Shown here: positions 1-63,269 of the stretch, piece after piece | How positions within the stretch are numbered: position 1 is the stretch's first letter | Layout of the letters: each line of letters begins with the position of its first letter | DNA from: a bacterium | Lineage (GTDB): Bacteria > Oederibacteriota > PGYV01 | Reading direction: 5' to 3' | Assembly (NCBI GenBank): GCA_029565735.1 | Contig: JAKQNO010000022.1 | Span: 1-63,269 of the forward strand | Length of the DNA stretch: 63,269 nucleotides | Notes under the pieces: model-generated | Databases searched by the model: none | Seen by the model: only the letters and a program-made list of their open reading frames with translations | What the model was told of the DNA's origin: nothing | Position numbers and translations under genes: made by a program

Positions 1-516
1 GCATGATGCCGTTATCATTATCTGAAAACCCTGAACCCATCCGCCGGCGGGTATGTGGTTTACTTCCCCGCCCTGATAAACAAAATTTACTTTTACTTCC
101 TGATTCGCCTTATGCTGTGCGTTTTCCTGAAAATAAGGCACTTGATAAAAATCGCTGTATGTATTGCCCTGAATCTGAACGTTCCCGACACGGGTGCCCG
201 ATGCGTTAAACACTTCCCCGTTTTGGCCGGTCACGGCAGCGCACCGTAATTGAGGTTCGTTAACCCACAGTTTCATTGAAAGGTTGGCGTTTGAATAGTA
301 AACAGGGGTACTAGACCGGTTAATTATCTTTACATAATACCGCCTTTCCTGTGCTCCCTGCATCTGGCAGGTAATCATAAGGTCAAGTTTTTTTGTGGGG
401 TCAGCGCCACACGGAAATGAATTATCAGCGCCGTTAACAGAAGAATTTGCCAGTAAGACAAATGTTATAATTAGCAAGAATACGCGTATTGCCTGAATGT
501 TCAATTTTTCACCCAT
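1..516 (-). CDS. Secreted CBM3-like protein, N-terminal part (runs off left edge)
   Basis: An open frame of 172 codons runs from an ATG at 516 to the window edge without a stop. Residues 1-30 form a signal peptide (MGEKLNIQ, then a hydrophobic stretch RVFLLIITFVLLA, then a small-residue site near SVNGA). The rest reads like the first strands of a family 3 carbohydrate-binding module: RYYVKIINRSSTPVYYSNANL and a later PAGGWVQGFQI that corresponds to the 'L.PG..v.iq' segment of CBM3. The protein is therefore probably exported and binds cellulose or a similar polysaccharide. The ribosome site is weak (TTTTGGG just before the ATG). The C-terminal part lies outside the window. A separate CBM3 C-terminus sits at the other edge of the window in the same orientation. 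Family call is by motif recognition only. Confidence 0.72.
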   Translation of the reverse strand, partial: MGEKLNIQAIRVFLLIITFVLLANSSVNGADNSFPCGADPTKKLDLMITCQMQGAQERRYYVKIINRSSTPVYYSNANLSMKLWVNEPQLRCAAVTGQNGEVFNASGTRVGNVQIQGNTYSDFYQVPYFQENAQHKANQEVKVNFVYQGGEVNHIPAGGWVQGFQIMITASC

Positions 517-599
517 CCCAAAACTTTTATTAAATGGGTTTTACTTTATTACACATATTTACATTTGTCAATTATATTTTATATATTGTTTTTACGGGT

Positions 600-1538
600 T
601 TAAAACCAGGCGGCAGATGAATCTTTAAATGCTGATAACGCCGAATATTTGAACTTATAATTCAGCCGTTTTATGAGTTTTTCCGGCGAAATTACTATAC
701 CGTACGCGCTTAACTTTATTGACGCGGGATGGATGTTTGACAACCGCAGGTGCCACGCGATTCCCGCAAATATTTCCGCGGCTATCACCGGCAGGTTTAT
801 GAACTTTTTGCCGGGAACAAGGTCCTTTATGGAACAGTAAGAATCCGGGGTAAGGTTATATACGCCCTGAATTGATTTATCCTTAAGTATCATTTCGGTT
901 AGCCTTTGCAGGTCATACTGATGAATAAACTGGACATCGCAGTATCTGCCGTTAAACTTCAAAAGAAACGGCGATTTTATAACAAGTTCCACAAGCCCGC
1001 CTTTTTTATGTTCATCCGGCCCCACCGCGGTGCACATCCTTACTGTTACAAGTTTCAACCCCGGCCTTTTCTTAAATGATGTAAGTTTATCTTCAGCTTC
1101 CTTTTTAAATATGCCGTACCTGTATCGTCCGGGATTTAACGGCCGGTTTTCTTTTATCCACGGTTTATTATCCTTATACGCGCCATAAGCGGAAGCCGAA
1201 GAAAATTCCAGAAACTGCCGCACGCTCTTTGTGCTGTTTGCCGCGGCCATTACGTTAACCGTACCATTGACGTCAATGTCATGTTCTTTCTTTTTATAAT
1301 GGATTGATTTCATCAGATATGCCAGGTGTATTACATGCGTCGGCTTATGTTCCCAAAAAATATCTTTTATGGCCATAATATCAGTTACGTCAGCTTTTAG
1401 AAATTTAAAGTATTTGGAGTTTTTAATCAGCCCGTTATCCTCTAAATCAATACCAATAACTGGTACTTTTTTGGATACCAGATATTTCGCCAGAAAATAT
1501 CCCACATTGCCCGAAACTCCTGTTATTAACACTTTCAT
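600..1538 (-). CDS. NAD(P)-dependent epimerase/dehydratase-like protein (extended SDR)
   Basis: The 312-residue product has the extended short-chain dehydrogenase/reductase layout. The dinucleotide-binding glycine motif GVSGNVG is at residues 7-13, an acidic residue (D31) after the second strand suggests NAD(H) preference, and the catalytic set is a Ser cluster in FSSASAYG (about 112-119) and YGIFK (Y141, K145). Such enzymes act on nucleotide sugars or related substrates in the cytoplasm; the exact substrate cannot be read from the sequence. The start ATG has a good ribosome site (AAAAGGGG about 8 bases upstream). It stands alone between the partial CBM3 gene and a repeat-rich gap, so context does not help. 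Confidence 0.8.
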   Translation of the reverse strand: MKVLITGVSGNVGYFLAKYLVSKKVPVIGIDLEDNGLIKNSKYFKFLKADVTDIMAIKDIFWEHKPTHVIHLAYLMKSIHYKKKEHDIDVNGTVNVMAAANSTKSVRQFLEFSSASAYGAYKDNKPWIKENRPLNPGRYRYGIFKKEAEDKLTSFKKRPGLKLVTVRMCTAVGPDEHKKGGLVELVIKSPFLLKFNGRYCDVQFIHQYDLQRLTEMILKDKSIQGVYNLTPDSYCSIKDLVPGKKFINLPVIAAEIFAGIAWHLRLSNIHPASIKLSAYGIVISPEKLIKRLNYKFKYSALSAFKDSSAAWF

Positions 1539-1591
1539 TATTCATTCACCCCTTTTAGTAATTATAGCAGATATTTTGAAGGGACCGAGGT

Positions 1592-1634
1592 AAGGCTTAT
1601 CCCATAAACTGTTATCCCATATCCCATAGATAAA
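1592..1634. repeat. Dispersed 43-bp TATCCC repeat, copy 1
   Basis: This segment carries the word TATCCCAT three times (ACTGTTATCCCATATCCCATAG in its core). A nearly identical copy lies at 56283-56325 in the opposite orientation, also in an intergenic gap and also next to an 8-bp tract. No coding potential is evident. Confidence 0.6.
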
Positions 1635-1694
1635 AGCACGAGGGACAGAAGGATATAGAGATTCGAAATTCGAAAATCGGATGGACACCTTACA

Positions 1695-1867
1695 GGGGTT
1701 GGGTGTTTTTTTTCAGGGTGTGCCGCGCAAGCATAGTGTTTATTCGGCAGGGGCGGTTTAATGCCGCGGTTGGAGCGAGCCTGCGAAGCGGAAATCCCCG
1801 GGCTTGCGCGAGTTTACGAGCGCAAGTGTTAGGGGACGGCGCGCCCTGAAAAAATTTACCCAACCCC
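1695..1867. mobile_element. MITE-like element with 31-bp terminal inverted repeats
   Basis: The left end (1695-1727, starting GGGGTTGGGT and continuing to CAGGGTGTGCCG) and the right end (1838-1867, reverse complement GGGGTTGGGT ... CAGGGCGCGCC) match at about 26 of 31 positions with identical spacing, so they form terminal inverted repeats around a core of about 110 bases. The core contains GTTGGAGCGAGC ... GGAAATCCCC (1769-1799), which recurs at 11536-11582, 11613-11659 and 26873-26903. The right end alone recurs at 26752-26780. There is no open frame that looks like a protein, which fits a non-autonomous miniature element. No clear target-site duplication was seen. Confidence 0.5.
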
Positions 1868-1893
1868 GGGAAAGCGGCAGCTCGGCAAAACCG

Positions 1894-1925
1894 AGGGATG
1901 GAGGGACAGATGCACAGAGGGACGG
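1894..1925. repeat. 8-bp-periodic tract, 4 units
   Basis: Four consecutive octamers: AGGGATGG, AGGGACAG, ATGCACAG, AGGGACGG. The ATGCACAG unit next to the last recurs in the same place in the tracts at 21775, 26670 and 55954. It is followed by a purine-rich AAGTAAAG segment and a GTAG-type hairpin. Confidence 0.65.
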
Positions 1926-1946
1926 AAGTAAAGGCAAAAACAAATC

Positions 1947-1978
1947 AACTGCCGCGCCCTAAAGGGACGCGCCTACCA
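1947..1978 (-). repeat. REP-like hairpin headed by GGTAG
   Basis: On the minus strand it begins GGTAGGCGCG and folds into a hairpin with stem GCGTCCCT / AGGGCGC, ending GCGGCAGTT. It belongs to the same subfamily as 49061-49090 and 56137-56166. Confidence 0.6.
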
Positions 1979-2010
1979 CACATTTAACAAGATAATACAA
2001 ACACAAAAAC

Positions 2011-2044
2011 AAAAAAAGCCCCGGAGCTGATGCCCCGGGGCTTT
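2011..2044 (-). terminator. Rho-independent terminator of the glycoside hydrolase operon
   Basis: Read on the minus strand, AAAGCCCCGG pairs with CCGGGGCTTT around a short loop and is followed by a run of T. It starts 17 bases past the stop codon of the hydrolase gene. Confidence 0.85.
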
Positions 2045-2061
2045 AAGATTACCTGGTTATA

Positions 2062-4374
2062 TTACTTATTTAATTCAAGCAGCGTTACAGAGAAAGGCGG
2101 GAATGTGTATTTGAAGTTCTTTCCTCCATTTATATTTATCTCTGACGGGCCGTCATTTACTATCGCCTTGTACAGGTCTTTGCTCCATACGTATTCTTTC
2201 TTGCTGAACTGATACGCTTTTCCGCCGCCTACTCCGGTGCCGGATATCGCAATTGATGCGTCAGCCGCAAAAAGTTTTGTCTTGTTTATTGCCATTATGG
2301 TAAGTTTGCCATCATCCCCTGTTGCCGCGTACACTGACAAATCAGGGTTATCTGATTCGCACTTTACCATATTTGTGCCGAACTTCTGCGCGTATAACAT
2401 TACAGGCCAGTAATGGCCCCTTTCTGCTGACCTGTTTGTCGGGTCGTTTTCTGCGTCAAACATACCGTGTCCGCCGCCCTGTCCGGGTTTCTGTGTGAAT
2501 AAGTCCCAGAAAAACGCCATGTCCCCGCCCTCTTTCATAAACGAGCCAAGGTAGTCAGCGCAGAATAAAGCGTTTTCTATTAACGCTGTCATGGAGTTTT
2601 CTTCACCGGAGTTCCATTCAGTAAGGGCAACTTCTATATATTTCTTTTCCTGTCCCGGCACGCTGTTTACGTACTTCTTTATCCACGATCTGAACTTGGG
2701 CATGTACACGGGCCATGTCTGCTGCGGTTTCTTTAACAGCGCGATGGCGTTGTTGTTTGCCCAAAGCGGGTATTCGTGTATTGCAAGCGTGTCCACATAT
2801 TTGGCTGATTTCTTTAAGAACTTTTCAACCCAATAAGGCGCTTCTTTCGGCGCAAGCCATGGTTCGCCGGCAAGCCTTTCCTGGTTCATAGGCTGCATCG
2901 GGCACGGCCCCATTAATTTTAACTTGTCATCAGGGAATGCTTTTTTAACTTTATATGTCGTGTAATTAAACACATTACTTACATTGTCTATGCTTGTCCA
3001 CCACTGCGTCACTTTCTTTGATGTGGGCGATTTCATAAGCGTGGTCACAGAAGAACCTTTCTTTAAAGCAGCCGCGGGCCCAAGGCACTGCGGTTTGTTA
3101 TCAGGTTCGTTGCCCACTTCAACATATCTGAATTTTATCCCCTTGTTCTTCATATCCTGCAGCCATTGTATCTGGTAGTCCACCCTTTCATCTATTGACT
3201 TGCTGTCAGGCGTCATTACGTTTAATATGGGCATTACTTCAAAGCCCGCCATTTCCTTTTCCATTCTCTTGATAAACGGCACCATTCCGCCGTAGTAATT
3301 AAGTTCCGGCGTCCAGCTTACCCCGCCGTCATAATTATATACTTCGCCTGTCTTCCAGTCATACTGGTTGCCGTAGTCCCCGCCCGGTATCCTTAAAAAC
3401 GATACGCCAAGTTTTTTTATTTTCGCAACCACGTTGTTGTCCCTGTACGCCGCGACAGGATGCCACGCCGCAAGGTTGTTACCGTACATTTTGTGCTTGT
3501 CTATCGGAAGCTTTCTTATTGACTTGGACGCGTCTATTGTTACAGCTGATGCTTTTGTCTTAGGCGCCGCTTCAGGAATAAGCGCTATCGCGCCAAGGTT
3601 ATTTTCTTTGCCTGCCGCAATCACGGCCGACGATACTGTCTTGTCTTTATATCCGTCTTTTACCACAATTACTTTATAATCATCAGCCGGTATCGTCGTG
3701 GAAAAATTACCCGACCCGTCTGTCTTTAAAAGCTGATCCCCTATTACCACAAGCGCTTTTTCAAGCCCTTTTCCGGAAACATTATCCTTGACTGTCCCCT
3801 TTACCTGCGCGGGTTCGCCAAGCAGTTTTCCCCTAATGGAATCCACATATATGGGGCCTGCCCACGCTTCAGTGCTGTTTACAACAATGTAAATCTTCCA
3901 GACTTCGCCTTTTACTTTGGTGTTGTCTATAGGAAATACAACTTCATTCATTCCGGGCTTAATCTGCTTCTTTAACTGGTACCACGCGTTTGCCTTGCCG
4001 GAAATAACAAAATACATTTCCTGGTAAGTCATGCCTTTAACCGATGCTTCAGGCACGTACACGTCCATTGTAAGTTCTTTTAACTTGTGGAAATCCGCTG
4101 AAAAAGGCCCTTCAAACAAGGCAACATCCTGATTCCACCCCTTAACCCCTGTAAGGTTAATTTTTAAAGCCGATGTCCCTCCTGTTACAAACTCCGCGCC
4201 TTTTGCCACAGAGCACGCCGTAGCGTACTTGTTTGCGCCGTGCCAGCCTTCCGTGGTGCCCGAATCAAAACCCCATAAGGGCTTCTGACCGGAAGCACCC
4301 TCGGCAAAAACCTGTGCCGAGAAAAGAAGAACAAGCGCGGTTACTGCTGCTAACACTGCATTTTTTGTCCTCAT
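2062..4374 (-). CDS. Secreted clan GH-A glycoside hydrolase with CBM-like and CarboxypepD_reg-like domains
   Basis: The start is set at 4374 because AAAGGAGGTAATAAG sits directly before it and the product then begins with a clean signal peptide (MRTKNAVLAAV...AQVFA). Domains in the 770-residue product: carbohydrate-binding-like beta-sandwich about 30-180, a CarboxypepD_reg-like Ig fold about 187-265, an (alpha/beta)8 catalytic domain about 285-690, and a C-terminal beta domain. VEVGNEP gives the acid/base Glu423 and ALTEWNSG the nucleophile Glu586; their spacing fits clan GH-A. It should cut a plant or microbial polysaccharide outside the cell; arabinofuranosidase- or xylanase-type activity is possible but not decided. 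It is the last gene of the sigma factor / membrane sensor group, 62 bases after the sensor, which suggests it is a target of that system. Confidence 0.85.
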   Translation of the reverse strand: MRTKNAVLAAVTALVLLFSAQVFAEGASGQKPLWGFDSGTTEGWHGANKYATACSVAKGAEFVTGGTSALKINLTGVKGWNQDVALFEGPFSADFHKLKELTMDVYVPEASVKGMTYQEMYFVISGKANAWYQLKKQIKPGMNEVVFPIDNTKVKGEVWKIYIVVNSTEAWAGPIYVDSIRGKLLGEPAQVKGTVKDNVSGKGLEKALVVIGDQLLKTDGSGNFSTTIPADDYKVIVVKDGYKDKTVSSAVIAAGKENNLGAIALIPEAAPKTKASAVTIDASKSIRKLPIDKHKMYGNNLAAWHPVAAYRDNNVVAKIKKLGVSFLRIPGGDYGNQYDWKTGEVYNYDGGVSWTPELNYYGGMVPFIKRMEKEMAGFEVMPILNVMTPDSKSIDERVDYQIQWLQDMKNKGIKFRYVEVGNEPDNKPQCLGPAAALKKGSSVTTLMKSPTSKKVTQWWTSIDNVSNVFNYTTYKVKKAFPDDKLKLMGPCPMQPMNQERLAGEPWLAPKEAPYWVEKFLKKSAKYVDTLAIHEYPLWANNNAIALLKKPQQTWPVYMPKFRSWIKKYVNSVPGQEKKYIEVALTEWNSGEENSMTALIENALFCADYLGSFMKEGGDMAFFWDLFTQKPGQGGGHGMFDAENDPTNRSAERGHYWPVMLYAQKFGTNMVKCESDNPDLSVYAATGDDGKLTIMAINKTKLFAADASIAISGTGVGGGKAYQFSKKEYVWSKDLYKAIVNDGPSEININGGKNFKYTFPPFSVTLLELNK

Positions 4375-4436
4375 CTTATTACCTCCTTTATTTTTTTTAC
4401 ATCTATTTGACATATTTTTCTGCTGTATTGATTACT

Positions 4437-5273
4437 TTAAAAAAGCTCCACATCGTCTATCCATATTTCAACAGGCGAACCGTTGCCGTTTTTATGCTGC
4501 CATTTAAACAGATGGACATTCTTTAAAACATCTTCAATATCCGCGGCGTATTTCCTTCCGGCCCAGTCAGGCTGTTTTAAATCATCCCTGAAAACAATTG
4601 TCACTTCATTCCATTCTCCGCTGATAAACGGGGTAATATCCTTCTCGTAATCGGCGTAGTTTGTAAGGCTCTCGCAGGTCATCCTCTCTTTAACGCATTT
4701 ATTGGATTCATGCGGCAGTATGAAGTTTACGCCGCCTCCCGCGGTATTGCCTTTTATTTTAAACCTTATCCCGTTATATTTTGAAATATCCGAACCCTGG
4801 CATTCAGGGCACTGTGATTTTTTATCAAACCTGACCACAACGCCTATATAATTATAGTTGTATCCCAGGTTATTTCCGGTAGTCCCTGTAATCCGCACAG
4901 CCCAGCCTGTATTGCCGTATCCGGGTTTGCTCATTATAAATCCTTCTCCGGGAGCGTTAAATTCCGGGGGCCATACGTATGAATTGCCTCCCTGATGGCC
5001 GTCGCTGTAAGTTGACCAGACGCCGCCGTTTCTGTTGAATTTATCCCCGTCATCCATATTATCAACTACAAATACCGTAACAGCCGTAAAGGCAAAAACA
5101 GCCGCAATTGACAGAGCCGCGGCATAACGGTGTATGAAATCGGGCTTTTTGACCGACGCGCGTGAAACAGCATATTTAAAAAGCGCGTTTTTAAGGAATT
5201 GCTTCCCTGTTTCGCCCTTTATTCCTGCCAGTTTTGCCCTGTTAAGCTTTTCTATAAGGTCTTTTTCTTCCAT
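4437..5273 (-). CDS. Single-pass membrane protein with extracytoplasmic carbohydrate-binding-like domain; possible anti-sigma sensor
   Basis: The 278-residue product has a cytoplasmic N-terminus of about 50 residues, one membrane helix (about 51-70, AAALSIAAVFAF...), and an outside domain of about 200 residues ending WIDDVELF. The outside part has the look of a CIA30/CBM11-type beta-sandwich: NGIRFKIKG, GEWNEVTI, and the closing strand IEIWIDDVEL-like pattern common in carbohydrate-binding modules. It starts 57 bases after the ECF sigma gene and 62 bases before the secreted glycosidase. By position and topology it could be the anti-sigma partner, binding the sigma factor inside and sugar outside, as RsgI proteins do in clostridia. 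The N-terminus has no zinc anti-sigma signature that I can recognise, so this role is inference. Strong ribosome site (AAAGGAGGTAATAGTT). Confidence 0.75.
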   Translation of the reverse strand: MEEKDLIEKLNRAKLAGIKGETGKQFLKNALFKYAVSRASVKKPDFIHRYAAALSIAAVFAFTAVTVFVVDNMDDGDKFNRNGGVWSTYSDGHQGGNSYVWPPEFNAPGEGFIMSKPGYGNTGWAVRITGTTGNNLGYNYNYIGVVVRFDKKSQCPECQGSDISKYNGIRFKIKGNTAGGGVNFILPHESNKCVKERMTCESLTNYADYEKDITPFISGEWNEVTIVFRDDLKQPDWAGRKYAADIEDVLKNVHLFKWQHKNGNGSPVEIWIDDVELF

Positions 5274-5330
5274 AACTATTACCTCCTTTCCTTACACTCT
5301 TATAATGCGGACATCCGCTTATGGTTGCAC

Positions 5331-5912
5331 TTATTTTTCATTTTTTTCAAGTTTTTTTCTAAGGTACAAAAGTCCCCTTGATAAAAGGGATTTCACTGTC
5401 CCTTCGCTTTTGCCAAGAGCCTGCGCTATTTCCTGCACTTTCATTTCCTGAAAAAACCTTAGCACTATTACATCCTGGTACTTTGAATCCATGGCAAAAA
5501 GCGCTTCTTTTATCTGCTGATAATCCCTGTTTTTGTCTATTTCTTCCTGCGCTTCATTAAGTTCCCTGTCAATTGACTCCGCCGATTCTTTATCAAGGAC
5601 CCCTTCTTCGCCTATCGCGTCTTCATATGATACCGGATCATACTTTTTCTTTCTGAAATACATGTTTATTTCATTTCCGGCAATCCTGTACAGCCAGGCG
5701 GAAAAAGGCGCCCCCGTAAATCTGTAAGTGCCTATTTTATTAAGGGCTTTAAAAAAGGTTTCAGAGGCGATATCAGAAGCGGTTTCCGCGTTTCCCGTCC
5801 TGTGGAGTGCGTATCTGAGGATTGGTTTATGGTATTTGTCAAACAATACGCCGAAAGCGGCCGGATTTACCTTTGCCAGCTCTATGATTTCATGTTCGTT
5901 TTTCCCGTGCAT
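5331..5912 (-). CDS. ECF-type RNA polymerase sigma factor
   Basis: The 193-residue protein has sigma region 2 (about 25-95, with AFGVLFDKYHKPILRYA and the DNA-melting part AWLYRIAGNEINMYFRKKK) and region 4 (about 130-185, YQDVIVLRFFQEMKVQEIA followed by a helix-turn-helix GKSEGTVKSLLSRG). An acidic linker of about 35 residues separates them. It would direct RNA polymerase to a small regulon. It lies 29 bases after a GGDEF gene and directly before the membrane sensor and the secreted hydrolase, a typical place for a sigma/anti-sigma pair with its target gene. Confidence 0.93.
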   Translation of the reverse strand: MHGKNEHEIIELAKVNPAAFGVLFDKYHKPILRYALHRTGNAETASDIASETFFKALNKIGTYRFTGAPFSAWLYRIAGNEINMYFRKKKYDPVSYEDAIGEEGVLDKESAESIDRELNEAQEEIDKNRDYQQIKEALFAMDSKYQDVIVLRFFQEMKVQEIAQALGKSEGTVKSLLSRGLLYLRKKLEKNEK

Positions 5913-5941
5913 ATATTCAGCAATCCCCGTAATATCGTTTT

Positions 5942-7333
5942 TTACGCTTTTGTTACCCTGTTTCTTCCGTTATTTTTCGAAGCATAAAGCGCCTTATCGG
6001 CCTGCTCCACAAGGTTGCGCCTTGAAACAGCATCGCCGGGATAAGTCGACACACCCATACTGACCGTGATGCTTATCAGCGTCCCGTTAAAATTAAGTTT
6101 TGTTTTTTCCAGGTCCTTCCTTATTTTAACGGCTTTGGCATGGGCCGCTTCCTTATCCGTATCCGGCATAATTATCACAAATTCCTCGCCTCCGTATCTT
6201 GCAACAGTCTCCGCCGGGGTTGTGTGATTTTTAAGCATTACGGCCAGCTGCTTTAAGATAAAATCGCCGGCAAGATGGCCGTATGTATCATTTATCTTTT
6301 TAAAAAAATCAATATCGCACATCACAAGGGACAGATGGTTATCATACCTTCCCGCCCTTTTAATTTCATCTTCAAGTTTTTCCTGGAAATACCTGTGCAC
6401 AAAAAGCCCGGTAAGGCTGTCAGTCACCGATATCTGCTGTATTTCCTCATATAAATTCACTTTTTCAAGGGAAATGGCTATCTGGTTGGCAAGGATTTTC
6501 ATGTTTTCAACCTGTTTCGCATTAAACAGGTTTTCCACCGGCGCGGAAATAATCATTATCCCAAGAAGCCTTTTTTCCACTACAAACGGCACCTTAAGAA
6601 CGCTCTTGTGGAAATCCATATTGTCATTGCCCGATGAACTGTATGAAATTTCAAGCTGTGTTTTATCATTTATAACCGATTTTATAAGTTCCTGCTCTTT
6701 CTCTTTTATGAATTCATCATCATATCCCATTGAAGCCGCTATGTAGAATGAATCGCGTTTTTTGAACGCAAGCAGGACATTTACGGAATCAGGCTCTATT
6801 TTAAAGTTATACTTCAGGACTTTTTTAAGTATTTCCTTGATTATCACCGCCATATCATCAAACTTTATGGCAAAACTTAAATCTTTCGCGGCTGTATAAA
6901 GGGATGTGATGCCCTTGATTTCCGATTCAATGTTATCATCCTCTTTTTCCGCGGTGCTTACCGATTCCCTTTTTATTTCTTCAAGATTTTTTTTCTTGTT
7001 CATTAACTCCTGCTCGCGGTCGTTTAATTTAAGCTCCGCGTCGCCGAAAGGTATTGAAAAGACATAAAGCGAAAGATACCAAAGGCAGCATATCAAAAGC
7101 GCTGCCGGAGAGATTGTTTTAAGCGGAAAAGCCAGCGTGGCAGTGGCAAGCCATGCAAACACAAGAAAAAACTTAAATTCACCTCTCGGAATCATTTTCA
7201 CGGCAAGAAGAATCAGAATACCAAGCAAAAACACCGCATAATCAGCAACGGAATTTTTAAAAAACAGGCCAAGAACATATATGACGGCCGCGGACACTGC
7301 AAACGCCGGGTACAGGATCAGTTTATTTTTCAT
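5942..7333 (-). CDS. Membrane GAF-GGDEF diguanylate cyclase without I-site
   Basis: About four N-terminal membrane helices (residues 1-115) are followed by a short coiled coil (about 122-150), a GAF domain (about 160-295) and a GGDEF domain (about 300-463) with the active motif RYGGEEF. The product should make cyclic di-GMP from two GTP at the membrane. The residues that would form the RxxD inhibitory site before the motif read TPAE, so feedback inhibition through that site is probably lost. The start overlaps the end of the previous GGDEF gene by 11 bases, within a GGGAGGATATCAGGG ribosome site, so the two are translationally coupled. Confidence 0.92.
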   Translation of the reverse strand: MKNKLILYPAFAVSAAVIYVLGLFFKNSVADYAVFLLGILILLAVKMIPRGEFKFFLVFAWLATATLAFPLKTISPAALLICCLWYLSLYVFSIPFGDAELKLNDREQELMNKKKNLEEIKRESVSTAEKEDDNIESEIKGITSLYTAAKDLSFAIKFDDMAVIIKEILKKVLKYNFKIEPDSVNVLLAFKKRDSFYIAASMGYDDEFIKEKEQELIKSVINDKTQLEISYSSSGNDNMDFHKSVLKVPFVVEKRLLGIMIISAPVENLFNAKQVENMKILANQIAISLEKVNLYEEIQQISVTDSLTGLFVHRYFQEKLEDEIKRAGRYDNHLSLVMCDIDFFKKINDTYGHLAGDFILKQLAVMLKNHTTPAETVARYGGEEFVIIMPDTDKEAAHAKAVKIRKDLEKTKLNFNGTLISITVSMGVSTYPGDAVSRRNLVEQADKALYASKNNGRNRVTKA

Positions 7334-8801
7334 CCCTGATATCCTCCCAGAACGTCACTTTGTTCCTTCCGTTTTCTTTTGAATGATACAGCGCCTTATC
7401 GGCGTTATTTACCATTTCTCCAAGTTTGCGTTTGGCGTTAAACTCTATTCCGCCCACGCTTAAGGTAAGTTTTTTCCTCTCCGTCTCATTGACATTAATA
7501 ATCAGTTTTTCAAAATTACCGCGTATCCTTTCGGCCACAAACCTTGCGCCGTTAAGATTGGTATTGGGCAGCACAATTGCAAATTCTTCCCCTCCATAAC
7601 GGCCTATAATATCAATATCCCTTAAATTATCCTTTAAAAATTCCCCAAGAATTTTTAACACCTTATCGCCGAAAGTGTGTCCGTGCGTGTCATTACATTC
7701 CTTAAAATGGTCTATGTCAATCATCAGGTATGAAAAAGTCTCGCTAAGTTCCTTTGCCCTTTTATATTCCTCGTCCAGTTTTTCCATAAAGTGGCGCCTG
7801 ATAAAAAGCCCTGTAAGCCCGTCGCGTGTGGCAAGTTCCCTGGTTTTTGAATACAGCATGGCGTTCTGAACGGCGTTTGTGCAAAGGTCTCCAAGATAAT
7901 TTAAAAGCCTGGCATCTTCGTTGTCAAACATGCTTGCAACTTTGGAATAAAATTTAAGCAGCCCTATAATATTTGAATTTGCCACAAGTGGTATGGCTAT
8001 CATTGACTTAAATTTTATCCAGTCGCGCCTTACAAGTTTAAACCTGAAATCCTCGTCAATATTCTTGATTACAAGGGTGCACTTGTTTTTTATTATCCAG
8101 TCGTCAAACGGGTCTTTTCTGTACACTTTAATAATCCCTTTGATGAAAGTTTCCTTTTCATGTTCATCAATAGCGGGGTAAAATGTATCGTTATCCTCGT
8201 CCCTTATCAGCAGCATGAATTCCGCGTCTTTTTTCCCAAGGATGGTATTCATACCTTCGTTTATTATTTTGACTATCACTTTCCTGTCAAGGGCGGAAGT
8301 AAGCTTCTGCGCAATTTCATTAAGCTTTAAATAGTTCTTTATCCTTTCCTTGTTGGCTTCTATCACGCCGTTTAACTTATGCATTTTTTCAGTGTAATCA
8401 ATCCGTTCCTTTTCCAGTTCGCTTTCCCACAGTTCATACTGCCCCTCTTTCATTTCTATCCATTCAATATCTTTCATGGCGACATAGGAAAACAGGACGG
8501 CAAGGACCACATAAACGGCAAAAGGCGCCGGATTTTCACCCTGTGTTGTCTTTAAAAACAGGATAAGGTTTAAAAAGATAAAAAACACCGTGTATATAAG
8601 CCCGGCAGTTTTTCCCATTGAAAAAAAACAGTAAAGGAGAAGGAATAATCCAAACGACACAACAAGCGGATTGTCAAAAAAAACGGCAAGGGTTATAAGC
8701 ACAACGCTTAATAAAAAAGCGACCGCGGAATTCACGGCGATGAAAGCCTTATTTCTGTTAGCGCGATAATACAGCCTGTCAAAGACAGACAGTTTATCCA
8801 T
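7323..8801 (-). CDS. Membrane GAF-GGDEF diguanylate cyclase with intact I-site
   Basis: The start at 8801 (MDKLSVFDRLYYR) is preferred over one 57 bases upstream, because the longer version would lie inside the HD-GYP gene; the chosen ATG overlaps that gene's last codons by 8 bases (ATGGATAA). About four membrane helices come first (to about residue 110), then a coiled coil, a GAF domain and a C-terminal GGDEF domain with RYGGEEF. The inhibitory motif RDID sits at the right distance before it, so this cyclase can probably be shut off by its product, unlike its neighbour. The two proteins share their architecture and probably arose by duplication. Confidence 0.92.
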   Translation of the reverse strand: MDKLSVFDRLYYRANRNKAFIAVNSAVAFLLSVVLITLAVFFDNPLVVSFGLFLLLYCFFSMGKTAGLIYTVFFIFLNLILFLKTTQGENPAPFAVYVVLAVLFSYVAMKDIEWIEMKEGQYELWESELEKERIDYTEKMHKLNGVIEANKERIKNYLKLNEIAQKLTSALDRKVIVKIINEGMNTILGKKDAEFMLLIRDEDNDTFYPAIDEHEKETFIKGIIKVYRKDPFDDWIIKNKCTLVIKNIDEDFRFKLVRRDWIKFKSMIAIPLVANSNIIGLLKFYSKVASMFDNEDARLLNYLGDLCTNAVQNAMLYSKTRELATRDGLTGLFIRRHFMEKLDEEYKRAKELSETFSYLMIDIDHFKECNDTHGHTFGDKVLKILGEFLKDNLRDIDIIGRYGGEEFAIVLPNTNLNGARFVAERIRGNFEKLIINVNETERKKLTLSVGGIEFNAKRKLGEMVNNADKALYHSKENGRNKVTFWEDIRDEK

Positions 8802-9924
8802 TGAACACCGCGCTTTTCCGAAGGTGCCTGATAAACGCGTCAACGACAGCAGGATCAAACTGAGTGCCGGAATTTTTCCTCAGTTCCGATATTGCAAGCT
8901 CCGCCGGAAGCATATCCCTGTAAGCCCTGGCAGAGACCATTGTATCAAACGCGTCGGCAACATGAATTATCCTTGCGCCGACCGGAATCTCTTCGCCTTT
9001 AAGCTTATCAGGATAACCTTTGCCGTCAAACCTTTCGTGGTGATGAAGTATTATGGGTACAATGGCCGCAAGCGAATCTATTTCTTTTATTATTTTTGCA
9101 CCGATAACAGGATGGTTTCTGACAATCAGGAATTCCTCTTCCGACAGTTTTGACGGTTTTTTGATTATTTCGTCAGGCATGCCTATTTTTCCTATATCGT
9201 GAAGCAGCCCCGCGTACTTAATTATCTCTATTTCCCTTTCCTGAAGCATCATCTCTTCGGCGATATGGGTCCCGTATTCCGACACTTTCTGCGAATGGCC
9301 CGAAGTATAATGATCCTTTGCGTCAACTGTGGTTGACAGCGCTTTTATTATGTTCACTTCATCTTTTTTCATGCTTTCATAAAGCTTTACGTTTTCAATT
9401 GCCAGCGCGGCCTGTTTAGAAAGTATGGTCAGCAGCGACAAGTCCCTGCTGGTTATATCGCCTTCCGGCGTTTCGGTTATAAGGTCAAGAAGCCCCACAG
9501 GTTTATCATGCGCGATAAGGGGCACAAGCACAAAGGTCACCTTTTCGCTGTCGTCAATTTCTTCTTCAATATCCGGAAGGGCTATTGTCCTGCCTTTTTT
9601 AAGCGCCCATTCAATTACTTTTTTCTTGTTCTGCAGGTTTATCTTGTTTTCTATTTTTCTGCTTATGTTGCGCTTAAGCCCAACGTCAATTTCTCCGGTG
9701 GTGTCATCAATTAAAAACAGCATGGCGCCGTGGCACGGAATTACTTCCGCCGCAAGGTCAAGAAGCGAGTTTAACACGCGTTCCAGCGTCCTGGCTTCCG
9801 CTATAATATCAACAAGCCTGTAAAGTGTTGTCAGTTCTTCAAATGACTGGCGCAGCCCCTCATTAATTACTTCCAGGTTTTTAATGTATTCTTTAAGCTG
9901 TTTTACTTCTTCATCAGAATCCAT
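8794..9924 (-). CDS. GAF - HD-GYP cyclic di-GMP phosphodiesterase
   Basis: The 376-residue soluble protein starts with a coiled coil (1-30), has a GAF domain (about 40-180) and an HD-GYP domain (about 195-365). The metal-binding HDIGKIGMPD and the family signature HHHERFDGKGYP are both present, as are the DHYTSGHSQ and ADAFDTMVSARAYR elements. It should hydrolyse cyclic di-GMP, opposing the two cyclases encoded directly downstream. A ribosome site (AAGGGGACAAG) precedes the ATG. It lies 15 bases after the HDOD gene. Confidence 0.94.
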   Translation of the reverse strand: MDSDEEVKQLKEYIKNLEVINEGLRQSFEELTTLYRLVDIIAEARTLERVLNSLLDLAAEVIPCHGAMLFLIDDTTGEIDVGLKRNISRKIENKINLQNKKKVIEWALKKGRTIALPDIEEEIDDSEKVTFVLVPLIAHDKPVGLLDLITETPEGDITSRDLSLLTILSKQAALAIENVKLYESMKKDEVNIIKALSTTVDAKDHYTSGHSQKVSEYGTHIAEEMMLQEREIEIIKYAGLLHDIGKIGMPDEIIKKPSKLSEEEFLIVRNHPVIGAKIIKEIDSLAAIVPIILHHHERFDGKGYPDKLKGEEIPVGARIIHVADAFDTMVSARAYRDMLPAELAISELRKNSGTQFDPAVVDAFIRHLRKSAVFNG

Positions 9925-9939
9925 CTTGTCCCCTTATTA

Positions 9940-10818
9940 TCAGAACGAAGTCATGTTAAAAAATGCCTGCGCTTCGTTAAGTTCCAGATCCAGTTTACCC
10001 ATCAGTTCCTCTTCCGCTTTTTCATCAAGGTTCAAAAGCGCCCTCGCTTCCCCGCTTAAAGGCAATATTGCCGTGTCGCCGGAATTCCCAAGCCCTTTTT
10101 TATTGCACAGGCTGTTGGCCACGTTGACAATTGTCGCCATCACATTTTCTTCCTGTTCATCTTCCGGATGATGGTGAAAATTAATACCCGCCTGAAGTTC
10201 GTGCGGCAGGTTCCATTTTTCCGCCATTATCCTTCCCACTGCCTGGTGGTCAATGCCTATAATCTGCATTTCCGCCTGATACAAAGGAATCTTTTTCTCC
10301 GCGGAATCTTTAAGCGCCATTACAAATTCTTCGTGCATATACTGTTCAAAAAAGGTCTTGCCGATGTCATGAAGAAGCCCGGCCGTAAACGCGCTTTCAT
10401 GTGATTTGTATTTTATTTTTTTCGCAAGCAGGCTGCAGCACAAAGCCACACCCACGCTGTGTTTCCAGAATTCCTGATGGGAAAAAAAGGCGTTCCTGTC
10501 GTCTCCGGTAAAAATTTTATGTACTGAAACCGTAAGCGCAAGATTTCTTATGGTATCAAAACCAAGTATGGATACAGCCTGGGTGATGTTTTTTATCCTG
10601 AACGGGAAACCGTAAAAAGCCGAATTGGCAAGCCTTAAAACCTTCGCGGTCAGGGCCTGATCCACCATTATAATGCTGCTTAAATCGGAAGCCGATGTAA
10701 GAGGATTTGAAACAACCTGAATTACCCTTGCCACCACGACAGAAAGCGTCGGCAGGGCTTTTATGCGTTCAAGTATCCTTTGAATTTTCTCTTCCTGCTG
10801 GTGAAGCTTGTCATCCAT
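9940..10818 (-). CDS. HDOD domain signalling protein
   Basis: The 292-residue product matches the HDOD family, a catalytically altered relative of HD phosphohydrolases: LPTLSVVVARVIQVVSNP near the N-terminus, then ALTAKVLRLANSAFYG, AVSILGFDTIRNLAL and AGLLHDIGKTFFEQYM. HDOD proteins usually act as adaptors next to cyclic di-GMP or two-component proteins. The start overlaps the coaE stop by 8 bases (ATGGATGA), and the HD-GYP gene follows after 15 bases, so it belongs to the same transcript. Confidence 0.92.
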   Translation of the reverse strand: MDDKLHQQEEKIQRILERIKALPTLSVVVARVIQVVSNPLTSASDLSSIIMVDQALTAKVLRLANSAFYGFPFRIKNITQAVSILGFDTIRNLALTVSVHKIFTGDDRNAFFSHQEFWKHSVGVALCCSLLAKKIKYKSHESAFTAGLLHDIGKTFFEQYMHEEFVMALKDSAEKKIPLYQAEMQIIGIDHQAVGRIMAEKWNLPHELQAGINFHHHPEDEQEENVMATIVNVANSLCNKKGLGNSGDTAILPLSGEARALLNLDEKAEEELMGKLDLELNEAQAFFNMTSF

Positions 10819-11422
10819 TAAAGCCCCCGCTGATTTTATTTACCGCCTTTAAAACGCTGAAGCAAAGGTCTTTTTTTGTTTTATTATTATAAATTATATA
10901 ACTGCTATATGCAATCTTTTTCGGTTCGGGAAAGAAATCCTGATAAGACCTTATCGCGCCGTATTGCTTGTTTTTAATGCGCTGCGTCCGTTTAAGCCAT
11001 ATTTTTGAATCTGTTTTTATATAAATAACCGCGTCCGTTTTCCTGTAAAAACCGCTTTCAAAAAGCACGGCCATATCAAGGATAACCAAATTTCCGCCGA
11101 AAGTATTTATGTGTTTTAAAAGCGCCCTGTTCATGGCGGGATAAACCATTTTGATAAATGATTTATAAGCCGCGTGCGACCCGAATATGACGGTGCCAAG
11201 ATTCTTCCTGTCTATCTGCCCGTCGGGCGACAGTATCTTTTTGCCGTATTTTTTAACAAGCGATGAATACAAAGCGCATCCCGGCGCGTATATTGAATGG
11301 ACAAATTCATCAACATCCACAACCATAAAACCTTTTTTGCGCAGAAATTTCGCGGCCACAGTCTTTCCCGTGCCCGTGTATCCTGTTATGCCTATTATTT
11401 TTATTCCATGCTTCTTTTTCAT
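10811..11422 (-). CDS. coaE: Dephospho-CoA kinase
   Basis: The 203-residue protein has the P-loop GYTGTGKT (residues 14-21) followed by AAKFLRKKGFMVVDVDEFVH, the CoaE arrangement in which an Asp next to the loop binds substrate, and the lid region with RTQRIKNK. It phosphorylates the ribose of dephospho-CoA in the last step of coenzyme A synthesis. The length is normal. It heads the signalling operon and is coupled to the HDOD gene by overlap. The other pantothenate genes are about 28 kb away. Ribosome site GCGGGGAATTGG. Confidence 0.88.
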   Translation of the reverse strand: MKKKHGIKIIGITGYTGTGKTVAAKFLRKKGFMVVDVDEFVHSIYAPGCALYSSLVKKYGKKILSPDGQIDRKNLGTVIFGSHAAYKSFIKMVYPAMNRALLKHINTFGGNLVILDMAVLFESGFYRKTDAVIYIKTDSKIWLKRTQRIKNKQYGAIRSYQDFFPEPKKIAYSSYIIYNNKTKKDLCFSVLKAVNKISGGFNG

Positions 11423-11454
11423 CCAATTCCCCGCTTGATTTAATTATTTATGTC

Positions 11455-11760
11455 TTCGCTTATGCTTAAATGCCTATTGCTTATCTGCTTATTTTTTTCT
11501 TTCGCTTTTTGTCCCCGCTTCTTTCGCTGATAAAACCGCTTCATTGCGGGGATTTCCGCTGCGCATGCTCGCTCCAACTTAATTGCCTATAGCTTAATTG
11601 CTTATGCCTTCGCCGCTTCATTGCGTGGATTTCCGCTGCGCATGCTCGCTCCAACTTAACTGCCTATTTTTATCTTTCGCTTATGCTTAATTGCCTATTG
11701 CTTATCTGCTTATTTTTTCTTTCGCTTATGCTTAACTGCCTATTGCTTAATACGCTATTC
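11455..11760. repeat. Intergenic block of GCTTA words and two 47-bp direct repeats
   Basis: This gap between coaE and polA is entirely repetitive. Two near-identical 47-bp copies (11536-11582 and 11613-11659, each with GGATTTCCGCTGCGCATGC and GCTCGCTCCAACTTAA) are 77 bases apart. They are set among variants of CGCTTATGCTTA-CTGCCTAT-GCTTAA. The last tract ends about 10 bases from the polA stop codon. No promoter with a recognisable -35/-10 pair for coaE stands out. Confidence 0.7.
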
Positions 11761-11764
11761 TTTC

Positions 11765-14362
11765 CTACCCGCATTCATACCAGTTTTCCCCTGTGCCCAC
11801 GGTCACGGTTACAGGCACGGTTAAATCCGCAGCGCCTTCCATAAATTCAACCGCGATTTTACGCGCCGCCGCAGCTTCTTTTTCCGGCACCGAAAACACA
11901 AGTTCATCGTGCACCTGAAGTATCATTTTGGTTTTCATCTTTTTATTTTCAAGTTCCCTCTGAATATCTATCATTGCCTTCTTGATAATGTCAGCCGCCG
12001 TCCCCTGCACGGGCGCGTTTATGGCGGCGCGCTCTGATAATTCGCGTATGGTCCTGTTGGCGCTGTTGATGTCTTTAAAATACCTGCGCCTTCCCATTAA
12101 GGTTTCCACATAGCCCTTTTCACGCGCGGCTTCTATTGTGTCCTGCTGGTATTTTTTAACCCCCGGGAAATTGGCAAAAAATTTATCTATGTATTCACCC
12201 GCTTCGTAGTTTCCTATTTTAAGCTGCTTTGCCAGGCCGTAAGGGCTGATACCGTAAATTATTCCAAAATTTATGGTCTTGGCAAAACGCCTTTGTTCGC
12301 GGGTAAGTTCTTCTTTGGATACTTCAAAGACCTCGCAGCCCGTTATTGTGTGTATGTCCTCGCCTTTTTTAAAGGCATCAATCAGCTTTTTATCGCCCGA
12401 CATGTGCGCCATGATGCGCAGCTCTATCTGGGAGTAATCCGCTTTAAGCACGGTTTCGCCGGCGCCAAGCGGCACAAATATCTTCCTTATCGCCTTCGCC
12501 TCTTCGCTTCTTGCCGGAATATTCTGTATATTGGGATTGCTTGCCGACAGCCTGCCGGTAGCCGCCACGGTCTGGTTATAAGACGGGTATATTTTGTCAT
12601 TGCGAGTCATGAATGACAGTATTACGTCAAGAAATCCGCCTTTTAATTTGGTTAAAGATCTGTATTTAAGTATTTCCGCCACCGCGGGGTGCGCGTCTTC
12701 AAGGTTTGAAAGCACTTCAATATCCGTGGAATAACCTGTTTTTGTCTTCTTCTGCGTTTTAAGTTTCAATTTTTCAAACAGAATTACAGAAAGCTGTTTG
12801 GGCGAATTAATATTAAACTCTTCGCCGGTTAGTTTATAAACATTTTTTTCCGAAGCCGCTATCTCTTTTTCCGTATCCTTAATCAGCTGCTGCAGGAATT
12901 TACGGTCTATCTTAAGCCCCTCTTTTTCCATTACGGCAAGCACGCGCGACAGCGGCAGTTCTATTGTTTCATATATGGGGGTCAATGACGCTTTTTTCAT
13001 CTTTTTCCCAAGTTCAAACGCAAGGTCTTCGGAGTGCGCGCACAGCGAAAACACGTACTTGTCTATATTTTCTTTCCCGGCCAGTTCTATCATAATTTTT
13101 TTGGCGCCTTTGCCCGCAAGTTCTTCAAACGAAAGGAACGTCCCGCCAAGGTATTCAGAAAACACCCCTGCCGCGTCCTTAAAGTTCCTTTCAGGGTCAA
13201 CAAGATACGACGCCAACATTACGTCAAAAATTTTCTCTTTGTCATCAAGCGCCGAATCTTTAAACACCTGTTTCGCGGAATTGGTGATTATTTTTTTGCC
13301 CTTCAGATAACCAGGCAGGCCGGCATATGAAGAACCGAACATGTGCCAGTATTTTTTCCCGTCTGACACGGCGACTATTTCCACGCTTTCTTCGCCGCCA
13401 AAAAAAACACTGACAGTATCGGCCGCCGCAAGCTCTTTTTTTATTTCATCAAAAGAAGAAATATTAACGGATTTCTTCTGTGCCTTAACTTCCTGCTTTA
13501 CCTGCCCGCCGGATACAAGAGATTTAAAATTATACTTTATAAACTCCCTGTCAAGGGCTTCCATATCAATTGAAGAAACGGCGCACTGTTCGCTTTTAAA
13601 GTTTATTTTTTCCAGCGGCGCTGTGTCGGTATTCAGCGTAATTAACTGCCTGCTTATCTTTGCCTCTTCGGTGCCGGCAAGTATCAGTTTTTTTGCGCGC
13701 TCCGGTTTTATCTTATCCGCGTTTTTTATTATGCCGTCAATTGAACCGTATTCCTTTACAAGCGCGTACGCTGTTTTTTCGCCCACGCCTTTAACGCCCG
13801 GAATATTGTCCGCCGAATCGCCCATAAGCGATAAAACATCTATTATCTGCTTTGGCTCTATTCCCATTTTAAGTTTTACCGATTCCGGCGTAAGAATGGT
13901 CTCGCCGTCCCTTCCCACCCTTAAAATGCTGATGTTTTTGTTAACAATCTGTATCAGGTCTTTATCGCCTGTCAGCACCATTACTTTCATCTTTCTGATT
14001 TCAGCTTCATGCGCGGCGGAGGCAATTAAATCATCCGCTTCATATCCTTCCTCTTCAAGAAGCGGAATCTTTCCCGCGGCTGCTATTTCCTTTATCAGTT
14101 TCATCTGTATTTTCAGGGAATCAGGCATCTTCTGGCGTTTTTCCTTGTAGCCCGGAAACATTTTGTTCCTGTACGTTTTGCCCGGGTAATCAAACGCAAT
14201 GCAGAAGCAGTCGGGTTTTTTTTCTTTTATTATCTTAAGCAGCATATTGTAAAAACCATAAACAGCATGGACTTCCATGCCGTCCGCCGTGGTCAAAGGC
14301 GGCATTCCAAAAAATGCCCTGTAAGCAAAAGAGTTGCCGTCAGCTATATAAAACGTTCCCAT
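11765..14362 (-). CDS. polA: DNA polymerase I (3'-5' exonuclease residues missing)
   Basis: The 865-residue protein has the 5' nuclease domain (1-285; GDKDLIQ, GDSADNIPGVKGVGEKTA), a middle 3'-5' exonuclease-like domain (about 295-470) and the polymerase domain (about 480-865) with motif A KADYSQIELRIMAHMSGD, motif B RRFAKTINFGIIYG and motif C LQVHDELVF. The middle domain lacks the DxE metal-binding motif (the matching strand reads VSVFFGGEES), so proofreading should be absent, as in Taq polymerase. It fills gaps after excision repair and removes RNA primers. The ATG overlaps the truA stop codon by one base (TAATG), so the two are coupled. Confidence 0.97.
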   Translation of the reverse strand: MGTFYIADGNSFAYRAFFGMPPLTTADGMEVHAVYGFYNMLLKIIKEKKPDCFCIAFDYPGKTYRNKMFPGYKEKRQKMPDSLKIQMKLIKEIAAAGKIPLLEEEGYEADDLIASAAHEAEIRKMKVMVLTGDKDLIQIVNKNISILRVGRDGETILTPESVKLKMGIEPKQIIDVLSLMGDSADNIPGVKGVGEKTAYALVKEYGSIDGIIKNADKIKPERAKKLILAGTEEAKISRQLITLNTDTAPLEKINFKSEQCAVSSIDMEALDREFIKYNFKSLVSGGQVKQEVKAQKKSVNISSFDEIKKELAAADTVSVFFGGEESVEIVAVSDGKKYWHMFGSSYAGLPGYLKGKKIITNSAKQVFKDSALDDKEKIFDVMLASYLVDPERNFKDAAGVFSEYLGGTFLSFEELAGKGAKKIMIELAGKENIDKYVFSLCAHSEDLAFELGKKMKKASLTPIYETIELPLSRVLAVMEKEGLKIDRKFLQQLIKDTEKEIAASEKNVYKLTGEEFNINSPKQLSVILFEKLKLKTQKKTKTGYSTDIEVLSNLEDAHPAVAEILKYRSLTKLKGGFLDVILSFMTRNDKIYPSYNQTVAATGRLSASNPNIQNIPARSEEAKAIRKIFVPLGAGETVLKADYSQIELRIMAHMSGDKKLIDAFKKGEDIHTITGCEVFEVSKEELTREQRRFAKTINFGIIYGISPYGLAKQLKIGNYEAGEYIDKFFANFPGVKKYQQDTIEAAREKGYVETLMGRRRYFKDINSANRTIRELSERAAINAPVQGTAADIIKKAMIDIQRELENKKMKTKMILQVHDELVFSVPEKEAAAARKIAVEFMEGAADLTVPVTVTVGTGENWYECG

Positions 14363-15153
14363 TATTCATCCCCTTCATCGTCGCTGCCATAGCGTTTTGA
14401 AACATTTCTTTTATCGTATGTTATCTTTACCAGATACAGACCCTGCGGAGGCGCAGTGTTTCTTACAAGCGACCTGTCCTGCGTTTCAAGCATCTTTGTT
14501 ATGTCATCAGCGGTTAACTGCCCCTGTCCATAAAGTACAATTATGGCTGTAAGGCGGCGCACCATATTGTACAGAAAACTTTTGCCTTTGAAATCCAGTA
14601 TAAGCCATTTACCGTTCTTTTTTATCGTAATGGAATCTATCGTGCGCGTGTATTCCTTTGTGTCGTTGCCCGCTTTTGAAAAGGAATAAAAGTTATGCCT
14701 GCCGGAGAGCATTTTTGCCGCTTCTTTCATTTTCTGAATGTCCAGTTTTTCCGGAATATGCCAGCAGCGCCCGTTGTATACCGCGTAGTACTGCGGCGAA
14801 TTGCAGATAATAAACCTGTAAAGTTTCTGTTTGACGTTATAACGCGGGTTTAATCCCGCGGGCGCGTCAGAAACCGAAATAACCCGGATATCATCCGGAA
14901 GAAGGCCGTTTAAGATGGATTTAAAATTTTTCGCAGGAATCATTGTGTCCGCGGCAAAGGAAACAACCTGCCCGTAAGCGTGGACGCCCGCGTCAGTCCT
15001 GCCCGCCCCGAATGTTTTGATGTCATTGCCGAAGAATTTAAAAAGGGCGTGTTCCAATATCCCCTGGACGGTTAAAAACTTTTCCTGCCTCTGCCATCCG
15101 AAATACTTCGTCCCGTCATACGACAGGATTATTTTAAACGTCTTTCTGCTCAT
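14362..15153 (-). CDS. truA: tRNA pseudouridine(38-40) synthase TruA
   Basis: The start at 15153 (MSRKTFKIILSYDGTKYFGW) is chosen because it gives the family's usual N-terminus; a longer frame exists but only reads into the upstream gene. The 263-residue product has the catalytic Asp in GAGRTDAGVHAYGQV and the expected SFLYNMVRR segment. It converts uridines 38-40 of tRNA anticodon arms to pseudouridine. It overlaps the end of the GGDEF gene by 20 bases and the start of polA by 1 base. Confidence 0.94.
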   Translation of the reverse strand: MSRKTFKIILSYDGTKYFGWQRQEKFLTVQGILEHALFKFFGNDIKTFGAGRTDAGVHAYGQVVSFAADTMIPAKNFKSILNGLLPDDIRVISVSDAPAGLNPRYNVKQKLYRFIICNSPQYYAVYNGRCWHIPEKLDIQKMKEAAKMLSGRHNFYSFSKAGNDTKEYTRTIDSITIKKNGKWLILDFKGKSFLYNMVRRLTAIIVLYGQGQLTADDITKMLETQDRSLVRNTAPPQGLYLVKITYDKRNVSKRYGSDDEGDE

Positions 15154-16141
15154 CTTTTTTCGCCAGTTTAACGTTGTTCCTTCCGGAATGCTTCGCGTCA
15201 TATAAAGCCGCGTCAGCGCGCTCCACCAGCGCCTGTTTTAAGATGGCGTGCGTGGGATACTCTGCCACGCCAAGGCTTATCGTGACATTTATAAGCTTAT
15301 CTTCGCCGTAAAAAGCGTGTTCTTCTATGGATTTGCGGATTTTTTCAGCTGTTGTCATAGCGGCTTCCATGTCTGTTTCCGGCATTATCACCGTAAACTC
15401 TTCCCCGCCGTAACGGCACAGGGAATCGGTTGACGATATCTGTCCGCGCACCACTTCTATGGTTTCCTGCAGGACCACGTCGCCTATGCCGTGCCCGTAA
15501 GTGTCATTAATCTTTTTAAAATGGTCTATATCAAGCATAATCAGCGACAGCTTATTTCTGAAACGCTTGGCAAGGTTAAGTTCTTCTTCCATTTTGGTTT
15601 CAAAGAACCTGCGGTTGTAAGCGCCGGTAAGCCCGTCAATAATAGCGCGCCTTTCGCTTTCTTCCTTCTGTTCCCTTAAAACACTGGTCGCGTCCTTAAC
15701 CTGTTCAATAACTTCCTTTTCAAGTTTTTTGCCGGTCTGCCTTTTTAACTGGCCCACTATTTCAACGGATTTGTTCTTAATCTCCGTCTTTACCAGGTCA
15801 ATGATTCCGGGTATCTGTTTTTTCATCTCTTTATCTATCTCTTTTTTAATCTGATTGCGCACCTGCGCGCGGATGCTGCGACGCATCAGTTTAAGCGAAG
15901 CAAGCTCTTTATTTATTGTCTTCTTGATGTTTCCGATTACAACAACGGTAATTTCCCTTTCAATTTCGCTGTTCATTTCGCCAAGGAACTGCTCTTCCTT
16001 TTTTAACATTTCCTCGTAGCGTTCCTGGAATTCAACGCCTATTTTTTTTGCCTCTTTAAGCTGCTCTTTTAGGTTTTTGACCTCTCCCACAACCATTTCA
16101 AGGTCTTTTTTGATTTCCTTTAACTCTTTGTCTTCCGCCAT
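15134..16141 (-). CDS. Soluble coiled-coil GGDEF diguanylate cyclase
   Basis: Residues 1-165 are almost entirely charged coiled coil (many KE/EK heptads, no membrane helix). Residues about 168-330 are a GGDEF domain with DGLTGAYNRRFF, DIDHFKKINDTYGH and the active RYGGEEF. The inhibitory RxxD position reads SSTD, so product inhibition is doubtful. It should make cyclic di-GMP in the cytoplasm, with the coiled coil controlling dimer formation. It starts directly after the argS stop and overlaps truA, an unusual place for a signalling gene between two translation genes. Confidence 0.93.
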   Translation of the reverse strand: MAEDKELKEIKKDLEMVVGEVKNLKEQLKEAKKIGVEFQERYEEMLKKEEQFLGEMNSEIEREITVVVIGNIKKTINKELASLKLMRRSIRAQVRNQIKKEIDKEMKKQIPGIIDLVKTEIKNKSVEIVGQLKRQTGKKLEKEVIEQVKDATSVLREQKEESERRAIIDGLTGAYNRRFFETKMEEELNLAKRFRNKLSLIMLDIDHFKKINDTYGHGIGDVVLQETIEVVRGQISSTDSLCRYGGEEFTVIMPETDMEAAMTTAEKIRKSIEEHAFYGEDKLINVTISLGVAEYPTHAILKQALVERADAALYDAKHSGRNNVKLAKKDEQKDV

Positions 16142-17803
16142 TTACATCCTCTCCCTTTTCGTTATCCCTATTATGTCAAAACACGTTTCAAGAGTCTTTT
16201 TAAGGGCTAAAATAAGAACCGCCCTTTTGGGCGATACTTCGCCGTTTTCGGATATTACCCTGTGCTTGTTGTAAAATGAATGGAACTTTGAAACAAGCTC
16301 AAACAATGCGGCCACAAGCACCGACGGCGCGTACTTTCCCGCCGCGTCCTTTATGACATCCGGCATATTAAGCATATACAAAAGCAGGTCCTCTTCTTCC
16401 TGTTCAACCGCGGAAAAATCAGCTTCTTCCGGCTTGAAAACCCTGCCTGATGTTTCTTTTACCTTTACAAGAATGCTGCACGCCCTTGCATAGGCGTACT
16501 GCACGTAAAAAACCGGGTTCTTGTCGGACTGTTCCTTGGCAAGTTCAATGTCAAAGTCCAGATGCGAATTGAAGTTCCTCATTATGAAAAAATACCTTGC
16601 CGCGTCTTTTCCGACCTCTTCAATCAAATCATCAAGCGCTGCTATCTTGCCCGCGCGCTTGCTCATCTTTACTTTTTCGCCGTTCTCCATCAGGTTTACC
16701 TGCTGAAGGATTATGACATTAAGCTTTTCTTTTTCATAACCAAGCCCCTGAACTATGGCTTCCATCCTTTTTATGTAGCCGTGATGGTCGGGCCCAAGTA
16801 TATTTATGACCCTGTCAAATCCGCGTTTTTCAAATTTGTTCAGCATGTACGCTATGTCGCTGGCAAAATATGTAAACTGGCCGTCCTGTTTTTTTACAAC
16901 CCTGTCCTTGTCGTCGCCGAATTCTGTTGTCTTAAACCAGACCGCGCCTTCCTCTTCCTTAAAAAGGCCGCGTTTTTCAATGCGCGCGAATGCTTCTTCA
17001 ACTTCCTTATTTTTATGCAGTTCTGATTCATAAAACCAGTTGTCAAAAGACACACCGAATTTTTCCAGCGTCTGCTTCTGCCACTGTATCATCTTTTCAA
17101 GGCCCAGTTTCCTGAAGTAGTTATCCTTTAAGTCAAAGTTATCCTTATACTGCGCCACAAGCGAATCGCCCTTTTCCGCTTTTATCTTTTCCGCAAGTTC
17201 AATCACGTACTGCCCCATGTAACCGCCTTCGGGAATATTGGCGGGCGTTCCAAAAAGCTCCATGTAACGTTCTTTAAGGGATAAGCCAAACAAATCCATC
17301 TGCCTTCCAAAATCGTTTACATAGTCCTCTTTTGTGACTTTGTAACCTGACATTGAAAGCAGTTTCGCAAGCGAATCGCCGTATGACGCGGCCCTTCCGC
17401 TTACCACGACAAGCGGGCCGACAGGATTGGCGCTTACAAATTCAAGGTTAATTTTTTTGCCTTCTCCGCTGTTGTTAAAAAAGAACGCCGGGTCAGAAAA
17501 CAGTTTTTCCACCTGCTGCGAATAATACGCGGGAGACACGTTAAAATTCACGTATCCCGGTTTTACCGCCTGCGGTTCTGTTATATTTTTGTTGTTTTCA
17601 AGGTGTTTCGCAACCTCGGCCGCAGCGTCAAAAGGGCTCTTTTTTATGGCTTTTGAAAGCAGAAAACCCGCGTTTACACCGTAAGTGCCGTGCGTGCCCG
17701 CAGGCGCCTTATCAACCTTTATGGAGTCCAAATTAAGCTCCACGCCAAAAGCGTCTTTGGCGCAATCCCTGAAAATGCCTTTTAAATAATCATTAAATGC
17801 CAT
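16142..17803 (-). CDS. argS: Arginyl-tRNA synthetase with degenerate HIGH motif
   Basis: The 553-residue class I synthetase has the Add1 N-terminal tRNA-binding domain, the catalytic core, and a C-terminal DALR anticodon domain. NLEFVSANPVGPL marks the first catalytic motif, but the next residues read VVVSGRAA where most ArgRS have H-V/I-G-H-G/A-R-G; both His residues of HIGH are absent. The second motif is a normal KMSKRAGK. The rest, including DFGRQMDLFGLSL and VQYAYARACSI, is well conserved. No second ArgRS gene is in the window. Ribosome site CAGGGAGATATA. Confidence 0.94.
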   Translation of the reverse strand: MAFNDYLKGIFRDCAKDAFGVELNLDSIKVDKAPAGTHGTYGVNAGFLLSKAIKKSPFDAAAEVAKHLENNKNITEPQAVKPGYVNFNVSPAYYSQQVEKLFSDPAFFFNNSGEGKKINLEFVSANPVGPLVVVSGRAASYGDSLAKLLSMSGYKVTKEDYVNDFGRQMDLFGLSLKERYMELFGTPANIPEGGYMGQYVIELAEKIKAEKGDSLVAQYKDNFDLKDNYFRKLGLEKMIQWQKQTLEKFGVSFDNWFYESELHKNKEVEEAFARIEKRGLFKEEEGAVWFKTTEFGDDKDRVVKKQDGQFTYFASDIAYMLNKFEKRGFDRVINILGPDHHGYIKRMEAIVQGLGYEKEKLNVIILQQVNLMENGEKVKMSKRAGKIAALDDLIEEVGKDAARYFFIMRNFNSHLDFDIELAKEQSDKNPVFYVQYAYARACSILVKVKETSGRVFKPEEADFSAVEQEEEDLLLYMLNMPDVIKDAAGKYAPSVLVAALFELVSKFHSFYNKHRVISENGEVSPKRAVLILALKKTLETCFDIIGITKRERM

Positions 17804-17855
17804 TATATCTCCCTGGTTAAATTTGACCTATTATATGGTTAAAATACTTAAAAAT

Positions 17856-17878
17856 CAATGAAATTCAGGGGTTTTAGC
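17856..17878. repeat. 23-bp direct repeat, left copy (flanks zeta cassette)
   Basis: Starts CAATGAAATTCAGGGG and is identical over 23 bases to 19242-19264 in the same orientation. The two copies bracket the 151-residue membrane protein, the small ORF and the zeta-type gene. Confidence 0.75.
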
Positions 17879-17887
17879 GGGACAAAT

Positions 17888-17912
17888 AATAAAACCCGGC
17901 TTGAGCCTGGTT
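17888..17912 (-). terminator. Rho-independent terminator after the 151-residue membrane protein gene
   Basis: On the minus strand AACCAGGCT pairs with AGCCGGGTT around a CA loop and is followed by TTATTATTT. It lies about 40 bases past the stop codon. Confidence 0.7.
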
Positions 17913-17950
17913 GATATAAAATAGGGCAAGGCATTAAATATTATCGCTAA

Positions 17951-18373
17951 TTAGTTTTCCGTATATATTATTTCAATCCCGAAAAAACCTTTTTTCTGAT
18001 GATAAATTCTATCCGGTTTATGGTAATTAATACGGAGTTTTTTGTCATTTATCCATTTCACTTCAGCGCTTCCGCGCCCATCATGACCCATAACAAAAAT
18101 ATTTCCGCCTTTATTTTTTAGTGTTTTGTCTGATTGCATTATACTGATTTGTATAGAAGAACCCGTTGTCGCACCACAATCACGACTGAATATAACCGCT
18201 TTATATTTGTTATTGCTGTCCGGAACTTCTTTCAAGATTTCATTACCGCACATGCCGCTTATCATATATAAAAATAGTAATATACCAATACTAAAAATCA
18301 CAAGTATTATTACCAAATCTATTAAATCCTGCTTTTTCCTTGTATCTTCCGGAACTTTCTCGATTGTCGGCAT
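17951..18373 (-). CDS. Membrane-anchored protein of unknown function (DUF5412-like)
   Basis: The product has one membrane helix (LIDLVIILVIFSIGILLFLYM) near the N-terminus and a small outside domain with two Cys (MCGNEI and RDCGATTG) that could form a disulphide. The segment SNNKYKAVIFSRDCGATT followed by SIQISI recalls a small family of uncharacterised bacterial proteins. The start at 18373 (ATG, preceded by AAAAGG) is chosen; a TTG 33 bases upstream at 18406 is possible and would place the start 7 bases after the previous gene. It is the third gene in the zeta cassette, inside the 23-bp repeats. Confidence 0.6.
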   Translation of the reverse strand: MPTIEKVPEDTRKKQDLIDLVIILVIFSIGILLFLYMISGMCGNEILKEVPDSNNKYKAVIFSRDCGATTGSSIQISIMQSDKTLKNKGGNIFVMGHDGRGSAEVKWINDKKLRINYHKPDRIYHQKKGFFGIEIIYTEN

Positions 18374-18413
18374 ATCCTTTTCAGAATTATACGGAGTTAA
18401 ATTCAATTAATGC

Positions 18414-18566
18414 TCATTTCACTTTATCCGCAGATATCATGACTGTTTTTCCGTCTTTCCAGGCTGCAAGCGGGCGTCCGGATTTTTTATGATTCTCTAT
18501 CACTTCCTTTACCGCTTTCTTCATTGCCGCTTCCGCTTTTCCCTGAAGTGTCATTCTTTTTTTCAT
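18414..18566 (-). CDS. Small protein coupled to zeta-type kinase; candidate antitoxin or partner
   Basis: This 50-residue basic protein (MKKRMTLQGKAEAAMKKAV...) has a predicted long N-terminal helix and a short C-terminal part with RPLAAWKDGKTVMI. Its ATG uses the last base of the zeta stop codon (TAATG), so it is translated by coupling. Small proteins of this form (helix, then 'P-AVWRDGKV-') often accompany chromosomal zeta-like kinases, from memory. It could neutralise the kinase or help it fold; there is no direct evidence for either. Confidence 0.7.
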   Translation of the reverse strand: MKKRMTLQGKAEAAMKKAVKEVIENHKKSGRPLAAWKDGKTVMISADKVK

Positions 18567-19144
18567 TATTTTGCTCCTCGCTCCCTGATTTTCGTAAATA
18601 AATCCTTGTTAAAACTTTTTAAAACTCCGTTAATATTTTCAGCTATCAGCGCAGGCCGTATCCCGGAATTGTCAAAAAACATCCATGTATCAAATATATC
18701 TTCATAAATACTAAAAAAATTTGTTATTCCCCTGCCAAATCTCCGCTTTACGTCTTCAGCCGGAATATTATGCCCGCCCTCGGCGACTCTGTCCTTAATA
18801 CGGGCTATCGACAATTCCGGCGAAGGAAGCCATAAAAAGAAAAGATGCAGTCTGTATCCGCAGCTTTTTAACCGTTTTAAAACCTGATAATATGACTTCC
18901 CGGAAAGTGTGGTCTCAAAACCAAAATCAGTGCCTTGATTTGAGTATTCTTGTATCTCCTGCAATACCAGTTTTCCCGCTTTTAGGGCTACCCGTTCCGG
19001 GCCAAAGGGTGCAAGGCCTTTGGCTATCAAATCAGCATTAATAAAATTCGTGCATTTTACATATTCCGGCAGAAATTTCATAGCAAACGTGGTTTTTCCT
19101 GAACCATTAGGCCCGGCTATGACATAAACATTTTTTGACTTCAT
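18566..19144 (-). CDS. Zeta toxin-family P-loop kinase
   Basis: The 192-residue protein has the Walker A motif AGPNGSGKTT (residues 10-19), the substrate-binding NADLIAKGLAPF segment (about 38-49), and GFETTLSG (about 76-83), all in the order seen in zeta toxins/UDP-GlcNAc kinases. RIKDRVAEGGHNIPAEDVKRRF is also typical of the chromosomal subgroup. It phosphorylates a small molecule, perhaps a sugar nucleotide. A good promoter lies 34 bases upstream, and it leads a three-gene cassette flanked by 23-bp direct repeats. Confidence 0.85.
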   Translation of the reverse strand: MKSKNVYVIAGPNGSGKTTFAMKFLPEYVKCTNFINADLIAKGLAPFGPERVALKAGKLVLQEIQEYSNQGTDFGFETTLSGKSYYQVLKRLKSCGYRLHLFFLWLPSPELSIARIKDRVAEGGHNIPAEDVKRRFGRGITNFFSIYEDIFDTWMFFDNSGIRPALIAENINGVLKSFNKDLFTKIRERGAK

Positions 19145-19177
19145 TATTTCTCCTGATTTTATTCTATCTCAAGACTC

Positions 19178-19206
19178 ATAATATAATACAAAAGATACTA
19201 TATCAA
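19178..19206 (-). promoter_or_regulatory. Sigma-70-type promoter of the zeta cassette
   Basis: On the minus strand TTGATA (19206-19201), a 17-base spacer and TATTAT (19183-19178); each box matches consensus at five of six positions. The start codon follows at 19144. Confidence 0.65.
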
Positions 19207-19241
19207 GTTAAAAAAAATGCAGATTTATCATTTTTATGCGA

Positions 19242-19264
19242 CAATGAAATTCAGGGGTTTTAGC
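19242..19264. repeat. 23-bp direct repeat, right copy (flanks zeta cassette)
   Basis: Identical to 17856-17878; the next base differs (C instead of G), as does the base before. Lies between the zeta promoter and the terminator of the PIN toxin gene. Confidence 0.75.
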
Positions 19265-19278
19265 CGATAAAAACAGGA

Positions 19279-19301
19279 CTAAAATCCGCACCGGATTTTA
19301 G
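19279..19301 (-). terminator. Hairpin terminator after the PIN toxin gene
   Basis: A perfect 10-bp stem (CTAAAATCCG / CGGATTTTAG) with a 3-base loop; on the minus strand it is followed by TCCTGTTTTTATC. It lies 20 bases past the toxin stop codon. Confidence 0.65.
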
Positions 19302-19320
19302 TGTAAAACGATTATATTGC

Positions 19321-19743
19321 TCAGATTCCCCCGTTTAAATACACCTGAAATTCTTCGGGAGCTAAAACAGGAATGGCCGAATGTTTATAGTCTTTTTTTT
19401 TGCCTGTTACAATACAGTCCGCATTTACGCCAATTGCCGAATAATACTGCAGGGCATCCTCAAAATCTTTAAAATCAGATACTATTGCCATATCAACAGC
19501 TTTTGCGTCAACAGGCGCTATATCAAAAAGCATCCTGATTTTTTCCAGTATTTTTATGGCATTTGTCCTGCCTGTTTCCTTTTCAATAATATAATGAATT
19601 ATGCTGATGCTTACGGCTGACAAATATGTTTTAACGCCATGCCTTTTTGCCGCGGCCACCGCAGCCATTGAAGAATTATAAGCGCCTTTTCTTTTAAGAT
19701 GTATATCAAGCAGCACATTAGCGTCAAAAAGGGCAGTTTTCAT
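19321..19743 (-). CDS. PIN-domain toxin (VapC-like endoribonuclease)
   Basis: The 140-residue protein has the PIN fold: ALFDANVLLDIHL with the first metal-binding Asp8, a middle acidic site, and DFKDFEDALQYYSA followed by NADCIVTGKKKDY with the later acidic residues. PIN toxins cut RNA. It follows its antitoxin with a 4-base overlap (ATGA), the usual order of VapBC-type pairs. The segment with the PIN_3-like ending (SAIPVLAPEEFQVYL) is characteristic of partners of DUF6364 antitoxins. Confidence 0.9.
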   Translation of the reverse strand: MKTALFDANVLLDIHLKRKGAYNSSMAAVAAAKRHGVKTYLSAVSISIIHYIIEKETGRTNAIKILEKIRMLFDIAPVDAKAVDMAIVSDFKDFEDALQYYSAIGVNADCIVTGKKKDYKHSAIPVLAPEEFQVYLNGGI

Positions 19744-19985
19744 CTGTATTTTTTCCGTATATGTTTTTTATACTCTTCTTTAGGGTTGTAATTCTGTTCT
19801 TTACCGTATATAACACCGGAAATTTCCTTTAAAACCGGCAAATCATTATAATTATCTTCATCCTGCGCCGTAAGGGATTCAAAATATGAAGCAGCCATTT
19901 TAGATACAGAAGTATTATTCTTTTTTGCGGTTAATTTAGCCTTTTTAATTGTCTTCTCATCAAGCAAAAGCGTAAGCTTTGTCAT
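19740..19985 (-). CDS. Ribbon-helix-helix antitoxin of the DUF6364 type
   Basis: The start at 19985 is set by AGGAGG five bases upstream; a GTG six bases earlier lies inside that ribosome site. The 81-residue product opens with TKLTLLLDEKTIKKAKLTAK, a DNA-binding strand and helix of the ribbon-helix-helix type, then NTSVSKMAASYFE, and has a charged C-terminus (KEEYKKHIRKKYR) that would bind and block the toxin. It probably represses its own promoter through the ATACGTAT palindromes that overlap it. Confidence 0.88.
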   Translation of the reverse strand: MTKLTLLLDEKTIKKAKLTAKKNNTSVSKMAASYFESLTAQDEDNYNDLPVLKEISGVIYGKEQNYNPKEEYKKHIRKKYR

Positions 19986-19995
19986 AACCACCTCC

Positions 19996-20034
19996 TATAC
20001 GTATAATATTATCATTTTAATACGTATAAGTCAA
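19996..20034 (-). promoter_or_regulatory. Promoter and paired palindromic operator of the antitoxin-toxin genes
   Basis: Minus-strand promoter: TTGACT (20034-20029), 17-base spacer, TAATAT (20011-20006). Two palindromes, TATACGTATA (19996-20005) and AATACGTATA (20019-20028), are centred 23 bases apart, about two helical turns, and cover the spacer and the transcription start. A third, partial copy AATACGTAAT is at 20061-20070. The likely binder is the ribbon-helix-helix antitoxin. Confidence 0.7.
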
Positions 20035-20082
20035 GATTGCGCCCGGCATTTTTTCTATTTAATACGTAATTTCCGGAATAAA

Positions 20083-20120
20083 AAAGCCCGGTCCGGTACT
20101 CTTTCCGGATCGGGCTTCTT
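20083..20120 (-). terminator. Rho-independent terminator of the DUF2934 gene
   Basis: On the minus strand AAGCCCGATCCGG pairs with CCGGACCGGGCTT (one mismatch) around a short loop and runs into TTTTATT. It starts 18 bases after the stop codon. Confidence 0.85.
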
Positions 20121-20137
20121 AATTATTTATTAACTTA

Positions 20138-20305
20138 TCAGTTATATTTTCTTCTTACTTCTATTTCCGCTTTAAGCCAGTCTGCAAGTTCATCGCCGGG
20201 CCTTCCCGCGGCAATCCTTTCCCTGTAAATCTTATCTGCCTTGTCATGTATTTCTTTTTTGATTTCATCTTCTGTTGGCTTGCGCTTTTTTTCTTCTTTT
20301 GCCAT
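20138..20305 (-). CDS. DUF2934 small protein
   Basis: This 55-residue charged protein contains EIHDKADKIYRERIAAGRP followed by DELADWLKAEIEV, the pattern of DUF2934 (an 'A-.iy..r...G.p...l.dWl.AE' helix pair). Function is unknown. A strong ribosome site (AGGAGGGAAAAATT) precedes the ATG and a strong terminator follows, so it is expressed as a single-gene unit. Confidence 0.82.
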   Translation of the reverse strand: MAKEEKKRKPTEDEIKKEIHDKADKIYRERIAAGRPGDELADWLKAEIEVRRKYN

Positions 20306-20385
20306 AATTTTTCCCTCCTAAAATTATTCAAAGCTTATATTTACATTATAGCCGATAATGAATATTTAGCAACGAAATAAAGCGG

Positions 20386-20602
20386 AAGGACTTATGCACA
20401 GAGGGACGGAATATCGGAAGTAAAAAAAACAAAACCAAAAACACGGGACGCGCAGGAGCACGTCCCTTACAAAAACATTCAAATCCGATTCAATCTTCCG
20501 CTTATGCTTATCTGCTTATAGCTTAAAATGCTTTCTTTTAAAATGGCGCGCCTGCCGGTTCTTAACCGGGCTGCCTAGCTGCTGAGCCGCTTAGCTGCGT
20601 TT
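20386..20602. repeat. Composite intergenic cassette: octamers, GGGACG hairpin, GCTTA tract, octamers
   Basis: Order of parts: octamers ATGCACAG, AGGGACGG (20394-20409); an A-rich spacer; hairpin GGGACG ... CGTCCC (20445-20470); a spacer ACAAAAACATTCAAATC; the tract CCGCTTATGCTTATCTGC ending TTAA at 20526; a CCGGTT/AACCGG hairpin (20555-20569); and four exact octamers CTGCCTAG, CTGCTGAG, CCGCTTAG, CTGCGTTT (20571-20602) that reach the kamA-family stop codon. The same order of the first parts is seen at 21775-21920 and 30392-30594. Confidence 0.65.
20445..20470 (-). repeat. GGGACG hairpin (GTAAG-headed REP-like), copy 1
   Basis: GGGACGCGCAGGAGCACGTC forms a 6-bp GGGACG/CGTCCC stem. On the minus strand the unit is headed GTAAGGGACG; the copy at 21840-21865 is headed GTAGGGGACG and the one at 30512-30537 GCAGGGGACG. 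Confidence 0.55.
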
Positions 20603-21696
20603 TACTCCAGCCTTGATTCTCTTATCAGTTCCTTATAATCATCAAACCAGTAAGCTTTGGGGTTGCGTTTTGCTATTATGAATTTGGAGCTGTCTATTTC
20701 TTTCTTAGCCCTGTGGTATTTGAAAAATATCCTGTCTTCTGTAAGCCCAACCACCTCTATTTTCCCGCTTGCGTGCGACATTACAAACTTGGCCCTTTTG
20801 GCAAGGCCCGAACAGTATGATTTTGCTTTTTCGAAAATCCTGTATCCTTTTTCCACCGGCACGGCAAAATCTTTGTTTGCAAGCGTGGGCCTGCACTGAA
20901 AAACATAATACGGCGGCACTCCCATAAAAGAAAGTTTTCTTAAAAGCTGCGCCATAGTCTGAACATTGTCATTAATACCCCTTAACAGCGGTGTCTGATT
21001 TGCCATTATCGCGCCGGCCCTGATAAGCACATTTACCGCCTTTATCGCTTTTGGCGTAAGCTCGCGCGGATGGTTAAAATGAACCATAAAATATATCTTG
21101 CGTTCATCTTCCGAATATTTTCTGACCATTGCCGCAAAGGACGGGTCCTTTAAAATCCTGTCCGGATTATATGCCGGCATCTTTGTACCTATCCTGATTA
21201 TTTGCACTGTTTTAATTTTTCTTAACTTACCTATTATTTCGCTCAATTTTTTTGTCGGCAGCATCAGCGGGTCGCCGCCGGTCAACAGCACATTTGTTAT
21301 TTCTTTATGTTTTTTTATGTAAGCCGCGGCTTTATCAATATTCACACAGCCGGCTTCCCCTTTTTTAATAAATATCCGTTTCCTGAAACAGAACCTGCAT
21401 ATGCTTCCGCAGGTGCCGCTTACCAGAAGCAGCGCGGTTGACCTGTATTTATGCTGCATCCCCGGCATTACAAGGTTTGATTTTTCTTTTGAAGGGTCAT
21501 AACTTCCCCATTTGTCCATTTCAAGATCTTCCGGTATAACTATTCTCCGGATAGGGTCTTTCTTGTTTTTCCATTCAATAAGGGAAAGGTAATAATCATT
21601 AACTTTAAATTCATACCTGTCCGTGACTTTTTTCAGATTTGTTTTTTCTTTTTCCGAAAGCCATTTGATTTTACCGATATCCGTGATGTACTTCAT
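20602..21696 (-). CDS. KamA-family radical SAM protein (lysine 2,3-aminomutase / EpmB-like)
   Basis: The 364-residue protein carries the radical SAM cluster motif C96-GSI-C100-RF-C103, followed by LLTGGDPLMLP (SAM and PLP contacts) and the KamA-type MVHFNHPRELT and QTPLLRGIND segments. Length is nearer to EpmB-type enzymes (about 340) than to full lysine 2,3-aminomutases (over 400). It would move the alpha-amino group of a lysine, either free lysine or one destined for elongation factor P. No efp or epmA gene is near, so the substrate stays open. Confidence 0.87.
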   Translation of the reverse strand: MKYITDIGKIKWLSEKEKTNLKKVTDRYEFKVNDYYLSLIEWKNKKDPIRRIVIPEDLEMDKWGSYDPSKEKSNLVMPGMQHKYRSTALLLVSGTCGSICRFCFRKRIFIKKGEAGCVNIDKAAAYIKKHKEITNVLLTGGDPLMLPTKKLSEIIGKLRKIKTVQIIRIGTKMPAYNPDRILKDPSFAAMVRKYSEDERKIYFMVHFNHPRELTPKAIKAVNVLIRAGAIMANQTPLLRGINDNVQTMAQLLRKLSFMGVPPYYVFQCRPTLANKDFAVPVEKGYRIFEKAKSYCSGLAKRAKFVMSHASGKIEVVGLTEDRIFFKYHRAKKEIDSSKFIIAKRNPKAYWFDDYKELIRESRLE

Positions 21697-21724
21697 ATAG
21701 CACCTCCTTTATTATTGCATAACC

Positions 21725-21753
21725 ACTATAAAAGATGTGAGGAGTAAAGTAAA
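21725..21753 (-). promoter_or_regulatory. Promoter of the KamA-family gene
   Basis: Minus strand: TTTACT (21753-21748), 17-base spacer, TATAGT (21730-21725), followed by TATGCAATAATAAAGGAGGT before the start codon at 21696. Confidence 0.5.
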
Positions 21754-21774
21754 GGATTAAAACCTATAAAGCCG

Positions 21775-21920
21775 AGGGACGGAGGGACGGATGCACAGAG
21801 GGACGGAAGGTCGAAAGTAAGAAAAGAAAACAAAAACACGGGACGCGCAGGAGCACGTCCCCTACAAAACATCCCAATCTCCTTCAAACCAACGCTTATG
21901 CTTATCTGCTTATAGCTTAA
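21775..21920. repeat. Composite intergenic cassette, second copy
   Basis: Five exact octamers (AGGGACGG twice, ATGCACAG, AGGGACGG, AAGGTCGA; 21775-21814), an A-rich spacer, the GGGACG hairpin headed GTAG on the minus strand (21840-21865), a spacer, and ACGCTTATGCTTATCTGC followed by TTATAGCTTAA ending at 21920, four bases before the stop codon of the PorV-like gene. Confidence 0.65.
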
Positions 21921-21924
21921 TTAT

Positions 21925-23376
21925 TTACCTCCCCATATCAATCAAATCCCTTATCTTTCCAAGCATTTCAGCCGCCCTGGCATTAGAAGGGTCAATTGCC
22001 AGCACTTTTTCATACCACTTGCGCGCGTCCATGTACCGCCTTTCCTCAATTTCTTTGGAACCGTTAGCCATGTATTCCTTTATTTTGGCATCCTTAATAC
22101 CGGGATAAACTTTTTCCGCGTTTTTAATTATTTCAATGCCTTTCTTTGTCTCCCCTTTTACCAGCAGCGCGGCGGCTTCGTCAAATTTTACGCCGGCAGC
22201 CTTTCTGTTAAGCATTACCGTTATGTCGGACGAAAGTTTTTCAACGCTTTCATCGCCGGTTTTTATGGACAAAAGCGCCTTTACCTCTTCCTGCGCCTTT
22301 TCATAAGCGCCTGTATTGTAATGGTTAAGCGCGGACAGGTACAGCTGCCCGTATGCCACGTTCATGAAATTTTCCGACATTTTTTCTTTATCTTTTAAAA
22401 GGCCGCTCTTTTCCTGAATAAGCTTCTTTTCCCGCTCTGTCGGGACTTCGCCGAAACGCGCCGTCACCCCGAAATTATGCACAACGCCGATGGCCGCGAA
22501 TGATGCGGCATAATCCAGCGTAAAGTTTTCCGTTGTAATGCCGCCGCCCACGGCAGGCACTGCCTGGTTTATTCCGCACCTTACAGCGGCAAAATCAAAC
22601 GGCCTGTATTCCAATCCGCCGGAATAGCGGACAAAAACTTTGCCTTTATTATCCGTAAAATTCCTTCCGTCTGACAGGATATTGATAAACAGCGCGTCGC
22701 CCATTAAAACAACTTTTGTATCAAACAGGTAAAGCGCCGCACCCGTCCTCATATTCATCGGATAATCCTCAATAACACTGCCGATTTTTAAAGCCGGCCT
22801 GGTTATGTTTAAAAGCGAAACTGAAGCTGTTACAACATTTCCAAAACTGTAAGCTGCGCCCGCGTCAATGCCAAAACCGTTTGAATTATAAGTGTCAAAA
22901 GACCTTGTAACCAGTTTAAGCGTAAGGCCCGCTGAAAAAGATTCCGTAAACGGATACGCGTATGTCAGCATATAACCGTCGCTTCTGTCCGAAAAGTCCC
23001 CTGTTTTTATACCTTCCGCCGTTATCCTTTCCACGCCGTCAGTTTCCAGTTCCACCCTTGAAAACGCAAGCATCCCGTATTCCATTACCGGAAGCGCGAA
23101 ACTTACAAGGTTATATGCAATCCCCTCTGATGGAGCCATGTAATAAAATGACAGCTGTGTGTATTTGACAGCCGTGACAAGCGCGGGATTAAAATACGCC
23201 CCTGAAGCATCGCTGCTGTCAGCGGAGCATGAATTTGCAAGGCCGGCAGAACGCGCGCCTGAACCGCCCGCGTATAAAAAGCTTCCTGCCGCTCCGCCGT
23301 CATCCGATGCCTTTAACAATCCCGCTAAAAAAAGCATAACAGCCGTTATTAAAAGTTTTAACACCGAATTTTTCAT
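21925..23376 (-). CDS. PorV/UPF0164-like outer-membrane protein with C-terminal TPR region
   Basis: A signal peptide (MKNSVLKLLITAVMLFLAGL...) is followed by FLYAGGSGARSAGLANSCSA and ASGAYFNPALVT, the hallmark of PorV/PorQ/UPF0164 barrel proteins. Strand-rich sequence runs to about residue 315, and the last 165 residues are helical with TPR-like repeats ending in YMDARKWYEKVLAIDPSNARA. It probably sits in the outer membrane as a barrel with a periplasmic TPR tail. The start at 23376 keeps a normal signal peptide after AAGGGGGC; an ATG at 23391 overlapping the previous stop (ATGA) is an alternative. It is coupled to the secreted-protein gene upstream. Confidence 0.75.
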   Translation of the reverse strand: MKNSVLKLLITAVMLFLAGLLKASDDGGAAGSFLYAGGSGARSAGLANSCSADSSDASGAYFNPALVTAVKYTQLSFYYMAPSEGIAYNLVSFALPVMEYGMLAFSRVELETDGVERITAEGIKTGDFSDRSDGYMLTYAYPFTESFSAGLTLKLVTRSFDTYNSNGFGIDAGAAYSFGNVVTASVSLLNITRPALKIGSVIEDYPMNMRTGAALYLFDTKVVLMGDALFINILSDGRNFTDNKGKVFVRYSGGLEYRPFDFAAVRCGINQAVPAVGGGITTENFTLDYAASFAAIGVVHNFGVTARFGEVPTEREKKLIQEKSGLLKDKEKMSENFMNVAYGQLYLSALNHYNTGAYEKAQEEVKALLSIKTGDESVEKLSSDITVMLNRKAAGVKFDEAAALLVKGETKKGIEIIKNAEKVYPGIKDAKIKEYMANGSKEIEERRYMDARKWYEKVLAIDPSNARAAEMLGKIRDLIDMGR

Positions 23377-23387
23377 AGCCGCCCCCT

Positions 23388-25316
23388 TCATCTTAGCACC
23401 GCGATTTTTCTTTTAAAAACTTTATCCCCTTCCTTAATATTAACAACACAGATATAAATTCCGGATTCAACGGTTAAGCCTTCGTTATTTTTTCCGTCCC
23501 ATTCCACTTTATTTTCGTATCCGTCAGTTACGCCTTTGCCGCCTTCTTGTCCCGGTTCAAAACTGTATTTTTTTACGATTTCAGAAAACGGGGTCATTAT
23601 TGTTATAGTCACCTTTGTGTCTTCATATAGCGTGTATCTGATGCCGGTTTTTTCCGTCCCGGGCCTGAAAGGATTGGGGTAATTTGTAAGGCTTATATCG
23701 TTTGTAGAACCGGGCCTTGCGTTATATTCAATTTCCACCTTATCCACTGCCGGCGAAACAGTGACATCTTCCGTATTAAACACTATTTTATACCTGATGT
23801 ATCTTTTATTTCCGAATTCACCCGGCAGCGCCGTGCCTGCGGCATCGGTAAACCACGTACCCGCGGTTCCGTCAGGCCCCATAAAATTCCATGTCTGATT
23901 GTCATTGTTGGCGGCAATCTGAAACCTGATACTGTCATTACCGGCAAGAGCCGGCTGTGTTAAAGGCATCCAGGAGATTTTAGTGAACGTGGACGAGGAT
24001 TTCGTGTCAAACGGCGGAGATAAATATTCTCCGGACGCGGCGTATAAAGTTGAAAAGGAATCAGCCATATAAATCATAAGGTCTTTTGTCCTGTTGTAGT
24101 CCATCCACAAACCGCCGGTGGTATAAACAAGATATGAATCCCTTCCGCCAAACGAAGATGACGCCAGTGCATTCTCGCTGAAAACAGTGTCCTGTGAAGG
24201 ATTCTGAAATATTTCATTGCCTTTAAGCACATAATAAGAGGAAGAATCGGAGCCGGAGGAGGAAAAGGATATCCTGTACTTATGCCCTGCCTGAAGGCTT
24301 AACGGATTAATCAAAGTATGGCTTATCCATGAAAACACATTTAAAATTTCCGCCTTTAAAATAAACACCTCATTATCCACAAGCATTATTTCATTAAGCG
24401 GGTCTGTTATGTCCTGAATTATAATGTACAGGTGCGCGGCAGGCGCAGATGCGCCCGTATATTTGGCATACACGCGCACTTTGGAAATAACAGTATCCGT
24501 CTTTATGTCAAATACCTGCCCTGTAAGATTAGTCCCGTAAACGCTGTTATCTTTGTGCAGATTATACGGGTTTCCTATATAACTGACAGGGCGGCCGGAA
24601 AAATCAAGATATAATCCTGCCGGATCAAGGTATTCAAGCACAAACACCGGCTGGGAATCGGTATTTGCCGCCCAGATTGAACCCGAATCAACGGTATTTA
24701 ACACCATCTGATACGGATCGGCATCTTCAGATGTCGCATAAAATAAATTGTTGGGCGTTGTCGCCCTTGTCCGAAGATAGTTGGAACCGTCCTGTCCGGA
24801 TACGCCTTCAACATAAATGTGATACGGTGTGGAAGCGTTAAGAAAAGCATCAGACGTGAATGTCACCCTTGTGTAATAAGCGCTGCCGGAGGACAGAGTA
24901 TTGTGAATTTCATTATAATTGCCCGGCGCAAGCCATTGCGAAAAAACCGGCGATGTTCCTCCGTATGAATCCGCGGTAATCCCGCATTTATAGGAGCTCT
25001 GCGTCCCCATCCAGTAGCCAAGTATCACAGCGCCCGTGACTGTCATATATTCAGGGACAGAGAAAGCCATTGCCGTCCTGTTGTCAAAAGTATTCAGATA
25101 GTATTCATTTGAACCGTTTATTACAAACCCGTTGCCGGGAAGAGCGTACTGCCCGGATTGCAGGCTTAAAGAAGCATCCGCGCCGGTATTTACGACGCTG
25201 ACAGCGTTTAATGACCCGCCGTAAAAATCCGAATCAGTATTCTGCTTTATTGTGTCTGCCGCGGATATGACAGGCAGAATTAAAACCAGGATAATAAGAT
25301 GAATAAATTTTCCCAT
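23388..25316 (-). CDS. Large secreted protein with FlgD/Por-type C-terminal domain
   Basis: The 642-residue product has a signal peptide (KFIHLIILVLILPVISA), a long strand-rich body with jelly-roll-like segments, and a C-terminal FlgD-like Ig domain (about 550-642: TNYPNPFRPG, VEWDGKNNEG, ESGIYICVVNIKEGD). The NPFRPG start is the usual mark of type IX-like sorting or FlgD-like domains in such proteins. It is likely a cell-surface or released protein of unknown role. The next gene starts within its stop codon, so it is probably made together with the PorV-like barrel protein; PorV carries cargo in type IX secretion, which makes this pairing suggestive. Confidence 0.72.
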   Translation of the reverse strand: MGKFIHLIILVLILPVISAADTIKQNTDSDFYGGSLNAVSVVNTGADASLSLQSGQYALPGNGFVINGSNEYYLNTFDNRTAMAFSVPEYMTVTGAVILGYWMGTQSSYKCGITADSYGGTSPVFSQWLAPGNYNEIHNTLSSGSAYYTRVTFTSDAFLNASTPYHIYVEGVSGQDGSNYLRTRATTPNNLFYATSEDADPYQMVLNTVDSGSIWAANTDSQPVFVLEYLDPAGLYLDFSGRPVSYIGNPYNLHKDNSVYGTNLTGQVFDIKTDTVISKVRVYAKYTGASAPAAHLYIIIQDITDPLNEIMLVDNEVFILKAEILNVFSWISHTLINPLSLQAGHKYRISFSSSGSDSSSYYVLKGNEIFQNPSQDTVFSENALASSSFGGRDSYLVYTTGGLWMDYNRTKDLMIYMADSFSTLYAASGEYLSPPFDTKSSSTFTKISWMPLTQPALAGNDSIRFQIAANNDNQTWNFMGPDGTAGTWFTDAAGTALPGEFGNKRYIRYKIVFNTEDVTVSPAVDKVEIEYNARPGSTNDISLTNYPNPFRPGTEKTGIRYTLYEDTKVTITIMTPFSEIVKKYSFEPGQEGGKGVTDGYENKVEWDGKNNEGLTVESGIYICVVNIKEGDKVFKRKIAVLR

Positions 25317-25327
25317 ATATTCCCCCT

Positions 25328-26506
25328 TTATTTTTTTATCACAACAAGAGATAAAATATTTTCGGCCTTTGCGGCAGTTTTAGAAGAAACACCGGCATAC
25401 TTCGCGCTTTTTATACGGGTTAAACTTTTTACGGCAGCGGCCGCTATTTTTCCGTCAGAATCAGAAACAGCCTTTAACAGAAGGTTCACGGCTTTTTCCG
25501 ACGGAACCCAGCCCAGCGCATATACGGCGGCAACCCTGTTCTGCCTTTCCCCAAGAAACATTTTTTCCAGTACCGCCATGCCTTTGTTAAAATTATACGC
25601 GCATAACGCCCTTGCGGCATTCGCGGATACAAGCGCGTCCTTATCCGACAGCAGCGGATCCAGAAGCTTTATTGCCGCTTTTTTGCGGCCGTCATTGCCG
25701 AACATTTCCGCTTCCAGTATTATAAGGCCCTTGGCGCGCACGGCCGAATAAGGATTTTTTAACAGCCTTTCCATCTCTTCCGGAGCCCTGGAAAGGCCCG
25801 AAGACACAAGCGAAGCGGCGTATGCGGGATCCGCGCCGGATTTAACTTTATCTTTTTTGCCTTCCGATAAAGCCCATTTAACGCGTTCCAGTTCCACGCG
25901 CTGCGAATAAATATCGCGCTCCCTTGCTTCCGCAAGTTTATCAAAACCCCGCAGGACGGCAAAAAACAGCAGCAGTATTCCCACGCCAAAAGCTGCTATA
26001 AGCCATGTAATCTCCGCCCTTGTAAGGCCTGCTTTTGCTCCGGTATCCACGGGAGATTTATTTTCAAGGTAAGCGCCTGCCATAAACTGAACAAGTTCTT
26101 TCTGTTCAGCAGCGCCCTGTGCTTTTGATTCCGGTTTAAACCTCTCTTCAAACGCGGTTTTCACAAAAACATACAGCCGGTCCACCTGTTTATCGTCAGG
26201 CAGAAGTTTTTTGGCGTTCTTTATGTCAATAAAACTCTTTTCTATCTCGCCTGTATAAAAATAATCCGACGACCTCTGAACAAGCAGCCTGGCAAGAATC
26301 TTTTTGGCGTTGATATTATCAGGCAAATATTTAAGGGACTTTTCCATTGATATAATCGCTTCGTCGCGGCTTCCGTCAAGGTATTCGCTTACGGCTTTAT
26401 CATAAAATATCTGCCCCAGATTTTGGTCATCACCGAAGGTATTAACAGGCATTCCCGCGCATACGGCGCAAAATAACGCAAAAAGAAGAAAACATTTGTT
26501 AATCAT
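25328..26506 (-). CDS. TPR and HEAT-repeat membrane protein
   Basis: A signal-like N-terminus (CFLLFALFCAVCAGMPV) is followed by a TPR-like region (about 30-120, DKAVSEYLDGSRDEAIISME and related repeats), a membrane helix (about 165-190, ITWLIAAFGVGILLLFFAVL), and HEAT/PBS-type repeats (about 225-390, such as ALVSANAARALCAYN and RVAAVYALGWVPS). The HEAT part is probably cytoplasmic and acts as a scaffold. It ends 11 bases before the next start and so is co-transcribed with the secreted protein and barrel protein genes, which suggests a role in their assembly or export. Ribosome site AAGGGGGGCAGG. Confidence 0.72.
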   Translation of the reverse strand: MINKCFLLFALFCAVCAGMPVNTFGDDQNLGQIFYDKAVSEYLDGSRDEAIISMEKSLKYLPDNINAKKILARLLVQRSSDYFYTGEIEKSFIDIKNAKKLLPDDKQVDRLYVFVKTAFEERFKPESKAQGAAEQKELVQFMAGAYLENKSPVDTGAKAGLTRAEITWLIAAFGVGILLLFFAVLRGFDKLAEARERDIYSQRVELERVKWALSEGKKDKVKSGADPAYAASLVSSGLSRAPEEMERLLKNPYSAVRAKGLIILEAEMFGNDGRKKAAIKLLDPLLSDKDALVSANAARALCAYNFNKGMAVLEKMFLGERQNRVAAVYALGWVPSEKAVNLLLKAVSDSDGKIAAAAVKSLTRIKSAKYAGVSSKTAAKAENILSLVVIKK

Positions 26507-26923
26507 CCTGCCCCCCTTATATCAAAGCCCCATATTTAACAACATCAGTTTTTAATTTTACGTAAGCGGGATTCATGTCGGTTTTTTAGAAGGTTATTCC
26601 GGGTATAATTACATACCAAATATAGCATAAGATTTTCGATTATCAAAATGGCAGGGCTTAGAAATCACGAGGTACAGAGGGACGGATGCACAGAGGGACA
26701 GAAGTAAAACAGAGGTTCAGAAGGTCGGATGGTCGGAAGGTCGGAGGGACAGCGCGCCCTGAAAAAATATACCCAAGCCCTGTGAGACGGATGATTGGAT
26801 AGTCAAATAAAGTTAACCGCTAAACTGCTGAGCTGTCCCCTAACACTTACGCTCGCAAGCTCGCTTCAGTCCGGGGATTTCCGCTGCGCATGCTCGCTCC
26901 AACCAAGCTGCTGAGCTGCGTTT
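26507..26923. other. Gap with octamer tracts and MITE-like fragments
   Basis: The first 150 bases are AT-rich and hold a GGTAT/ATACC inverted repeat (26598-26613). From about 26670 there are octamers (GGTACAG, AGGGACGG, ATGCACAG, AGGGACAG), then GGTCGGA-type octamers to 26750, the right-end module of the MITE-like element (26752-26780), and 26837-26903, which is the inverted partner of 1769-1837. The stretch before the PilZ stop (CTGCTGAGCTGCG) repeats the octamer words seen before the kamA-family stop. No gene is seen. Confidence 0.6.
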
Positions 26924-27298
26924 TTAAAGGAATGTCTTTCTGTGCTCCACTATAAAAGCTTCAATCATTGCCCTGTCATCTTCACGGATAATCATAAAAT
27001 CAAGGCCGGTTATAAACCCGTTGCATGTTTCCGCCCATCTTGTGTTTGCGACCTCGCAGAAAATCGCGGATGTATTTTCTTCACCGCCGATAATTACTTC
27101 AACCTGTATAACATCGCCTATTTCGGGTTTTTCGGGAAGGATAACGCTTAAACCTTTTAAGGAAATATCCTGTATTACAGAGGTTTTCTTTTCGGATTTA
27201 TTGTCATCAAACAGGCTGTCAATAAAGAAATATTCTATTTCTTTTTCCATCTTAACCCTGCTATGCAGCCTTCTTTCATCCATTCTTTTTACAGTCAT
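26924..27298 (-). CDS. PilZ-domain cyclic di-GMP receptor
   Basis: The start at 27298 (MTVKRMDERRLHSR) is preferred because GAGG lies eight bases before it and the longer frame adds unrelated residues. The 124-residue single-domain protein has the two ligand motifs of PilZ: RRLHSR near the N-terminus and DISLKGLSV at about residue 55 (D/N-x-S-x-x-G). It should bind cyclic di-GMP and pass the signal to an unknown partner. It is the only PilZ gene in a window that encodes three cyclases and one phosphodiesterase. Confidence 0.87.
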   Translation of the reverse strand: MTVKRMDERRLHSRVKMEKEIEYFFIDSLFDDNKSEKKTSVIQDISLKGLSVILPEKPEIGDVIQVEVIIGGEENTSAIFCEVANTRWAETCNGFITGLDFMIIREDDRAMIEAFIVEHRKTFL

Positions 27299-27438
27299 AT
27301 CAATCGCCTCAACTGATAATATGCATAAAACATGCCCGGAATTTCGGCTGTTGAAACGATTCAATGCGCCTTATGAAAACATTATAAGCGCCAAAAGGAA
27401 CATTATTTTCGCGGTTGTCCTCGACGGGACATTTTGAT

Positions 27439-30321
27439 TTATTTGGGTTTTATTACCTGTTTTTTCTTTTTAGAATTGGCCGTTGAAGCTGAATCCGCGT
27501 TATGCGTCTGGGTAACGTGCTTTTTAAGAAACTGCCCGGTATAGGATTTTGATATCTCCATTATTTCTTCCGGCGTTCCCTGCGCTACCAGTGTGCCGCC
27601 TTTATCCCCGCCTTCGGGGCCAAGATCTATTATGTAATCGGAATTCTTTATGACATCAAGGTTGTGTTCTATCACAATGACGGTGTTGCCGCGTTCCACA
27701 AGTTCATTTAATACGTGAAGCAGCTTTTCTATATCTGCAAAGTGCAATCCTGTCGTTGGCTCGTCAAGGATATAAACCGTTTGTCCCGTTGAACGCTTGC
27801 ACAGTTCCGCGGCAAGTTTTATCCTCTGCGCTTCGCCGCCTGACAGCGTGGTTGCCGGCTGTCCAAGCTTTATGTAGCCAAGGCCGACGTCATCAAGGGT
27901 TTTTAAAATCCTGTAGGCGTTGGGAATGTTCTTAAAAAATTCCAGCGCTTCTTCCACGCGCATTTCCAGGACTTCGGCAATATTTTTTTCTTTATAAAGC
28001 ACTTCAAGGGTTTCCCTGTTATACCTTTTGCCCGCGCATTCCTCGCAGGGCACATAAACATCCGGTAAAAAATGCATCTCTATCTTGATTATACCGTCGC
28101 CGGAACACGCTTCGCACCTGCCGCCTTTGACGTTAAAGCTGAACCTGCCCGGTTCATAGCCGCGGATTTTTGCCTCTTTGGTCTGCGTGAACAAATCCCT
28201 TATTTCCCCGAACACGCCGGTATATGTGGCGGCGTTTGACCTTGGCGTCCTTCCTATCGGGCTCTGGTCTATCTCTATTACCTTGTCTATCAGGTGCCAG
28301 TTGTTTATTTCTTTATACCCTTCGGGTTTATAATTTGTATGGTAAACCTTGTGCATAAGCGCAGGATAGAACGTTTCCGCAATAAGCGAAGACTTGCCCG
28401 AACCCGAAACGCCGGTCACGGCTATAAACGTGCCAAGCGGAAAATGCACCGAGATATTTTTTAAATTATTGGTTGTAACTCCTTTTAATTCCAGAAATTT
28501 CTCGGCTGTCCTTCTTTTTTTATTTACAACTATCTTATTCCTGTTCTGCAGATAGCCGGCTGTAAGGGATTTTTTGCATTTTAATATTTCCTGAAGGCTT
28601 CCCTGGCAGACTATTTCGCCGCCGTGAACGCCCGGCCCCGGCCCTATGTCCACTATATGGTCGCAGTTAAGCATGGTCTCTTCATCATGCTCCACGACTA
28701 TGACCGTGTTTCCAAGGTCGCGCAGGTTTTTAAGCGCCTCTATTAACTTCATATTGTCACGCTGGTGAAGCCCTATGCTTGGCTCGTCAAGGATATACAA
28801 AACGCCCATTAATCCCACGCCTATCTGATTGGCAAGGTGTATCCTCTGAAACTCTCCTCCGGACAATGTGCCCGCCTTGCGTTCAAGGGTAAGGTAAGAA
28901 AGCCCCACGTTTAAAAGGAATTCAAGCCTGCCCTTTATCTCCTTAAGGATAAGCTTTGCGACAGCCGCGTCCCTTTCGTTTAATTTAAGGGTGGTAAAAA
29001 ACTCATGCGCCTTTTCCACGGACATTTCAGACGCCTGAATTATTGATTTGCCGTTTACATACACGGACATTGATTCCGGCTTTAACCTTTTGCCGCCGCA
29101 GGAATTGCACGGCCTTTCCACCATATACCTACCAAGGATGTCTTCCCTTATTTTTTCCGTGGTTGTCTCGCGGTACCTTCTTTCAAGAAAAGGAATAAGG
29201 CCTTCAAAGCCGCCGGTGTATTTGTATTCGCCGTCGTGGCTTTTGTATTTGTAGTCAAATTTAATTTCCTCGTCTAATCCGTAAAGTATGGCTTTCTGCA
29301 CCTTAGGCGGAAGTTTTTCAAACGCCACATCCAGGCTGAACTTCATATGCCTGCTTAACGCCGCAAGCATCTGCCAGTAATACCCTTCCTGATTCTGCCA
29401 CGGCTTTAAGGCGCCTTCTTTTAAAGTAAGCTTCGGCATAACAATAAGGCGTTCATCCACCTGAATTTTGGTACCAAGGCCCGTGCATTCAGGGCACGCG
29501 CCGAAAGGGTTGTTAAAGGAAAACATCCTTGGTTCAAGCTTTGACATCGAAAAGCCGCATTTAGGGCAGGACAGTTTTTCCGAAAACAGCGTGTCTTTGC
29601 CGGTCGCAAAATCCGTGATTATTACAGCGCCTTCAGAAAGTTTTACCGCAAGTTCAAGCGACTGGGTAAGCCTGCCTTTAATATCGGCGGACACTTCAAG
29701 CCTGTCCACGACAATTTCTATGGAGTGTTTTTTATTCTTTTCAAGTTTTATACTCTCTTCAAGTTCGGTTACTTTTCCGTTGACCCTTACCCTTAAAAAG
29801 CCCTCTTTTTTAATATTGTCGAACAGCTTCTGGTATTCGCCTTTTCTTCCGCTTACAACAGGCGCAAGCACCATAATTTTGGCGCCTGCCATATCTGCCA
29901 GGACTTTGTCCGCTATCATCTGGACTGTCTGCGATTTAATAGGCGTGTTGTCGTTCGGGCAGTGCGGAACGCCAATTCTGGAGTATAAGAGCCTTAAATA
30001 ATCGTGAATTTCAGTAATGGTGCCCACTGTGGAACGCGGGTTGTTTCCCGCGCTTTTCTGTTCAATCGCGATTGCCGGGGACAGTCCTTCTATTGTGTCC
30101 ACATCCGGCTTCTGCATCTGTCCAAGGAACATCCTTGAATAGGCGGACAGCGATTCCATATATCGCCTTTGCCCTTCCGCGTATATGGTGTCAAACGCCA
30201 GCGATGATTTACCGGAACCTGAAACCCCGGTTAAAACTATGAATTTATCCCTTGGGAGTGTTATGTCAATGTTCTTTAAATTGTGCTCGCGCGCGCCTTT
30301 AATTACTATGTCTTTTGCCAT
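27439..30321 (-). CDS. uvrA: Excinuclease ABC subunit A
   Basis: The start at 30321 ([18 protein letters not shown]) follows AGGAG by six bases; a further ATG 21 bases upstream overlaps that site. The 960-residue protein has both ABC cassettes (GVSGSGKSS twice, LSGGEFQRI and LSGGEAQRI) and the zinc modules (CPKC...CPEC and CEAC...CEEC). It recognises bulky DNA damage for UvrB in nucleotide excision repair. The C-terminus ends in a lysine-rich tail ([10 protein letters not shown]), which is common in this family. It is a single-gene unit. Confidence 0.98.
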
Positions 30322-30452
30322 ATTAAGCTCCTGTAAAATCAAAATAGTTACGAAAATTAATTATAGCAGAAAAAGAAAGGAAAGAAAACCTGCAGCTGGG
30401 CAGCTTGGCGGCCGGGCGGCTAAGCAACACAGGGGCAGAGGTATAAAGGTAT

Positions 30453-30480
30453 GGTAGACGCGGATCTTTAGCCCGCGCGT
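30453..30480 (+). repeat. REP-like hairpin headed by GGTAG
   Basis: Reads GGTAGACGCGGATCTTTAGC and then CCGCGCGT on the plus strand; stem ACGCGG / CCGCGCGT with one bulge. It matches the subfamily at 56232-56263 and 63043-63069. Confidence 0.55.
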
Positions 30481-30511
30481 ATTTGTTATTAAAAACAACA
30501 TATTAAAACAC

Positions 30512-30537
30512 GGGACGCGCAGGAGCACGTCCCCTGC
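30512..30537 (-). repeat. GGGACG hairpin, copy 3
   Basis: Same 26-base unit as 20445-20470 and 21840-21865 (GGGACGCGCAGGAGCACGTC core), with GCAG instead of GTAG at its head. Confidence 0.55.
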
Positions 30538-30600
30538 AAAAACATACCAATCGCCTTCAATATTTCGCTTATGCTTATCTGCCTATAGCTTAATACTTTT

Positions 30601-33177
30601 TTAATATGACCACCATACGCTGGCAGTATCAAATTCAGGTTCATTTACCCCGCCTATTATCCACATTTTCCCGTCATAAAGACACCCGGCAAAGCTTTCT
30701 CTGGCAAGCGCGGATGAGTCCGTTGATATCTGTGTCCATGTAACACCGTCTGTGCTTGACCATGCGTCTCCAAACGTTGTTGTAACATTTCCACCGCCTA
30801 TTACCCACATCCTGTTTTGATGAACAAAACTTACATGGCCGGCCCTTGGAGAAAAACCTGCAGCGGCAGTTTCCTGCGTCCAGGTTATTCCATCCGGCGA
30901 CGACCACACGTCGTTTAGACAAGTACTTGTTCCGTCTATACCGCCAATTACCCAAAGTTTACTGTTATAGCTTAAGACCGTATGAAGTTTTCTTTTTGAA
31001 AAAGCCGGATTTGATGCCGCTAAATTCCATATTGCTCCGTCAGAAGAATAATACACGCTGTTTAATGCAGTATTCGACTGATCAACTCCGCCTATTATCC
31101 ACATCTTCTGCCCCGTGCCATTATCAAATAAAGCTGACGCGTGATAAGTACGCCTGCCAAAAGCCGCGTTTCCGGTTGTCATAAGCCAGTCAGTCCCGTT
31201 TATAGATTCAAAAACTTCGGCATATTTATTTGAACCGTCAGAACCTGCCAGGATATATATTTTTCCGTTATAAACAAGCGCTGTATGCTGAATTCTAAAT
31301 GGCATAGGCGTATTCTGCGGAACGTATGTCCAGTTTATTCCGTCAGCAGATTTAAATGTGGAAGTATTGCCTTTGCCTTCAGAATAATTAAATCCTCCGG
31401 TAACCCACATTTTATCTCCGGCTCCGTCATTATATACAAAAGCAGCAAACTCCCCTTTTCTGTCAAATGCAGTTCCTGTTGCTTTAGTCCAAACCGTACC
31501 AGGCAGCGCCGTATTTGTAGCGGTTGCGGTATTTGTAAATGTATGCGTGGCAGTGGCGGTATTGGTGTCGGTTCCTGTCTCTGTTGCCGTATGCGTATAT
31601 GTATGTGTATCTGTGGCTGTATATGTATGTGTAGGCGTATACTCTGTCAGCTGAAGGTTAAGGGTGTAGTTATAATAAAAACCTCCCATAACGTTCTTTC
31701 CTGTTATCCTTATCCCGTACAATCCCGGCGTAAGCGATGCCGTTATTTTGGAATACCCTCCGCCGTTGCCGTCATCATCTTCCGTTATCAGCCCGCTGCA
31801 CGGGTCTGAAAGCAGCTGCATTACGGTATCGCCGCCGTCTGTTCCGGCAGTTGTTATGATTACCTGCGAATGCGCGCTGACTGTGAAATGGATAAAATCA
31901 ATATCAGTGTCGTCTATCCACCTTGTCTGTGTTTCCCCGTTTTCAATGGGCTTTGAAGAACCGCATCCGTCATCGCCTTCATATAAATCAGGCGTTAATC
32001 CGGGCGTCGGCGTATCAGTCTGTGTATATGTTGGTTCTATTGTATTTGTATGTGTTGAAGTTAAAACAGTATAAAGGATGTGATAATCGGGGTTATCTTC
32101 GAACGTATTTACCCTGACGTAATACGTTCCAGCGTCCAGAATAGCGTCTATCCCGGAATAATTGCCTGCCAGATTTCCGGAATTGTTCCGGTAAGGTTCA
32201 TTTATAACAACTCCCGCAGAGGTATATAAAAGCAACGAATTGCTTTGTGCCATCGGCGCTCCGCCTGTAAGGATTGATATATACGCAGGTTCCGGCAGCA
32301 TTAATAAAGCCCAGTCAATTGAATTATCCGGATAATCCGCAGCGTGCATCTGCATAACATCAGGAGTCAGCTGCGGAGCTGTAGACCATTCGTTATCCTG
32401 CGGTTCCCAAGAATCTATGGGAGTCGGAGTTTCAGATGACGTAAATGTGGGTTCCGGAGTATAAGTATCTGTCGAAGTCGGCAGCACGCCGGATTCTGTC
32501 ACAAGCTGTATTGTGTAATTTACTTCCGCAGGAGCGGCAAAATAATTAGGCAGATTTATGTAATATGTGCCCGCCCCAAGGACAGCGTAGCGAATAAAAG
32601 TATTCTCCACAGTGGATGTTGACGTTTCCCCAAAAATATAAGTTGAAGCATCAGATTCATAAAGATATGCGTTAAGGTCCGTGACAACGTCCCCTGTCTT
32701 GACGGTTATTGAAACGCCCCTTGTTTCGGTCAGCGTAAACCATATCCAGTCCACATCATCTATAGGATAAACAGAAGCACTACGAAGTGTATCTACCGGC
32801 AACTCCGTGGCCGCATCGCTTGTATTATCGATTTCAAAAACATCCGCCGAAGGCAATGCTGTATGGGTGGATGTGGGTTCAATGGTCTGCGTATCCGTGG
32901 GAGTTTCAGTTTCGGTATATGTATGCGTGTAAGTATCAGTAAATGTATCCTGCACCGTATCCGTATGTGTATGGGTAAAAGTATAAGTGCTTAAAGGGTC
33001 AACGGTATCAGTTTGTGTGAAAGTTGGAATTAACGGCGGTGTTATAGTCAGTTCCGGCGGCGGTGTTTCCCCGCCCGGAATTGAAGGCCCTGTCGGGTTT
33101 GTTTTGGATGAACAGTTTATTATTAAACCATAAACAAGAAGGGCAATAATAATCAACGCGGATATTCTTTTAGCCAT
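30601..33177 (-). CDS. Giant lipoprotein with TxT linkers, three PPC domains and a Kelch propeller
   Basis: The 858-residue product has a signal helix ending LIINC (Cys22, a lipoprotein-like site with an uncommon Asn before Cys). Domains: Thr-x linker 45-108, PPC-like beta domain 110-228, linker, PPC-like 258-372, linker, PPC-like 396-505, a denser Thr linker 507-553 (THTYTATDTHTYTHTATET), and a Kelch-type propeller 556-858 with repeats such as KMWIIGGVDQS and KLWVIGGIDGT. It is surface-anchored or released; the propeller may bind glycans or proteins. No catalytic site was recognised. Ribosome site CAGGAGGACAT. Confidence 0.78.
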   Translation of the reverse strand: MAKRISALIIIALLVYGLIINCSSKTNPTGPSIPGGETPPPELTITPPLIPTFTQTDTVDPLSTYTFTHTHTDTVQDTFTDTYTHTYTETETPTDTQTIEPTSTHTALPSADVFEIDNTSDAATELPVDTLRSASVYPIDDVDWIWFTLTETRGVSITVKTGDVVTDLNAYLYESDASTYIFGETSTSTVENTFIRYAVLGAGTYYINLPNYFAAPAEVNYTIQLVTESGVLPTSTDTYTPEPTFTSSETPTPIDSWEPQDNEWSTAPQLTPDVMQMHAADYPDNSIDWALLMLPEPAYISILTGGAPMAQSNSLLLYTSAGVVINEPYRNNSGNLAGNYSGIDAILDAGTYYVRVNTFEDNPDYHILYTVLTSTHTNTIEPTYTQTDTPTPGLTPDLYEGDDGCGSSKPIENGETQTRWIDDTDIDFIHFTVSAHSQVIITTAGTDGGDTVMQLLSDPCSGLITEDDDGNGGGYSKITASLTPGLYGIRITGKNVMGGFYYNYTLNLQLTEYTPTHTYTATDTHTYTHTATETGTDTNTATATHTFTNTATATNTALPGTVWTKATGTAFDRKGEFAAFVYNDGAGDKMWVTGGFNYSEGKGNTSTFKSADGINWTYVPQNTPMPFRIQHTALVYNGKIYILAGSDGSNKYAEVFESINGTDWLMTTGNAAFGRRTYHASALFDNGTGQKMWIIGGVDQSNTALNSVYYSSDGAIWNLAASNPAFSKRKLHTVLSYNSKLWVIGGIDGTSTCLNDVWSSPDGITWTQETAAAGFSPRAGHVSFVHQNRMWVIGGGNVTTTFGDAWSSTDGVTWTQISTDSSALARESFAGCLYDGKMWIIGGVNEPEFDTASVWWSY

Positions 33178-33233
33178 ATGTCCTCCTGATATATTTAGTT
33201 AATTATACCAGATAAAACGGCAAAAAATTAAAA

Positions 33234-33941
33234 CTACTTTTCCATAATCTTAATTACCGCGGACGGATTTGTAAGCTTCCCCTCTTTGATAATTGCCTCC
33301 ACCCTGTCATACGCAAACTGCCGTGTCTTTTTATCCTTTGTTTTTGTGTAAATTTCCGCCCAGTACTCGGCCGCAGACTGCGGGGTTTTTATCTGCTCGT
33401 AAATATTGCCAAGTATGCGCTCCACTATCGCGGGGTGGTCTTCAAACTTAAGCGCGTCTTCCAGAAGTTTTATGTATTCCCCCTCTTTATTGTCCTGTTT
33501 AAAAAGAATCGCCCCAAGGTAAAGCCTAAGCTGCCACATCTTCGGGTTGAATTCCAGACCCTTTCTTATTATCTGCAGCGCCTCCCCGGTCCTGTCAAGG
33601 TTAAAGGCAAGTATGGAAGAACCAAAAGTATAGGCAAAAGAAAAATAAGGGTCAACGTCCGTTATGTCATTCACATAATTCACAAGGTCTTTATGCCTGT
33701 TGACGTTTTGGCTTCTGTCGCCGTAATACTGCAGAAAATTTATGTATTCAATGTCGCCGGCAAGGGACCGCAGGCCAAAACCCGCGGCGCCAAGGTGAAG
33801 AAACTTCCTGTATGAATCCGGATTTATGAAATACCACGACGGCTGGTTTTCAAAAACCATCTTTCCCGCCTTTTCGTTAAGGCAGGCTGATCCCAAAAGC
33901 GCCGCGGCAAAAATAAACACCAGGATTATTTTTTTTATCAT
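33234..33941 (-). CDS. TPR lipoprotein
   Basis: MIKKIILVFIFAAALLGSAC is a lipoprotein signal with Cys20 as the lipid site. The rest is helical with tetratricopeptide-like repeats (AFNLDRTGEALQIIRKGLEFNP; MWQLRLYLGAILFKQDNKEGE). It begins directly after the permease stop codon and is the last gene of a four-gene operon. It may serve as a periplasmic partner of the transporter. Confidence 0.75.
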   Translation of the reverse strand: MIKKIILVFIFAAALLGSACLNEKAGKMVFENQPSWYFINPDSYRKFLHLGAAGFGLRSLAGDIEYINFLQYYGDRSQNVNRHKDLVNYVNDITDVDPYFSFAYTFGSSILAFNLDRTGEALQIIRKGLEFNPKMWQLRLYLGAILFKQDNKEGEYIKLLEDALKFEDHPAIVERILGNIYEQIKTPQSAAEYWAEIYTKTKDKKTRQFAYDRVEAIIKEGKLTNPSAVIKIMEK

Positions 33942-34715
33942 TTAATACTCTTTTTTCTCAAAAACATACGCGGCTGCAAGCAGTGTGGCAAAAGAGTACA
34001 GGGACGCGTAAAGAATTACAAAACCCAGATATCGCGGCGAAAACAATCCCGAGGGGCTGAAAATTTTATCCTTCAGGTTAAACAGTTCAAGGTTGGGCAG
34101 GACGTAATAAAAAATGTTGATAACAATATTTGCCGCGGTGTTGTTTATGGCTTCCGCAAGATGCTTAAGGTGCATGGTAAGGTGCCCAAGTATGTATATG
34201 AAAAATAAGAATATCAGCGCGCCGGGCACAGAAGTGGATATTACGCTTAACAGAAGCGCCGTTGAAGTAAGGACCCCAAGGCTTATAAATATAAGCCCGG
34301 CGGCCGTAATAAGTTTAAGGCTCCACGGGTCGCCTCCCCTTATCTGAATTATCACCATAAGGGTTATTAACATCAGAAGTACGTTCATAAGAATGGTAAG
34401 CGTTATTCCTATATATTTTCCTATAAGGTATTCAAGCCTTGTGACCGGTTTGACCAGAATCATAGAAATCGTCTTTAATTCCGTCTCTTCAAACATCTGG
34501 ACGGTAATTGACAGCGCAAGCGTCAGAAACCCAAAAAGCCCGATGGCAAAAAGGCCGAAATCCGTGACCATTTTCACTTCCACTTCCTGCGCAAGCTCGC
34601 TTATGACAAGGGCGAACCCTATCCCGAACACCGCGAACATTATAAGGACATTAAGTATCTTGTTCCTGAAGCTCTGTTTGAAAATGTATTCCGCGACCGC
34701 CGCAACGCGCCTCAT
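33942..34715 (-). CDS. ABC-2 type transporter permease
   Basis: The 257-residue protein has about six membrane helices (for example ILNVLIMFAVFGIGFALVI and LFGFLTLALSITVQMF) and the ABC-2 permease layout with a large loop after helix 2 (EETELKTISMILVKPVTRLEYLIGKY). It pairs with the ATPase one base upstream. The substrate is not known; such pairs are common in export of polysaccharides, lipids or peptides. Confidence 0.85.
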   Translation of the reverse strand: MRRVAAVAEYIFKQSFRNKILNVLIMFAVFGIGFALVISELAQEVEVKMVTDFGLFAIGLFGFLTLALSITVQMFEETELKTISMILVKPVTRLEYLIGKYIGITLTILMNVLLMLITLMVIIQIRGGDPWSLKLITAAGLIFISLGVLTSTALLLSVISTSVPGALIFLFFIYILGHLTMHLKHLAEAINNTAANIVINIFYYVLPNLELFNLKDKIFSPSGLFSPRYLGFVILYASLYSFATLLAAAYVFEKKEY

Positions 34716-34716
34716 A

Positions 34717-35454
34717 TTAATTCTCCCCCGCTATTTTAACAAAGTATTTTTCAACATCCCCGTGTTCTTTTACGATATCGGCGACGGTTTTAATCTCTGA
34801 CATTGTGCCTTTGTGCAGGACGCCGACCTTGTCGCATATCTTTTCAACTTCGCTTAGAATATGCGAATTAAAGAATATCGTCTTACCCGCTTTTTTCAGC
34901 CCAAGTATTATTTCCCTTGTTTCCTTGTACCCCAGCGGGTCAAGCCCAGACATGGGTTCGTCAAGCAGTAGCAGTTCCGGGTCGTTTAAAAGCGCCTGGG
35001 CAAGCCCAAGCCTTCCCTGCATGCCCTTGGAAAATCCTTTTATCCTGACATCGCTTCTTACATCAAGGCCGGTAATTTTTAACACTTCCTCAATTTTATG
35101 TTTTTTTATCTTTTCATCAATTCCAAAAATATCGGCAAAATACGACAGGACCTCGCGCGCTTTTAAATACTTCGGGAAATACGGCAGTTCTGACAGATAC
35201 CCTATTCTGCCGCGCACCGCCCTGTCTTCAATGTCCCCCCCAAGTATTAAAACAGAGCCGTTTGTCGGCTTTAAAAGTCCAAGCAGCACTTTCATAAGTG
35301 TGGTTTTTCCCGCGCCGTTTAATCCCAGCAGGCCGAAAACTTCCCCTTTTTGCACGGAAAACGTCACATCACGAACCGCAGTGACGCGGTCGTTTTTCCA
35401 GAAATCCTGGGCTTTGTATATTTTTGTAAGACCTTTTACCTCAATTACGTTCAT
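34717..35454 (-). CDS. ABC transporter ATP-binding protein
   Basis: Walker A GLNGAGKTT, signature FSKGMQGRLGLAQ (a weaker LSGGQ form), Walker B LLLLDEPMSGLDP and the switch His in FFNSHILSEVEKICD are all present in 245 residues. It powers the permease encoded next. It follows the sensor kinase gene by two bases, so all four genes form one transcript. Confidence 0.93.
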   Translation of the reverse strand: MNVIEVKGLTKIYKAQDFWKNDRVTAVRDVTFSVQKGEVFGLLGLNGAGKTTLMKVLLGLLKPTNGSVLILGGDIEDRAVRGRIGYLSELPYFPKYLKAREVLSYFADIFGIDEKIKKHKIEEVLKITGLDVRSDVRIKGFSKGMQGRLGLAQALLNDPELLLLDEPMSGLDPLGYKETREIILGLKKAGKTIFFNSHILSEVEKICDKVGVLHKGTMSEIKTVADIVKEHGDVEKYFVKIAGEN

Positions 35455-35456
35455 TT

Positions 35457-38400
35457 TCAGGCTCCATTATTGTTTTTTTCCTTAAGCGACGAAGATATTG
35501 TAAAATAAAAAGTAGTGCCTTTTCCAAGTTCAGATTCCACCCGTATTTCCCCGCTGTGATGTTCCGCGACTTTCTTGCAGACAGAAAGCCCGATGCCGGT
35601 TCCGGGATACTTGTCTTTTGTATGCAGCTGCTGGAATATTATGAATATTTTATCATAGTAATCGCCGCTTATCCCTATGCCGTTATCCCTTACATAAAAT
35701 TCATAAAAACCCTCTTTTTCACTGCAGCCTATCCGGACTTCAGGCTTGCGTTCAGATATAAACTTCAGGGCGTTTGCTATAAGGTTCTGGAAAAGCTGTT
35801 CTATCTGCGTCCGGTCCGCGTACATAATCGGCAGTTCTGTCTCTATTTTTACATCAGCGCCTATTTCATTAATCCTTAGCTGAAGGCCTTTTATGACATC
35901 ATTCACAAGGCCTTCCGTGTTTATATCCATAAATTCCACATCAGTCCTTCCAAGCCGCGAATACATAAGCAGGTCGCTGATAAGCCTCTGCATGCGCTGC
36001 GCGCCTTCAGAAGCAAAACCAATATAGTCATGCGCGTCCGCGTCAAGTTTGTCAGAATACTTTTTTTCAAGAAGTTTTACGTAGCTTGAAACCATCCTTA
36101 AAGGTTCTTTTAAGTCATGCGATGCCACATAGGCGAATTCTTCAAGGTCCTTATTTGACCTTTTTAAATCCGCCATTGCCTGCATAATTTTTTGTTCATT
36201 ATTTTTTCTTTCGGTAATATCCCTTGTAACACCCCTGTAAATAGCCCTTTTATCGCCGGGAAGCGAAAAAGGCAGTATCCTGCTTTCAAGAAAAACTTCC
36301 CTTCCGTTTTTATGGTTAACAACCATTTCAAGCGTTATAAACTTATCGGCTTTCTGCAGGGATATTGCTTCCATAAATTTATCCCATTTTTCCGGCGGCA
36401 GCAGTATGTCCCTTGTGTTTTTTCCCATAAGTTCTTCGCAGGAGTACCCCAAAAGTCCGTACACCTGCGGATTGCTGTATCTGATAATTCCGCCGGAATC
36501 CATCTCCCATATCCAGTCAACCGTTGTTTCCGCCATATCCCTGAACTTTCTTTCGCTTTCAATCAGCGCTTCTTCCGCTTTTTTTCTTGCCATAATATTG
36601 GCTGTTATATCCCCTATTATTTCCAGAAGCATTATAAGTTCATCCGGCCAGTTTTTGTTTTTTCCCTGCTCTCCATAAAATGCAAGCAGACCGTTGACGC
36701 GCCCGTCTTTTTTAAGCGCGACAAACAGCGCGGGCGAAAAACCATACCGGTCTATCCAGTCCCTGCGGCCGTTTAAATCCGCGGGATAATCAGACGGCCT
36801 TTTAATTACCGCGTAAGGAAGCGCCTTTTCCGTGAAGTATTCCCAGAAAGCGCCCATTTCTCCTATCGGTATATTATTAACCTTTTTTCTTATTGAAAGT
36901 TCCGGCGATTCGCACCATTCATGGGTAATATTTACGGTTTTGGAATCGCTGTCATAACTCATAACTGCGCCGCGCGAAGCGTCCGCGAACATTGACACAT
37001 CCATAAGCATCCCTTCTATGGCGCCGTCTATTCCGGAAACCGGGACATCAATAAAATCCTTGGAAATCCTTACAATCAAGGACTGCAATTCAAGCAGATA
37101 TTTCAGCTGCTCTTCCGCCTCTTTTCTTTTGTCTATATTTCTTACCACGGCAAGAATCCTGTCCTGCCCGCCTATCACCGCTTTTTTCAGGCTGACCTCG
37201 GCCCAGAACGCCTGATTATCCCAAGTGCTTGCGTACCATTCAAAAACAACAGGAATCCCGGACGCAGCCTTTAGCAGATATTCTTTTTTCCTTTGTTCCG
37301 AATCAAAATGTTTTGATTTTAACAAATCCGAAAGCGCCTGTTCTTTTGTGCACCGGTAAAGTTCCATCATCTTGCGGTTAACGTCAACAATATGGAAATC
37401 CTTAAGGTCGTGTATGAATATCGCGTCATTTACGGAATCAAAAATTTCCTTATAAGTCTCCTCTGACTGGCGCAGAGCCTCTTCCGTCTTTAACAGTTCT
37501 TCCATGTCCGAAACCATCGCGAATATCCCGGCAAATTCGCCGGAATCGGAAAACAGCGGAGTCGGATTTACAATAACAGGAATCAGCGTTTGGTCTTTTT
37601 TTGTCAGGTCCATCCTTATAGGCGGTGTATCCGCGTTTTTATTGCTTACTGATATGTATTTTTTTAACAGTTCCGCCATAAGGTCGCCAAGATATAAATA
37701 CGCTGATTCTCCTATGACTTCATCTTTTTTATAACCAAGCATCGTGCACATGGCGGGGTTAATATCAACCGTTATTCCCCTTTTATCAACCTGCCAGAAA
37801 CCTTCCTGCGTGCTGTTAAGTATTTTTCTAAGGTGCTTTTCGCTTTCTACAACATGCCTCTCCGCGATTTTTCTTTTTGACACGCTTCTTAAAGATAAAA
37901 ACATGAATAAAAGTATCAGGACAAAACCGGCGCCGCTGATTCCCATTATAGTTTTAAAAACCGGCGAAAGCGCTGCTTTAACCGATTCCTTTTCCGCGGC
38001 CAGAACCATCCAGCCGTTTTCCCCGGCAGGAACAGCGGAATACAGGAAAGTTTCCCCGTTGTAAGCGAAAGTTTCGCCTTTAAAATTCCAGTTTACATTT
38101 TTTAATTTTTTATATTCAAAACGTTTTTCATCATAAGGGCTCTTTATTTTTCCATGACCCGGAATATCAACACTTTTATAAATAAAATCCGGAGTTCCTG
38201 ATGCAAAAATAACGCCTTCCGGCGTAACAAGCGCGGAAACGACCTTAATTTCGGCCATTATTCTTTCGATTTCTTCAGTGCCGGCCTTAGCCGCAATAAT
38301 GATCCGCCTGCCGTTTACGCGCATAGCCCTTGAACAGTATATTCCCCTTTTCCCTGTTGTTACGCCAAGAGCGGAATAAATATAATTTTTTCCCTCGGAT

Positions 38401-38840
38401 GCCTCTTTAAAATAAGGCCTGAATGAATAGTTTTCCCCCTCAAGAGATACGCCTTCGGATACAGCAGAAGCAAACACAGTACCTTTTTCGTCCATAAGAT
38501 ATAACAGGTCAATTTTAACTGAAGCTGCCAGAACATTCAGCACAGACTGAATTTCATCTCCTGCCATGCTTTTATCATTTTTTAAAAGGCTTATAAAATG
38601 GCTGTCAGTAGACAGGGATTCCACCACGGTGTTCAGCCTTACGAACACCTTACCTTCTATTAAACCGGCAAGCATTTCCGCGTTTTTTCTTATATTACGC
38701 TTCTGGCTTTCTGTTTCCATCTGAAAATGTACAATCGAGATGAAAACAATCCCTATAAGCAAACACAAAATAAAAAATACCGCCGGTATACCCTGAAAAT
38801 CCCTGTTTTTGAATATATTGAATTTTATTTTTCCGGCCAT
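35457..38840 (-). CDS. Multi-domain membrane sensor histidine kinase (dCache-PAS-PAS-GAF-PAS)
   Basis: The 1127-residue protein has membrane helices at about 17-37 and 296-318 around an outside double-Cache-like domain, then PAS (about 330-455), PAS (456-580), GAF (585-760), PAS (765-890), the dimerisation/phosphoacceptor domain with His908 in ASHDLKEPLR, and an ATPase domain (NLIANALKF, DNGIGI, GTGIGLSVCKK). There is no receiver domain and no response regulator gene nearby. It is the first gene of an operon with an ABC exporter and a TPR lipoprotein, so it may sense envelope or nutrient state connected with that transporter. Confidence 0.93.
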   Translation of the reverse strand: MAGKIKFNIFKNRDFQGIPAVFFILCLLIGIVFISIVHFQMETESQKRNIRKNAEMLAGLIEGKVFVRLNTVVESLSTDSHFISLLKNDKSMAGDEIQSVLNVLAASVKIDLLYLMDEKGTVFASAVSEGVSLEGENYSFRPYFKEASEGKNYIYSALGVTTGKRGIYCSRAMRVNGRRIIIAAKAGTEEIERIMAEIKVVSALVTPEGVIFASGTPDFIYKSVDIPGHGKIKSPYDEKRFEYKKLKNVNWNFKGETFAYNGETFLYSAVPAGENGWMVLAAEKESVKAALSPVFKTIMGISGAGFVLILLFMFLSLRSVSKRKIAERHVVESEKHLRKILNSTQEGFWQVDKRGITVDINPAMCTMLGYKKDEVIGESAYLYLGDLMAELLKKYISVSNKNADTPPIRMDLTKKDQTLIPVIVNPTPLFSDSGEFAGIFAMVSDMEELLKTEEALRQSEETYKEIFDSVNDAIFIHDLKDFHIVDVNRKMMELYRCTKEQALSDLLKSKHFDSEQRKKEYLLKAASGIPVVFEWYASTWDNQAFWAEVSLKKAVIGGQDRILAVVRNIDKRKEAEEQLKYLLELQSLIVRISKDFIDVPVSGIDGAIEGMLMDVSMFADASRGAVMSYDSDSKTVNITHEWCESPELSIRKKVNNIPIGEMGAFWEYFTEKALPYAVIKRPSDYPADLNGRRDWIDRYGFSPALFVALKKDGRVNGLLAFYGEQGKNKNWPDELIMLLEIIGDITANIMARKKAEEALIESERKFRDMAETTVDWIWEMDSGGIIRYSNPQVYGLLGYSCEELMGKNTRDILLPPEKWDKFMEAISLQKADKFITLEMVVNHKNGREVFLESRILPFSLPGDKRAIYRGVTRDITERKNNEQKIMQAMADLKRSNKDLEEFAYVASHDLKEPLRMVSSYVKLLEKKYSDKLDADAHDYIGFASEGAQRMQRLISDLLMYSRLGRTDVEFMDINTEGLVNDVIKGLQLRINEIGADVKIETELPIMYADRTQIEQLFQNLIANALKFISERKPEVRIGCSEKEGFYEFYVRDNGIGISGDYYDKIFIIFQQLHTKDKYPGTGIGLSVCKKVAEHHSGEIRVESELGKGTTFYFTISSSLKEKNNNGA

Positions 38841-38862
38841 TAAACCCCCGCGTTTTTTGGGG

Positions 38863-39684
38863 CTAAGTCCCTATGTGAAGGGGCTCCACTATCTTCTTAA
38901 TCAGCACAATTACCGACAGCGCGGTCAGATAACTTGTCTTGGGATTATTCGGCGACGGAAAGTTTTCCGTTATCGCCCTGAACCTTCCAAAATCGCCTTC
39001 AACAATCAGTTCGTGCTTGTTTGTGCTTACAAAAGGGTCGGCTATTATCTTCACCCTTGTGGCGTCCGGCCCTATGCCCGCTATGCTTAAGGTGGCGGCA
39101 ACGTTTATATTCGCGGGAAAACCGATAACCGCTTCCCTGGCAGTACCGTCAAAAATTACGGTCTCTGTCACTATATCCGCGGGATTAATACCCTTGTCTT
39201 CAAGGTATTTCACGCCGGCAAACGCTTTTGGCGGCTTTCTTGTAATCAGCGTAACCTGTTTTAATCCGTGGTATTTTGCGGCGTCAAGGCCGTCAATCCC
39301 CACCACGGCTCCGGACGGGACATATACGTTTATCAGTTTGCTTCTGGCTTCTTCAACAAGGTCCATATTTTCAAGGACGCCGCCCGCGCTTAAAAATACA
39401 ATGTCCCTGTTATGCTTGATGGCAAGTTTAAAAATATCCTTAACCGCGGCCTTCTGCGCGCATTCAACAACAAGGTCGCATTTTTTAATCAGTTTTTCCA
39501 TATCCATTAAAGCGGGTTTTGCTTTTTTTAATTTTGACACAAGAAGATGATACTTGGCCCTGTCAGTGTCACAGCACGCCTCCAGCGCCACGTTGATGTC
39601 TCCGTTATCAACCGCGCAGGCTATTTCCGTGCCTATCGCTCCGCAGCCTATTATACCCAGTTTTTTCTGCCTTCTGAAAAGCAT
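38863..39684 (-). CDS. nadX: L-aspartate dehydrogenase (NadX type)
   Basis: The 273-residue protein has the NAD(P)-binding GIIGCGAIGTEIA at the N-terminus and the family's GGVLENMDL, PSGAVVGIDGL and NINVAATLSIAGIGPD segments. It interconverts aspartate and iminoaspartate plus ammonia. In other bacteria it feeds quinolinate synthesis; here it is coupled by TAATG to panD, which uses aspartate, so it may instead supply or drain aspartate for beta-alanine and pantothenate. No nadA or nadC gene is in the window. Confidence 0.85.
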   Translation of the reverse strand: MLFRRQKKLGIIGCGAIGTEIACAVDNGDINVALEACCDTDRAKYHLLVSKLKKAKPALMDMEKLIKKCDLVVECAQKAAVKDIFKLAIKHNRDIVFLSAGGVLENMDLVEEARSKLINVYVPSGAVVGIDGLDAAKYHGLKQVTLITRKPPKAFAGVKYLEDKGINPADIVTETVIFDGTAREAVIGFPANINVAATLSIAGIGPDATRVKIIADPFVSTNKHELIVEGDFGRFRAITENFPSPNNPKTSYLTALSVIVLIKKIVEPLHIGT

Positions 39685-40049
39685 TATTTTTTCACCTTTT
39701 TCTTTATTATTTTATTTTTATCATCAACTTTTACTATTTTTGACACAAGTTCATCCGCGCCTTCTTCATTTACAAAGCCGTAAGCGATAATAATTACTTT
39801 ATCGCCCTTTTCCACAAGCCTCGCGGCGGCGCCGTTAACGCATATCTGACCCGAATTTCTTTTGCCTTCAATTACATAAGTCTCAAAACGCTCGCCGTTA
39901 TTAAGGTCAAGCACGTGGACCTTTTCATGGACGCGTATGCCCGCCGCTTCAATAAGCGCGGAATCAAGCGTTATGCTGCCTTCGTACTCCAGGTGCTTGT
40001 CGGTAACAACCGCCCTGTGAATCTTTGACTTAAGCATTTCTATCATCAT
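39684..40049 (-). CDS. panD: Aspartate 1-decarboxylase precursor
   Basis: The 121-residue proenzyme has the self-cleavage site Gly-Ser in LEYEGSITLD, giving the pyruvoyl cofactor at the Ser. It makes beta-alanine from aspartate. The C-terminus carries a Lys-rich tail (KNKIIKKKVKK). The ATG has GGAGG eight bases upstream; it is in the panB-panC-panD order of the pantothenate operon. Confidence 0.96.
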   Translation of the reverse strand: MMIEMLKSKIHRAVVTDKHLEYEGSITLDSALIEAAGIRVHEKVHVLDLNNGERFETYVIEGKRNSGQICVNGAAARLVEKGDKVIIIAYGFVNEEGADELVSKIVKVDDKNKIIKKKVKK

Positions 40050-40077
40050 TCTTTCTTCCTCCGTTTGGCAGGGCCGG

Positions 40078-40944
40078 TTATTCGCTGACCCGAATCACTG
40101 CATTGTCAATAAGCCTGGTTTTTCCGACAAAAATTGCCGCTGCTATAAGAGCGCTGCCGGAAATTTTTTCTGTTTTTTCCAGCGTCATCGGATTGACAAT
40201 TTCCACATAGTCAATTTCCACCCTGTCTTCCTTTAATTTTCTTTTTATTTCCCTGATAATAACCGCGGCATCGCGTTCGCCAAGCTCCGACATACTTACC
40301 GCCATCTGAAGCGCCTTATAAAGTACAGGGGCCGTGTTGCGTTCTTCCGGCGAAAGGTATGAATTTCTGGAGCTTAAAGCAAGCCCGTCTTTTTCCCTTA
40401 CTGTCGGGCAGATTATGACTTCGGTGTCATAATTAAGGTCTTTAATCATTTTTGTAAGTATTATTGCCTGTTGCATATCTTTGTGCCCCAGGTACATTTT
40501 ATCCGGCTTTACCGCGTTTAGAAGCTTTGCCACAACCGTCATCACGCCCTTAAAATGGCCGGGACGGGAGATGCCGCACAGCGTTTTGGTCATTTCATTT
40601 TCCATATTCACGTAAGCCGCGTATCCCTCGGGGTACATCTCTTCCGCGGACGGTATAAAAACGCAGTCCACGCTTTTGGTTTCTTCAAGCATTGTAAGGT
40701 CGCGCTGTTCATCGCGCGGATACTTTGTAAGGTCCTCGTTGGGCCCAAACTGAGCCGGATTTACAAAAATGCTTACCGCCATTTTGGTGCAGTCTTTCGC
40801 GCCCGCGTTTACAAGCGATATATGGCCTTCGTGAAGGTAGCCCATTGTCGGGACAAACCCCATGATATGTGGCGTTTTTCTTGCCGCCCTGCGGATGCTG
40901 TCCGAATATTTCTGCATCTCCGCTATGTTTCTTATTATCTTCAA
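40078..40944 (-). CDS. panC: Pantothenate synthetase (TTG start)
   Basis: The 288-residue protein shows PTMGYLHEGHISLV (HIGH-type ATP site), NPAQFGPNEDLTKYPR and SSRNSYLSPEER, all typical of PanC. It joins pantoate and beta-alanine using ATP. The start is a TTG (40944) with GGAGG five bases before it, giving the normal N-terminus MKIIRNIAEM. It is 11 bases after panB. Confidence 0.97.
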   Translation of the reverse strand: MKIIRNIAEMQKYSDSIRRAARKTPHIMGFVPTMGYLHEGHISLVNAGAKDCTKMAVSIFVNPAQFGPNEDLTKYPRDEQRDLTMLEETKSVDCVFIPSAEEMYPEGYAAYVNMENEMTKTLCGISRPGHFKGVMTVVAKLLNAVKPDKMYLGHKDMQQAIILTKMIKDLNYDTEVIICPTVREKDGLALSSRNSYLSPEERNTAPVLYKALQMAVSMSELGERDAAVIIREIKRKLKEDRVEIDYVEIVNPMTLEKTEKISGSALIAAAIFVGKTRLIDNAVIRVSE

Positions 40945-40955
40945 AAAATCCTCCG

Positions 40956-41744
40956 TTAATAACTTTGTTTTTTAGACGGAAACTTGCCGCTTTTTACGTC
41001 ATCTGAAAACTTCACAATGGCTTTTAACGCGCGCGGCCCGAGGTTGTCATATTTTTTTACGAACTTTGGGGTAAAATCGGGAAAGAAACCCAGCATATCG
41101 TGTGTCACAAGCACCTGCCCGTCGCATTTGGCTCCGCTGCCGATGCCTATTACCGGCACTGATACGGCTTTTGTAATCTTTGCCGCCGCAGACGCTTTTA
41201 CTTTTTCCAGCGTTATCGCAAAAACGCCGGCTTTTTCAAGCGCCCGCGCGTTTTCAATCAGTTCCTTTTCCTCGTCTTCGGTCTTTCCCATTACAGGATA
41301 CCCGCCGTACTTTTTTACCGACTGCGGCTGCAGCCCTATGTGCCCCATTACCGGGACTCCTATTCCGATAACAGCTTTTACCTGCGGAATGATTTCTTTT
41401 CCGCCTTCAATTTTAACCGCGTTAGCGCCTGACTGTTTGATTATCTTTCCGGCATTTCTGACCGCATCGGCAACCGATGCCTGATAGGACATAAACGGCA
41501 TATCCGTTATGACAAAAGTATCGGGCGCGCCGCGCTTTACGGCTTTTGTATGATAAATCATATCTTCAACGGTTACGGGAATGGTCTCTTTCCTTCCCTG
41601 AAAAACCATGCCAAGGGAATCTCCCACAAGGATAATATCAACCTTTGCCTTTTCAAGAAGAAAGGCGGTTATGTATTCATACGCGGTAAGCATTACAATC
41701 TTTCTTTTATTTTTAAGCGCCTTTATAGCGTTTATATGAAGCAT
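40956..41744 (-). CDS. panB: 3-methyl-2-oxobutanoate hydroxymethyltransferase
   Basis: The 262-residue protein has MLTAYEYITAFLLEKAKVDI, ILVGDSLGMV (metal site), VITDMPFMSYQ, GHIGLQPQSV and VPVIGIGSGAKCDGQVLV, the complete PanB pattern. It makes ketopantoate in the first step of pantothenate synthesis. Ketopantoate reductase is not in the window. Confidence 0.97.
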   Translation of the reverse strand: MLHINAIKALKNKRKIVMLTAYEYITAFLLEKAKVDIILVGDSLGMVFQGRKETIPVTVEDMIYHTKAVKRGAPDTFVITDMPFMSYQASVADAVRNAGKIIKQSGANAVKIEGGKEIIPQVKAVIGIGVPVMGHIGLQPQSVKKYGGYPVMGKTEDEEKELIENARALEKAGVFAITLEKVKASAAAKITKAVSVPVIGIGSGAKCDGQVLVTHDMLGFFPDFTPKFVKKYDNLGPRALKAIVKFSDDVKSGKFPSKKQSY

Positions 41745-41750
41745 TTTTAA

Positions 41751-42398
41751 TCATCTCATCCTGGGTGTATAGTAATTGATTCCGCCCTTGATATTTAAAA
41801 CATAATCCCTTATAAGTTCGTACGCTTTCCTGTCGTTTACAAAATCAACCTCGTCCGTGTTTACAATAACCAGAGGCGTGGTCCTTGGGAAATGCGAAAA
41901 GAAATAATTATACGCCTCTGATAATTCGCTTATGTAATCCTTGTTGATGGTTTTTTCATACTTTCTTCCGCGCTTTTTTATGCGCTCCATCAGGGTTTCC
42001 ACGCTTGCCTGAAGGTAAATTACAAGGTCGGGTTTTAACAAAGACCCTTCATCAACAACCGCTTTATGTATTTTTTCATACAGCGCAAGCTCGTTTTCTT
42101 CCAGCGTTACATAGGCAAACAGGCGGTCCTTATCAAGAATGTAATCCGCGACAATTCCGGAATCAAACAGGTCCATCTGTTTTAACGGCTCCTGCTGCTT
42201 TATTCTGTTAATAAGGAAAAAAAGCTGGGTCTGAAAAGCGTAGCCGCCCATATCTTTATAGAATTTTTCAAGGAATGGGTTGTTGTCAACCTGTTCCAAA
42301 ACCGCTTTTGCCTTTAAGTCTTCGGCAAGCATTTTGGAAAAAGTGGTTTTCCCCGCGCCAAGCACGCCTTCCACCGCTATATAATGAAACCTATTCAT
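41751..42398 (-). CDS. Deoxynucleoside kinase (dNK/dGK family)
   Basis: The 215-residue protein opens with IAVEGVLGAGKTTFSKMLAE (P-loop), has the substrate-binding DRLFAYVTL region with the Glu-Arg pair, and LID-type RIKKRGRKYEKTI. It phosphorylates deoxynucleosides for salvage; the preferred base is not readable. It overlaps folK by eight bases and is six bases before panB. Confidence 0.87.
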   Translation of the reverse strand: MNRFHYIAVEGVLGAGKTTFSKMLAEDLKAKAVLEQVDNNPFLEKFYKDMGGYAFQTQLFFLINRIKQQEPLKQMDLFDSGIVADYILDKDRLFAYVTLEENELALYEKIHKAVVDEGSLLKPDLVIYLQASVETLMERIKKRGRKYEKTINKDYISELSEAYNYFFSHFPRTTPLVIVNTDEVDFVNDRKAYELIRDYVLNIKGGINYYTPRMR

Positions 42399-42888
42399 TC
42401 AGCGCTCCGATTCTTAATATTTTTTCTTCTTTTTTGCAGGTTTTAAGCAGTTCTTTAACACTTAATTTAAACGCCGGATGGGTGAACCCGCCGGCTATTT
42501 CATCAAGCGGTACAAGCACAAACAACCTTTCAGCCAGCCCCGCGTGAGGAATTGTAAGCCGGCCGCTATTAATCATTATATTACCATAAAAAATGATGTC
42601 AATATCAATTATGCGGGGGCCCCATCTGCGGCCGGAATCCGGTTTTCTTCCCATTTCACTTTCTATCCGCTTTACCGTATCAAGAAGGTCAAAAGGCGTC
42701 AGTTTTGTTTCCGCCTGAACAGCAATATTTAAAAAATCAGGCTGTTTTTTATAGCCAAAGGGTTCTGTTAAATACACGGACGAAATTTTTCTGACGTTAA
42801 TTTTATTTTCGCCAAGCCTTTTTAATGCCTCTTTAAGGCTGCTTTTTTTATCGCCTTTGTTGGCGCCCAGCGAAAGAAATACCTTCAT
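42391..42888 (-). CDS. folK: 2-amino-4-hydroxy-6-hydroxymethyldihydropteridine pyrophosphokinase
   Basis: The 165-residue protein has FLSLGANKGDKKSSLKEAL, SSVYLTEPFGYKKQPDFLN and the metal-binding GRRWGPRIIDIDII, all standard for FolK. It transfers pyrophosphate from ATP to the pterin in folate synthesis. No folP or folB is adjacent. A GAGG ribosome site lies six bases before the ATG. Confidence 0.96.
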   Translation of the reverse strand: MKVFLSLGANKGDKKSSLKEALKRLGENKINVRKISSVYLTEPFGYKKQPDFLNIAVQAETKLTPFDLLDTVKRIESEMGRKPDSGRRWGPRIIDIDIIFYGNIMINSGRLTIPHAGLAERLFVLVPLDEIAGGFTHPAFKLSVKELLKTCKKEEKILRIGALNE

Positions 42889-42904
42889 TTAAAACCTCTT
42901 TTTG

Positions 42905-44065
42905 TCAGAATTTCAGGTTTTTAAGCCTTTCCAGCGCCTGATGGATTACCGGTTCTTCAACCGTAAGCGCTATTCTTACGTACTTATCGGCGGATTTTCC
43001 GAAACCAATCCCCGGCGTAAGGACAAGGCCGGCTTCTTCAAGCAGTTTTGACGCGAATTCCATTGACGTGTATTTGCCGGGTATTTTTATCCACAGGTAA
43101 AGCGTGCCTTTGGATTCAATCACTTCGTACCCAAGTTCACGCAGCCCTTTTGTGAAAATTTTGGCGCGTTTTTTATACAAATCCCTTATCTCTTTTTCCT
43201 CTTTTTCGCATTCAAAAAGCGCCCTTGCGGATGCTTCCTGAAGCGCGGAAACCGTGCCTGAATCCATGTTTTCCTTTACAAGCGCCAGGCCGTTTATAAT
43301 TTTTTCCCCGCCCACGGCAAAACCGACCCTCCACCCTGTCATATTGTATGTCTTGGACATGGAGTAAAATTCTATGACGTGCTCTTTCGCGCCCGGTATC
43401 TGCAGCATGGAAACAGGTTTGTCTTTGGGGTCAAAGTATACTTCCGAATAAGGCGCGTCCTGTGAAATAATAAAGCCGTATTTTTTTGCTTTGGCAATCG
43501 CCTTTTTGTAAAATTTCAAATCCGCCATCGCGGAAGTGGGGTTATTCGGATAATTGAGGTGCATTATCTTTGCCTTTTTGTAAACCTTTTCGGGAATCGC
43601 GTCAAGGTCAGGCAGAAAGCCGTTTGATTCCTTAAGCGGCATGTAATAAGGGGTGCCGCCGGATAAAATTGTGCCTGACGTGTAGCCCGGGTATCCCGGA
43701 TCCGGGATAAGCACAACATCACCGGGATTTACAAAAGCCAAAGGAAGATGCGTGATGCCGTCCTTTGCGCCTATAAGAGCCATTACTTCATTATCATTAA
43801 CCGTCACGCCGAACCTTTTTGACATCCACTTTACCACGGCCTGTTTGAACACCTTGCTGCCTTTGCCGATTGGATAAGTGTGGTTAGCGGTATTGTCAGC
43901 GGCTTCTTTTATGAAATCCAGAATCTTTTTTGGAGTCGGCCTGTCAGGGTCGCCGATGCCGATATTAATAATGCTTTTACCCGCTTCAATAGCCGCTTTT
44001 TTCTTTCTGTCAATTTCCGCGAATATGTAAGGCGGAAGTTTCTTTAACCTTTTTGCCACATCCAT
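42905..44065 (-). CDS. dapL: LL-diaminopimelate aminotransferase (DapL-type)
   Basis: The start at 44065 is fixed by AGGAGG before MDVAKRLKKLPPYIFAEI; the longer frame reads through that site. The 386-residue class I aminotransferase has the PLP Lys in EFYSMSKTYNMTGWRVGF, the NYPNNPTSA segment and SQDAPYSEV. DapL makes LL-diaminopimelate from tetrahydrodipicolinate in one step, replacing dapD/C/E. The assignment over other class I aminotransferases rests on the nearby dapA, dapB, dapF and lysA genes and the lack of dapD. Confidence 0.85.
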   Translation of the reverse strand: MDVAKRLKKLPPYIFAEIDRKKKAAIEAGKSIINIGIGDPDRPTPKKILDFIKEAADNTANHTYPIGKGSKVFKQAVVKWMSKRFGVTVNDNEVMALIGAKDGITHLPLAFVNPGDVVLIPDPGYPGYTSGTILSGGTPYYMPLKESNGFLPDLDAIPEKVYKKAKIMHLNYPNNPTSAMADLKFYKKAIAKAKKYGFIISQDAPYSEVYFDPKDKPVSMLQIPGAKEHVIEFYSMSKTYNMTGWRVGFAVGGEKIINGLALVKENMDSGTVSALQEASARALFECEKEEKEIRDLYKKRAKIFTKGLRELGYEVIESKGTLYLWIKIPGKYTSMEFASKLLEEAGLVLTPGIGFGKSADKYVRIALTVEEPVIHQALERLKNLKF

Positions 44066-44117
44066 TTTTGTTCCTCCTGAATTATAATTAACAGCAGCTT
44101 CCAATAATTTTTTTATT

Positions 44118-44178
44118 GTAGAGACGCACCATGGTGCGTCTGCCTTTAAAAACGAGGCGCAATATATTGCGCCTCTAC
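44118..44178. repeat. REPIN-like pair: two inverted GTAGAG hairpins
   Basis: A perfect 20-bp palindrome AGACGCACCATGGTGCGTCT (44122-44141) and a perfect 22-bp palindrome (44154-44175, core CGCAATATATTGCG) are joined by 12 bases. The whole is bounded by GTAGAG at the left and CTCTAC at the right, so it is two GTAG-headed hairpins facing outward. Confidence 0.7.
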
Positions 44179-44201
44179 ATTAAAAACAAAATTTAATCTT
44201 T

Positions 44202-44317
44202 CGCTTATGCTTAACTGCCTATAGCTTAACTGCTTATGCTTAACTGCCTATAGCTTAATCCGCTGTGTTTAAATCTTTCGCTTATGCTTAACTGCCTATA
44301 GCTTAACTGCTTATTCT
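44202..44317. repeat. GCTTA-word tract after the FAH-family gene
   Basis: Three near copies of CGCTTATGCTTAACTGCC followed by TATAGCTTAA, separated by short variants, ending five bases from the stop codon at 44322. It is the longest tract of this family in the window. Confidence 0.6.
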
Positions 44318-44321
44318 TACA

Positions 44322-45083
44322 CTACTCCACAAAATTCGTAAGCTTGCCTATTCCCTCTATTTCCACTTCCACCACATCGCCTTTTTTAAGCGCGCTGATG
44401 CCGGCGGGAGTGCCAGTGGAAATTATGTCGCCCCTGTACAAAGTCATCACAGAGGATATAAAACTTACAAGTTTTTTTGTCTTAAAAATAAACTGCGAAG
44501 TGTTTGAATGCTGTTTAATCTCGCCGTTTACCGAAAGGCAGATGTCAAGATTATCCGGGTCAACATTCTTTCTTACAAACGGCCCCACCGGCCCGAAAGT
44601 GTCAAAAGATTTTGCCCTTGTCCACTGCCCGTCTTTTTTCTGAAGGTCGCGCGCCGTGACGTCATTAAAACATGTAAAACCAAGTATGTTATCCATAACT
44701 TCGTCTTCGTCTATGTCCTTGATTTCATTTTTTATCACTATGGCAAGCTCAGCCTCAAATTCCACCTGGGAACTCTGGGGCGGTATTTTTATCTTTTCCC
44801 CGTGCGCAATCACGGTTGTCGCGGGCTTTATAAAAATAACCGGCTCTTCCGGCGCGGCAAGCCCCATTTCCGCCGCGTGATCCGCGTAATTAAGCCCTAC
44901 ACATACTATTTTGCTGGGGTCAGAAGGCGGCAGAATACGGACGCTGTCCGCTTCCACCACTTTATCAGTTATATTGTACTGCGTGAACCTGTCGCCTTCT
45001 ATTTCAAGAAAATTGCCGTCATTGCCCACAAGGCCCCACTTAATTTCATTTTCCGCGTTCTTATACCTTACGTATCTTGACAT
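44322..45083 (-). CDS. Fumarylacetoacetate hydrolase-family protein
   Basis: The 253-residue protein has the FAH fold: VCVGLNYADHAAEMG, EFEAELAIVIKN (metal-binding acidic residues), GFTCFNDVTARDLQ and STGTPAGISALKKGDVVEVEIEG. Members cleave or decarboxylate oxo-acids (fumarylpyruvate, oxaloacetate, acylpyruvates). It lies within the lysine genes, between dapB and dapL, but no lysine step needs it; oxaloacetate decarboxylation or keto-acid repair is a possible role. Ribosome site AAGGGGTAAAA. Confidence 0.87.
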   Translation of the reverse strand: MSRYVRYKNAENEIKWGLVGNDGNFLEIEGDRFTQYNITDKVVEADSVRILPPSDPSKIVCVGLNYADHAAEMGLAAPEEPVIFIKPATTVIAHGEKIKIPPQSSQVEFEAELAIVIKNEIKDIDEDEVMDNILGFTCFNDVTARDLQKKDGQWTRAKSFDTFGPVGPFVRKNVDPDNLDICLSVNGEIKQHSNTSQFIFKTKKLVSFISSVMTLYRGDIISTGTPAGISALKKGDVVEVEIEGIGKLTNFVE

Positions 45084-45121
45084 TTTTACCCCTTGCGGTT
45101 TTGTAAAGTTAAATCCCCTGT

Positions 45122-45898
45122 TTAAAGGCCAAGCACGTCTTTCATTGAATACAGCCCGGCTTTTTTGCCGTGTACGTATTTTGCGGCCCTTACGGCGCCT
45201 GCCGCAAGCGTGTCGCGCGAAATTATGGTGTGCTTAATTTCAAGTTTGTCGTCATCGCCCGCGTAAATGACGGTATGTTCGCCCATTACGCCGCCGCCGC
45301 GCACTGCAAGCACGCCAAGCTGTCCCCTTGGCCTTTCATTGTCCCTGCCTGACCTGCCGTAAATGACGTTTTCATCATAAGGAAGCCCTTTTTCGCGCAT
45401 TATAATTTCCGCGCAGGTAACGGCAGTGCCTGACGGCGAATCTTTTTTGTGCCTGTGATGCGATTCCACAATGTCAATGTCATAGTCATCGCGGAGTATG
45501 GGTGTCACCTGTTCAAGTATTTTCCACATGACATTTATCCCCACGCTGTAATTGCTGGAGAATACAAGCGGCATCTTTTTGGAAGCCGCGTCAATTATGG
45601 CGGTTTCTTCTTTTGTAAAACCGGTTGTCGCAAGGACAAGCGCCCTGCCCGCCGGTAAAAGTATTTTTATAGCTTCAAGCGACGCCTGCGGCGCGGAAAA
45701 ATCCACGTAAACGTCAAAATCATTCACAACTTTGTTAAGGTCATCCGTAACGGTTACGCCGTTTATTTTTGTATTAACAAGCTCGTGGCCTTTTCTTTCA
45801 ACAAAGGCCGTGACCTTTATGTCATTGAACCTTGCGGCAACCGACGCGACAGCCCTGCCCATCCTGCCCGCAGCGCCTGAAATCCCTATTCTTATCAT
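45122..45898 (-). CDS. dapB: 4-hydroxy-tetrahydrodipicolinate reductase
   Basis: The 258-residue protein has the cofactor-binding GISGAAGRMGRAVA and the catalytic VESHHRHKKDSPSGTA (His and Lys residues). It reduces the product of DapA in lysine/diaminopimelate synthesis. It follows dapA by 15 bases with a strong ribosome site (GGAGGCGTATTT). Confidence 0.97.
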   Translation of the reverse strand: MIRIGISGAAGRMGRAVASVAARFNDIKVTAFVERKGHELVNTKINGVTVTDDLNKVVNDFDVYVDFSAPQASLEAIKILLPAGRALVLATTGFTKEETAIIDAASKKMPLVFSSNYSVGINVMWKILEQVTPILRDDYDIDIVESHHRHKKDSPSGTAVTCAEIIMREKGLPYDENVIYGRSGRDNERPRGQLGVLAVRGGGVMGEHTVIYAGDDDKLEIKHTIISRDTLAAGAVRAAKYVHGKKAGLYSMKDVLGL

Positions 45899-45913
45899 AA
45901 ATACGCCTCCGCT

Positions 45914-46789
45914 TTAAAATTTTAATCCGTAATCCTTCATTGCCTTTTTAATTTTTTCAAGCGATTCAGCCGAAGGCTGCGTCATGGGAAGCCTTATTTC
46001 CGGCTCTATCATTCCAAGGACAGCCATTGCCGCCTTTACCGGTATCGGGTTTGTCTCTGTGAACATTGATTTTACAAGCGGGAACATTTTGTGGTGCATT
46101 GCCCGAGCCTTTTTAATGTCGCCCGCGTTAAAAGCGTCAATCATATTTTTTACGTCCTTTGGAATAATGTTTGCCACCACGGAAATTACGCCGTGGCCTC
46201 CAAGGGATAAAAGAGGAAGCGTAAGCGCGTCATCGCCGGACAGTACATCAAAATCCGGCCCGCAGGTTTCTATAACTTCGCTCATCTGCGAAAGGTCGCC
46301 GCTTGCTTCCTTTACGCCGGTTATGTTTTTAATCTTTGCAAGCTTACCCATAACCGCCGTTGAAACATTTACGCCGGTCCTGCCTAATATATTATAAACA
46401 ACAATCGGTATTTTAACCGAAGCGGCAACAGCCTTAAAATGTTCATACAGCCCGTTCTGTGTGGGCTTGTTGTAATAAGGGTTTACTATAAGGCATCCGT
46501 CAGCACCGGCTTTTTCCGCTGCCTGTGAATACTCTATGGCTTCTGCCGTGGAATTGGAACCTGTACCTGCCATCACTTTCATGCGCTTATTCACAAGTTT
46601 AACGGTCATCTCTATTAAACCTTCGTGCTCTTCAACCGTTAAAGTCGGCGATTCGCCCGTGGTTCCGCACGGCACAATGCCGTCGGTTCCCGCTTTCGCG
46701 TGCATCTCTATAAGCTTGGCGTACGCCTTTTCGTCTATTTTACCGTTCTTAAAAGGTGTTACTATTGCCACATAAGATCCGCGGAACAT
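45914..46789 (-). CDS. dapA: 4-hydroxy-tetrahydrodipicolinate synthase
   Basis: The 291-residue protein has the TIM-barrel signature GTTGESPTL, the proton-relay YNILGRTGV (the usual YNxPxRT has Pro here changed to Leu-Gly) and the Schiff-base Lys in ITGVKEASGDL. It condenses pyruvate with aspartate semialdehyde. It follows dapF by 20 bases. Ribosome site CAGGAGGTAATTGAC. Confidence 0.96.
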   Translation of the reverse strand: MFRGSYVAIVTPFKNGKIDEKAYAKLIEMHAKAGTDGIVPCGTTGESPTLTVEEHEGLIEMTVKLVNKRMKVMAGTGSNSTAEAIEYSQAAEKAGADGCLIVNPYYNKPTQNGLYEHFKAVAASVKIPIVVYNILGRTGVNVSTAVMGKLAKIKNITGVKEASGDLSQMSEVIETCGPDFDVLSGDDALTLPLLSLGGHGVISVVANIIPKDVKNMIDAFNAGDIKKARAMHHKMFPLVKSMFTETNPIPVKAAMAVLGMIEPEIRLPMTQPSAESLEKIKKAMKDYGLKF

Positions 46790-46809
46790 GTCAATTACCT
46801 CCTGATTTT

Positions 46810-47646
46810 TTACTGTTTATAAACGGTCTCCGAAATAATACCTTCGGCAACTATATCCGCGCTGCCTTCAAGAAAAACGTCCGTGTATTTTCCGTCCCTG
46901 TATTTAAAAGATATTTTCAGCGTGCCGCCCGGCGCTTCAAATGTGACCGGGCTGACTGCCTTGCCATAAGCGTTCATAATTACACCGGCCGCGGTCGCCC
47001 CTGTCCCGCACGCAAGCGTTTCATCTTCCACTCCGCGTTCATATGAACGGATTTTATACTTGTTCACTCCCGCCTTTTCAACAAACATGGCGTTTGTGCC
47101 GTTTGGCGCAAACTGTTTGTGAAAACGAATCCGGTTTCCAAACTTTACCGCGTCAAACTTATCCAGTTCTTTTACCTCTGTAACAAAATGCGGCACGCCC
47201 GTGTTTACAAAACCGCCCTTAAATTCCCCGCCGTCCACCTTAACTTTAATATTAAGCTGAAGCGTGTGCGGGTTTATCATCTGCAGTTTCACGTCGCCGT
47301 TTTTCTTTATTTCCGCGTAATGCGGGCCGTCTTTTGCCATAAAGTGAATTTTATCTTTTACATAACCTTTAACATAGGCAAAACGGGCGATACAGCGCGC
47401 CCCGTTACCGCACATGGAAGCTTCTGACCCGTCATTATTATAAAATCTCATATAGAAGTCAGCGCCCTTTATTTTTTCAAGAAGAATGATGCCGTCGGCG
47501 TCAATTCCAAATTTACGCCTGCAGATTTTTACTATCTGCTCTGCCGAAAGCTTTAACTTTCCGTTAAAATTATCAATAACAACAAAATCATTGCCTGCGC
47601 CTGACATCTTTGTAAACTGTATGCCCTTTAACTTATTTTTTTTCAT
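46810..47646 (-). CDS. dapF: Diaminopimelate epimerase
   Basis: The 278-residue protein has the two catalytic Cys motifs MCGNGARC and ACGTGATA, and opens with FTKMSGAGNDFVVID. It converts LL- to meso-diaminopimelate, for peptidoglycan and lysine. It lies six bases after lysA. Confidence 0.97.
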   Translation of the reverse strand: MKKNKLKGIQFTKMSGAGNDFVVIDNFNGKLKLSAEQIVKICRRKFGIDADGIILLEKIKGADFYMRFYNNDGSEASMCGNGARCIARFAYVKGYVKDKIHFMAKDGPHYAEIKKNGDVKLQMINPHTLQLNIKVKVDGGEFKGGFVNTGVPHFVTEVKELDKFDAVKFGNRIRFHKQFAPNGTNAMFVEKAGVNKYKIRSYERGVEDETLACGTGATAAGVIMNAYGKAVSPVTFEAPGGTLKISFKYRDGKYTDVFLEGSADIVAEGIISETVYKQ

Positions 47647-47652
47647 CTGTTT

Positions 47653-48906
47653 TCACCTGATATCGGCAATTTTATCTTTAGCGGTAAGGTCTTCCATTGT
47701 TTCCCTTTCCCTGACCAGAAAAACATTATTACCCTTTACCATTACTTCCGCGGCCCTGCGGCGGGAGTTATAATTGCTGGACATAACCATTCCGTACGCG
47801 CCTGCAGTGCGCACAGCCAGCAAATCGCCCTCTTTTACTTCGGGCAGGTGCCTGTCTTTTGCCAGAAAATCTCCGCTTTCGCATATGGGACCTACCACGT
47901 CATACAGCTTAAGCTTTGCCTTGTTTACGTTCACCGGCAGAATCTTATGATACGCCTGATACAAACTTGGCCTGATAAGGTCGTTCATTCCCGTATCCGT
48001 AATAAGGAAGTTTTTAGTGCCGCCTTTTTTATTGTAAATAACCTTCGCGACAAGTATTCCGGAATTTCCGGAAATAAACCTTCCCGGTTCCAGGATAAGC
48101 TTAATGTTCATTCCCTTAAACAGCGGCTTAATTTCCGATGCAAACATGGCGGCTGTTGAAGGCTTTTCTTCGTCATAAATAACACCAAGCCCGCCGCCTA
48201 TGTCAAAATACTCTATCTTTGCGCCGGTTTCATTTAAGCCTTCTATTATTTTCTTTATCTTGCTGATTGCTTTTACATACGGCTCTATTGTGGTTATCTG
48301 CGAACCGATGTGCATATCAACCGCTTTGATATTTACGTGTTTAAATTTTCTTGCCTCTGTAAACAGCGTTGTCGCCAGTTCTATATCAATGCCAAACTTG
48401 TTTTCCTTTTTGCCTGTTGTTATATAATGGTGCGTCGCGGCTTCCACGTCCGGATTTATGCGCAGCCCCACATTCACGGTTTTTTTCATCTTTTTGGCGA
48501 CATTGTTTATCTGCTTTAATTCATTTACGCTTTCCACGTTAAAAAGAAGAATGCCGCTTTTAATGCCGTATACTATCTCTTCTTCTGTCTTGCCCACACC
48601 CGCGTAGACAACCTTTTTAGGGTCTCCGCCGGCTTTAATTACCCTGTACAATTCCCCTCCTGACACAATATCAAAACCGGAGCCCTCCTTTGCAAGCACA
48701 TTAAGGAAAGTAAGGTTTGAATTCGCCTTTACCGAATAGCATATAAGCGTCGGCATGTCAGAAAATGCCGACTTTATCTTGCGAAAATGCTCTGTAATTG
48801 TCCTATGGCTGTATACATAAAGCGGCGTCCCGTATTTTTTTGCAAGGGTGTTTATATCAACATCTTCCGCGCAAAGCACGTTATTTTTATAGCCAAAATA
48901 GTCCAT
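47653..48906 (-). CDS. lysA: Diaminopimelate decarboxylase
   Basis: The start at 48906 (MDYFGYKNNVLC) has GGAGG five bases upstream; a longer frame reads through this site. The 417-residue PLP enzyme has CYSVKANSN (cofactor Lys), HIGSQI, the EPGRFI phosphate-binding motif and GPICESGDFLA (catalytic Cys). It makes lysine from meso-diaminopimelate and leads the lysA-dapF-dapA-dapB set. Confidence 0.96.
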   Translation of the reverse strand: MDYFGYKNNVLCAEDVDINTLAKKYGTPLYVYSHRTITEHFRKIKSAFSDMPTLICYSVKANSNLTFLNVLAKEGSGFDIVSGGELYRVIKAGGDPKKVVYAGVGKTEEEIVYGIKSGILLFNVESVNELKQINNVAKKMKKTVNVGLRINPDVEAATHHYITTGKKENKFGIDIELATTLFTEARKFKHVNIKAVDMHIGSQITTIEPYVKAISKIKKIIEGLNETGAKIEYFDIGGGLGVIYDEEKPSTAAMFASEIKPLFKGMNIKLILEPGRFISGNSGILVAKVIYNKKGGTKNFLITDTGMNDLIRPSLYQAYHKILPVNVNKAKLKLYDVVGPICESGDFLAKDRHLPEVKEGDLLAVRTAGAYGMVMSSNYNSRRRAAEVMVKGNNVFLVRERETMEDLTAKDKIADIR

Positions 48907-48958
48907 TTCATCCTCCAGAGGTAAATAATTGCACAATAATAACATAAAGATTAATTGT

Positions 48959-48986
48959 ATTCAAGCAGGATTAAGGGGTTTGTCAA
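48959..48986 (-). promoter_or_regulatory. Probable promoter of the lysine operon
   Basis: Minus strand: perfect TTGACA (48986-48981), 16-base spacer, TTGAAT (48964-48959; four of six). A second -10-like TACAAT overlaps it. No lysine riboswitch fits in the short leader. Confidence 0.42.
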
Positions 48987-49300
48987 CGCGAGGATCGTAA
49001 AGTTAGAGGGTCGTAAGGAAACAACAAAAGATTGGAAGGTCGAAGGATCGATTTTGATCCGGTAGGCGCACCTTTTAAGGTGCGGCAGTTGATTTTACAG
49101 CACAGATTAAAACACGCGGGCTGCCATCTCCGCCATAGCAAACGGTTTGTTACTGCAACAACCGGGAAAAGCCGCGGCTGCCAAAACAATTATACAATTC
49201 GTGATTTTAGGCATTTTTTATTCAAGCTTTTAATTAAAAACATAACTACGTGTTCTTCATTTTAATCAACTCTCAACTCAAGGTCCGTCCCCTATTATCT
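48987..49300. other. Gap with octamer words and one REP-like hairpin
   Basis: Contains degenerate purine words (GGTCGTAAGG, GGAAGGTCGAAGGATC), the hairpin at 49061-49090, and about 200 bases with no gene or repeat I can name. The stretch ACGCGGGCTG...CGCGGCTGCC carries leftover hairpin-like pieces. Confidence 0.5.
49061..49090 (+). repeat. REP-like hairpin headed by GGTAG
   Basis: GGTAGGCGCACCTTTTAAGG and then TGCGGCAGTT: stem GCGCACCTT / AAGGTGCGGC. Same subfamily as 56137-56166 (opposite orientation). Confidence 0.62.
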
Positions 49301-50314
49301 TTAATCCGTAAGTTCGTATTTTCCCGTTTTTCTTCCGCCGGTTCTTATTACTATACCGGCTTTTTGAAGAGGTTTCAGAATAAAATGCGTCCCCTGTACC
49401 GTGATTTTCAGGGCTGCTGATAATTCCTTTACGCTTAATCTGCCTGCGCCCCTCAGCAGGCTTAATGTTTTTTCCTGTTTTGGGGTAAGTGTAATGTCCT
49501 TTCCCATAGAAACTACGCCCGCTTCCAGAACCCGTTTCCATGCTTCTGTCAGGGCCTGTGCTACAGCTTCCAGATAAAATTCAAGCCAGCCTGTTAAATC
49601 TCCGCCGGATGCGGATTGAAGCGCAAGATAATAGTTTTTTTTGTGCCTGTATATTACATCATCCACGGAAAAAATATGCAGAGTGTCAAAGTTTCGCCTT
49701 AACAGTTCCCAAAGCCCAAGAAGCCTGCCAACCCTTCCGTTTCCGTCAATAAAAGGGTGTATGGACACAAATTTGTAATGAATTATTCCTGACGCAATTT
49801 CTGCCGGATAATCTATTGCCTTTGTTTTTATCCATTTTTCCAGTTCCTGCATAAGCATTATTACCTTCCCGGCGGCCGGCGGTCTGTAAATAACAGAACC
49901 TAATCCGTCAACAACATAATTCTGTATTTTTCTGTACTCTCCGGCTTCGCCGCTCTTTAAGGTTCCTTCCGCGGTTATCTTGTGCAGCTTTAATATCATA
50001 TTCTGCGTAAACGGCTTTTTTGATGCTTTTTGAACAAACCTTATAGCTGCAAGGTAATTAAAGACCGCCCTTTCGGCTATGTTTAATTCCCGGCCGGGAT
50101 TTTTCTCGGCTGCCAGCGCTTTAACTTCAGGCAGGCTTAGAACATAGCCTTCAATAGCCGTTGAGCCAAGGGCATTGCGCAGAAAAGCCTCCTTTTGAAG
50201 CGCCGGTTTATATGCCACCTTAACTCCACAGCCTTCTATTCTGCCCTTTAATTCGTTAATTTCAGCAATAAGGGATACTATGTGCCTTGTGGTTTTGAAT
50301 ACAATGTCCTGCAT
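49301..50314 (-). CDS. Fic-family protein with C-terminal winged helix
   Basis: The 337-residue protein has the complete Fic active site HPFIDGNGRVGR (186-197) and, near the N-terminus, STAIEG (51-56), which matches the class II inhibitory motif (S/T)xxxE(G/N). The C-terminus (about 270-337, LTPKQEKTLSLLRGAGRLSV) is a winged helix. It should transfer AMP to a target protein, held off by its own N-terminal helix, and may also bind DNA. It is a stand-alone gene. Confidence 0.94.
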   Translation of the reverse strand: MQDIVFKTTRHIVSLIAEINELKGRIEGCGVKVAYKPALQKEAFLRNALGSTAIEGYVLSLPEVKALAAEKNPGRELNIAERAVFNYLAAIRFVQKASKKPFTQNMILKLHKITAEGTLKSGEAGEYRKIQNYVVDGLGSVIYRPPAAGKVIMLMQELEKWIKTKAIDYPAEIASGIIHYKFVSIHPFIDGNGRVGRLLGLWELLRRNFDTLHIFSVDDVIYRHKKNYYLALQSASGGDLTGWLEFYLEAVAQALTEAWKRVLEAGVVSMGKDITLTPKQEKTLSLLRGAGRLSVKELSAALKITVQGTHFILKPLQKAGIVIRTGGRKTGKYELTD

Positions 50315-50468
50315 ATTTTCTCCTTTTTCATATTAAAGCATATTTAAAGTGATATTTCAAGCAGGTTAACATGGCAAAAAAGAAAAAAACAATACCGGTC
50401 CATAAACCAGGAAAGTAATACCATATCCGAAGATTTCACATACGCTACGTTCGAGTAGATAACCTTAT

Positions 50469-50508
50469 GTAAAGTTTACTTGACATTATGTAAAGTATGC
50501 TTTACACT
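50469..50508 (+). promoter_or_regulatory. Promoter with overlapping GTAAAG palindromes
   Basis: TTGACA (50480-50485), 17-base spacer, TACACT (50503-50508). Palindrome GTAAAGTTTAC (50469-50479) abuts the -35 box and GTAAAG-TATG-CTTTAC (50490-50505) fills the spacer and part of the -10. The HTH protein encoded two genes on is the obvious candidate repressor. Confidence 0.75.
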
Positions 50509-50538
50509 TGAAATAACGATAAAAAAGGAGGTAATAAA

Positions 50539-50928
50539 ATGAACGAAAAAAAATACAGGTTTGCGGTTTCCGCGGTAACTGTGCTTACAGCGCTGGGCGT
50601 AGGCGCGGGGGTTATTCTTCACAATTACCTTATCCCCCTTTTCACTTTGGCAATCGGCGTGCTTCTTGTCATTATTCTTAAAAGGCATATCAAAGAACTG
50701 GTAATGGAAGATGAACGTATTAAACAGATTGGCGCGTCTTCCGCGCGCGCGGCGGTCACCGTGTTCAGCAATCTGGCCGCATTAACAGGCATAGTGCTGC
50801 TTTCCTTTTTCGGCAAAGGCAATCCTGTTATAAGTGCTGTTGGTTACACCCTTTGTTTTTCCGTGTGCTTTATCCTTCTTATTGACCTTGCGGTATACTT
50901 TTATCTTGATAAAAAACAGGTGGGTTAA
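50539..50928 (+). CDS. DUF2178-like four-helix membrane protein
   Basis: The 129-residue protein has two pairs of membrane helices (about 8-27, 29-47, 75-95, 98-120) around a charged loop with ELVMEDERIKQIGASSARAA, the pattern of DUF2178. This family is regularly found beside an XRE-type HTH gene, as here. Function is unknown. Ribosome site AAGGAGGTAATAAA. Confidence 0.82.
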   Translation: MNEKKYRFAVSAVTVLTALGVGAGVILHNYLIPLFTLAIGVLLVIILKRHIKELVMEDERIKQIGASSARAAVTVFSNLAALTGIVLLSFFGKGNPVISAVGYTLCFSVCFILLIDLAVYFYLDKKQVG

Positions 50929-51132
50929 ATGGAAAACAAAGTACGCGTGATGCGCGCGGAAAAAAACATCACACAGGAAGAACTTGCAGCAAAATTAAAA
51001 GTTACGCGCCAGACAATAATAGCAATAGAAAACGGCAGGTATGACCCTTCCCTTGAACTGGCTTTTAAAATAAGCGATTTTTTCAAAGCTGCAATCAGCG
51101 AAATTTTTATTTATAAAGGAGGTAATAAATAA
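50929..51132 (+). CDS. Small XRE-type HTH regulator
   Basis: The 67-residue protein is almost only a helix-turn-helix: VRVMRAEKNITQEELAAKL then KVTRQTIIAIENGRYDPSLE. It probably binds the GTAAAG palindromes at 50469-50505 and represses its own operon. It starts immediately after the DUF2178 stop and its stop overlaps the lepB ATG (TAATG). Confidence 0.93.
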   Translation: MENKVRVMRAEKNITQEELAAKLKVTRQTIIAIENGRYDPSLELAFKISDFFKAAISEIFIYKGGNK

Positions 51133-51800
51133 TGACACACGGATTTTCAGAGGCTTCTTACTGGGTAATCTTTACGGCAATCACCGCCATATATGCTTTT
51201 GTGGTAATGGTATTAAAACTTAAAAAAGAACACCCCGCGCGCGACTGGGCTCAGGCCGCTTTTGAAGCGCTTTTAATAGCAACATTTCTGCGCATAACAG
51301 TGGTTCAGACATTTGCCATCCCCACCCCTTCCATGGAAAACACCCTTCTTGTCGGCGACCATCCTGTGGCCATGAAATTCTATTACGGCTATTACAACCC
51401 CTTTAACGACAAACTGGTGTTTGACATAAACAAGCCAAAGCGTAATGAAGTTGTGATAATGCGCGACCCCACAGACAAAACAAATGAAATGTGGATAAAA
51501 AGATGCGTGGCAGCAGCCGGTGATACCGTTGAAATAAAAGACAAGGTTTTATACGTAAACGGTGAAATACAAAACGAGCCTTACAAAACCCATTCAAGCC
51601 CTTTGACAATTTCAGCTTTCTTTTCCCCAAGGGATAACTTTCCTTTGACAACAGTCCCTGACGGCCATATTTTTGTGATGGGAGATAATCGTGACGAATC
51701 GTATGACAGCAGGTTCTGGGGCGCCCTGCCCCTTAAGAAAGTACGCGGAAAAGCCGTCTGTGTTTACTGGCCGCCAAACAGGATTAAATTAATAAAATAG
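51132..51800 (+). CDS. lepB: Signal peptidase I
   Basis: The 222-residue protein has two N-terminal membrane helices (about 8-30 and 48-66), the catalytic Ser in PTPSMENTL, the catalytic Lys in WIKRCVAAAGDTVEI and the conserved MGDNRDESYDSRFWG. It removes signal peptides from exported proteins. It is translationally coupled to the HTH gene, an unusual place for it, so its level may follow that regulator. Confidence 0.93.
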   Translation: MTHGFSEASYWVIFTAITAIYAFVVMVLKLKKEHPARDWAQAAFEALLIATFLRITVVQTFAIPTPSMENTLLVGDHPVAMKFYYGYYNPFNDKLVFDINKPKRNEVVIMRDPTDKTNEMWIKRCVAAAGDTVEIKDKVLYVNGEIQNEPYKTHSSPLTISAFFSPRDNFPLTTVPDGHIFVMGDNRDESYDSRFWGALPLKKVRGKAVCVYWPPNRIKLIK

Positions 51801-54800
51801 TTATTTAATTATTATAAGGCTGCCCGGTTTAAGTTTTTGAACTTCATTCCCCTGTTTTAACACCACAACGTAATAATAAGTGCCGTTTGCCAGGCTTTTG
51901 AATACCTGCCTGCCGATAAAAACAGAGTTTAATCCCGGGTCATTATTAACAATAATTATCTTTTTTAGCGCCAGCCTGTACGACACGGAATACACCAGGA
52001 ATTCCACTGATGTATGTCTTGTGTCCGCTTCATAAACTACCGTTATTCCCTGCTGTTTCAAGGACGAAAACGGATTTGGAAAAATATAAGCCCCGCCGTC
52101 ATCTGCCATTTCAACAGCCTGATGAGTGGGAGTGGCAGTATATGTGGGAGTAGACGTATAAGTCCACGTATATGTATAAGTGGCTGTGTTTATCGCCGTT
52201 GCAGTATTGGTAATAGTGTAAGTCCGGGTAGAAGTTGCAGTATGGGTATGCGTATTAGTGCGGGTATATGTATAAGTGGCTGTGTTGGCTACTGTCGCAG
52301 TATCTGTTGCCGTATTGGTATATGCCTGCGTCCACGTGTATGTGGCGGTGATTGCCGTTGTTGCGGTATTTGTCGCCGTATTGGTATATGACCGAGTCCA
52401 TGTGTAAGTGGCTGTATTTGTCGCGGTATCGGTATGCGTCTGAGTGTGAGTGAAAGTGTTTGCTGTTGTCACCGTCCCTGTCGCGGTGTCTGTATGCGTC
52501 TGTGTGTGAGTGAAAGTGTTTGCTGTTGTTGCTGTTTCTGTCGCGGTGTCCGTATACGTGTGCGTGTGAGTTAAGGTGTTTCCCGTTGTCGCTGTCTCTG
52601 TATGCGTATTTGTCGCCGTGTAAGTATAAGTCTGCGTGTGCGTGAATGTGGGAGTGACAATCATAGTGTTTACCCACACAGGGCAAAGTTCATTTGATGC
52701 CTCGGAATTTACAGGAACAGAATCTGACCCGTCAGAATCCATAATATAAATATTATAATTGCCGGAATTATTGTTAATGTACAGTATTTTTGAGCCGTCC
52801 TGTGAATACGCCGGGTCATTGTCATCCCCTGTTGCCTGCAGCAGGACAGCCCTTGCTCCGCCTGAAAAATTCATTGTGTAAATTCCGTCATCCGCGTCAG
52901 ATGGCTCTTTTGAAATAAAAAGTATCTTGTCTTCCGCGGGATTACACGAAGGATACCAGTCCGGTACCGCATTATTTGTAAGCCGTGTAATTGCCTGCCC
53001 GTCAGACGCCATAATATAGATTTCATCGCTCTCAGCACCGGCGCCGGTCCTTGACACAAAAACAATTTGGCTTCCGCCGCGCGTGAAGCACGGGTCCCAT
53101 TCTTCCGTTGTATTCATCAAAGGCGTAAGGTTAACCTGCCCTGACCCGTCTGCTGCCATTTTAAAAATATCCCCGTAGCCGTCATCGCGGTTTGATTTAA
53201 AAACAACATTAAGCCCGTCCGGCGAATATGAAGGGTCATAATCGCTTGCGGTATTGTCTGTAAGTTTTATTACCTGCAGCGTTGCAAGGTCAATCTGATA
53301 TATTTCATTGTCGCCGTCCGCGTCACAGTAAAAAACCGCGCGCAAACCGTCCGGCGACACGGACGGGTTTAATTCATTTGCCGGACTGTTTGTAAGGTTT
53401 GTTTCAGCGCCTGTTTCAAGGTCGCGCGAATATATTTCCCAGTTGCCGTCGCGGTTTGTGGAAAAAAGAATTTTTCCCGTAAGCGTTATTACCTGTGTTG
53501 AAGTAGGCGTGGCCGAATTTGTATAAGTATGGGTTTGTGTGTATGTATTTGTAGCCGTATGTGTCGGAGTATTTGTTGCCGTGTCAGTTGCAGTGTTTGT
53601 CTCGGTATGCGTGAAAGTGGGCGTTGATACCGCGCTTCCCAAAAAGTAAAAATCATCAAACCACGCTGTTTTATTCGCGGTAAGATTGCCCGTGCGTATG
53701 CCTATGCCGTTAAAAGCACCGGTATACGAAAAAGAAGACATGGGTATGGAAAAATGGTTCCACTGGTTTGCCGCCCACGTGCCGCCGTCAGCAAAAGCAG
53801 CTGTTACCACCACAGACGTGCCAATATTCACGGTATCCTGCTGAAGCTGAAGCCTGAAATTATAGTTTGTGTCCGTCAGGTAAACCCAACCGTCAAATGA
53901 ATTTAACGCCGAAGTATTCATATCCGGGCCGCCAAAATTCGTGACAACTCCCCAGTCGCCGCTGCTTGTGGTAAGCCTGAAAGATTCAGCCCCGTTTATT
54001 GTCCTGTTCCGGCCGGCATCGTTTGGATTATTGCCCGGCGTAAGCGTGCACGCGGGAGTGGCTGCCGCGCTGCCAAGTCCAAGCCCAAATGCGGGTATTT
54101 CGCTGTCAAATACAAGTATACCCGGCGTAAGTACAGCTGTATTTGTCGGCACAGGGGTTAATGACGGCGCTTCAGAACAAACATTTTGCCACTGTGCGAC
54201 AGCGCCAACCCTGTTTTTTAACTGCTCTTCAAAAAGCGAATCAGGCGTAAGCCCCGCGGAATAGCCCACGCCTTCGTATAAAACGTTCTGCCTCCACGAC
54301 GCGGGCCCGACCTGCAGCCCTGCGCTGTTATTAATTACAGTACCATCAATATAGCTCCCCGCAGGATAACCCGCGCCGTCATGCACAAGATAATTGCCGG
54401 ATATACCTGCCTGTATGGCGTAGCCGCTGTTTGAAGGGCTTATATTTAACTCGCCGCCGTGCCACTGCCCCCCATAACCGTCGGTTTCAAGATTCCAGTT
54501 TGCGCCTGTCCCGTAAGATTCGTACGCGTTGCCGCTTGTGGTCCACCTGTTGTATCCGTTATACGCGTTGCCGTTGCCCTGGTAAAATTTATCGCGCAGC
54601 AGCGCGTGCGAAAATCCAAAGTGCGTGTCTTCTGACTGCGCGGCATCAAGCGACACGCACTGCGTCATAACAACGTAATGCGAAAGCGCCCTGCTTACAA
54701 TAAAATTATGCCTTGCCTGTTCACCGTGGCAGCGCCTTATTAAAATATTCTGCGAACAATTTATGTGAAACCCGTAACCGGCGCCGCCGCCGCCGTAGTC

Positions 54801-55859
54801 CTGCGTCTTTTTTATATAACAGTCCTCTATTGTAATACGGGCGGAATATTCCGGCACTATGCCGTAACGCGGAAAGTTTATTACGGATACGTCCTTTACC
54901 CAGCCGTTAACCACGCCTTCAAAATACACAGCGCACCCGGAAGGCATGCCTTCCCTTGTATTGGGGGCAATGCCGTTATTGTTGTCTTCAAACTGAATCG
55001 TCATCCCTGATATTCCGACGTTTTCAAGCATGCCCCTGTCAGTGCCGCTTGTCTTGATGTAAATAGTATTATTGGCGGGGTTAAGGGTATATGGTATAGG
55101 CGCATCCACAGTTATCCCTGACGCGTCTTTTGATAAAACTTTCCTGAGATACGTAAAAGAGTATTCCCTGTTGCCGGGGTCTCCGTATGTCCATACGCCG
55201 TTGGAATTCGCCTGTGAAAAAGCCTGCCAGAAATACTGCTGAATTACAATCCAAGAACCTGCGTTAACAGACGCAAGGTTTGTAAGCCCGGTTATATAAG
55301 TATCGCCTTCGTTGATTGTGTTTGTGATATTGGATAAAACCGTGCCGTCTTCAACCCACCCTTTATTCCACAAGAAAGACCCTTTTTCAAAAGTAAAAAC
55401 CCCTTCAAAAGCGTTTGATTCGTCATTGTAAACGTGAGTGGCAGGGACGTTTATAAAAGTATAACCGCTGCCAGCGCCTTCAACAGAAACATTTGGTTTG
55501 TTAATTCCTATCGGTTTACCGGAAGAGGTCTGAGTTATAGTATAACTGCCGGCGGGAATTTTTACTATTCCTCCGCCTGCCATGCCCACAGTGTTAATTT
55601 TATCCTGAAGTTCCTGCGAAATATCGCCTGTGCCCGTAACGGTAAGCACATTACACGGGATATTGTGCTGCAGGGGCGTTTCAGAGAGGTTGTAGCCCGT
55701 GTAAGAATAGTCCAAAAGTTTCCACACGCGGGAATTAAAATTAACGGCAGTTTCGGTATATTTGCCAAGGCCGGCGCTGTAAGGAAAAAGCTGGGACTCC
55801 CATGGAGAGGCGTTTACGGCAATAAAAAACATTACTGCCGCGCATAATATCCTTTTCAA
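51801..55859 (-). CDS. 1352-residue secreted protein: beta-helix, CBM-like, TolB-like propeller, TxT linkers, sorting domain
   Basis: Order: signal peptide (1-18), right-handed beta-helix of pectate-lyase type (about 70-555), a carbohydrate-binding-like domain (about 590-750, ending AWFDDFYFLG), a Thr-x linker (755-790), a six-bladed PD40/TolB-like propeller (795-1055; repeats NPSVSPDGLRAVFY, DPSYSPDGLNVVFK, DPAYSQDGSKILYI), about 200 residues of strict alternating Thr-x, and a C-terminal Por/FlgD-like domain (1265-1352, YIFPNPFSSL). A 20-residue unit is repeated twice almost exactly in the long linker (NTFTHTQTHTDTAT...). It is likely a secreted polysaccharide-active or adhesion protein. Its stop codon touches the lepB stop codon end to end. 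Confidence 0.82.
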   Translation of the reverse strand: MKRILCAAVMFFIAVNASPWESQLFPYSAGLGKYTETAVNFNSRVWKLLDYSYTGYNLSETPLQHNIPCNVLTVTGTGDISQELQDKINTVGMAGGGIVKIPAGSYTITQTSSGKPIGINKPNVSVEGAGSGYTFINVPATHVYNDESNAFEGVFTFEKGSFLWNKGWVEDGTVLSNITNTINEGDTYITGLTNLASVNAGSWIVIQQYFWQAFSQANSNGVWTYGDPGNREYSFTYLRKVLSKDASGITVDAPIPYTLNPANNTIYIKTSGTDRGMLENVGISGMTIQFEDNNNGIAPNTREGMPSGCAVYFEGVVNGWVKDVSVINFPRYGIVPEYSARITIEDCYIKKTQDYGGGGAGYGFHINCSQNILIRRCHGEQARHNFIVSRALSHYVVMTQCVSLDAAQSEDTHFGFSHALLRDKFYQGNGNAYNGYNRWTTSGNAYESYGTGANWNLETDGYGGQWHGGELNISPSNSGYAIQAGISGNYLVHDGAGYPAGSYIDGTVINNSAGLQVGPASWRQNVLYEGVGYSAGLTPDSLFEEQLKNRVGAVAQWQNVCSEAPSLTPVPTNTAVLTPGILVFDSEIPAFGLGLGSAAATPACTLTPGNNPNDAGRNRTINGAESFRLTTSSGDWGVVTNFGGPDMNTSALNSFDGWVYLTDTNYNFRLQLQQDTVNIGTSVVVTAAFADGGTWAANQWNHFSIPMSSFSYTGAFNGIGIRTGNLTANKTAWFDDFYFLGSAVSTPTFTHTETNTATDTATNTPTHTATNTYTQTHTYTNSATPTSTQVITLTGKILFSTNRDGNWEIYSRDLETGAETNLTNSPANELNPSVSPDGLRAVFYCDADGDNEIYQIDLATLQVIKLTDNTASDYDPSYSPDGLNVVFKSNRDDGYGDIFKMAADGSGQVNLTPLMNTTEEWDPCFTRGGSQIVFVSRTGAGAESDEIYIMASDGQAITRLTNNAVPDWYPSCNPAEDKILFISKEPSDADDGIYTMNFSGGARAVLLQATGDDNDPAYSQDGSKILYINNNSGNYNIYIMDSDGSDSVPVNSEASNELCPVWVNTMIVTPTFTHTQTYTYTATNTHTETATTGNTLTHTHTYTDTATETATTANTFTHTQTHTDTATGTVTTANTFTHTQTHTDTATNTATYTWTRSYTNTATNTATTAITATYTWTQAYTNTATDTATVANTATYTYTRTNTHTHTATSTRTYTITNTATAINTATYTYTWTYTSTPTYTATPTHQAVEMADDGGAYIFPNPFSSLKQQGITVVYEADTRHTSVEFLVYSVSYRLALKKIIIVNNDPGLNSVFIGRQVFKSLANGTYYYVVVLKQGNEVQKLKPGSLIIIK

Positions 55860-55953
55860 TACGCACCTCGGGTGTGTTATAGCTGCCTTATAAGAATATT
55901 ATAAACCTGATAAACAACCAGTTCAACAGGAATGTTGGAGGACGGCAGCTCGG

Positions 55954-56113
55954 AAGGTCGGAAGGTCGGAAGGTCGGAAGGACAGAGGGACAGAGGGACG
56001 GAGGGACGGAGGGACGGAAGGTCAGAAGGTCAGAAGGTCAGAGGGTCAGAAGGTCAGAAGGTCAGAAGGTCAGAGGGTCAGAGGGTCAGAGGGACGGATG
56101 CACAGAGGGACGG
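55954..56113. repeat. Exact 20-unit tandem array of 8-bp repeats
   Basis: Twenty consecutive octamers with no insertion or deletion across 160 bases, consensus ARGGWCRG: four AAGGTCGG-like units, AGGGACAG/AGGGACGG units, then blocks of AAGGTCAG and AGGGTCAG, ending AGGGACGG, ATGCACAG, AGGGACGG. The unit next to the last is the odd ATGCACAG, the same place it takes in the shorter tracts at 1894 and 21775. Confidence 0.88.
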
Positions 56114-56136
56114 AAATAATGACAACTGCGACTTCA

Positions 56137-56166
56137 AGTGCCGCACCCTGAAGGGTGCGCCTACCA
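56137..56166 (-). repeat. REP-like hairpin headed by GGTAG
   Basis: Minus strand GGTAGGCGCACCCTTCAGGG and then TGCGGCACTT; stem GCGCACCCT / AGGGTGCGGC. First of three such hairpins in 130 bases. Confidence 0.62.
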
Positions 56167-56189
56167 CTGCATTTCATTTTTTTAGCTCT

Positions 56190-56220
56190 GGTAGCCGCGC
56201 CTTTTAAGGCGCGTTGTTTA
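56190..56220 (+). repeat. REP-like hairpin headed by GGTAG
   Basis: Plus strand GGTAGCCGCGCCTTTTAAGG then CGCGTTGTTTA; stem CGCGCCTT / AAGGCGCG, perfect. Matches 62951-62979 in the opposite orientation. Confidence 0.62.
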
Positions 56221-56231
56221 TATCCAAGTTA

Positions 56232-56263
56232 AACTGCCGCGGGCTGAAGACCCGCGTCTACCA
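56232..56263 (-). repeat. REP-like hairpin headed by GGTAG
   Basis: Minus strand GGTAGACGCGGGTCTTCAGC then CCGCGGCAGTT; stem GCGGGTCT / AG-CCCGC. Same subfamily as 30453-30480 and 63043-63069. Confidence 0.62.
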
Positions 56264-56282
56264 AATCCAAACCAAACGCGTT

Positions 56283-56366
56283 TTTATCTATGGGATATGG
56301 GATAACAGTATATGGGATAGGCCTTTACTTCCGTCCATCTGTCCCTCTGTGCATCCGTCCCTCGTG
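56283..56366. repeat. Inverted copies of the TATCCC repeat and the octamer tract
   Basis: 56283-56325 is the reverse complement of the 43-bp repeat at 1592-1634. 56327-56366 is an inverted octamer tract (CTGTCCCTCTGTGCATCCGT in the middle, the complement of ATGCACAG, AGGGACAG). With the array at 55954 it frames three REP-like hairpins. The other parts of 55860-56385 hold nothing else. Confidence 0.6.
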
Positions 56367-56385
56367 TTAATTTCCCTGCCGCCCT

Positions 56386-57108
56386 TTAATGCAGATCCGG
56401 CCGTGGGCCTTCGCCGCTTTCCCCTGCTATGCCCTTAAGGGTTATAAGTTTCACTATTTCGTCAAACTTTTTCGCGTAAAACCTTTTATATTCCGGTTCG
56501 TAAAAGAAATACGCGCGCGCCATAACGTCATCACTTACAAGGTAATTCTTCATAGGCACAAAAAACGCGCCTTCGGCGGGTTCAGGTTTTTCCCGGGTGT
56601 GAAGAAAATCAACAACCAGGTTTGTTTCCCGGAATTCATCATCATCCACAAACCTGAATCCGATTGATAAAGTAAGCGGGACTCCGGTAAGTTTAAGGCA
56701 GTAATCATACACAAGGTTTATATTGTAAATTATCTTTTCAAAAATGTATTTAAGTTCGCCCGGCGTGTACCTGTGATAGTTTTCATCATCTATTTCTTCC
56801 AGTTCGGCGTCAACTTCTTCCATCATATTTTCAAGACCGCTTTCTTTTGAAATTATTATGCCCTCTTCGCCCTCCTGTTCTGTTTCTTCACCGCCTTCTG
56901 TTTCAGCTTGTGTGCTCTCTTCAATGATGTTTAAAAAGTCCTTTATTTCCTTTAATTCCGGCTCTGACGCGTCTACAAGGGCGTCGCGCACGTCTTCAAG
57001 CTCCAAACATGTAAATATAGCTTTATCCACCTGCTCCGCCGATAAAAACTGGTAGATAAAATCGGGCAGCAGAGTGGCAAAAGGCAGTTCAATTTTTAGT
57101 TTGTCCAT
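56386..57108 (-). CDS. Acidic protein of unknown function coupled to prfB
   Basis: The 240-residue protein has an N-terminal helical part (1-65, PFATLLPDFIYQFLSAEQVDK), a very acidic stretch (about 66-115, rich in E, with EGGEETEQEGEEG), and a C-terminal folded part (about 118-235, YTPGELKYIFEKIIYNINLVYDYCLKL and LSIGFRFVDDDEFRETNLV). I do not recognise the family. It overlaps the end of prfB by 20 bases, so it is translated with release factor 2. The acidic linker and no signal peptide suggest a cytoplasmic adaptor. Confidence 0.7.
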   Translation of the reverse strand: MDKLKIELPFATLLPDFIYQFLSAEQVDKAIFTCLELEDVRDALVDASEPELKEIKDFLNIIEESTQAETEGGEETEQEGEEGIIISKESGLENMMEEVDAELEEIDDENYHRYTPGELKYIFEKIIYNINLVYDYCLKLTGVPLTLSIGFRFVDDDEFRETNLVVDFLHTREKPEPAEGAFFVPMKNYLVSDDVMARAYFFYEPEYKRFYAKKFDEIVKLITLKGIAGESGEGPRPDLH

Positions 57109-58217
57109 TTATTTTCCTTTCCGCTTCAAATTTTAAAAAGGCTTCAATGTATTCGTCAAGGTCTCCGTCAAGCACGTTGTCAACGTCGCCCCTTTCATAA
57201 CCTGTCCTTAAATCCTTTATCATCTTGTACGGGTGCAGCACGTAGGAACGTATCTGGCTGCCCCAGCCAATGGCGCGTTTTTCGCCGCTTATTTCGTCTA
57301 TTTCCTGCCTTTTTTTCTCTTCTTCAAGCAGATACAGCCTTGCCTTTAACTCTTTCATAGCCATTTCCTTGTTCTTGCCCTGCGACCTGTCGTTCTGGCA
57401 CTGAACAACTGTATTTGTGGGCAGGTGCGTTATCCTTATCGCCGATTCGGTCCTGTTTACGTGCTGGCCGCCCGCGCCTGACGCGCGGTATGTATCAATC
57501 CTTAAATCCTCTTCTTTTATGTCCACGACAACTTCATCATCAAGTTCTGGTATCACTTCAAGAGAAGCAAAAGAGGTGTGCCTTCTTTTATTGGAATCAA
57601 ACGGCGATATCCTTACAAGCCTGTGAATTCCCTTTTCCGCGCGGAAATTTCCGTATGCGTATTCGCCCGTCACTTCAAAGGTTATGTCCTTAAAGCCGGT
57701 CTCATCCCCGTGCATTATGTCGGTAACTTCCACATGAAAGCCCTTGTTTTCACACCACATCTTATACATGCGGTAAAGCATCTGCGCCCAGTCGCATGAT
57801 TCTGTGCCGCCGGCGCCCGCGTGTATTTTGACAATGGCGTTGTTCCTGTCATACTGGCCGGAAAATAAAAGCACAACTTCAGTGCGCCTTAGTATTTTAA
57901 CAAACTCCGTGTACTTGCCCGCCAGTTCCGCTTCAAGAGAGGCGTCCTGCCCCATTCCCAAAAGTTCAAACCCTGTCTCTATCTCTTCAAAAGCGGCTTT
58001 AAGTTTTTCGTGCGCCGCAATATCGTCATTTATCCTTTTTATTTCAGTCTGGACTTTTTTGGCTTCACGTGTGTCTTTCCAGAAATTAGGCTCCTGCGAC
58101 TTTCTTTCAAGCTCGCCTTTTCTTAATATTCTCCTGGGCAGGTCAAAGATACACCTCTACCTTGGAGACTCTTTCGCGGATTTCCGGTATCCGGTCTTTT
58201 ATCTCTTTTATTTCCAT
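57089..58217 (-). CDS. prfB: Peptide chain release factor 2 with programmed +1 frameshift
   Basis: The gene is read as two joined parts: 58217-58146 (24 codons, MEIKEIKDRIPEIRERVSKV..., ending TAT CTT) and 58144-57089 (351 residues, starting DLPRRILRKGELERK), with base 58145 skipped. The in-frame TGA at 58145-58143 lies in CTT-TGA-C, the classic RF2 autoregulatory site. The second part has the codon-recognition SPF motif (RISPFDSNKRRH) and the catalytic GGQ (GAGGQHVNRTES). It releases peptides at UGA and UAA. Low RF2 slows reading of the internal TGA and favours the shift, so the protein controls its own level. Ribosome site GGAGGTAATA. Confidence 0.96.
58141..58157 (-). promoter_or_regulatory. 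RF2 recoding (frameshift) site
   Basis: Minus strand GAGGTGTATCTTTGACC: an SD-like GAGGTG, three bases, then CTT TGA C. This is the same layout as in E. coli prfB (AGGGGGTATCTTTGAC). The ribosome slips from CTT into the +1 frame. Confidence 0.9.
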
Positions 58218-58257
58218 TATTACCTCCGTGCATTTCACTTAAATTATGTTTCAAATG

Positions 58258-58286
58258 AATATACTATGATTTGATTTTGTTGGCAA
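58258..58286 (-). promoter_or_regulatory. Promoter of the prfB operon
   Basis: Minus strand: TTGCCA (58286-58281), 17-base spacer, TATATT (58263-58258). Each box matches five of six consensus positions. Start codon at 58217. Confidence 0.6.
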
Positions 58287-58461
58287 GGGGTATGTTTAAT
58301 TGCTGATAATGTTTTTATTTAAAAAAACCATATTACACTTAAAAATAAGTGGTTTTATACATTCTTATAGCGATATGGTTGAAAATCAAAAAACCTTATA
58401 TTTTTAAAGGGTTTTTTGGGATTTTAACGAATTTTTAGTTTGTTAACTTAATACATTAAAA
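58287..58461. other. AT-rich divergent control region between prfB and pheT
   Basis: About 175 very AT-rich bases between the two divergent promoters. One inverted repeat (AAAACCA at 58324-58330 with TGGTTTT at 58350-58356, and inside it ACTTA/TAAGT) is the only structure seen. There is no pheS and no T-box leader. Confidence 0.5.
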
Positions 58462-58489
58462 TTGACATATTTTGCTGATATTGTATAAT
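58462..58489 (+). promoter_or_regulatory. Consensus promoter of the pheT operon
   Basis: TTGACA (58462-58467), 16-base spacer, TATAAT (58484-58489), both perfect. The start codon is at 58554, leaving a leader of about 55 bases. Confidence 0.75.
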
Positions 58490-58553
58490 TATATTACTTT
58501 TATAACATTAACAATGCCATTTTACTTCATATTTTAAGGAGGATTTTTCAATA

Positions 58554-60965
58554 ATGCTTGCAAGCTATAACTGGATTAAAGAATACATTGACATAGATGT
58601 TCCCGCGGCTGACTTTGCGTCAAAACTTTATATGTCAGGCCTTGCGTGCGAGGAAATAATTGAAAAAAAGCCCGAAACATCAGGCGTGGTCATCGCGAAA
58701 ATACTTAAAATTGAAAAACACCCTAACGCTGATAAGCTTTCATACTGCGACGTAACAGACGGCGCGCAGACCTATAAAGTGGTTTGCGGCGCGCCCAATA
58801 TAAAGGAAGGACAGACAGTGCCGCTTGCAAAACTTGGCGCCACCCTTCCCGGCGGCGTTACTATTAAGCGTACAAAAATACGCGGTATTGAATCCGAAGG
58901 AATGATGTGTTCAGGCCGCGAACTTGGCCTTGGCGACGACCATTCCGGCATACTTCTTCTGGACGAAAACAAGTACGCGCTTGGAACCGAATTCTCCCCT
59001 GTTAAAAACGACGCCATATTTAACTTTGAAATCACCCCCAACAGGCCCGACCTGCTGTGCATCCTTGGAATATCCAGACTTGCGTCAGCAGTATATAAAA
59101 AACCTGTTAAAACGCCCTCCTGCGCGCTTAAAGACGCCTACATTGACCCAAAGCTTGACATTAACGCGCTTCTTAAAGTGGAAAACCGCTCCGCGGAGCG
59201 CTGCCCTCGTTATGCCGCAAGGATAATTCAGGGCGTGACAATAAAAGATTCGCCTGACTGGCTTAAGGAAAAACTTATATCAGCCGGCGTGCGCCCGATA
59301 AACAACGTGGTTGACGTCACAAATTTCGTGCTGCTGGAATTGAACCAGCCGCTTCACGCTTTTGACCTTGCAAAACTTAAGGGCGGCAAAATCATCATAA
59401 GGACTGCTGCCAAAGGCGAAAAAATAACCGCGCTTGACGGCAAGACTTATGAACCAAAAGAAACCGACCTTATGATAGCTGACGCGGAAAATCCCGCGGC
59501 GATAGCCGGCGTTATGGGCGGCGAGCACTATTCCGTGACAAGCGAAACCAAAACAGTTGTAATTGAATCCGCGTGTTTTCATCCCGGTTCGGTAAGAAAA
59601 ACATCGCGCAGCCTTGGGATAAAATCAGATTCTTCGTACCGCTTTGAACGCGGAATTGACATTGACAACACAATAAACGCCTTAAACCGCGCGGTCAGCC
59701 TTATAATTGAAACATCGGGCGGCACGGCATCGCGGGACGTTATTGACGTATACCCCGTAAAAGCAGCGCCTAAAACAGTCACAATGCGCTTTGAAAAACT
59801 TAACAAAACTATAGGCATAAATCTTACGCCTGAAGCCGCGTCAGCTGTCGTTAAAGACCTTGGCTTTCAGATAATTTCCTGCGGCGCGGATTCAATGGCC
59901 GTTACAATCCCCGGCTACAGGGTGGACATGGAAAAAGAAATTGACCTTATAGAAGATATCGCGCAGATTTACGGATATGACAACCTTCCCCTTTCAATGC
60001 CTCTGTCCCCTGTTTCAATGGGCTCAAGGCCCGGGTTGGAGGTCTTTACCGGCAAAGTGCGCTCCGTAATGGTTTCATACGGCTTTTCACAGGCGATAAA
60101 TTACAGCTTCATGAACAAAAAGCTTTTAAAGGAATTAAAGGCCGAAAGTTTTTCGCACCCAACGCCTGCGGCAATCGCGAACCCTTTTAACGAAGAAGAG
60201 TCGCATATGAAAACGACAATGATTCCCGATATGATTAAAAACCTTATATTTAACTACAATAAGGAAAATGAAAACATACACCTGTTTGAAACAGCCAATG
60301 TCTTTTCCAAACCGCTTGACGCCACATACAGGCAGGTCCCGCACTTAAGCGCTGTGTCTTACGGCGACATAATGCCGGCTGCTTTCAATAAAAAAGGGCT
60401 TAAAACAGACCTTTATTACGTAAAATCAGCCGTTGAAGCCGTTGTACTGCTTCTTAACTGCGGCCTTACGCCCGAATATACAATGAATTCCATGTATCCG
60501 GAATTTCTTGAATTTTCCGCGGATATCACGCTTGGCGGAAAATCAGTCGGAACCATAGGCCAGTTAAAAGAAGAAATTGCCTATGATAACAAACTTAAGG
60601 AAAACGCCTTTCTTCTGGAAATAAACCTGGAAGAGCTTTATTCATTCTATAAGCCGGTAAAACGTTATTCAAAGATTTCACCCTACCCTTCTGTTAAAAG
60701 GGACCTTGCGCTTGTGATTAAGGACGATGTCCGCCACGCGGCCGTGGAAAATATAATTAAGGACGGCCGGGAGTCGCTGATAAAATCCATCACCCTGTTT
60801 GACATATATAAAGGCAAGCAGGTACCTGATGGCTGCAAGAGCCTTGCTTACAATATAGTTTTCCAGTCAGCCAAAAGGACTTTGGGAGAGGCAGAAATAA
60901 ATAAAATTATGGACTCCATTATCGGACGCCTGAAAAAAGAAATCAACGCGGAGCTGAGGTCATAA
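58554..60965 (+). CDS. pheT: Phenylalanyl-tRNA synthetase beta subunit
   Basis: The 803-residue protein has the N-terminal tRNA-binding EMAP/OB domain (about 40-150, KILKIEKHPNADKLSYCDV), the B3/4 editing domain (about 215-370; PINNVVDVTNFVLLELNQPLHAFD), B5 (about 400-480), the catalytic-like core, and the C-terminal ferredoxin-fold anticodon domain (about 710-800, YPSVKRDLALVIKDDV). It works with PheS to charge tRNA-Phe. The gene for PheS is not adjacent, which is uncommon. Ribosome site TAAGGAGGATTTTT. Confidence 0.97.
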   Translation: MLASYNWIKEYIDIDVPAADFASKLYMSGLACEEIIEKKPETSGVVIAKILKIEKHPNADKLSYCDVTDGAQTYKVVCGAPNIKEGQTVPLAKLGATLPGGVTIKRTKIRGIESEGMMCSGRELGLGDDHSGILLLDENKYALGTEFSPVKNDAIFNFEITPNRPDLLCILGISRLASAVYKKPVKTPSCALKDAYIDPKLDINALLKVENRSAERCPRYAARIIQGVTIKDSPDWLKEKLISAGVRPINNVVDVTNFVLLELNQPLHAFDLAKLKGGKIIIRTAAKGEKITALDGKTYEPKETDLMIADAENPAAIAGVMGGEHYSVTSETKTVVIESACFHPGSVRKTSRSLGIKSDSSYRFERGIDIDNTINALNRAVSLIIETSGGTASRDVIDVYPVKAAPKTVTMRFEKLNKTIGINLTPEAASAVVKDLGFQIISCGADSMAVTIPGYRVDMEKEIDLIEDIAQIYGYDNLPLSMPLSPVSMGSRPGLEVFTGKVRSVMVSYGFSQAINYSFMNKKLLKELKAESFSHPTPAAIANPFNEEESHMKTTMIPDMIKNLIFNYNKENENIHLFETANVFSKPLDATYRQVPHLSAVSYGDIMPAAFNKKGLKTDLYYVKSAVEAVVLLLNCGLTPEYTMNSMYPEFLEFSADITLGGKSVGTIGQLKEEIAYDNKLKENAFLLEINLEELYSFYKPVKRYSKISPYPSVKRDLALVIKDDVRHAAVENIIKDGRESLIKSITLFDIYKGKQVPDGCKSLAYNIVFQSAKRTLGEAEINKIMDSIIGRLKKEINAELRS

Positions 60966-61247
60966 ATGCCCCTTATCGCTATGGACATACTTGAAGAAAA
61001 AGTTAAAGAGCTGCTTTTAGCCGTTAATCACTTAAACGCTGAAAACGCCGCGTTAAAATCCGAATTAAAACAGCTTTCCGAAAACAGCAGCGCTGTATCC
61101 CCCGATGTTTTATACCAGCTTGAATCCCTTCAGAAAACAGTGGAAAAATACAAACAGGAAAGAAGCGTTTTATACGCCAAAATATCCCGCATGCTGGAGC
61201 AGTTAAAACAGGTCTCTGGCGGCGGCAAAGAAGATGACAATGGATAA
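60966..61247 (+). CDS. Small coiled-coil protein (ZapB-like) between pheT and zapA
   Basis: The 93-residue product is nearly all coiled coil (LEEKVKELLLAVNHLNAENAA and QLESLQKTVEKYKQERSVL), ending in a short acidic tail. Such small coiled-coil proteins before zapA are probably division proteins of the ZapB or related kind, by position and form. It starts directly at the pheT stop with GAGG upstream and overlaps zapA by 14 bases. Confidence 0.72.
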   Translation: MPLIAMDILEEKVKELLLAVNHLNAENAALKSELKQLSENSSAVSPDVLYQLESLQKTVEKYKQERSVLYAKISRMLEQLKQVSGGGKEDDNG

Positions 61248-61590
61248 ATCCGTAATTACAGTCAATATATTCGGAAACGAATATACCATTAAAGGCGTGG
61301 CCGAGCCGGAATACATCACTTCCCTTGCCTCATATATAAACACCAAAATGTCCGAAGTTCAGGACGCCACCGGCCTTAAAGACACAAAAAAAATTGCCAT
61401 TCTTGCCGCAATAAACCTTGCGGATGAACTGTTTGACGCCAAAAAGAATTTAAAAGAAAAATACGTTCCAAAAGAACAGTTTAACCTTATACGCGGCAGG
61501 GTGGAAAATCTTATTTCACTGATAGACAAGGAAATTCCTTCAGGTCTGATTCCGGATAAAACAGAAACCGAAAATTCAGAAGACAAATAA
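61234..61590 (+). CDS. zapA: Cell division protein ZapA
   Basis: The 118-residue protein has the ZapA pattern: VNIFGNEYTIKG at the N-terminus, YITSLASYINTKM, and ILAAINLADELFDAKK, followed by a coiled-coil tail. ZapA binds FtsZ and strengthens the division ring. The order pheT, small coiled coil, zapA occurs in several bacterial phyla. The start could also be the ATG six bases later. Confidence 0.9.
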   Translation: MTMDKSVITVNIFGNEYTIKGVAEPEYITSLASYINTKMSEVQDATGLKDTKKIAILAAINLADELFDAKKNLKEKYVPKEQFNLIRGRVENLISLIDKEIPSGLIPDKTETENSEDK

Positions 61591-61607
61591 GGTTTGTATG
61601 TTTTCAC

Positions 61608-61733
61608 GTAGAGACGCACCATGGTGCGTCTAAGGTTTCAAAATCCGACACTACACATCGTGTCGCTGTAAAAACCAAAACAACTTGGCACTTGCCTTCT
61701 CAAGAAGTAAAACGAGACGCAATATATAGCGCC
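61608..61733. repeat. GTAGAG hairpin with degenerate REPIN partner
   Basis: 61612-61631 is the same perfect palindrome as in 44122-44141 (AGACGCACCATGGTGCGTCT), headed by GTAG at 61608. About 80 bases on, 61713-61733 (GAGACGCAATATATAGCGCC) is a decayed copy of the second palindrome. A CGACAC/GTGTCG inverted repeat lies in between. The rest of the gap up to 61925 holds no gene or further repeat that I see. Confidence 0.65.
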
Positions 61734-61925
61734 TTGTTTTTAATTTCGGTTTTATTTTGTTTTCGCAGGTGACATCGTTGTTTGTGTTTTTTCTCTGTAA
61801 TTTAAAATAACACAATTAAAAACCAACAACTGCCAAGAGTAAGCGGACAGCGTAAAGCGTGCCGTTACCGCAAATATCCAAATACATACCGGCGATTTAA
61901 ACGCAGAGATATGAATTAAGCTTTA

Positions 61926-62915
61926 TTAATTATACAAAGGCGTTCCGCTTAGTTTTACAATACGGCGGACGCCCGTGTTGGATTCAGAGACATAAATATT
62001 CCCAGCGGAATCAACAGCAAGGGCGTTCGGGTCAGATAACGTTTTATATGTACCGCCTTCTGTGTAGCCACGTATTTCATACTTAAAATTACCATCAAGG
62101 TCAAAAGCTATTACGATTTCCCGTGTGAAGTCAGTGACATATAATGTATTACCATAAATAGCTATGTTTTTTGGTTGAGGCATCCCTCCGGGATTGTATG
62201 AATTACTACCCCATTTTTTAATAAAAGATCCACTACTGCTGAATTTTTTAATACAGTTCTCAGAATTGTTTACAATATATAAATAGCCATATAAATCACC
62301 TTCCATATCCCAATATGTACAATATGAGGGATCATTTGCAGTAATAATACTAAATTCCGAAACATAATTGCCATTCGAATCAAATTTTTGTATTCGTTTA
62401 TTATTTGCATCCAATACATAGATATTTGAACCATATTCATATAATCCAGCCGCTCCAGAAAACTGCCCTTGAGCGGTTCCGCTTTCACCCCAGTAATCCA
62501 ATATTGTTCCTGCATTATTAAATTTCGTAATTCTATTATTAAAAGATTCAGAAATACATATTTCATTTAAAGAATTTGACAGCAAGAAATATGGCGCATC
62601 GAGTAATCCATTCCCGTTCAAACTCGTTCCCCATCTCATCTGATATATCATACTGCTATTGTATTTACTTATATATCCTGTACCGGGATCACTAACATAA
62701 ATATTATTCGCAGTATCAACACAAATAGCGTATATGGTTGTCAACTCTCCCTCTGCGGTTCCTTCGCTTCCGCATGCCCCTAAGAATTCGTGATATGGTG
62801 TGTTTGTTGCTGTCGCGGTAGGCACAATAGGTTCTGCGGGCTGGAATTTTTTACTGCAAGAAATAAACATCACAATCAATACAAAAATTACCCCTATTAA
62901 AATTCCTTTTTTCAT
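61926..62915 (-). CDS. NHL-repeat lipoprotein
   Basis: The start at 62915 follows AGAGGAGGATTT; a longer frame starts inside a repeat. MKKGILIGVIFVLIVMFISC is a lipoprotein signal with Cys20. After a short Thr-x linker (TATATNTP), five or six NHL-type propeller repeats follow (IYAICVDTANNIYVSDPGTG, GLYEYGSNIYVLDANNKRIQ, ALAVDSAGNIYVSESNTG). The propeller probably binds proteins or sugars at the surface. It ends with a single-gene layout. Confidence 0.85.
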   Translation of the reverse strand: MKKGILIGVIFVLIVMFISCSKKFQPAEPIVPTATATNTPYHEFLGACGSEGTAEGELTTIYAICVDTANNIYVSDPGTGYISKYNSSMIYQMRWGTSLNGNGLLDAPYFLLSNSLNEICISESFNNRITKFNNAGTILDYWGESGTAQGQFSGAAGLYEYGSNIYVLDANNKRIQKFDSNGNYVSEFSIITANDPSYCTYWDMEGDLYGYLYIVNNSENCIKKFSSSGSFIKKWGSNSYNPGGMPQPKNIAIYGNTLYVTDFTREIVIAFDLDGNFKYEIRGYTEGGTYKTLSDPNALAVDSAGNIYVSESNTGVRRIVKLSGTPLYN

Positions 62916-62950
62916 AAATCCTCCTCTATGTTTAAATATTTGTTTTTTAA

Positions 62951-62979
62951 ACAACGCGCCTAAAAAAGCGCGGCTACCA
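62951..62979 (-). repeat. REP-like hairpin headed by GGTAG
   Basis: Minus strand GGTAGCCGCGCTTTTTTAGG then CGCGTTGT; stem CGCGC / GCGCG with a slightly longer loop. Pairs by type with 56190-56220. Confidence 0.58.
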
Positions 62980-62995
62980 GAACAAAATCAAAGGC

Positions 62996-63020
62996 GAGAC
63001 GCAACATGTTGCGCCTCTAC
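62996..63020 (-). repeat. GTAGAG hairpin, CAACATGTTG type
   Basis: Minus strand GTAGAGGCGCAACATGTTGC then GTCTC; 22-bp palindrome with one mismatch pair, close to 44154-44175. Confidence 0.6.
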
Positions 63021-63042
63021 GATAAAAAATTAGATTCAAAAT

Positions 63043-63069
63043 CCGCGGGCTGAAGACCCGAGTCTACCA
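63043..63069 (-). repeat. REP-like hairpin headed by GGTAG
   Basis: Minus strand GGTAGACTCGGGTCTTCAGC then CCGCGG; near-identical to 56232-56263. Third hairpin in 120 bases, just before the partial CBM3 gene's 3' end. Confidence 0.6.
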
Positions 63070-63088
63070 TTACAAAAACAAAAAACAC

Positions 63089-63269
63089 TTATTGCAAATA
63101 ATTAAGAACCTTCTTTATCTTTTCAAACATTGCAAAACCAATTGTTGGGGTTGGGATAGGCTGAGAGCAGTCCGGTTCTATTCCCCAAACAAGCGAATTA
63201 TTGTAATATAGGCCTATCTTATTCCACTGTGTAAACCACGACTGAGTTCCAAAAGAGTAGTCATTGGTC
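63089..63269 (-). CDS. C-terminal end of a CBM3-like protein (runs off right edge)
   Basis: Sixty codons are visible, stop TAA at 63091-63089. TNDYSFGTQSWFTQWNKIGL followed by YYNNSLVWGIEP is the last part of a family 3 carbohydrate-binding module (compare NDYSF...W..i..Y.nG.LVWG.EP in cellulosomal CBM3). A short tail with PIPTPT and a helix FEKIKKVLNYLQ follows. The rest of the gene lies beyond the window. It is the natural complement of the module begun at 1-516. Confidence 0.72.
   Translation of the reverse strand, partial: TNDYSFGTQSWFTQWNKIGLYYNNSLVWGIEPDCSQPIPTPTIGFAMFEKIKKVLNYLQ

Follow-up and report, generated by a model that had tools for sequence, protein, structure and literature searches.

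Introduction

Sigma-factor systems that include a transmembrane segment and a carbohydrate-binding domain have been described in other bacteria. In the SigI/RsgI systems of Clostridium thermocellum, the anti-sigma factor is a membrane protein with an outside carbohydrate-binding domain (PMC4711584, PMC6056542, PMC12203970). In the ECF52 and ECF53 groups of Actinobacteria, exemplified by SCO4117, the sigma factor, a zinc-finger anti-sigma domain and a carbohydrate-binding module (CBM) reside in one polypeptide (PMC8999054, PMC10766802, PMC5826349). Goldbacteria are an uncultured phylum that degrades cellulose and has active GH9 enzymes; its members carry many GH5, GH8, GH9 and GH44 enzymes, and CBM11 is the most frequent of their CBMs (PMC7031533). 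The literature searched contains no earlier account of cellulase regulation in Goldbacteria, and the string 'regulat' is absent from the text of PMC7031533. Here, we describe a gene triple in a 63,269-nucleotide stretch of genomic DNA (the window) that probably encodes an ECF sigma/anti-sigma switch of Goldbacteria, with a transmembrane carbohydrate sensor and feedback.

Results and discussion

Organization of the locus

The minus strand of the window encodes, in order, an ECF sigma factor, a single-pass membrane protein and a secreted clan GH-A hydrolase, followed by a terminator (Table 1). The arrangement on one strand, with gaps of 57 nt between the sigma and membrane genes and 62 nt between the membrane and hydrolase genes, is as reported in the initial annotation, which had called it an operon. 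Gene order and terminator agree with that description, but a conserved ECF promoter lies within the 57-nt gap, and the unit is therefore not simply one operon transcribed from ahead of the sigma gene.

Table 1. Features of the locus, in window coordinates.
Feature	Position	Strand	Basis
Sigma factor of system A, ECF type, 193 aa	5331..5912	-	Pfam
Promoter of ECF type between the sigma and membrane genes, GCAAC-N16-CATTATA	5301..5328	-	Conserved motif
Membrane protein, 278 aa, candidate anti-sigma factor; outer domain CBM11-like	4437..5273	-	
Cytoplasmic N-terminal tail, residues 1-46, predicted two-helix sigma-binding segment	5136..5273	-	pLDDT, profile search
Transmembrane helix, residues 52-70, N-in	5064..5120	-	Hydropathy and charge bias
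Outer domain, residues 80-278, a periplasmic beta-sandwich of CBM11-like fold	4440..5036	-	Foldseek
Secreted clan GH-A hydrolase, from the signal-peptide Met	2062..4374	-	
Intrinsic terminator behind the hydrolase gene	2015..2044	-	13-bp stem and T run

The sigma factor matches Pfam Sigma70_r2 (E = 2.6e-15) and Sigma70_r4_2 (E = 9e-14), and its best NCBIfam model is that of the BldN family, with a score below the model cut-off; together, Pfam and NCBIfam identify it as an ECF factor and not as SigI. Hydropathy and charge bias in 18 proteins tested indicate one transmembrane segment and a positive-inside, N-in topology for the membrane protein. The ORF tool placed the start of the hydrolase at 4413; the Met that begins the signal peptide is residue 14 of that frame, which sets the start at 4374. 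Behind the signal peptide, the hydrolase is composed of an N-terminal CBM-like region, a CarboxypepD_reg domain (Pfam) and a catalytic domain nearest GH44/GH51, with profile similarity to the GH44 cellulase 3fw6 (E = 1.2e-9) and to GH51 enzymes; the Pfam Glyco_hydro_44 model did not match. The acid/base and nucleophile residues of clan GH-A are retained as Glu436 (in GNEP) and Glu599 (in TEWN), both invariant in 9 orthologues.

Two paralogous systems with strict gene pairing

A search of 59 relatives and comparison of gene neighbourhoods revealed two paralogous systems, comprising 19 membrane genes in 10 genomes, all in one order. System A (sigma factor, membrane protein and hydrolase) is present in 10 genomes, including that of the window. 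The triple recurs in the 9 others together with its upstream genes, which, where the contig reaches, are polA, coaE, an HDOD gene, an HD-GYP gene and two GGDEF genes. System B, found in 9 genomes, consists of a sigma factor, a membrane protein and a free-standing version of that protein's outer domain with a signal peptide; the genome of the window carries one elsewhere (G000:C54, locus L048).

The sigma gene directly precedes the membrane gene at all 18 loci with readable upstream sequence (the 19th begins near a contig end), and the two proteins are encoded by separate genes at every locus. The co-occurrence that the initial annotation had proposed as a check is thus strict, across 10 genomes and two paralogous sets. 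Homologues lacking a sigma gene, which it had named as evidence against its reading, were not found among the loci with readable upstream sequence, and the other two conditions it had named, a tail that does not engage the sigma factor and an outer domain without a carbohydrate-binding fold, find no support in the models described below. The public genomes that hold relatives of the membrane protein are designated Candidatus Goldiibacteriota or candidate division FCPU426, with some metagenome-assembled genomes under other designations, and the window is accordingly assigned to a Goldbacterium. Two genomes (G004 and G009) contain ectodomain lipoproteins and lack both the N-terminal tail and the sigma/membrane pair. 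Similar-sized proteins in other families of the phylum (L021-L026) were rejected as anti-sigma candidates; they are lipoproteins or secreted proteins with no such tail and no adjoining sigma gene. Four other ECF genes in the genome of the window are followed by ordinary HxxxCxxC zinc anti-sigma factors, to which systems A and B are the exception.

The N-terminal tail is predicted to form a sigma-binding helix pair

The cytoplasmic tail is defined by the conserved pattern KLxxAxLxxIxxPxNxxxLKxAL. No Pfam model matched its ∼46 residues, searches against PDB sequences returned only chance Rac-family matches for the tail and nothing relevant for the membrane protein, and the RsgI model had no match in the 19 members at E ≤ 1. 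The Hx3Cx2C zinc motif is absent from the tail, which in most members contains no cysteine. The earlier statement that the N-terminal residues show no known anti-sigma motif is consistent with these Pfam and PDB results. A profile of the tail searched against 45 genomes of the phylum recovered exactly the 19 paired genes, plus one match at chance level (E = 0.1).

The sigma and membrane genes share a reading frame, and read-through translation therefore provides a natural fusion for AlphaFold, in which three in-frame TAA codons were read as Gly. In the fusion, the tail helices (residues 3-12 and 21-40) reach pLDDT values of 80-87, as compared with 44-53 in the membrane protein modelled without the sigma factor; the outer domain has a pLDDT of about 90 in the latter model. 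The helix pair anticipated by the initial annotation is thus present in the prediction, and the modelling suggests that residues 1-46 may bind the sigma factor. Superposition of the modelled sigma factor reveals a compact form like that in SigW-RsiW (TMt 0.78) and CnrH-CnrY (TMt 0.78, rmsd 4.4), in contrast to RNA polymerase-bound forms (TMt mostly 0.3-0.4, rmsd ∼28) and to 6dxo, with which superposition is poor (rmsd 14), with the proviso that AlphaFold might place any ECF factor in the compact form.

These data bear on an alternative in which the membrane protein is a co-regulated, anchored glycan-binding protein with no anti-sigma function, and the sigma factor is controlled by other means, for instance by the c-di-GMP enzymes encoded upstream. 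The two GGDEF, HD-GYP and HDOD genes are indeed syntenic ahead of the system A sigma gene wherever the contig reaches, and the tail has no sequence match to known anti-sigma domains. However, system B has no c-di-GMP genes, the tail occurs solely beside sigma genes, and its model confidence depends on the sigma factor. A sigma gene with an autoregulated adjoining membrane gene is, moreover, the classic anti-sigma layout, and we give this alternative very little credence.

The outer domain has a CBM11-like fold

The best solved matches to the outer domain in Foldseek are the CBM11 structures 6r3m and 1v0a (E = 3e-8 to 7e-8, TMt 0.66-0.67), with CBM30 also among the nearest, demarcating a CBM11-type beta-sandwich and bearing out the earlier assignment of a carbohydrate-binding fold. 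At the sequence level, Pfam CBM_11 matches the membrane protein of the window weakly (E = 0.0095; 16.4 bits, below the cut-off of 27), and the best value among the members (E = 0.0018) also falls short of the Pfam cut-off. CBM11 modules are characterized by binding of beta-1,4 or mixed-linkage glucans. Relatives of the ectodomain are repeated along open frames 1200-2165 codons long and also form part of hydrolases of the regulon described below.

The genome of the window encodes BamA, indicating a diderm cell and therefore a periplasmic location for the outer domain, which in turn makes oligosaccharides likelier ligands than bulk polysaccharide. The initial annotation had named bound polysaccharide as the signal; a periplasmic sensor of this kind probably reads oligosaccharides instead. 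An RseP-like M50 protease, as regulated intramembrane proteolysis would need, is also encoded in the genome.

A periplasmic ectodomain in a diderm cell could also serve an anti-sigma factor that senses something other than free carbohydrate. The signal might be a secreted partner (as the free ectodomain in system B may be), stress on the envelope, or a metal or redox state read through the conserved CPxC cysteines. Cys155, Cys158 and Cys200 are invariant, and the system B operons encode the signal-peptide-bearing free ectodomain beside the sensor. We nevertheless regard a non-carbohydrate signal as unlikely, given that the known structures closest to the ectodomain are CBM11 and CBM30 folds, that relatives of the ectodomain reside in the long-frame repeats and regulon hydrolases, and that the promoter regulon consists mostly of polysaccharide hydrolases.

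A shared promoter and its candidate regulon

All 19 membrane genes are preceded by an element composed of GCAAC, a spacer of 16-17 nt and a CRTTATA-like box, situated 48-67 nt before the ATG and often within the 3' end of the sigma gene. The copy in the window starts 55 nt before the ATG of the membrane gene and is the sole exact match in the window. The same element, with a spacing of 15-17 nt, precedes every readable system B sigma gene (8/8) and none of the 10 system A sigma genes. A motif promoter belonging to the hydrolase gene itself was ruled out, as the gap between the membrane and hydrolase genes lacks the motif; lying behind the anti-sigma gene, the hydrolase gene is therefore transcribed from the same promoter.

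Pattern searches of the ten system-bearing genomes with spacers of 10-22 nt yielded 47 sites with the N16 spacer, whereas the other spacings averaged 6.75 (3 at N20), counts that include non-independent sites in congeneric genomes. A T-run follows GCAAC, a feature typical of classical ECF -35 elements. By way of comparison, 14 genomes of the phylum without the systems contain 4 sites in ∼39 Mb, as against 47 in ∼26 Mb with them. Smaller excesses of sites were also observed at N11 and N21.

System genes (14) and secreted carbohydrate-active proteins (20) together account for 34 of the 47 N16 sites. The carbohydrate-active targets include GH9 enzymes with CelD_N, GH44 and GH42-like enzymes, CBM4/9-bearing proteins and F5/8C-bearing arabinofuranosidase-like proteins; of the remaining sites, two precede LacI regulators, two precede members of a secreted protein family, and nine either lie ahead of no plausible target or are cut off by a contig end. 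The shared promoter motif foreseen by the initial annotation is thus found before membrane genes, system B sigma genes and glycoside hydrolases, but not before system A sigma genes.

The motif might instead be read by another sigma factor, in which case it would not link these sigma factors to the hydrolases. Eleven places in the genome of the window match sigma-70 region 2, and the system A sigma gene has no motif upstream. We consider this very unlikely, as the motif stands before all readable system B sigma genes and all membrane genes of both systems and is rare in members of the phylum without them. Judged from these sequence patterns, the sigma factors of systems A and B are the putative readers of GCAAC-N16-CRTTATA.

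A model for the switch

The analysis establishes the order and conservation of the genes, the membrane topology, the CBM-like fold, the promoter motif with its specific spacing and the make-up of the set of genes behind it, and a model can be proposed on this framework. In the resting state, the two-helix cytoplasmic tail would keep the ECF sigma factor clamped at the inner membrane. Secreted enzymes would generate a periplasmic oligosaccharide of the beta-glucan type, either cello- or mixed-linkage, and its binding to the CBM11-like domain would lead to release of the sigma factor, with regulated intramembrane proteolysis by the RseP-like protease as the probable route. The freed sigma factor would transcribe the anti-sigma and hydrolase unit from GCAAC-N16-CRTTATA, providing both feedback and enzyme, as well as genes for secreted cellulases and hemicellulases that are scattered as a regulon over the genome; in system B, it would also transcribe its own gene. 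The proposal of an ECF-linked membrane anti-sigma factor is supported by the predicted helix pair of the tail, the CBM11-like fold, the co-occurrence and the promoter, with oligosaccharides rather than bulk polysaccharide as the probable signal.

For Goldbacteria, the model supplies a sigma/anti-sigma pair that can be put to the test, together with a precisely defined promoter and a set of candidate target genes, and points to polysaccharide sensing via a CBM-bearing anti-sigma factor on an ECF sigma factor in a diderm, outside SigI/RsgI. A further-reaching view is that the tail constitutes an independent, zinc-free two-helix ECF anti-sigma class confined to Goldbacteria and wired to a periplasmic CBM11-like sensor, with system A coupled genetically to the c-di-GMP operon such that attachment signalling and cellulase expression lie on one switch; we regard this combination as tentative and on balance doubtful.

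Relationship to known systems

The claim of a new anti-sigma class holds only at the level of sequence, as the predicted two-helix architecture may be like that of class II. Class I (ZAS-type) factors possess a ∼100-aa domain with Hx3Cx2C, unlike the tail described here. As in CnrY and NepR of class II, whose segments of <50 aa wrap the sigma factor with two helices, the tail is short, with two predicted helices and a compact sigma factor in the model comparison with 4cxf (PMC7406223, PMC8103513), and it may be class II-like in modelled architecture while unrelated in sequence: no similarity to CnrY/NepR is detectable, and those pairs are not known carbohydrate sensors. With the class III pair RsbN/BldN, the system shares a membrane-anchored, zinc-free anti-sigma factor and a sigma factor that scores best with the BldN-family model (PMC8103513), but RsbN has three helices before the membrane rather than two, no sequence match to the tail and a different outer domain, and the modelled sigma arrangement does not resemble 6dxo.

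Glycan systems of Bacteroides likewise pair an ECF sigma factor with a membrane anti-sigma factor to induce polysaccharide degradation genes (PMC10766802), as the Goldbacteria pair would do; they use TonB-dependent transporters, whereas in Goldbacteria the candidate anti-sigma factor itself carries the CBM-like domain and the putative targets are secreted hydrolases. ECF52/ECF53 proteins also link an ECF sigma factor to a transmembrane segment and a carbohydrate-binding domain, but the Goldbacteria system consists of two proteins and has no zinc motif. SigI/RsgI has in common with it several paralogous pairs per genome, a membrane protein whose outer domain is (here by fold) of carbohydrate-binding type and, putatively here, control of scattered cellulase genes along with the pair's own operon. 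Unlike SigI, the Goldbacteria sigma factor is a true ECF factor (regions 2 and 4), the tail is unrelated to that of RsgI, and the sensor is periplasmic in a diderm cell. The best reading is that the system works like RsgI/SigI without being a member of that family. What is new, on this reading, is that an ECF sigma factor and a new, short, zinc-free anti-sigma tail together provide a logic like that of RsgI/SigI, with putative sigma binding, a presumptive ligand and a proposed route of release.

Genomic context of the system A sigma factor

Because the ECF sigma factor gene of system A lies directly behind a conserved GGDEF/HD-GYP gene cluster, its position suggests a genetic link to c-di-GMP signalling. 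This adjacency is kept across the genomes of the order wherever the contig reaches far enough. At the opposite end of the system, the hydrolase orthologue of genome G002 is broken around position 6600 of its locus (L040) by a run of N; the interruption is an assembly gap rather than a true split gene.

Coordinates of features associated with systems A and B
Feature	Location	Context
polA-coaE-HDOD-HD-GYP-GGDEF-GGDEF cluster	window 5942-14362; also L039-L047	directly ahead of system A sigma
Ectodomain Cys 155, 158, 193, 200	membrane gene, window 4437-5273	
Separate ectodomain copy with signal peptide	L048:1884-2570; equivalents in L049-L056	system B operons

Variation and reuse of the sensor ectodomain

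A CPxC pair and a third cysteine of the ectodomain are invariant in systems A and B, with Cys193 additional in system A; a disulfide or a metal site is possible for these residues. The free-standing ectodomain of system B could serve as a decoy, co-receptor or scavenger. Repeated ectodomains also occur within long open frames of 1200-2165 codons (G010:C118, G010:C28, G013:C138, G001:C46 and G003:C53, among other contigs), which probably encode giant surface glycan-binding proteins.

Additional genes downstream of the ECF motif

In the spacer histogram, N11 (17 matches) and N21 (12 matches) likewise exceed background, perhaps owing to repeated coding sequences. Two genomes carry LacI-type regulators 86-185 nt downstream of the motif (L099 and L123), hinting at a second regulatory layer. 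In two genomes (L116 and L119), the motif precedes related secreted proteins of unknown family that have an N-terminal ENLI(V/I)P... region in common and are possibly outer-membrane or surface-layer proteins.
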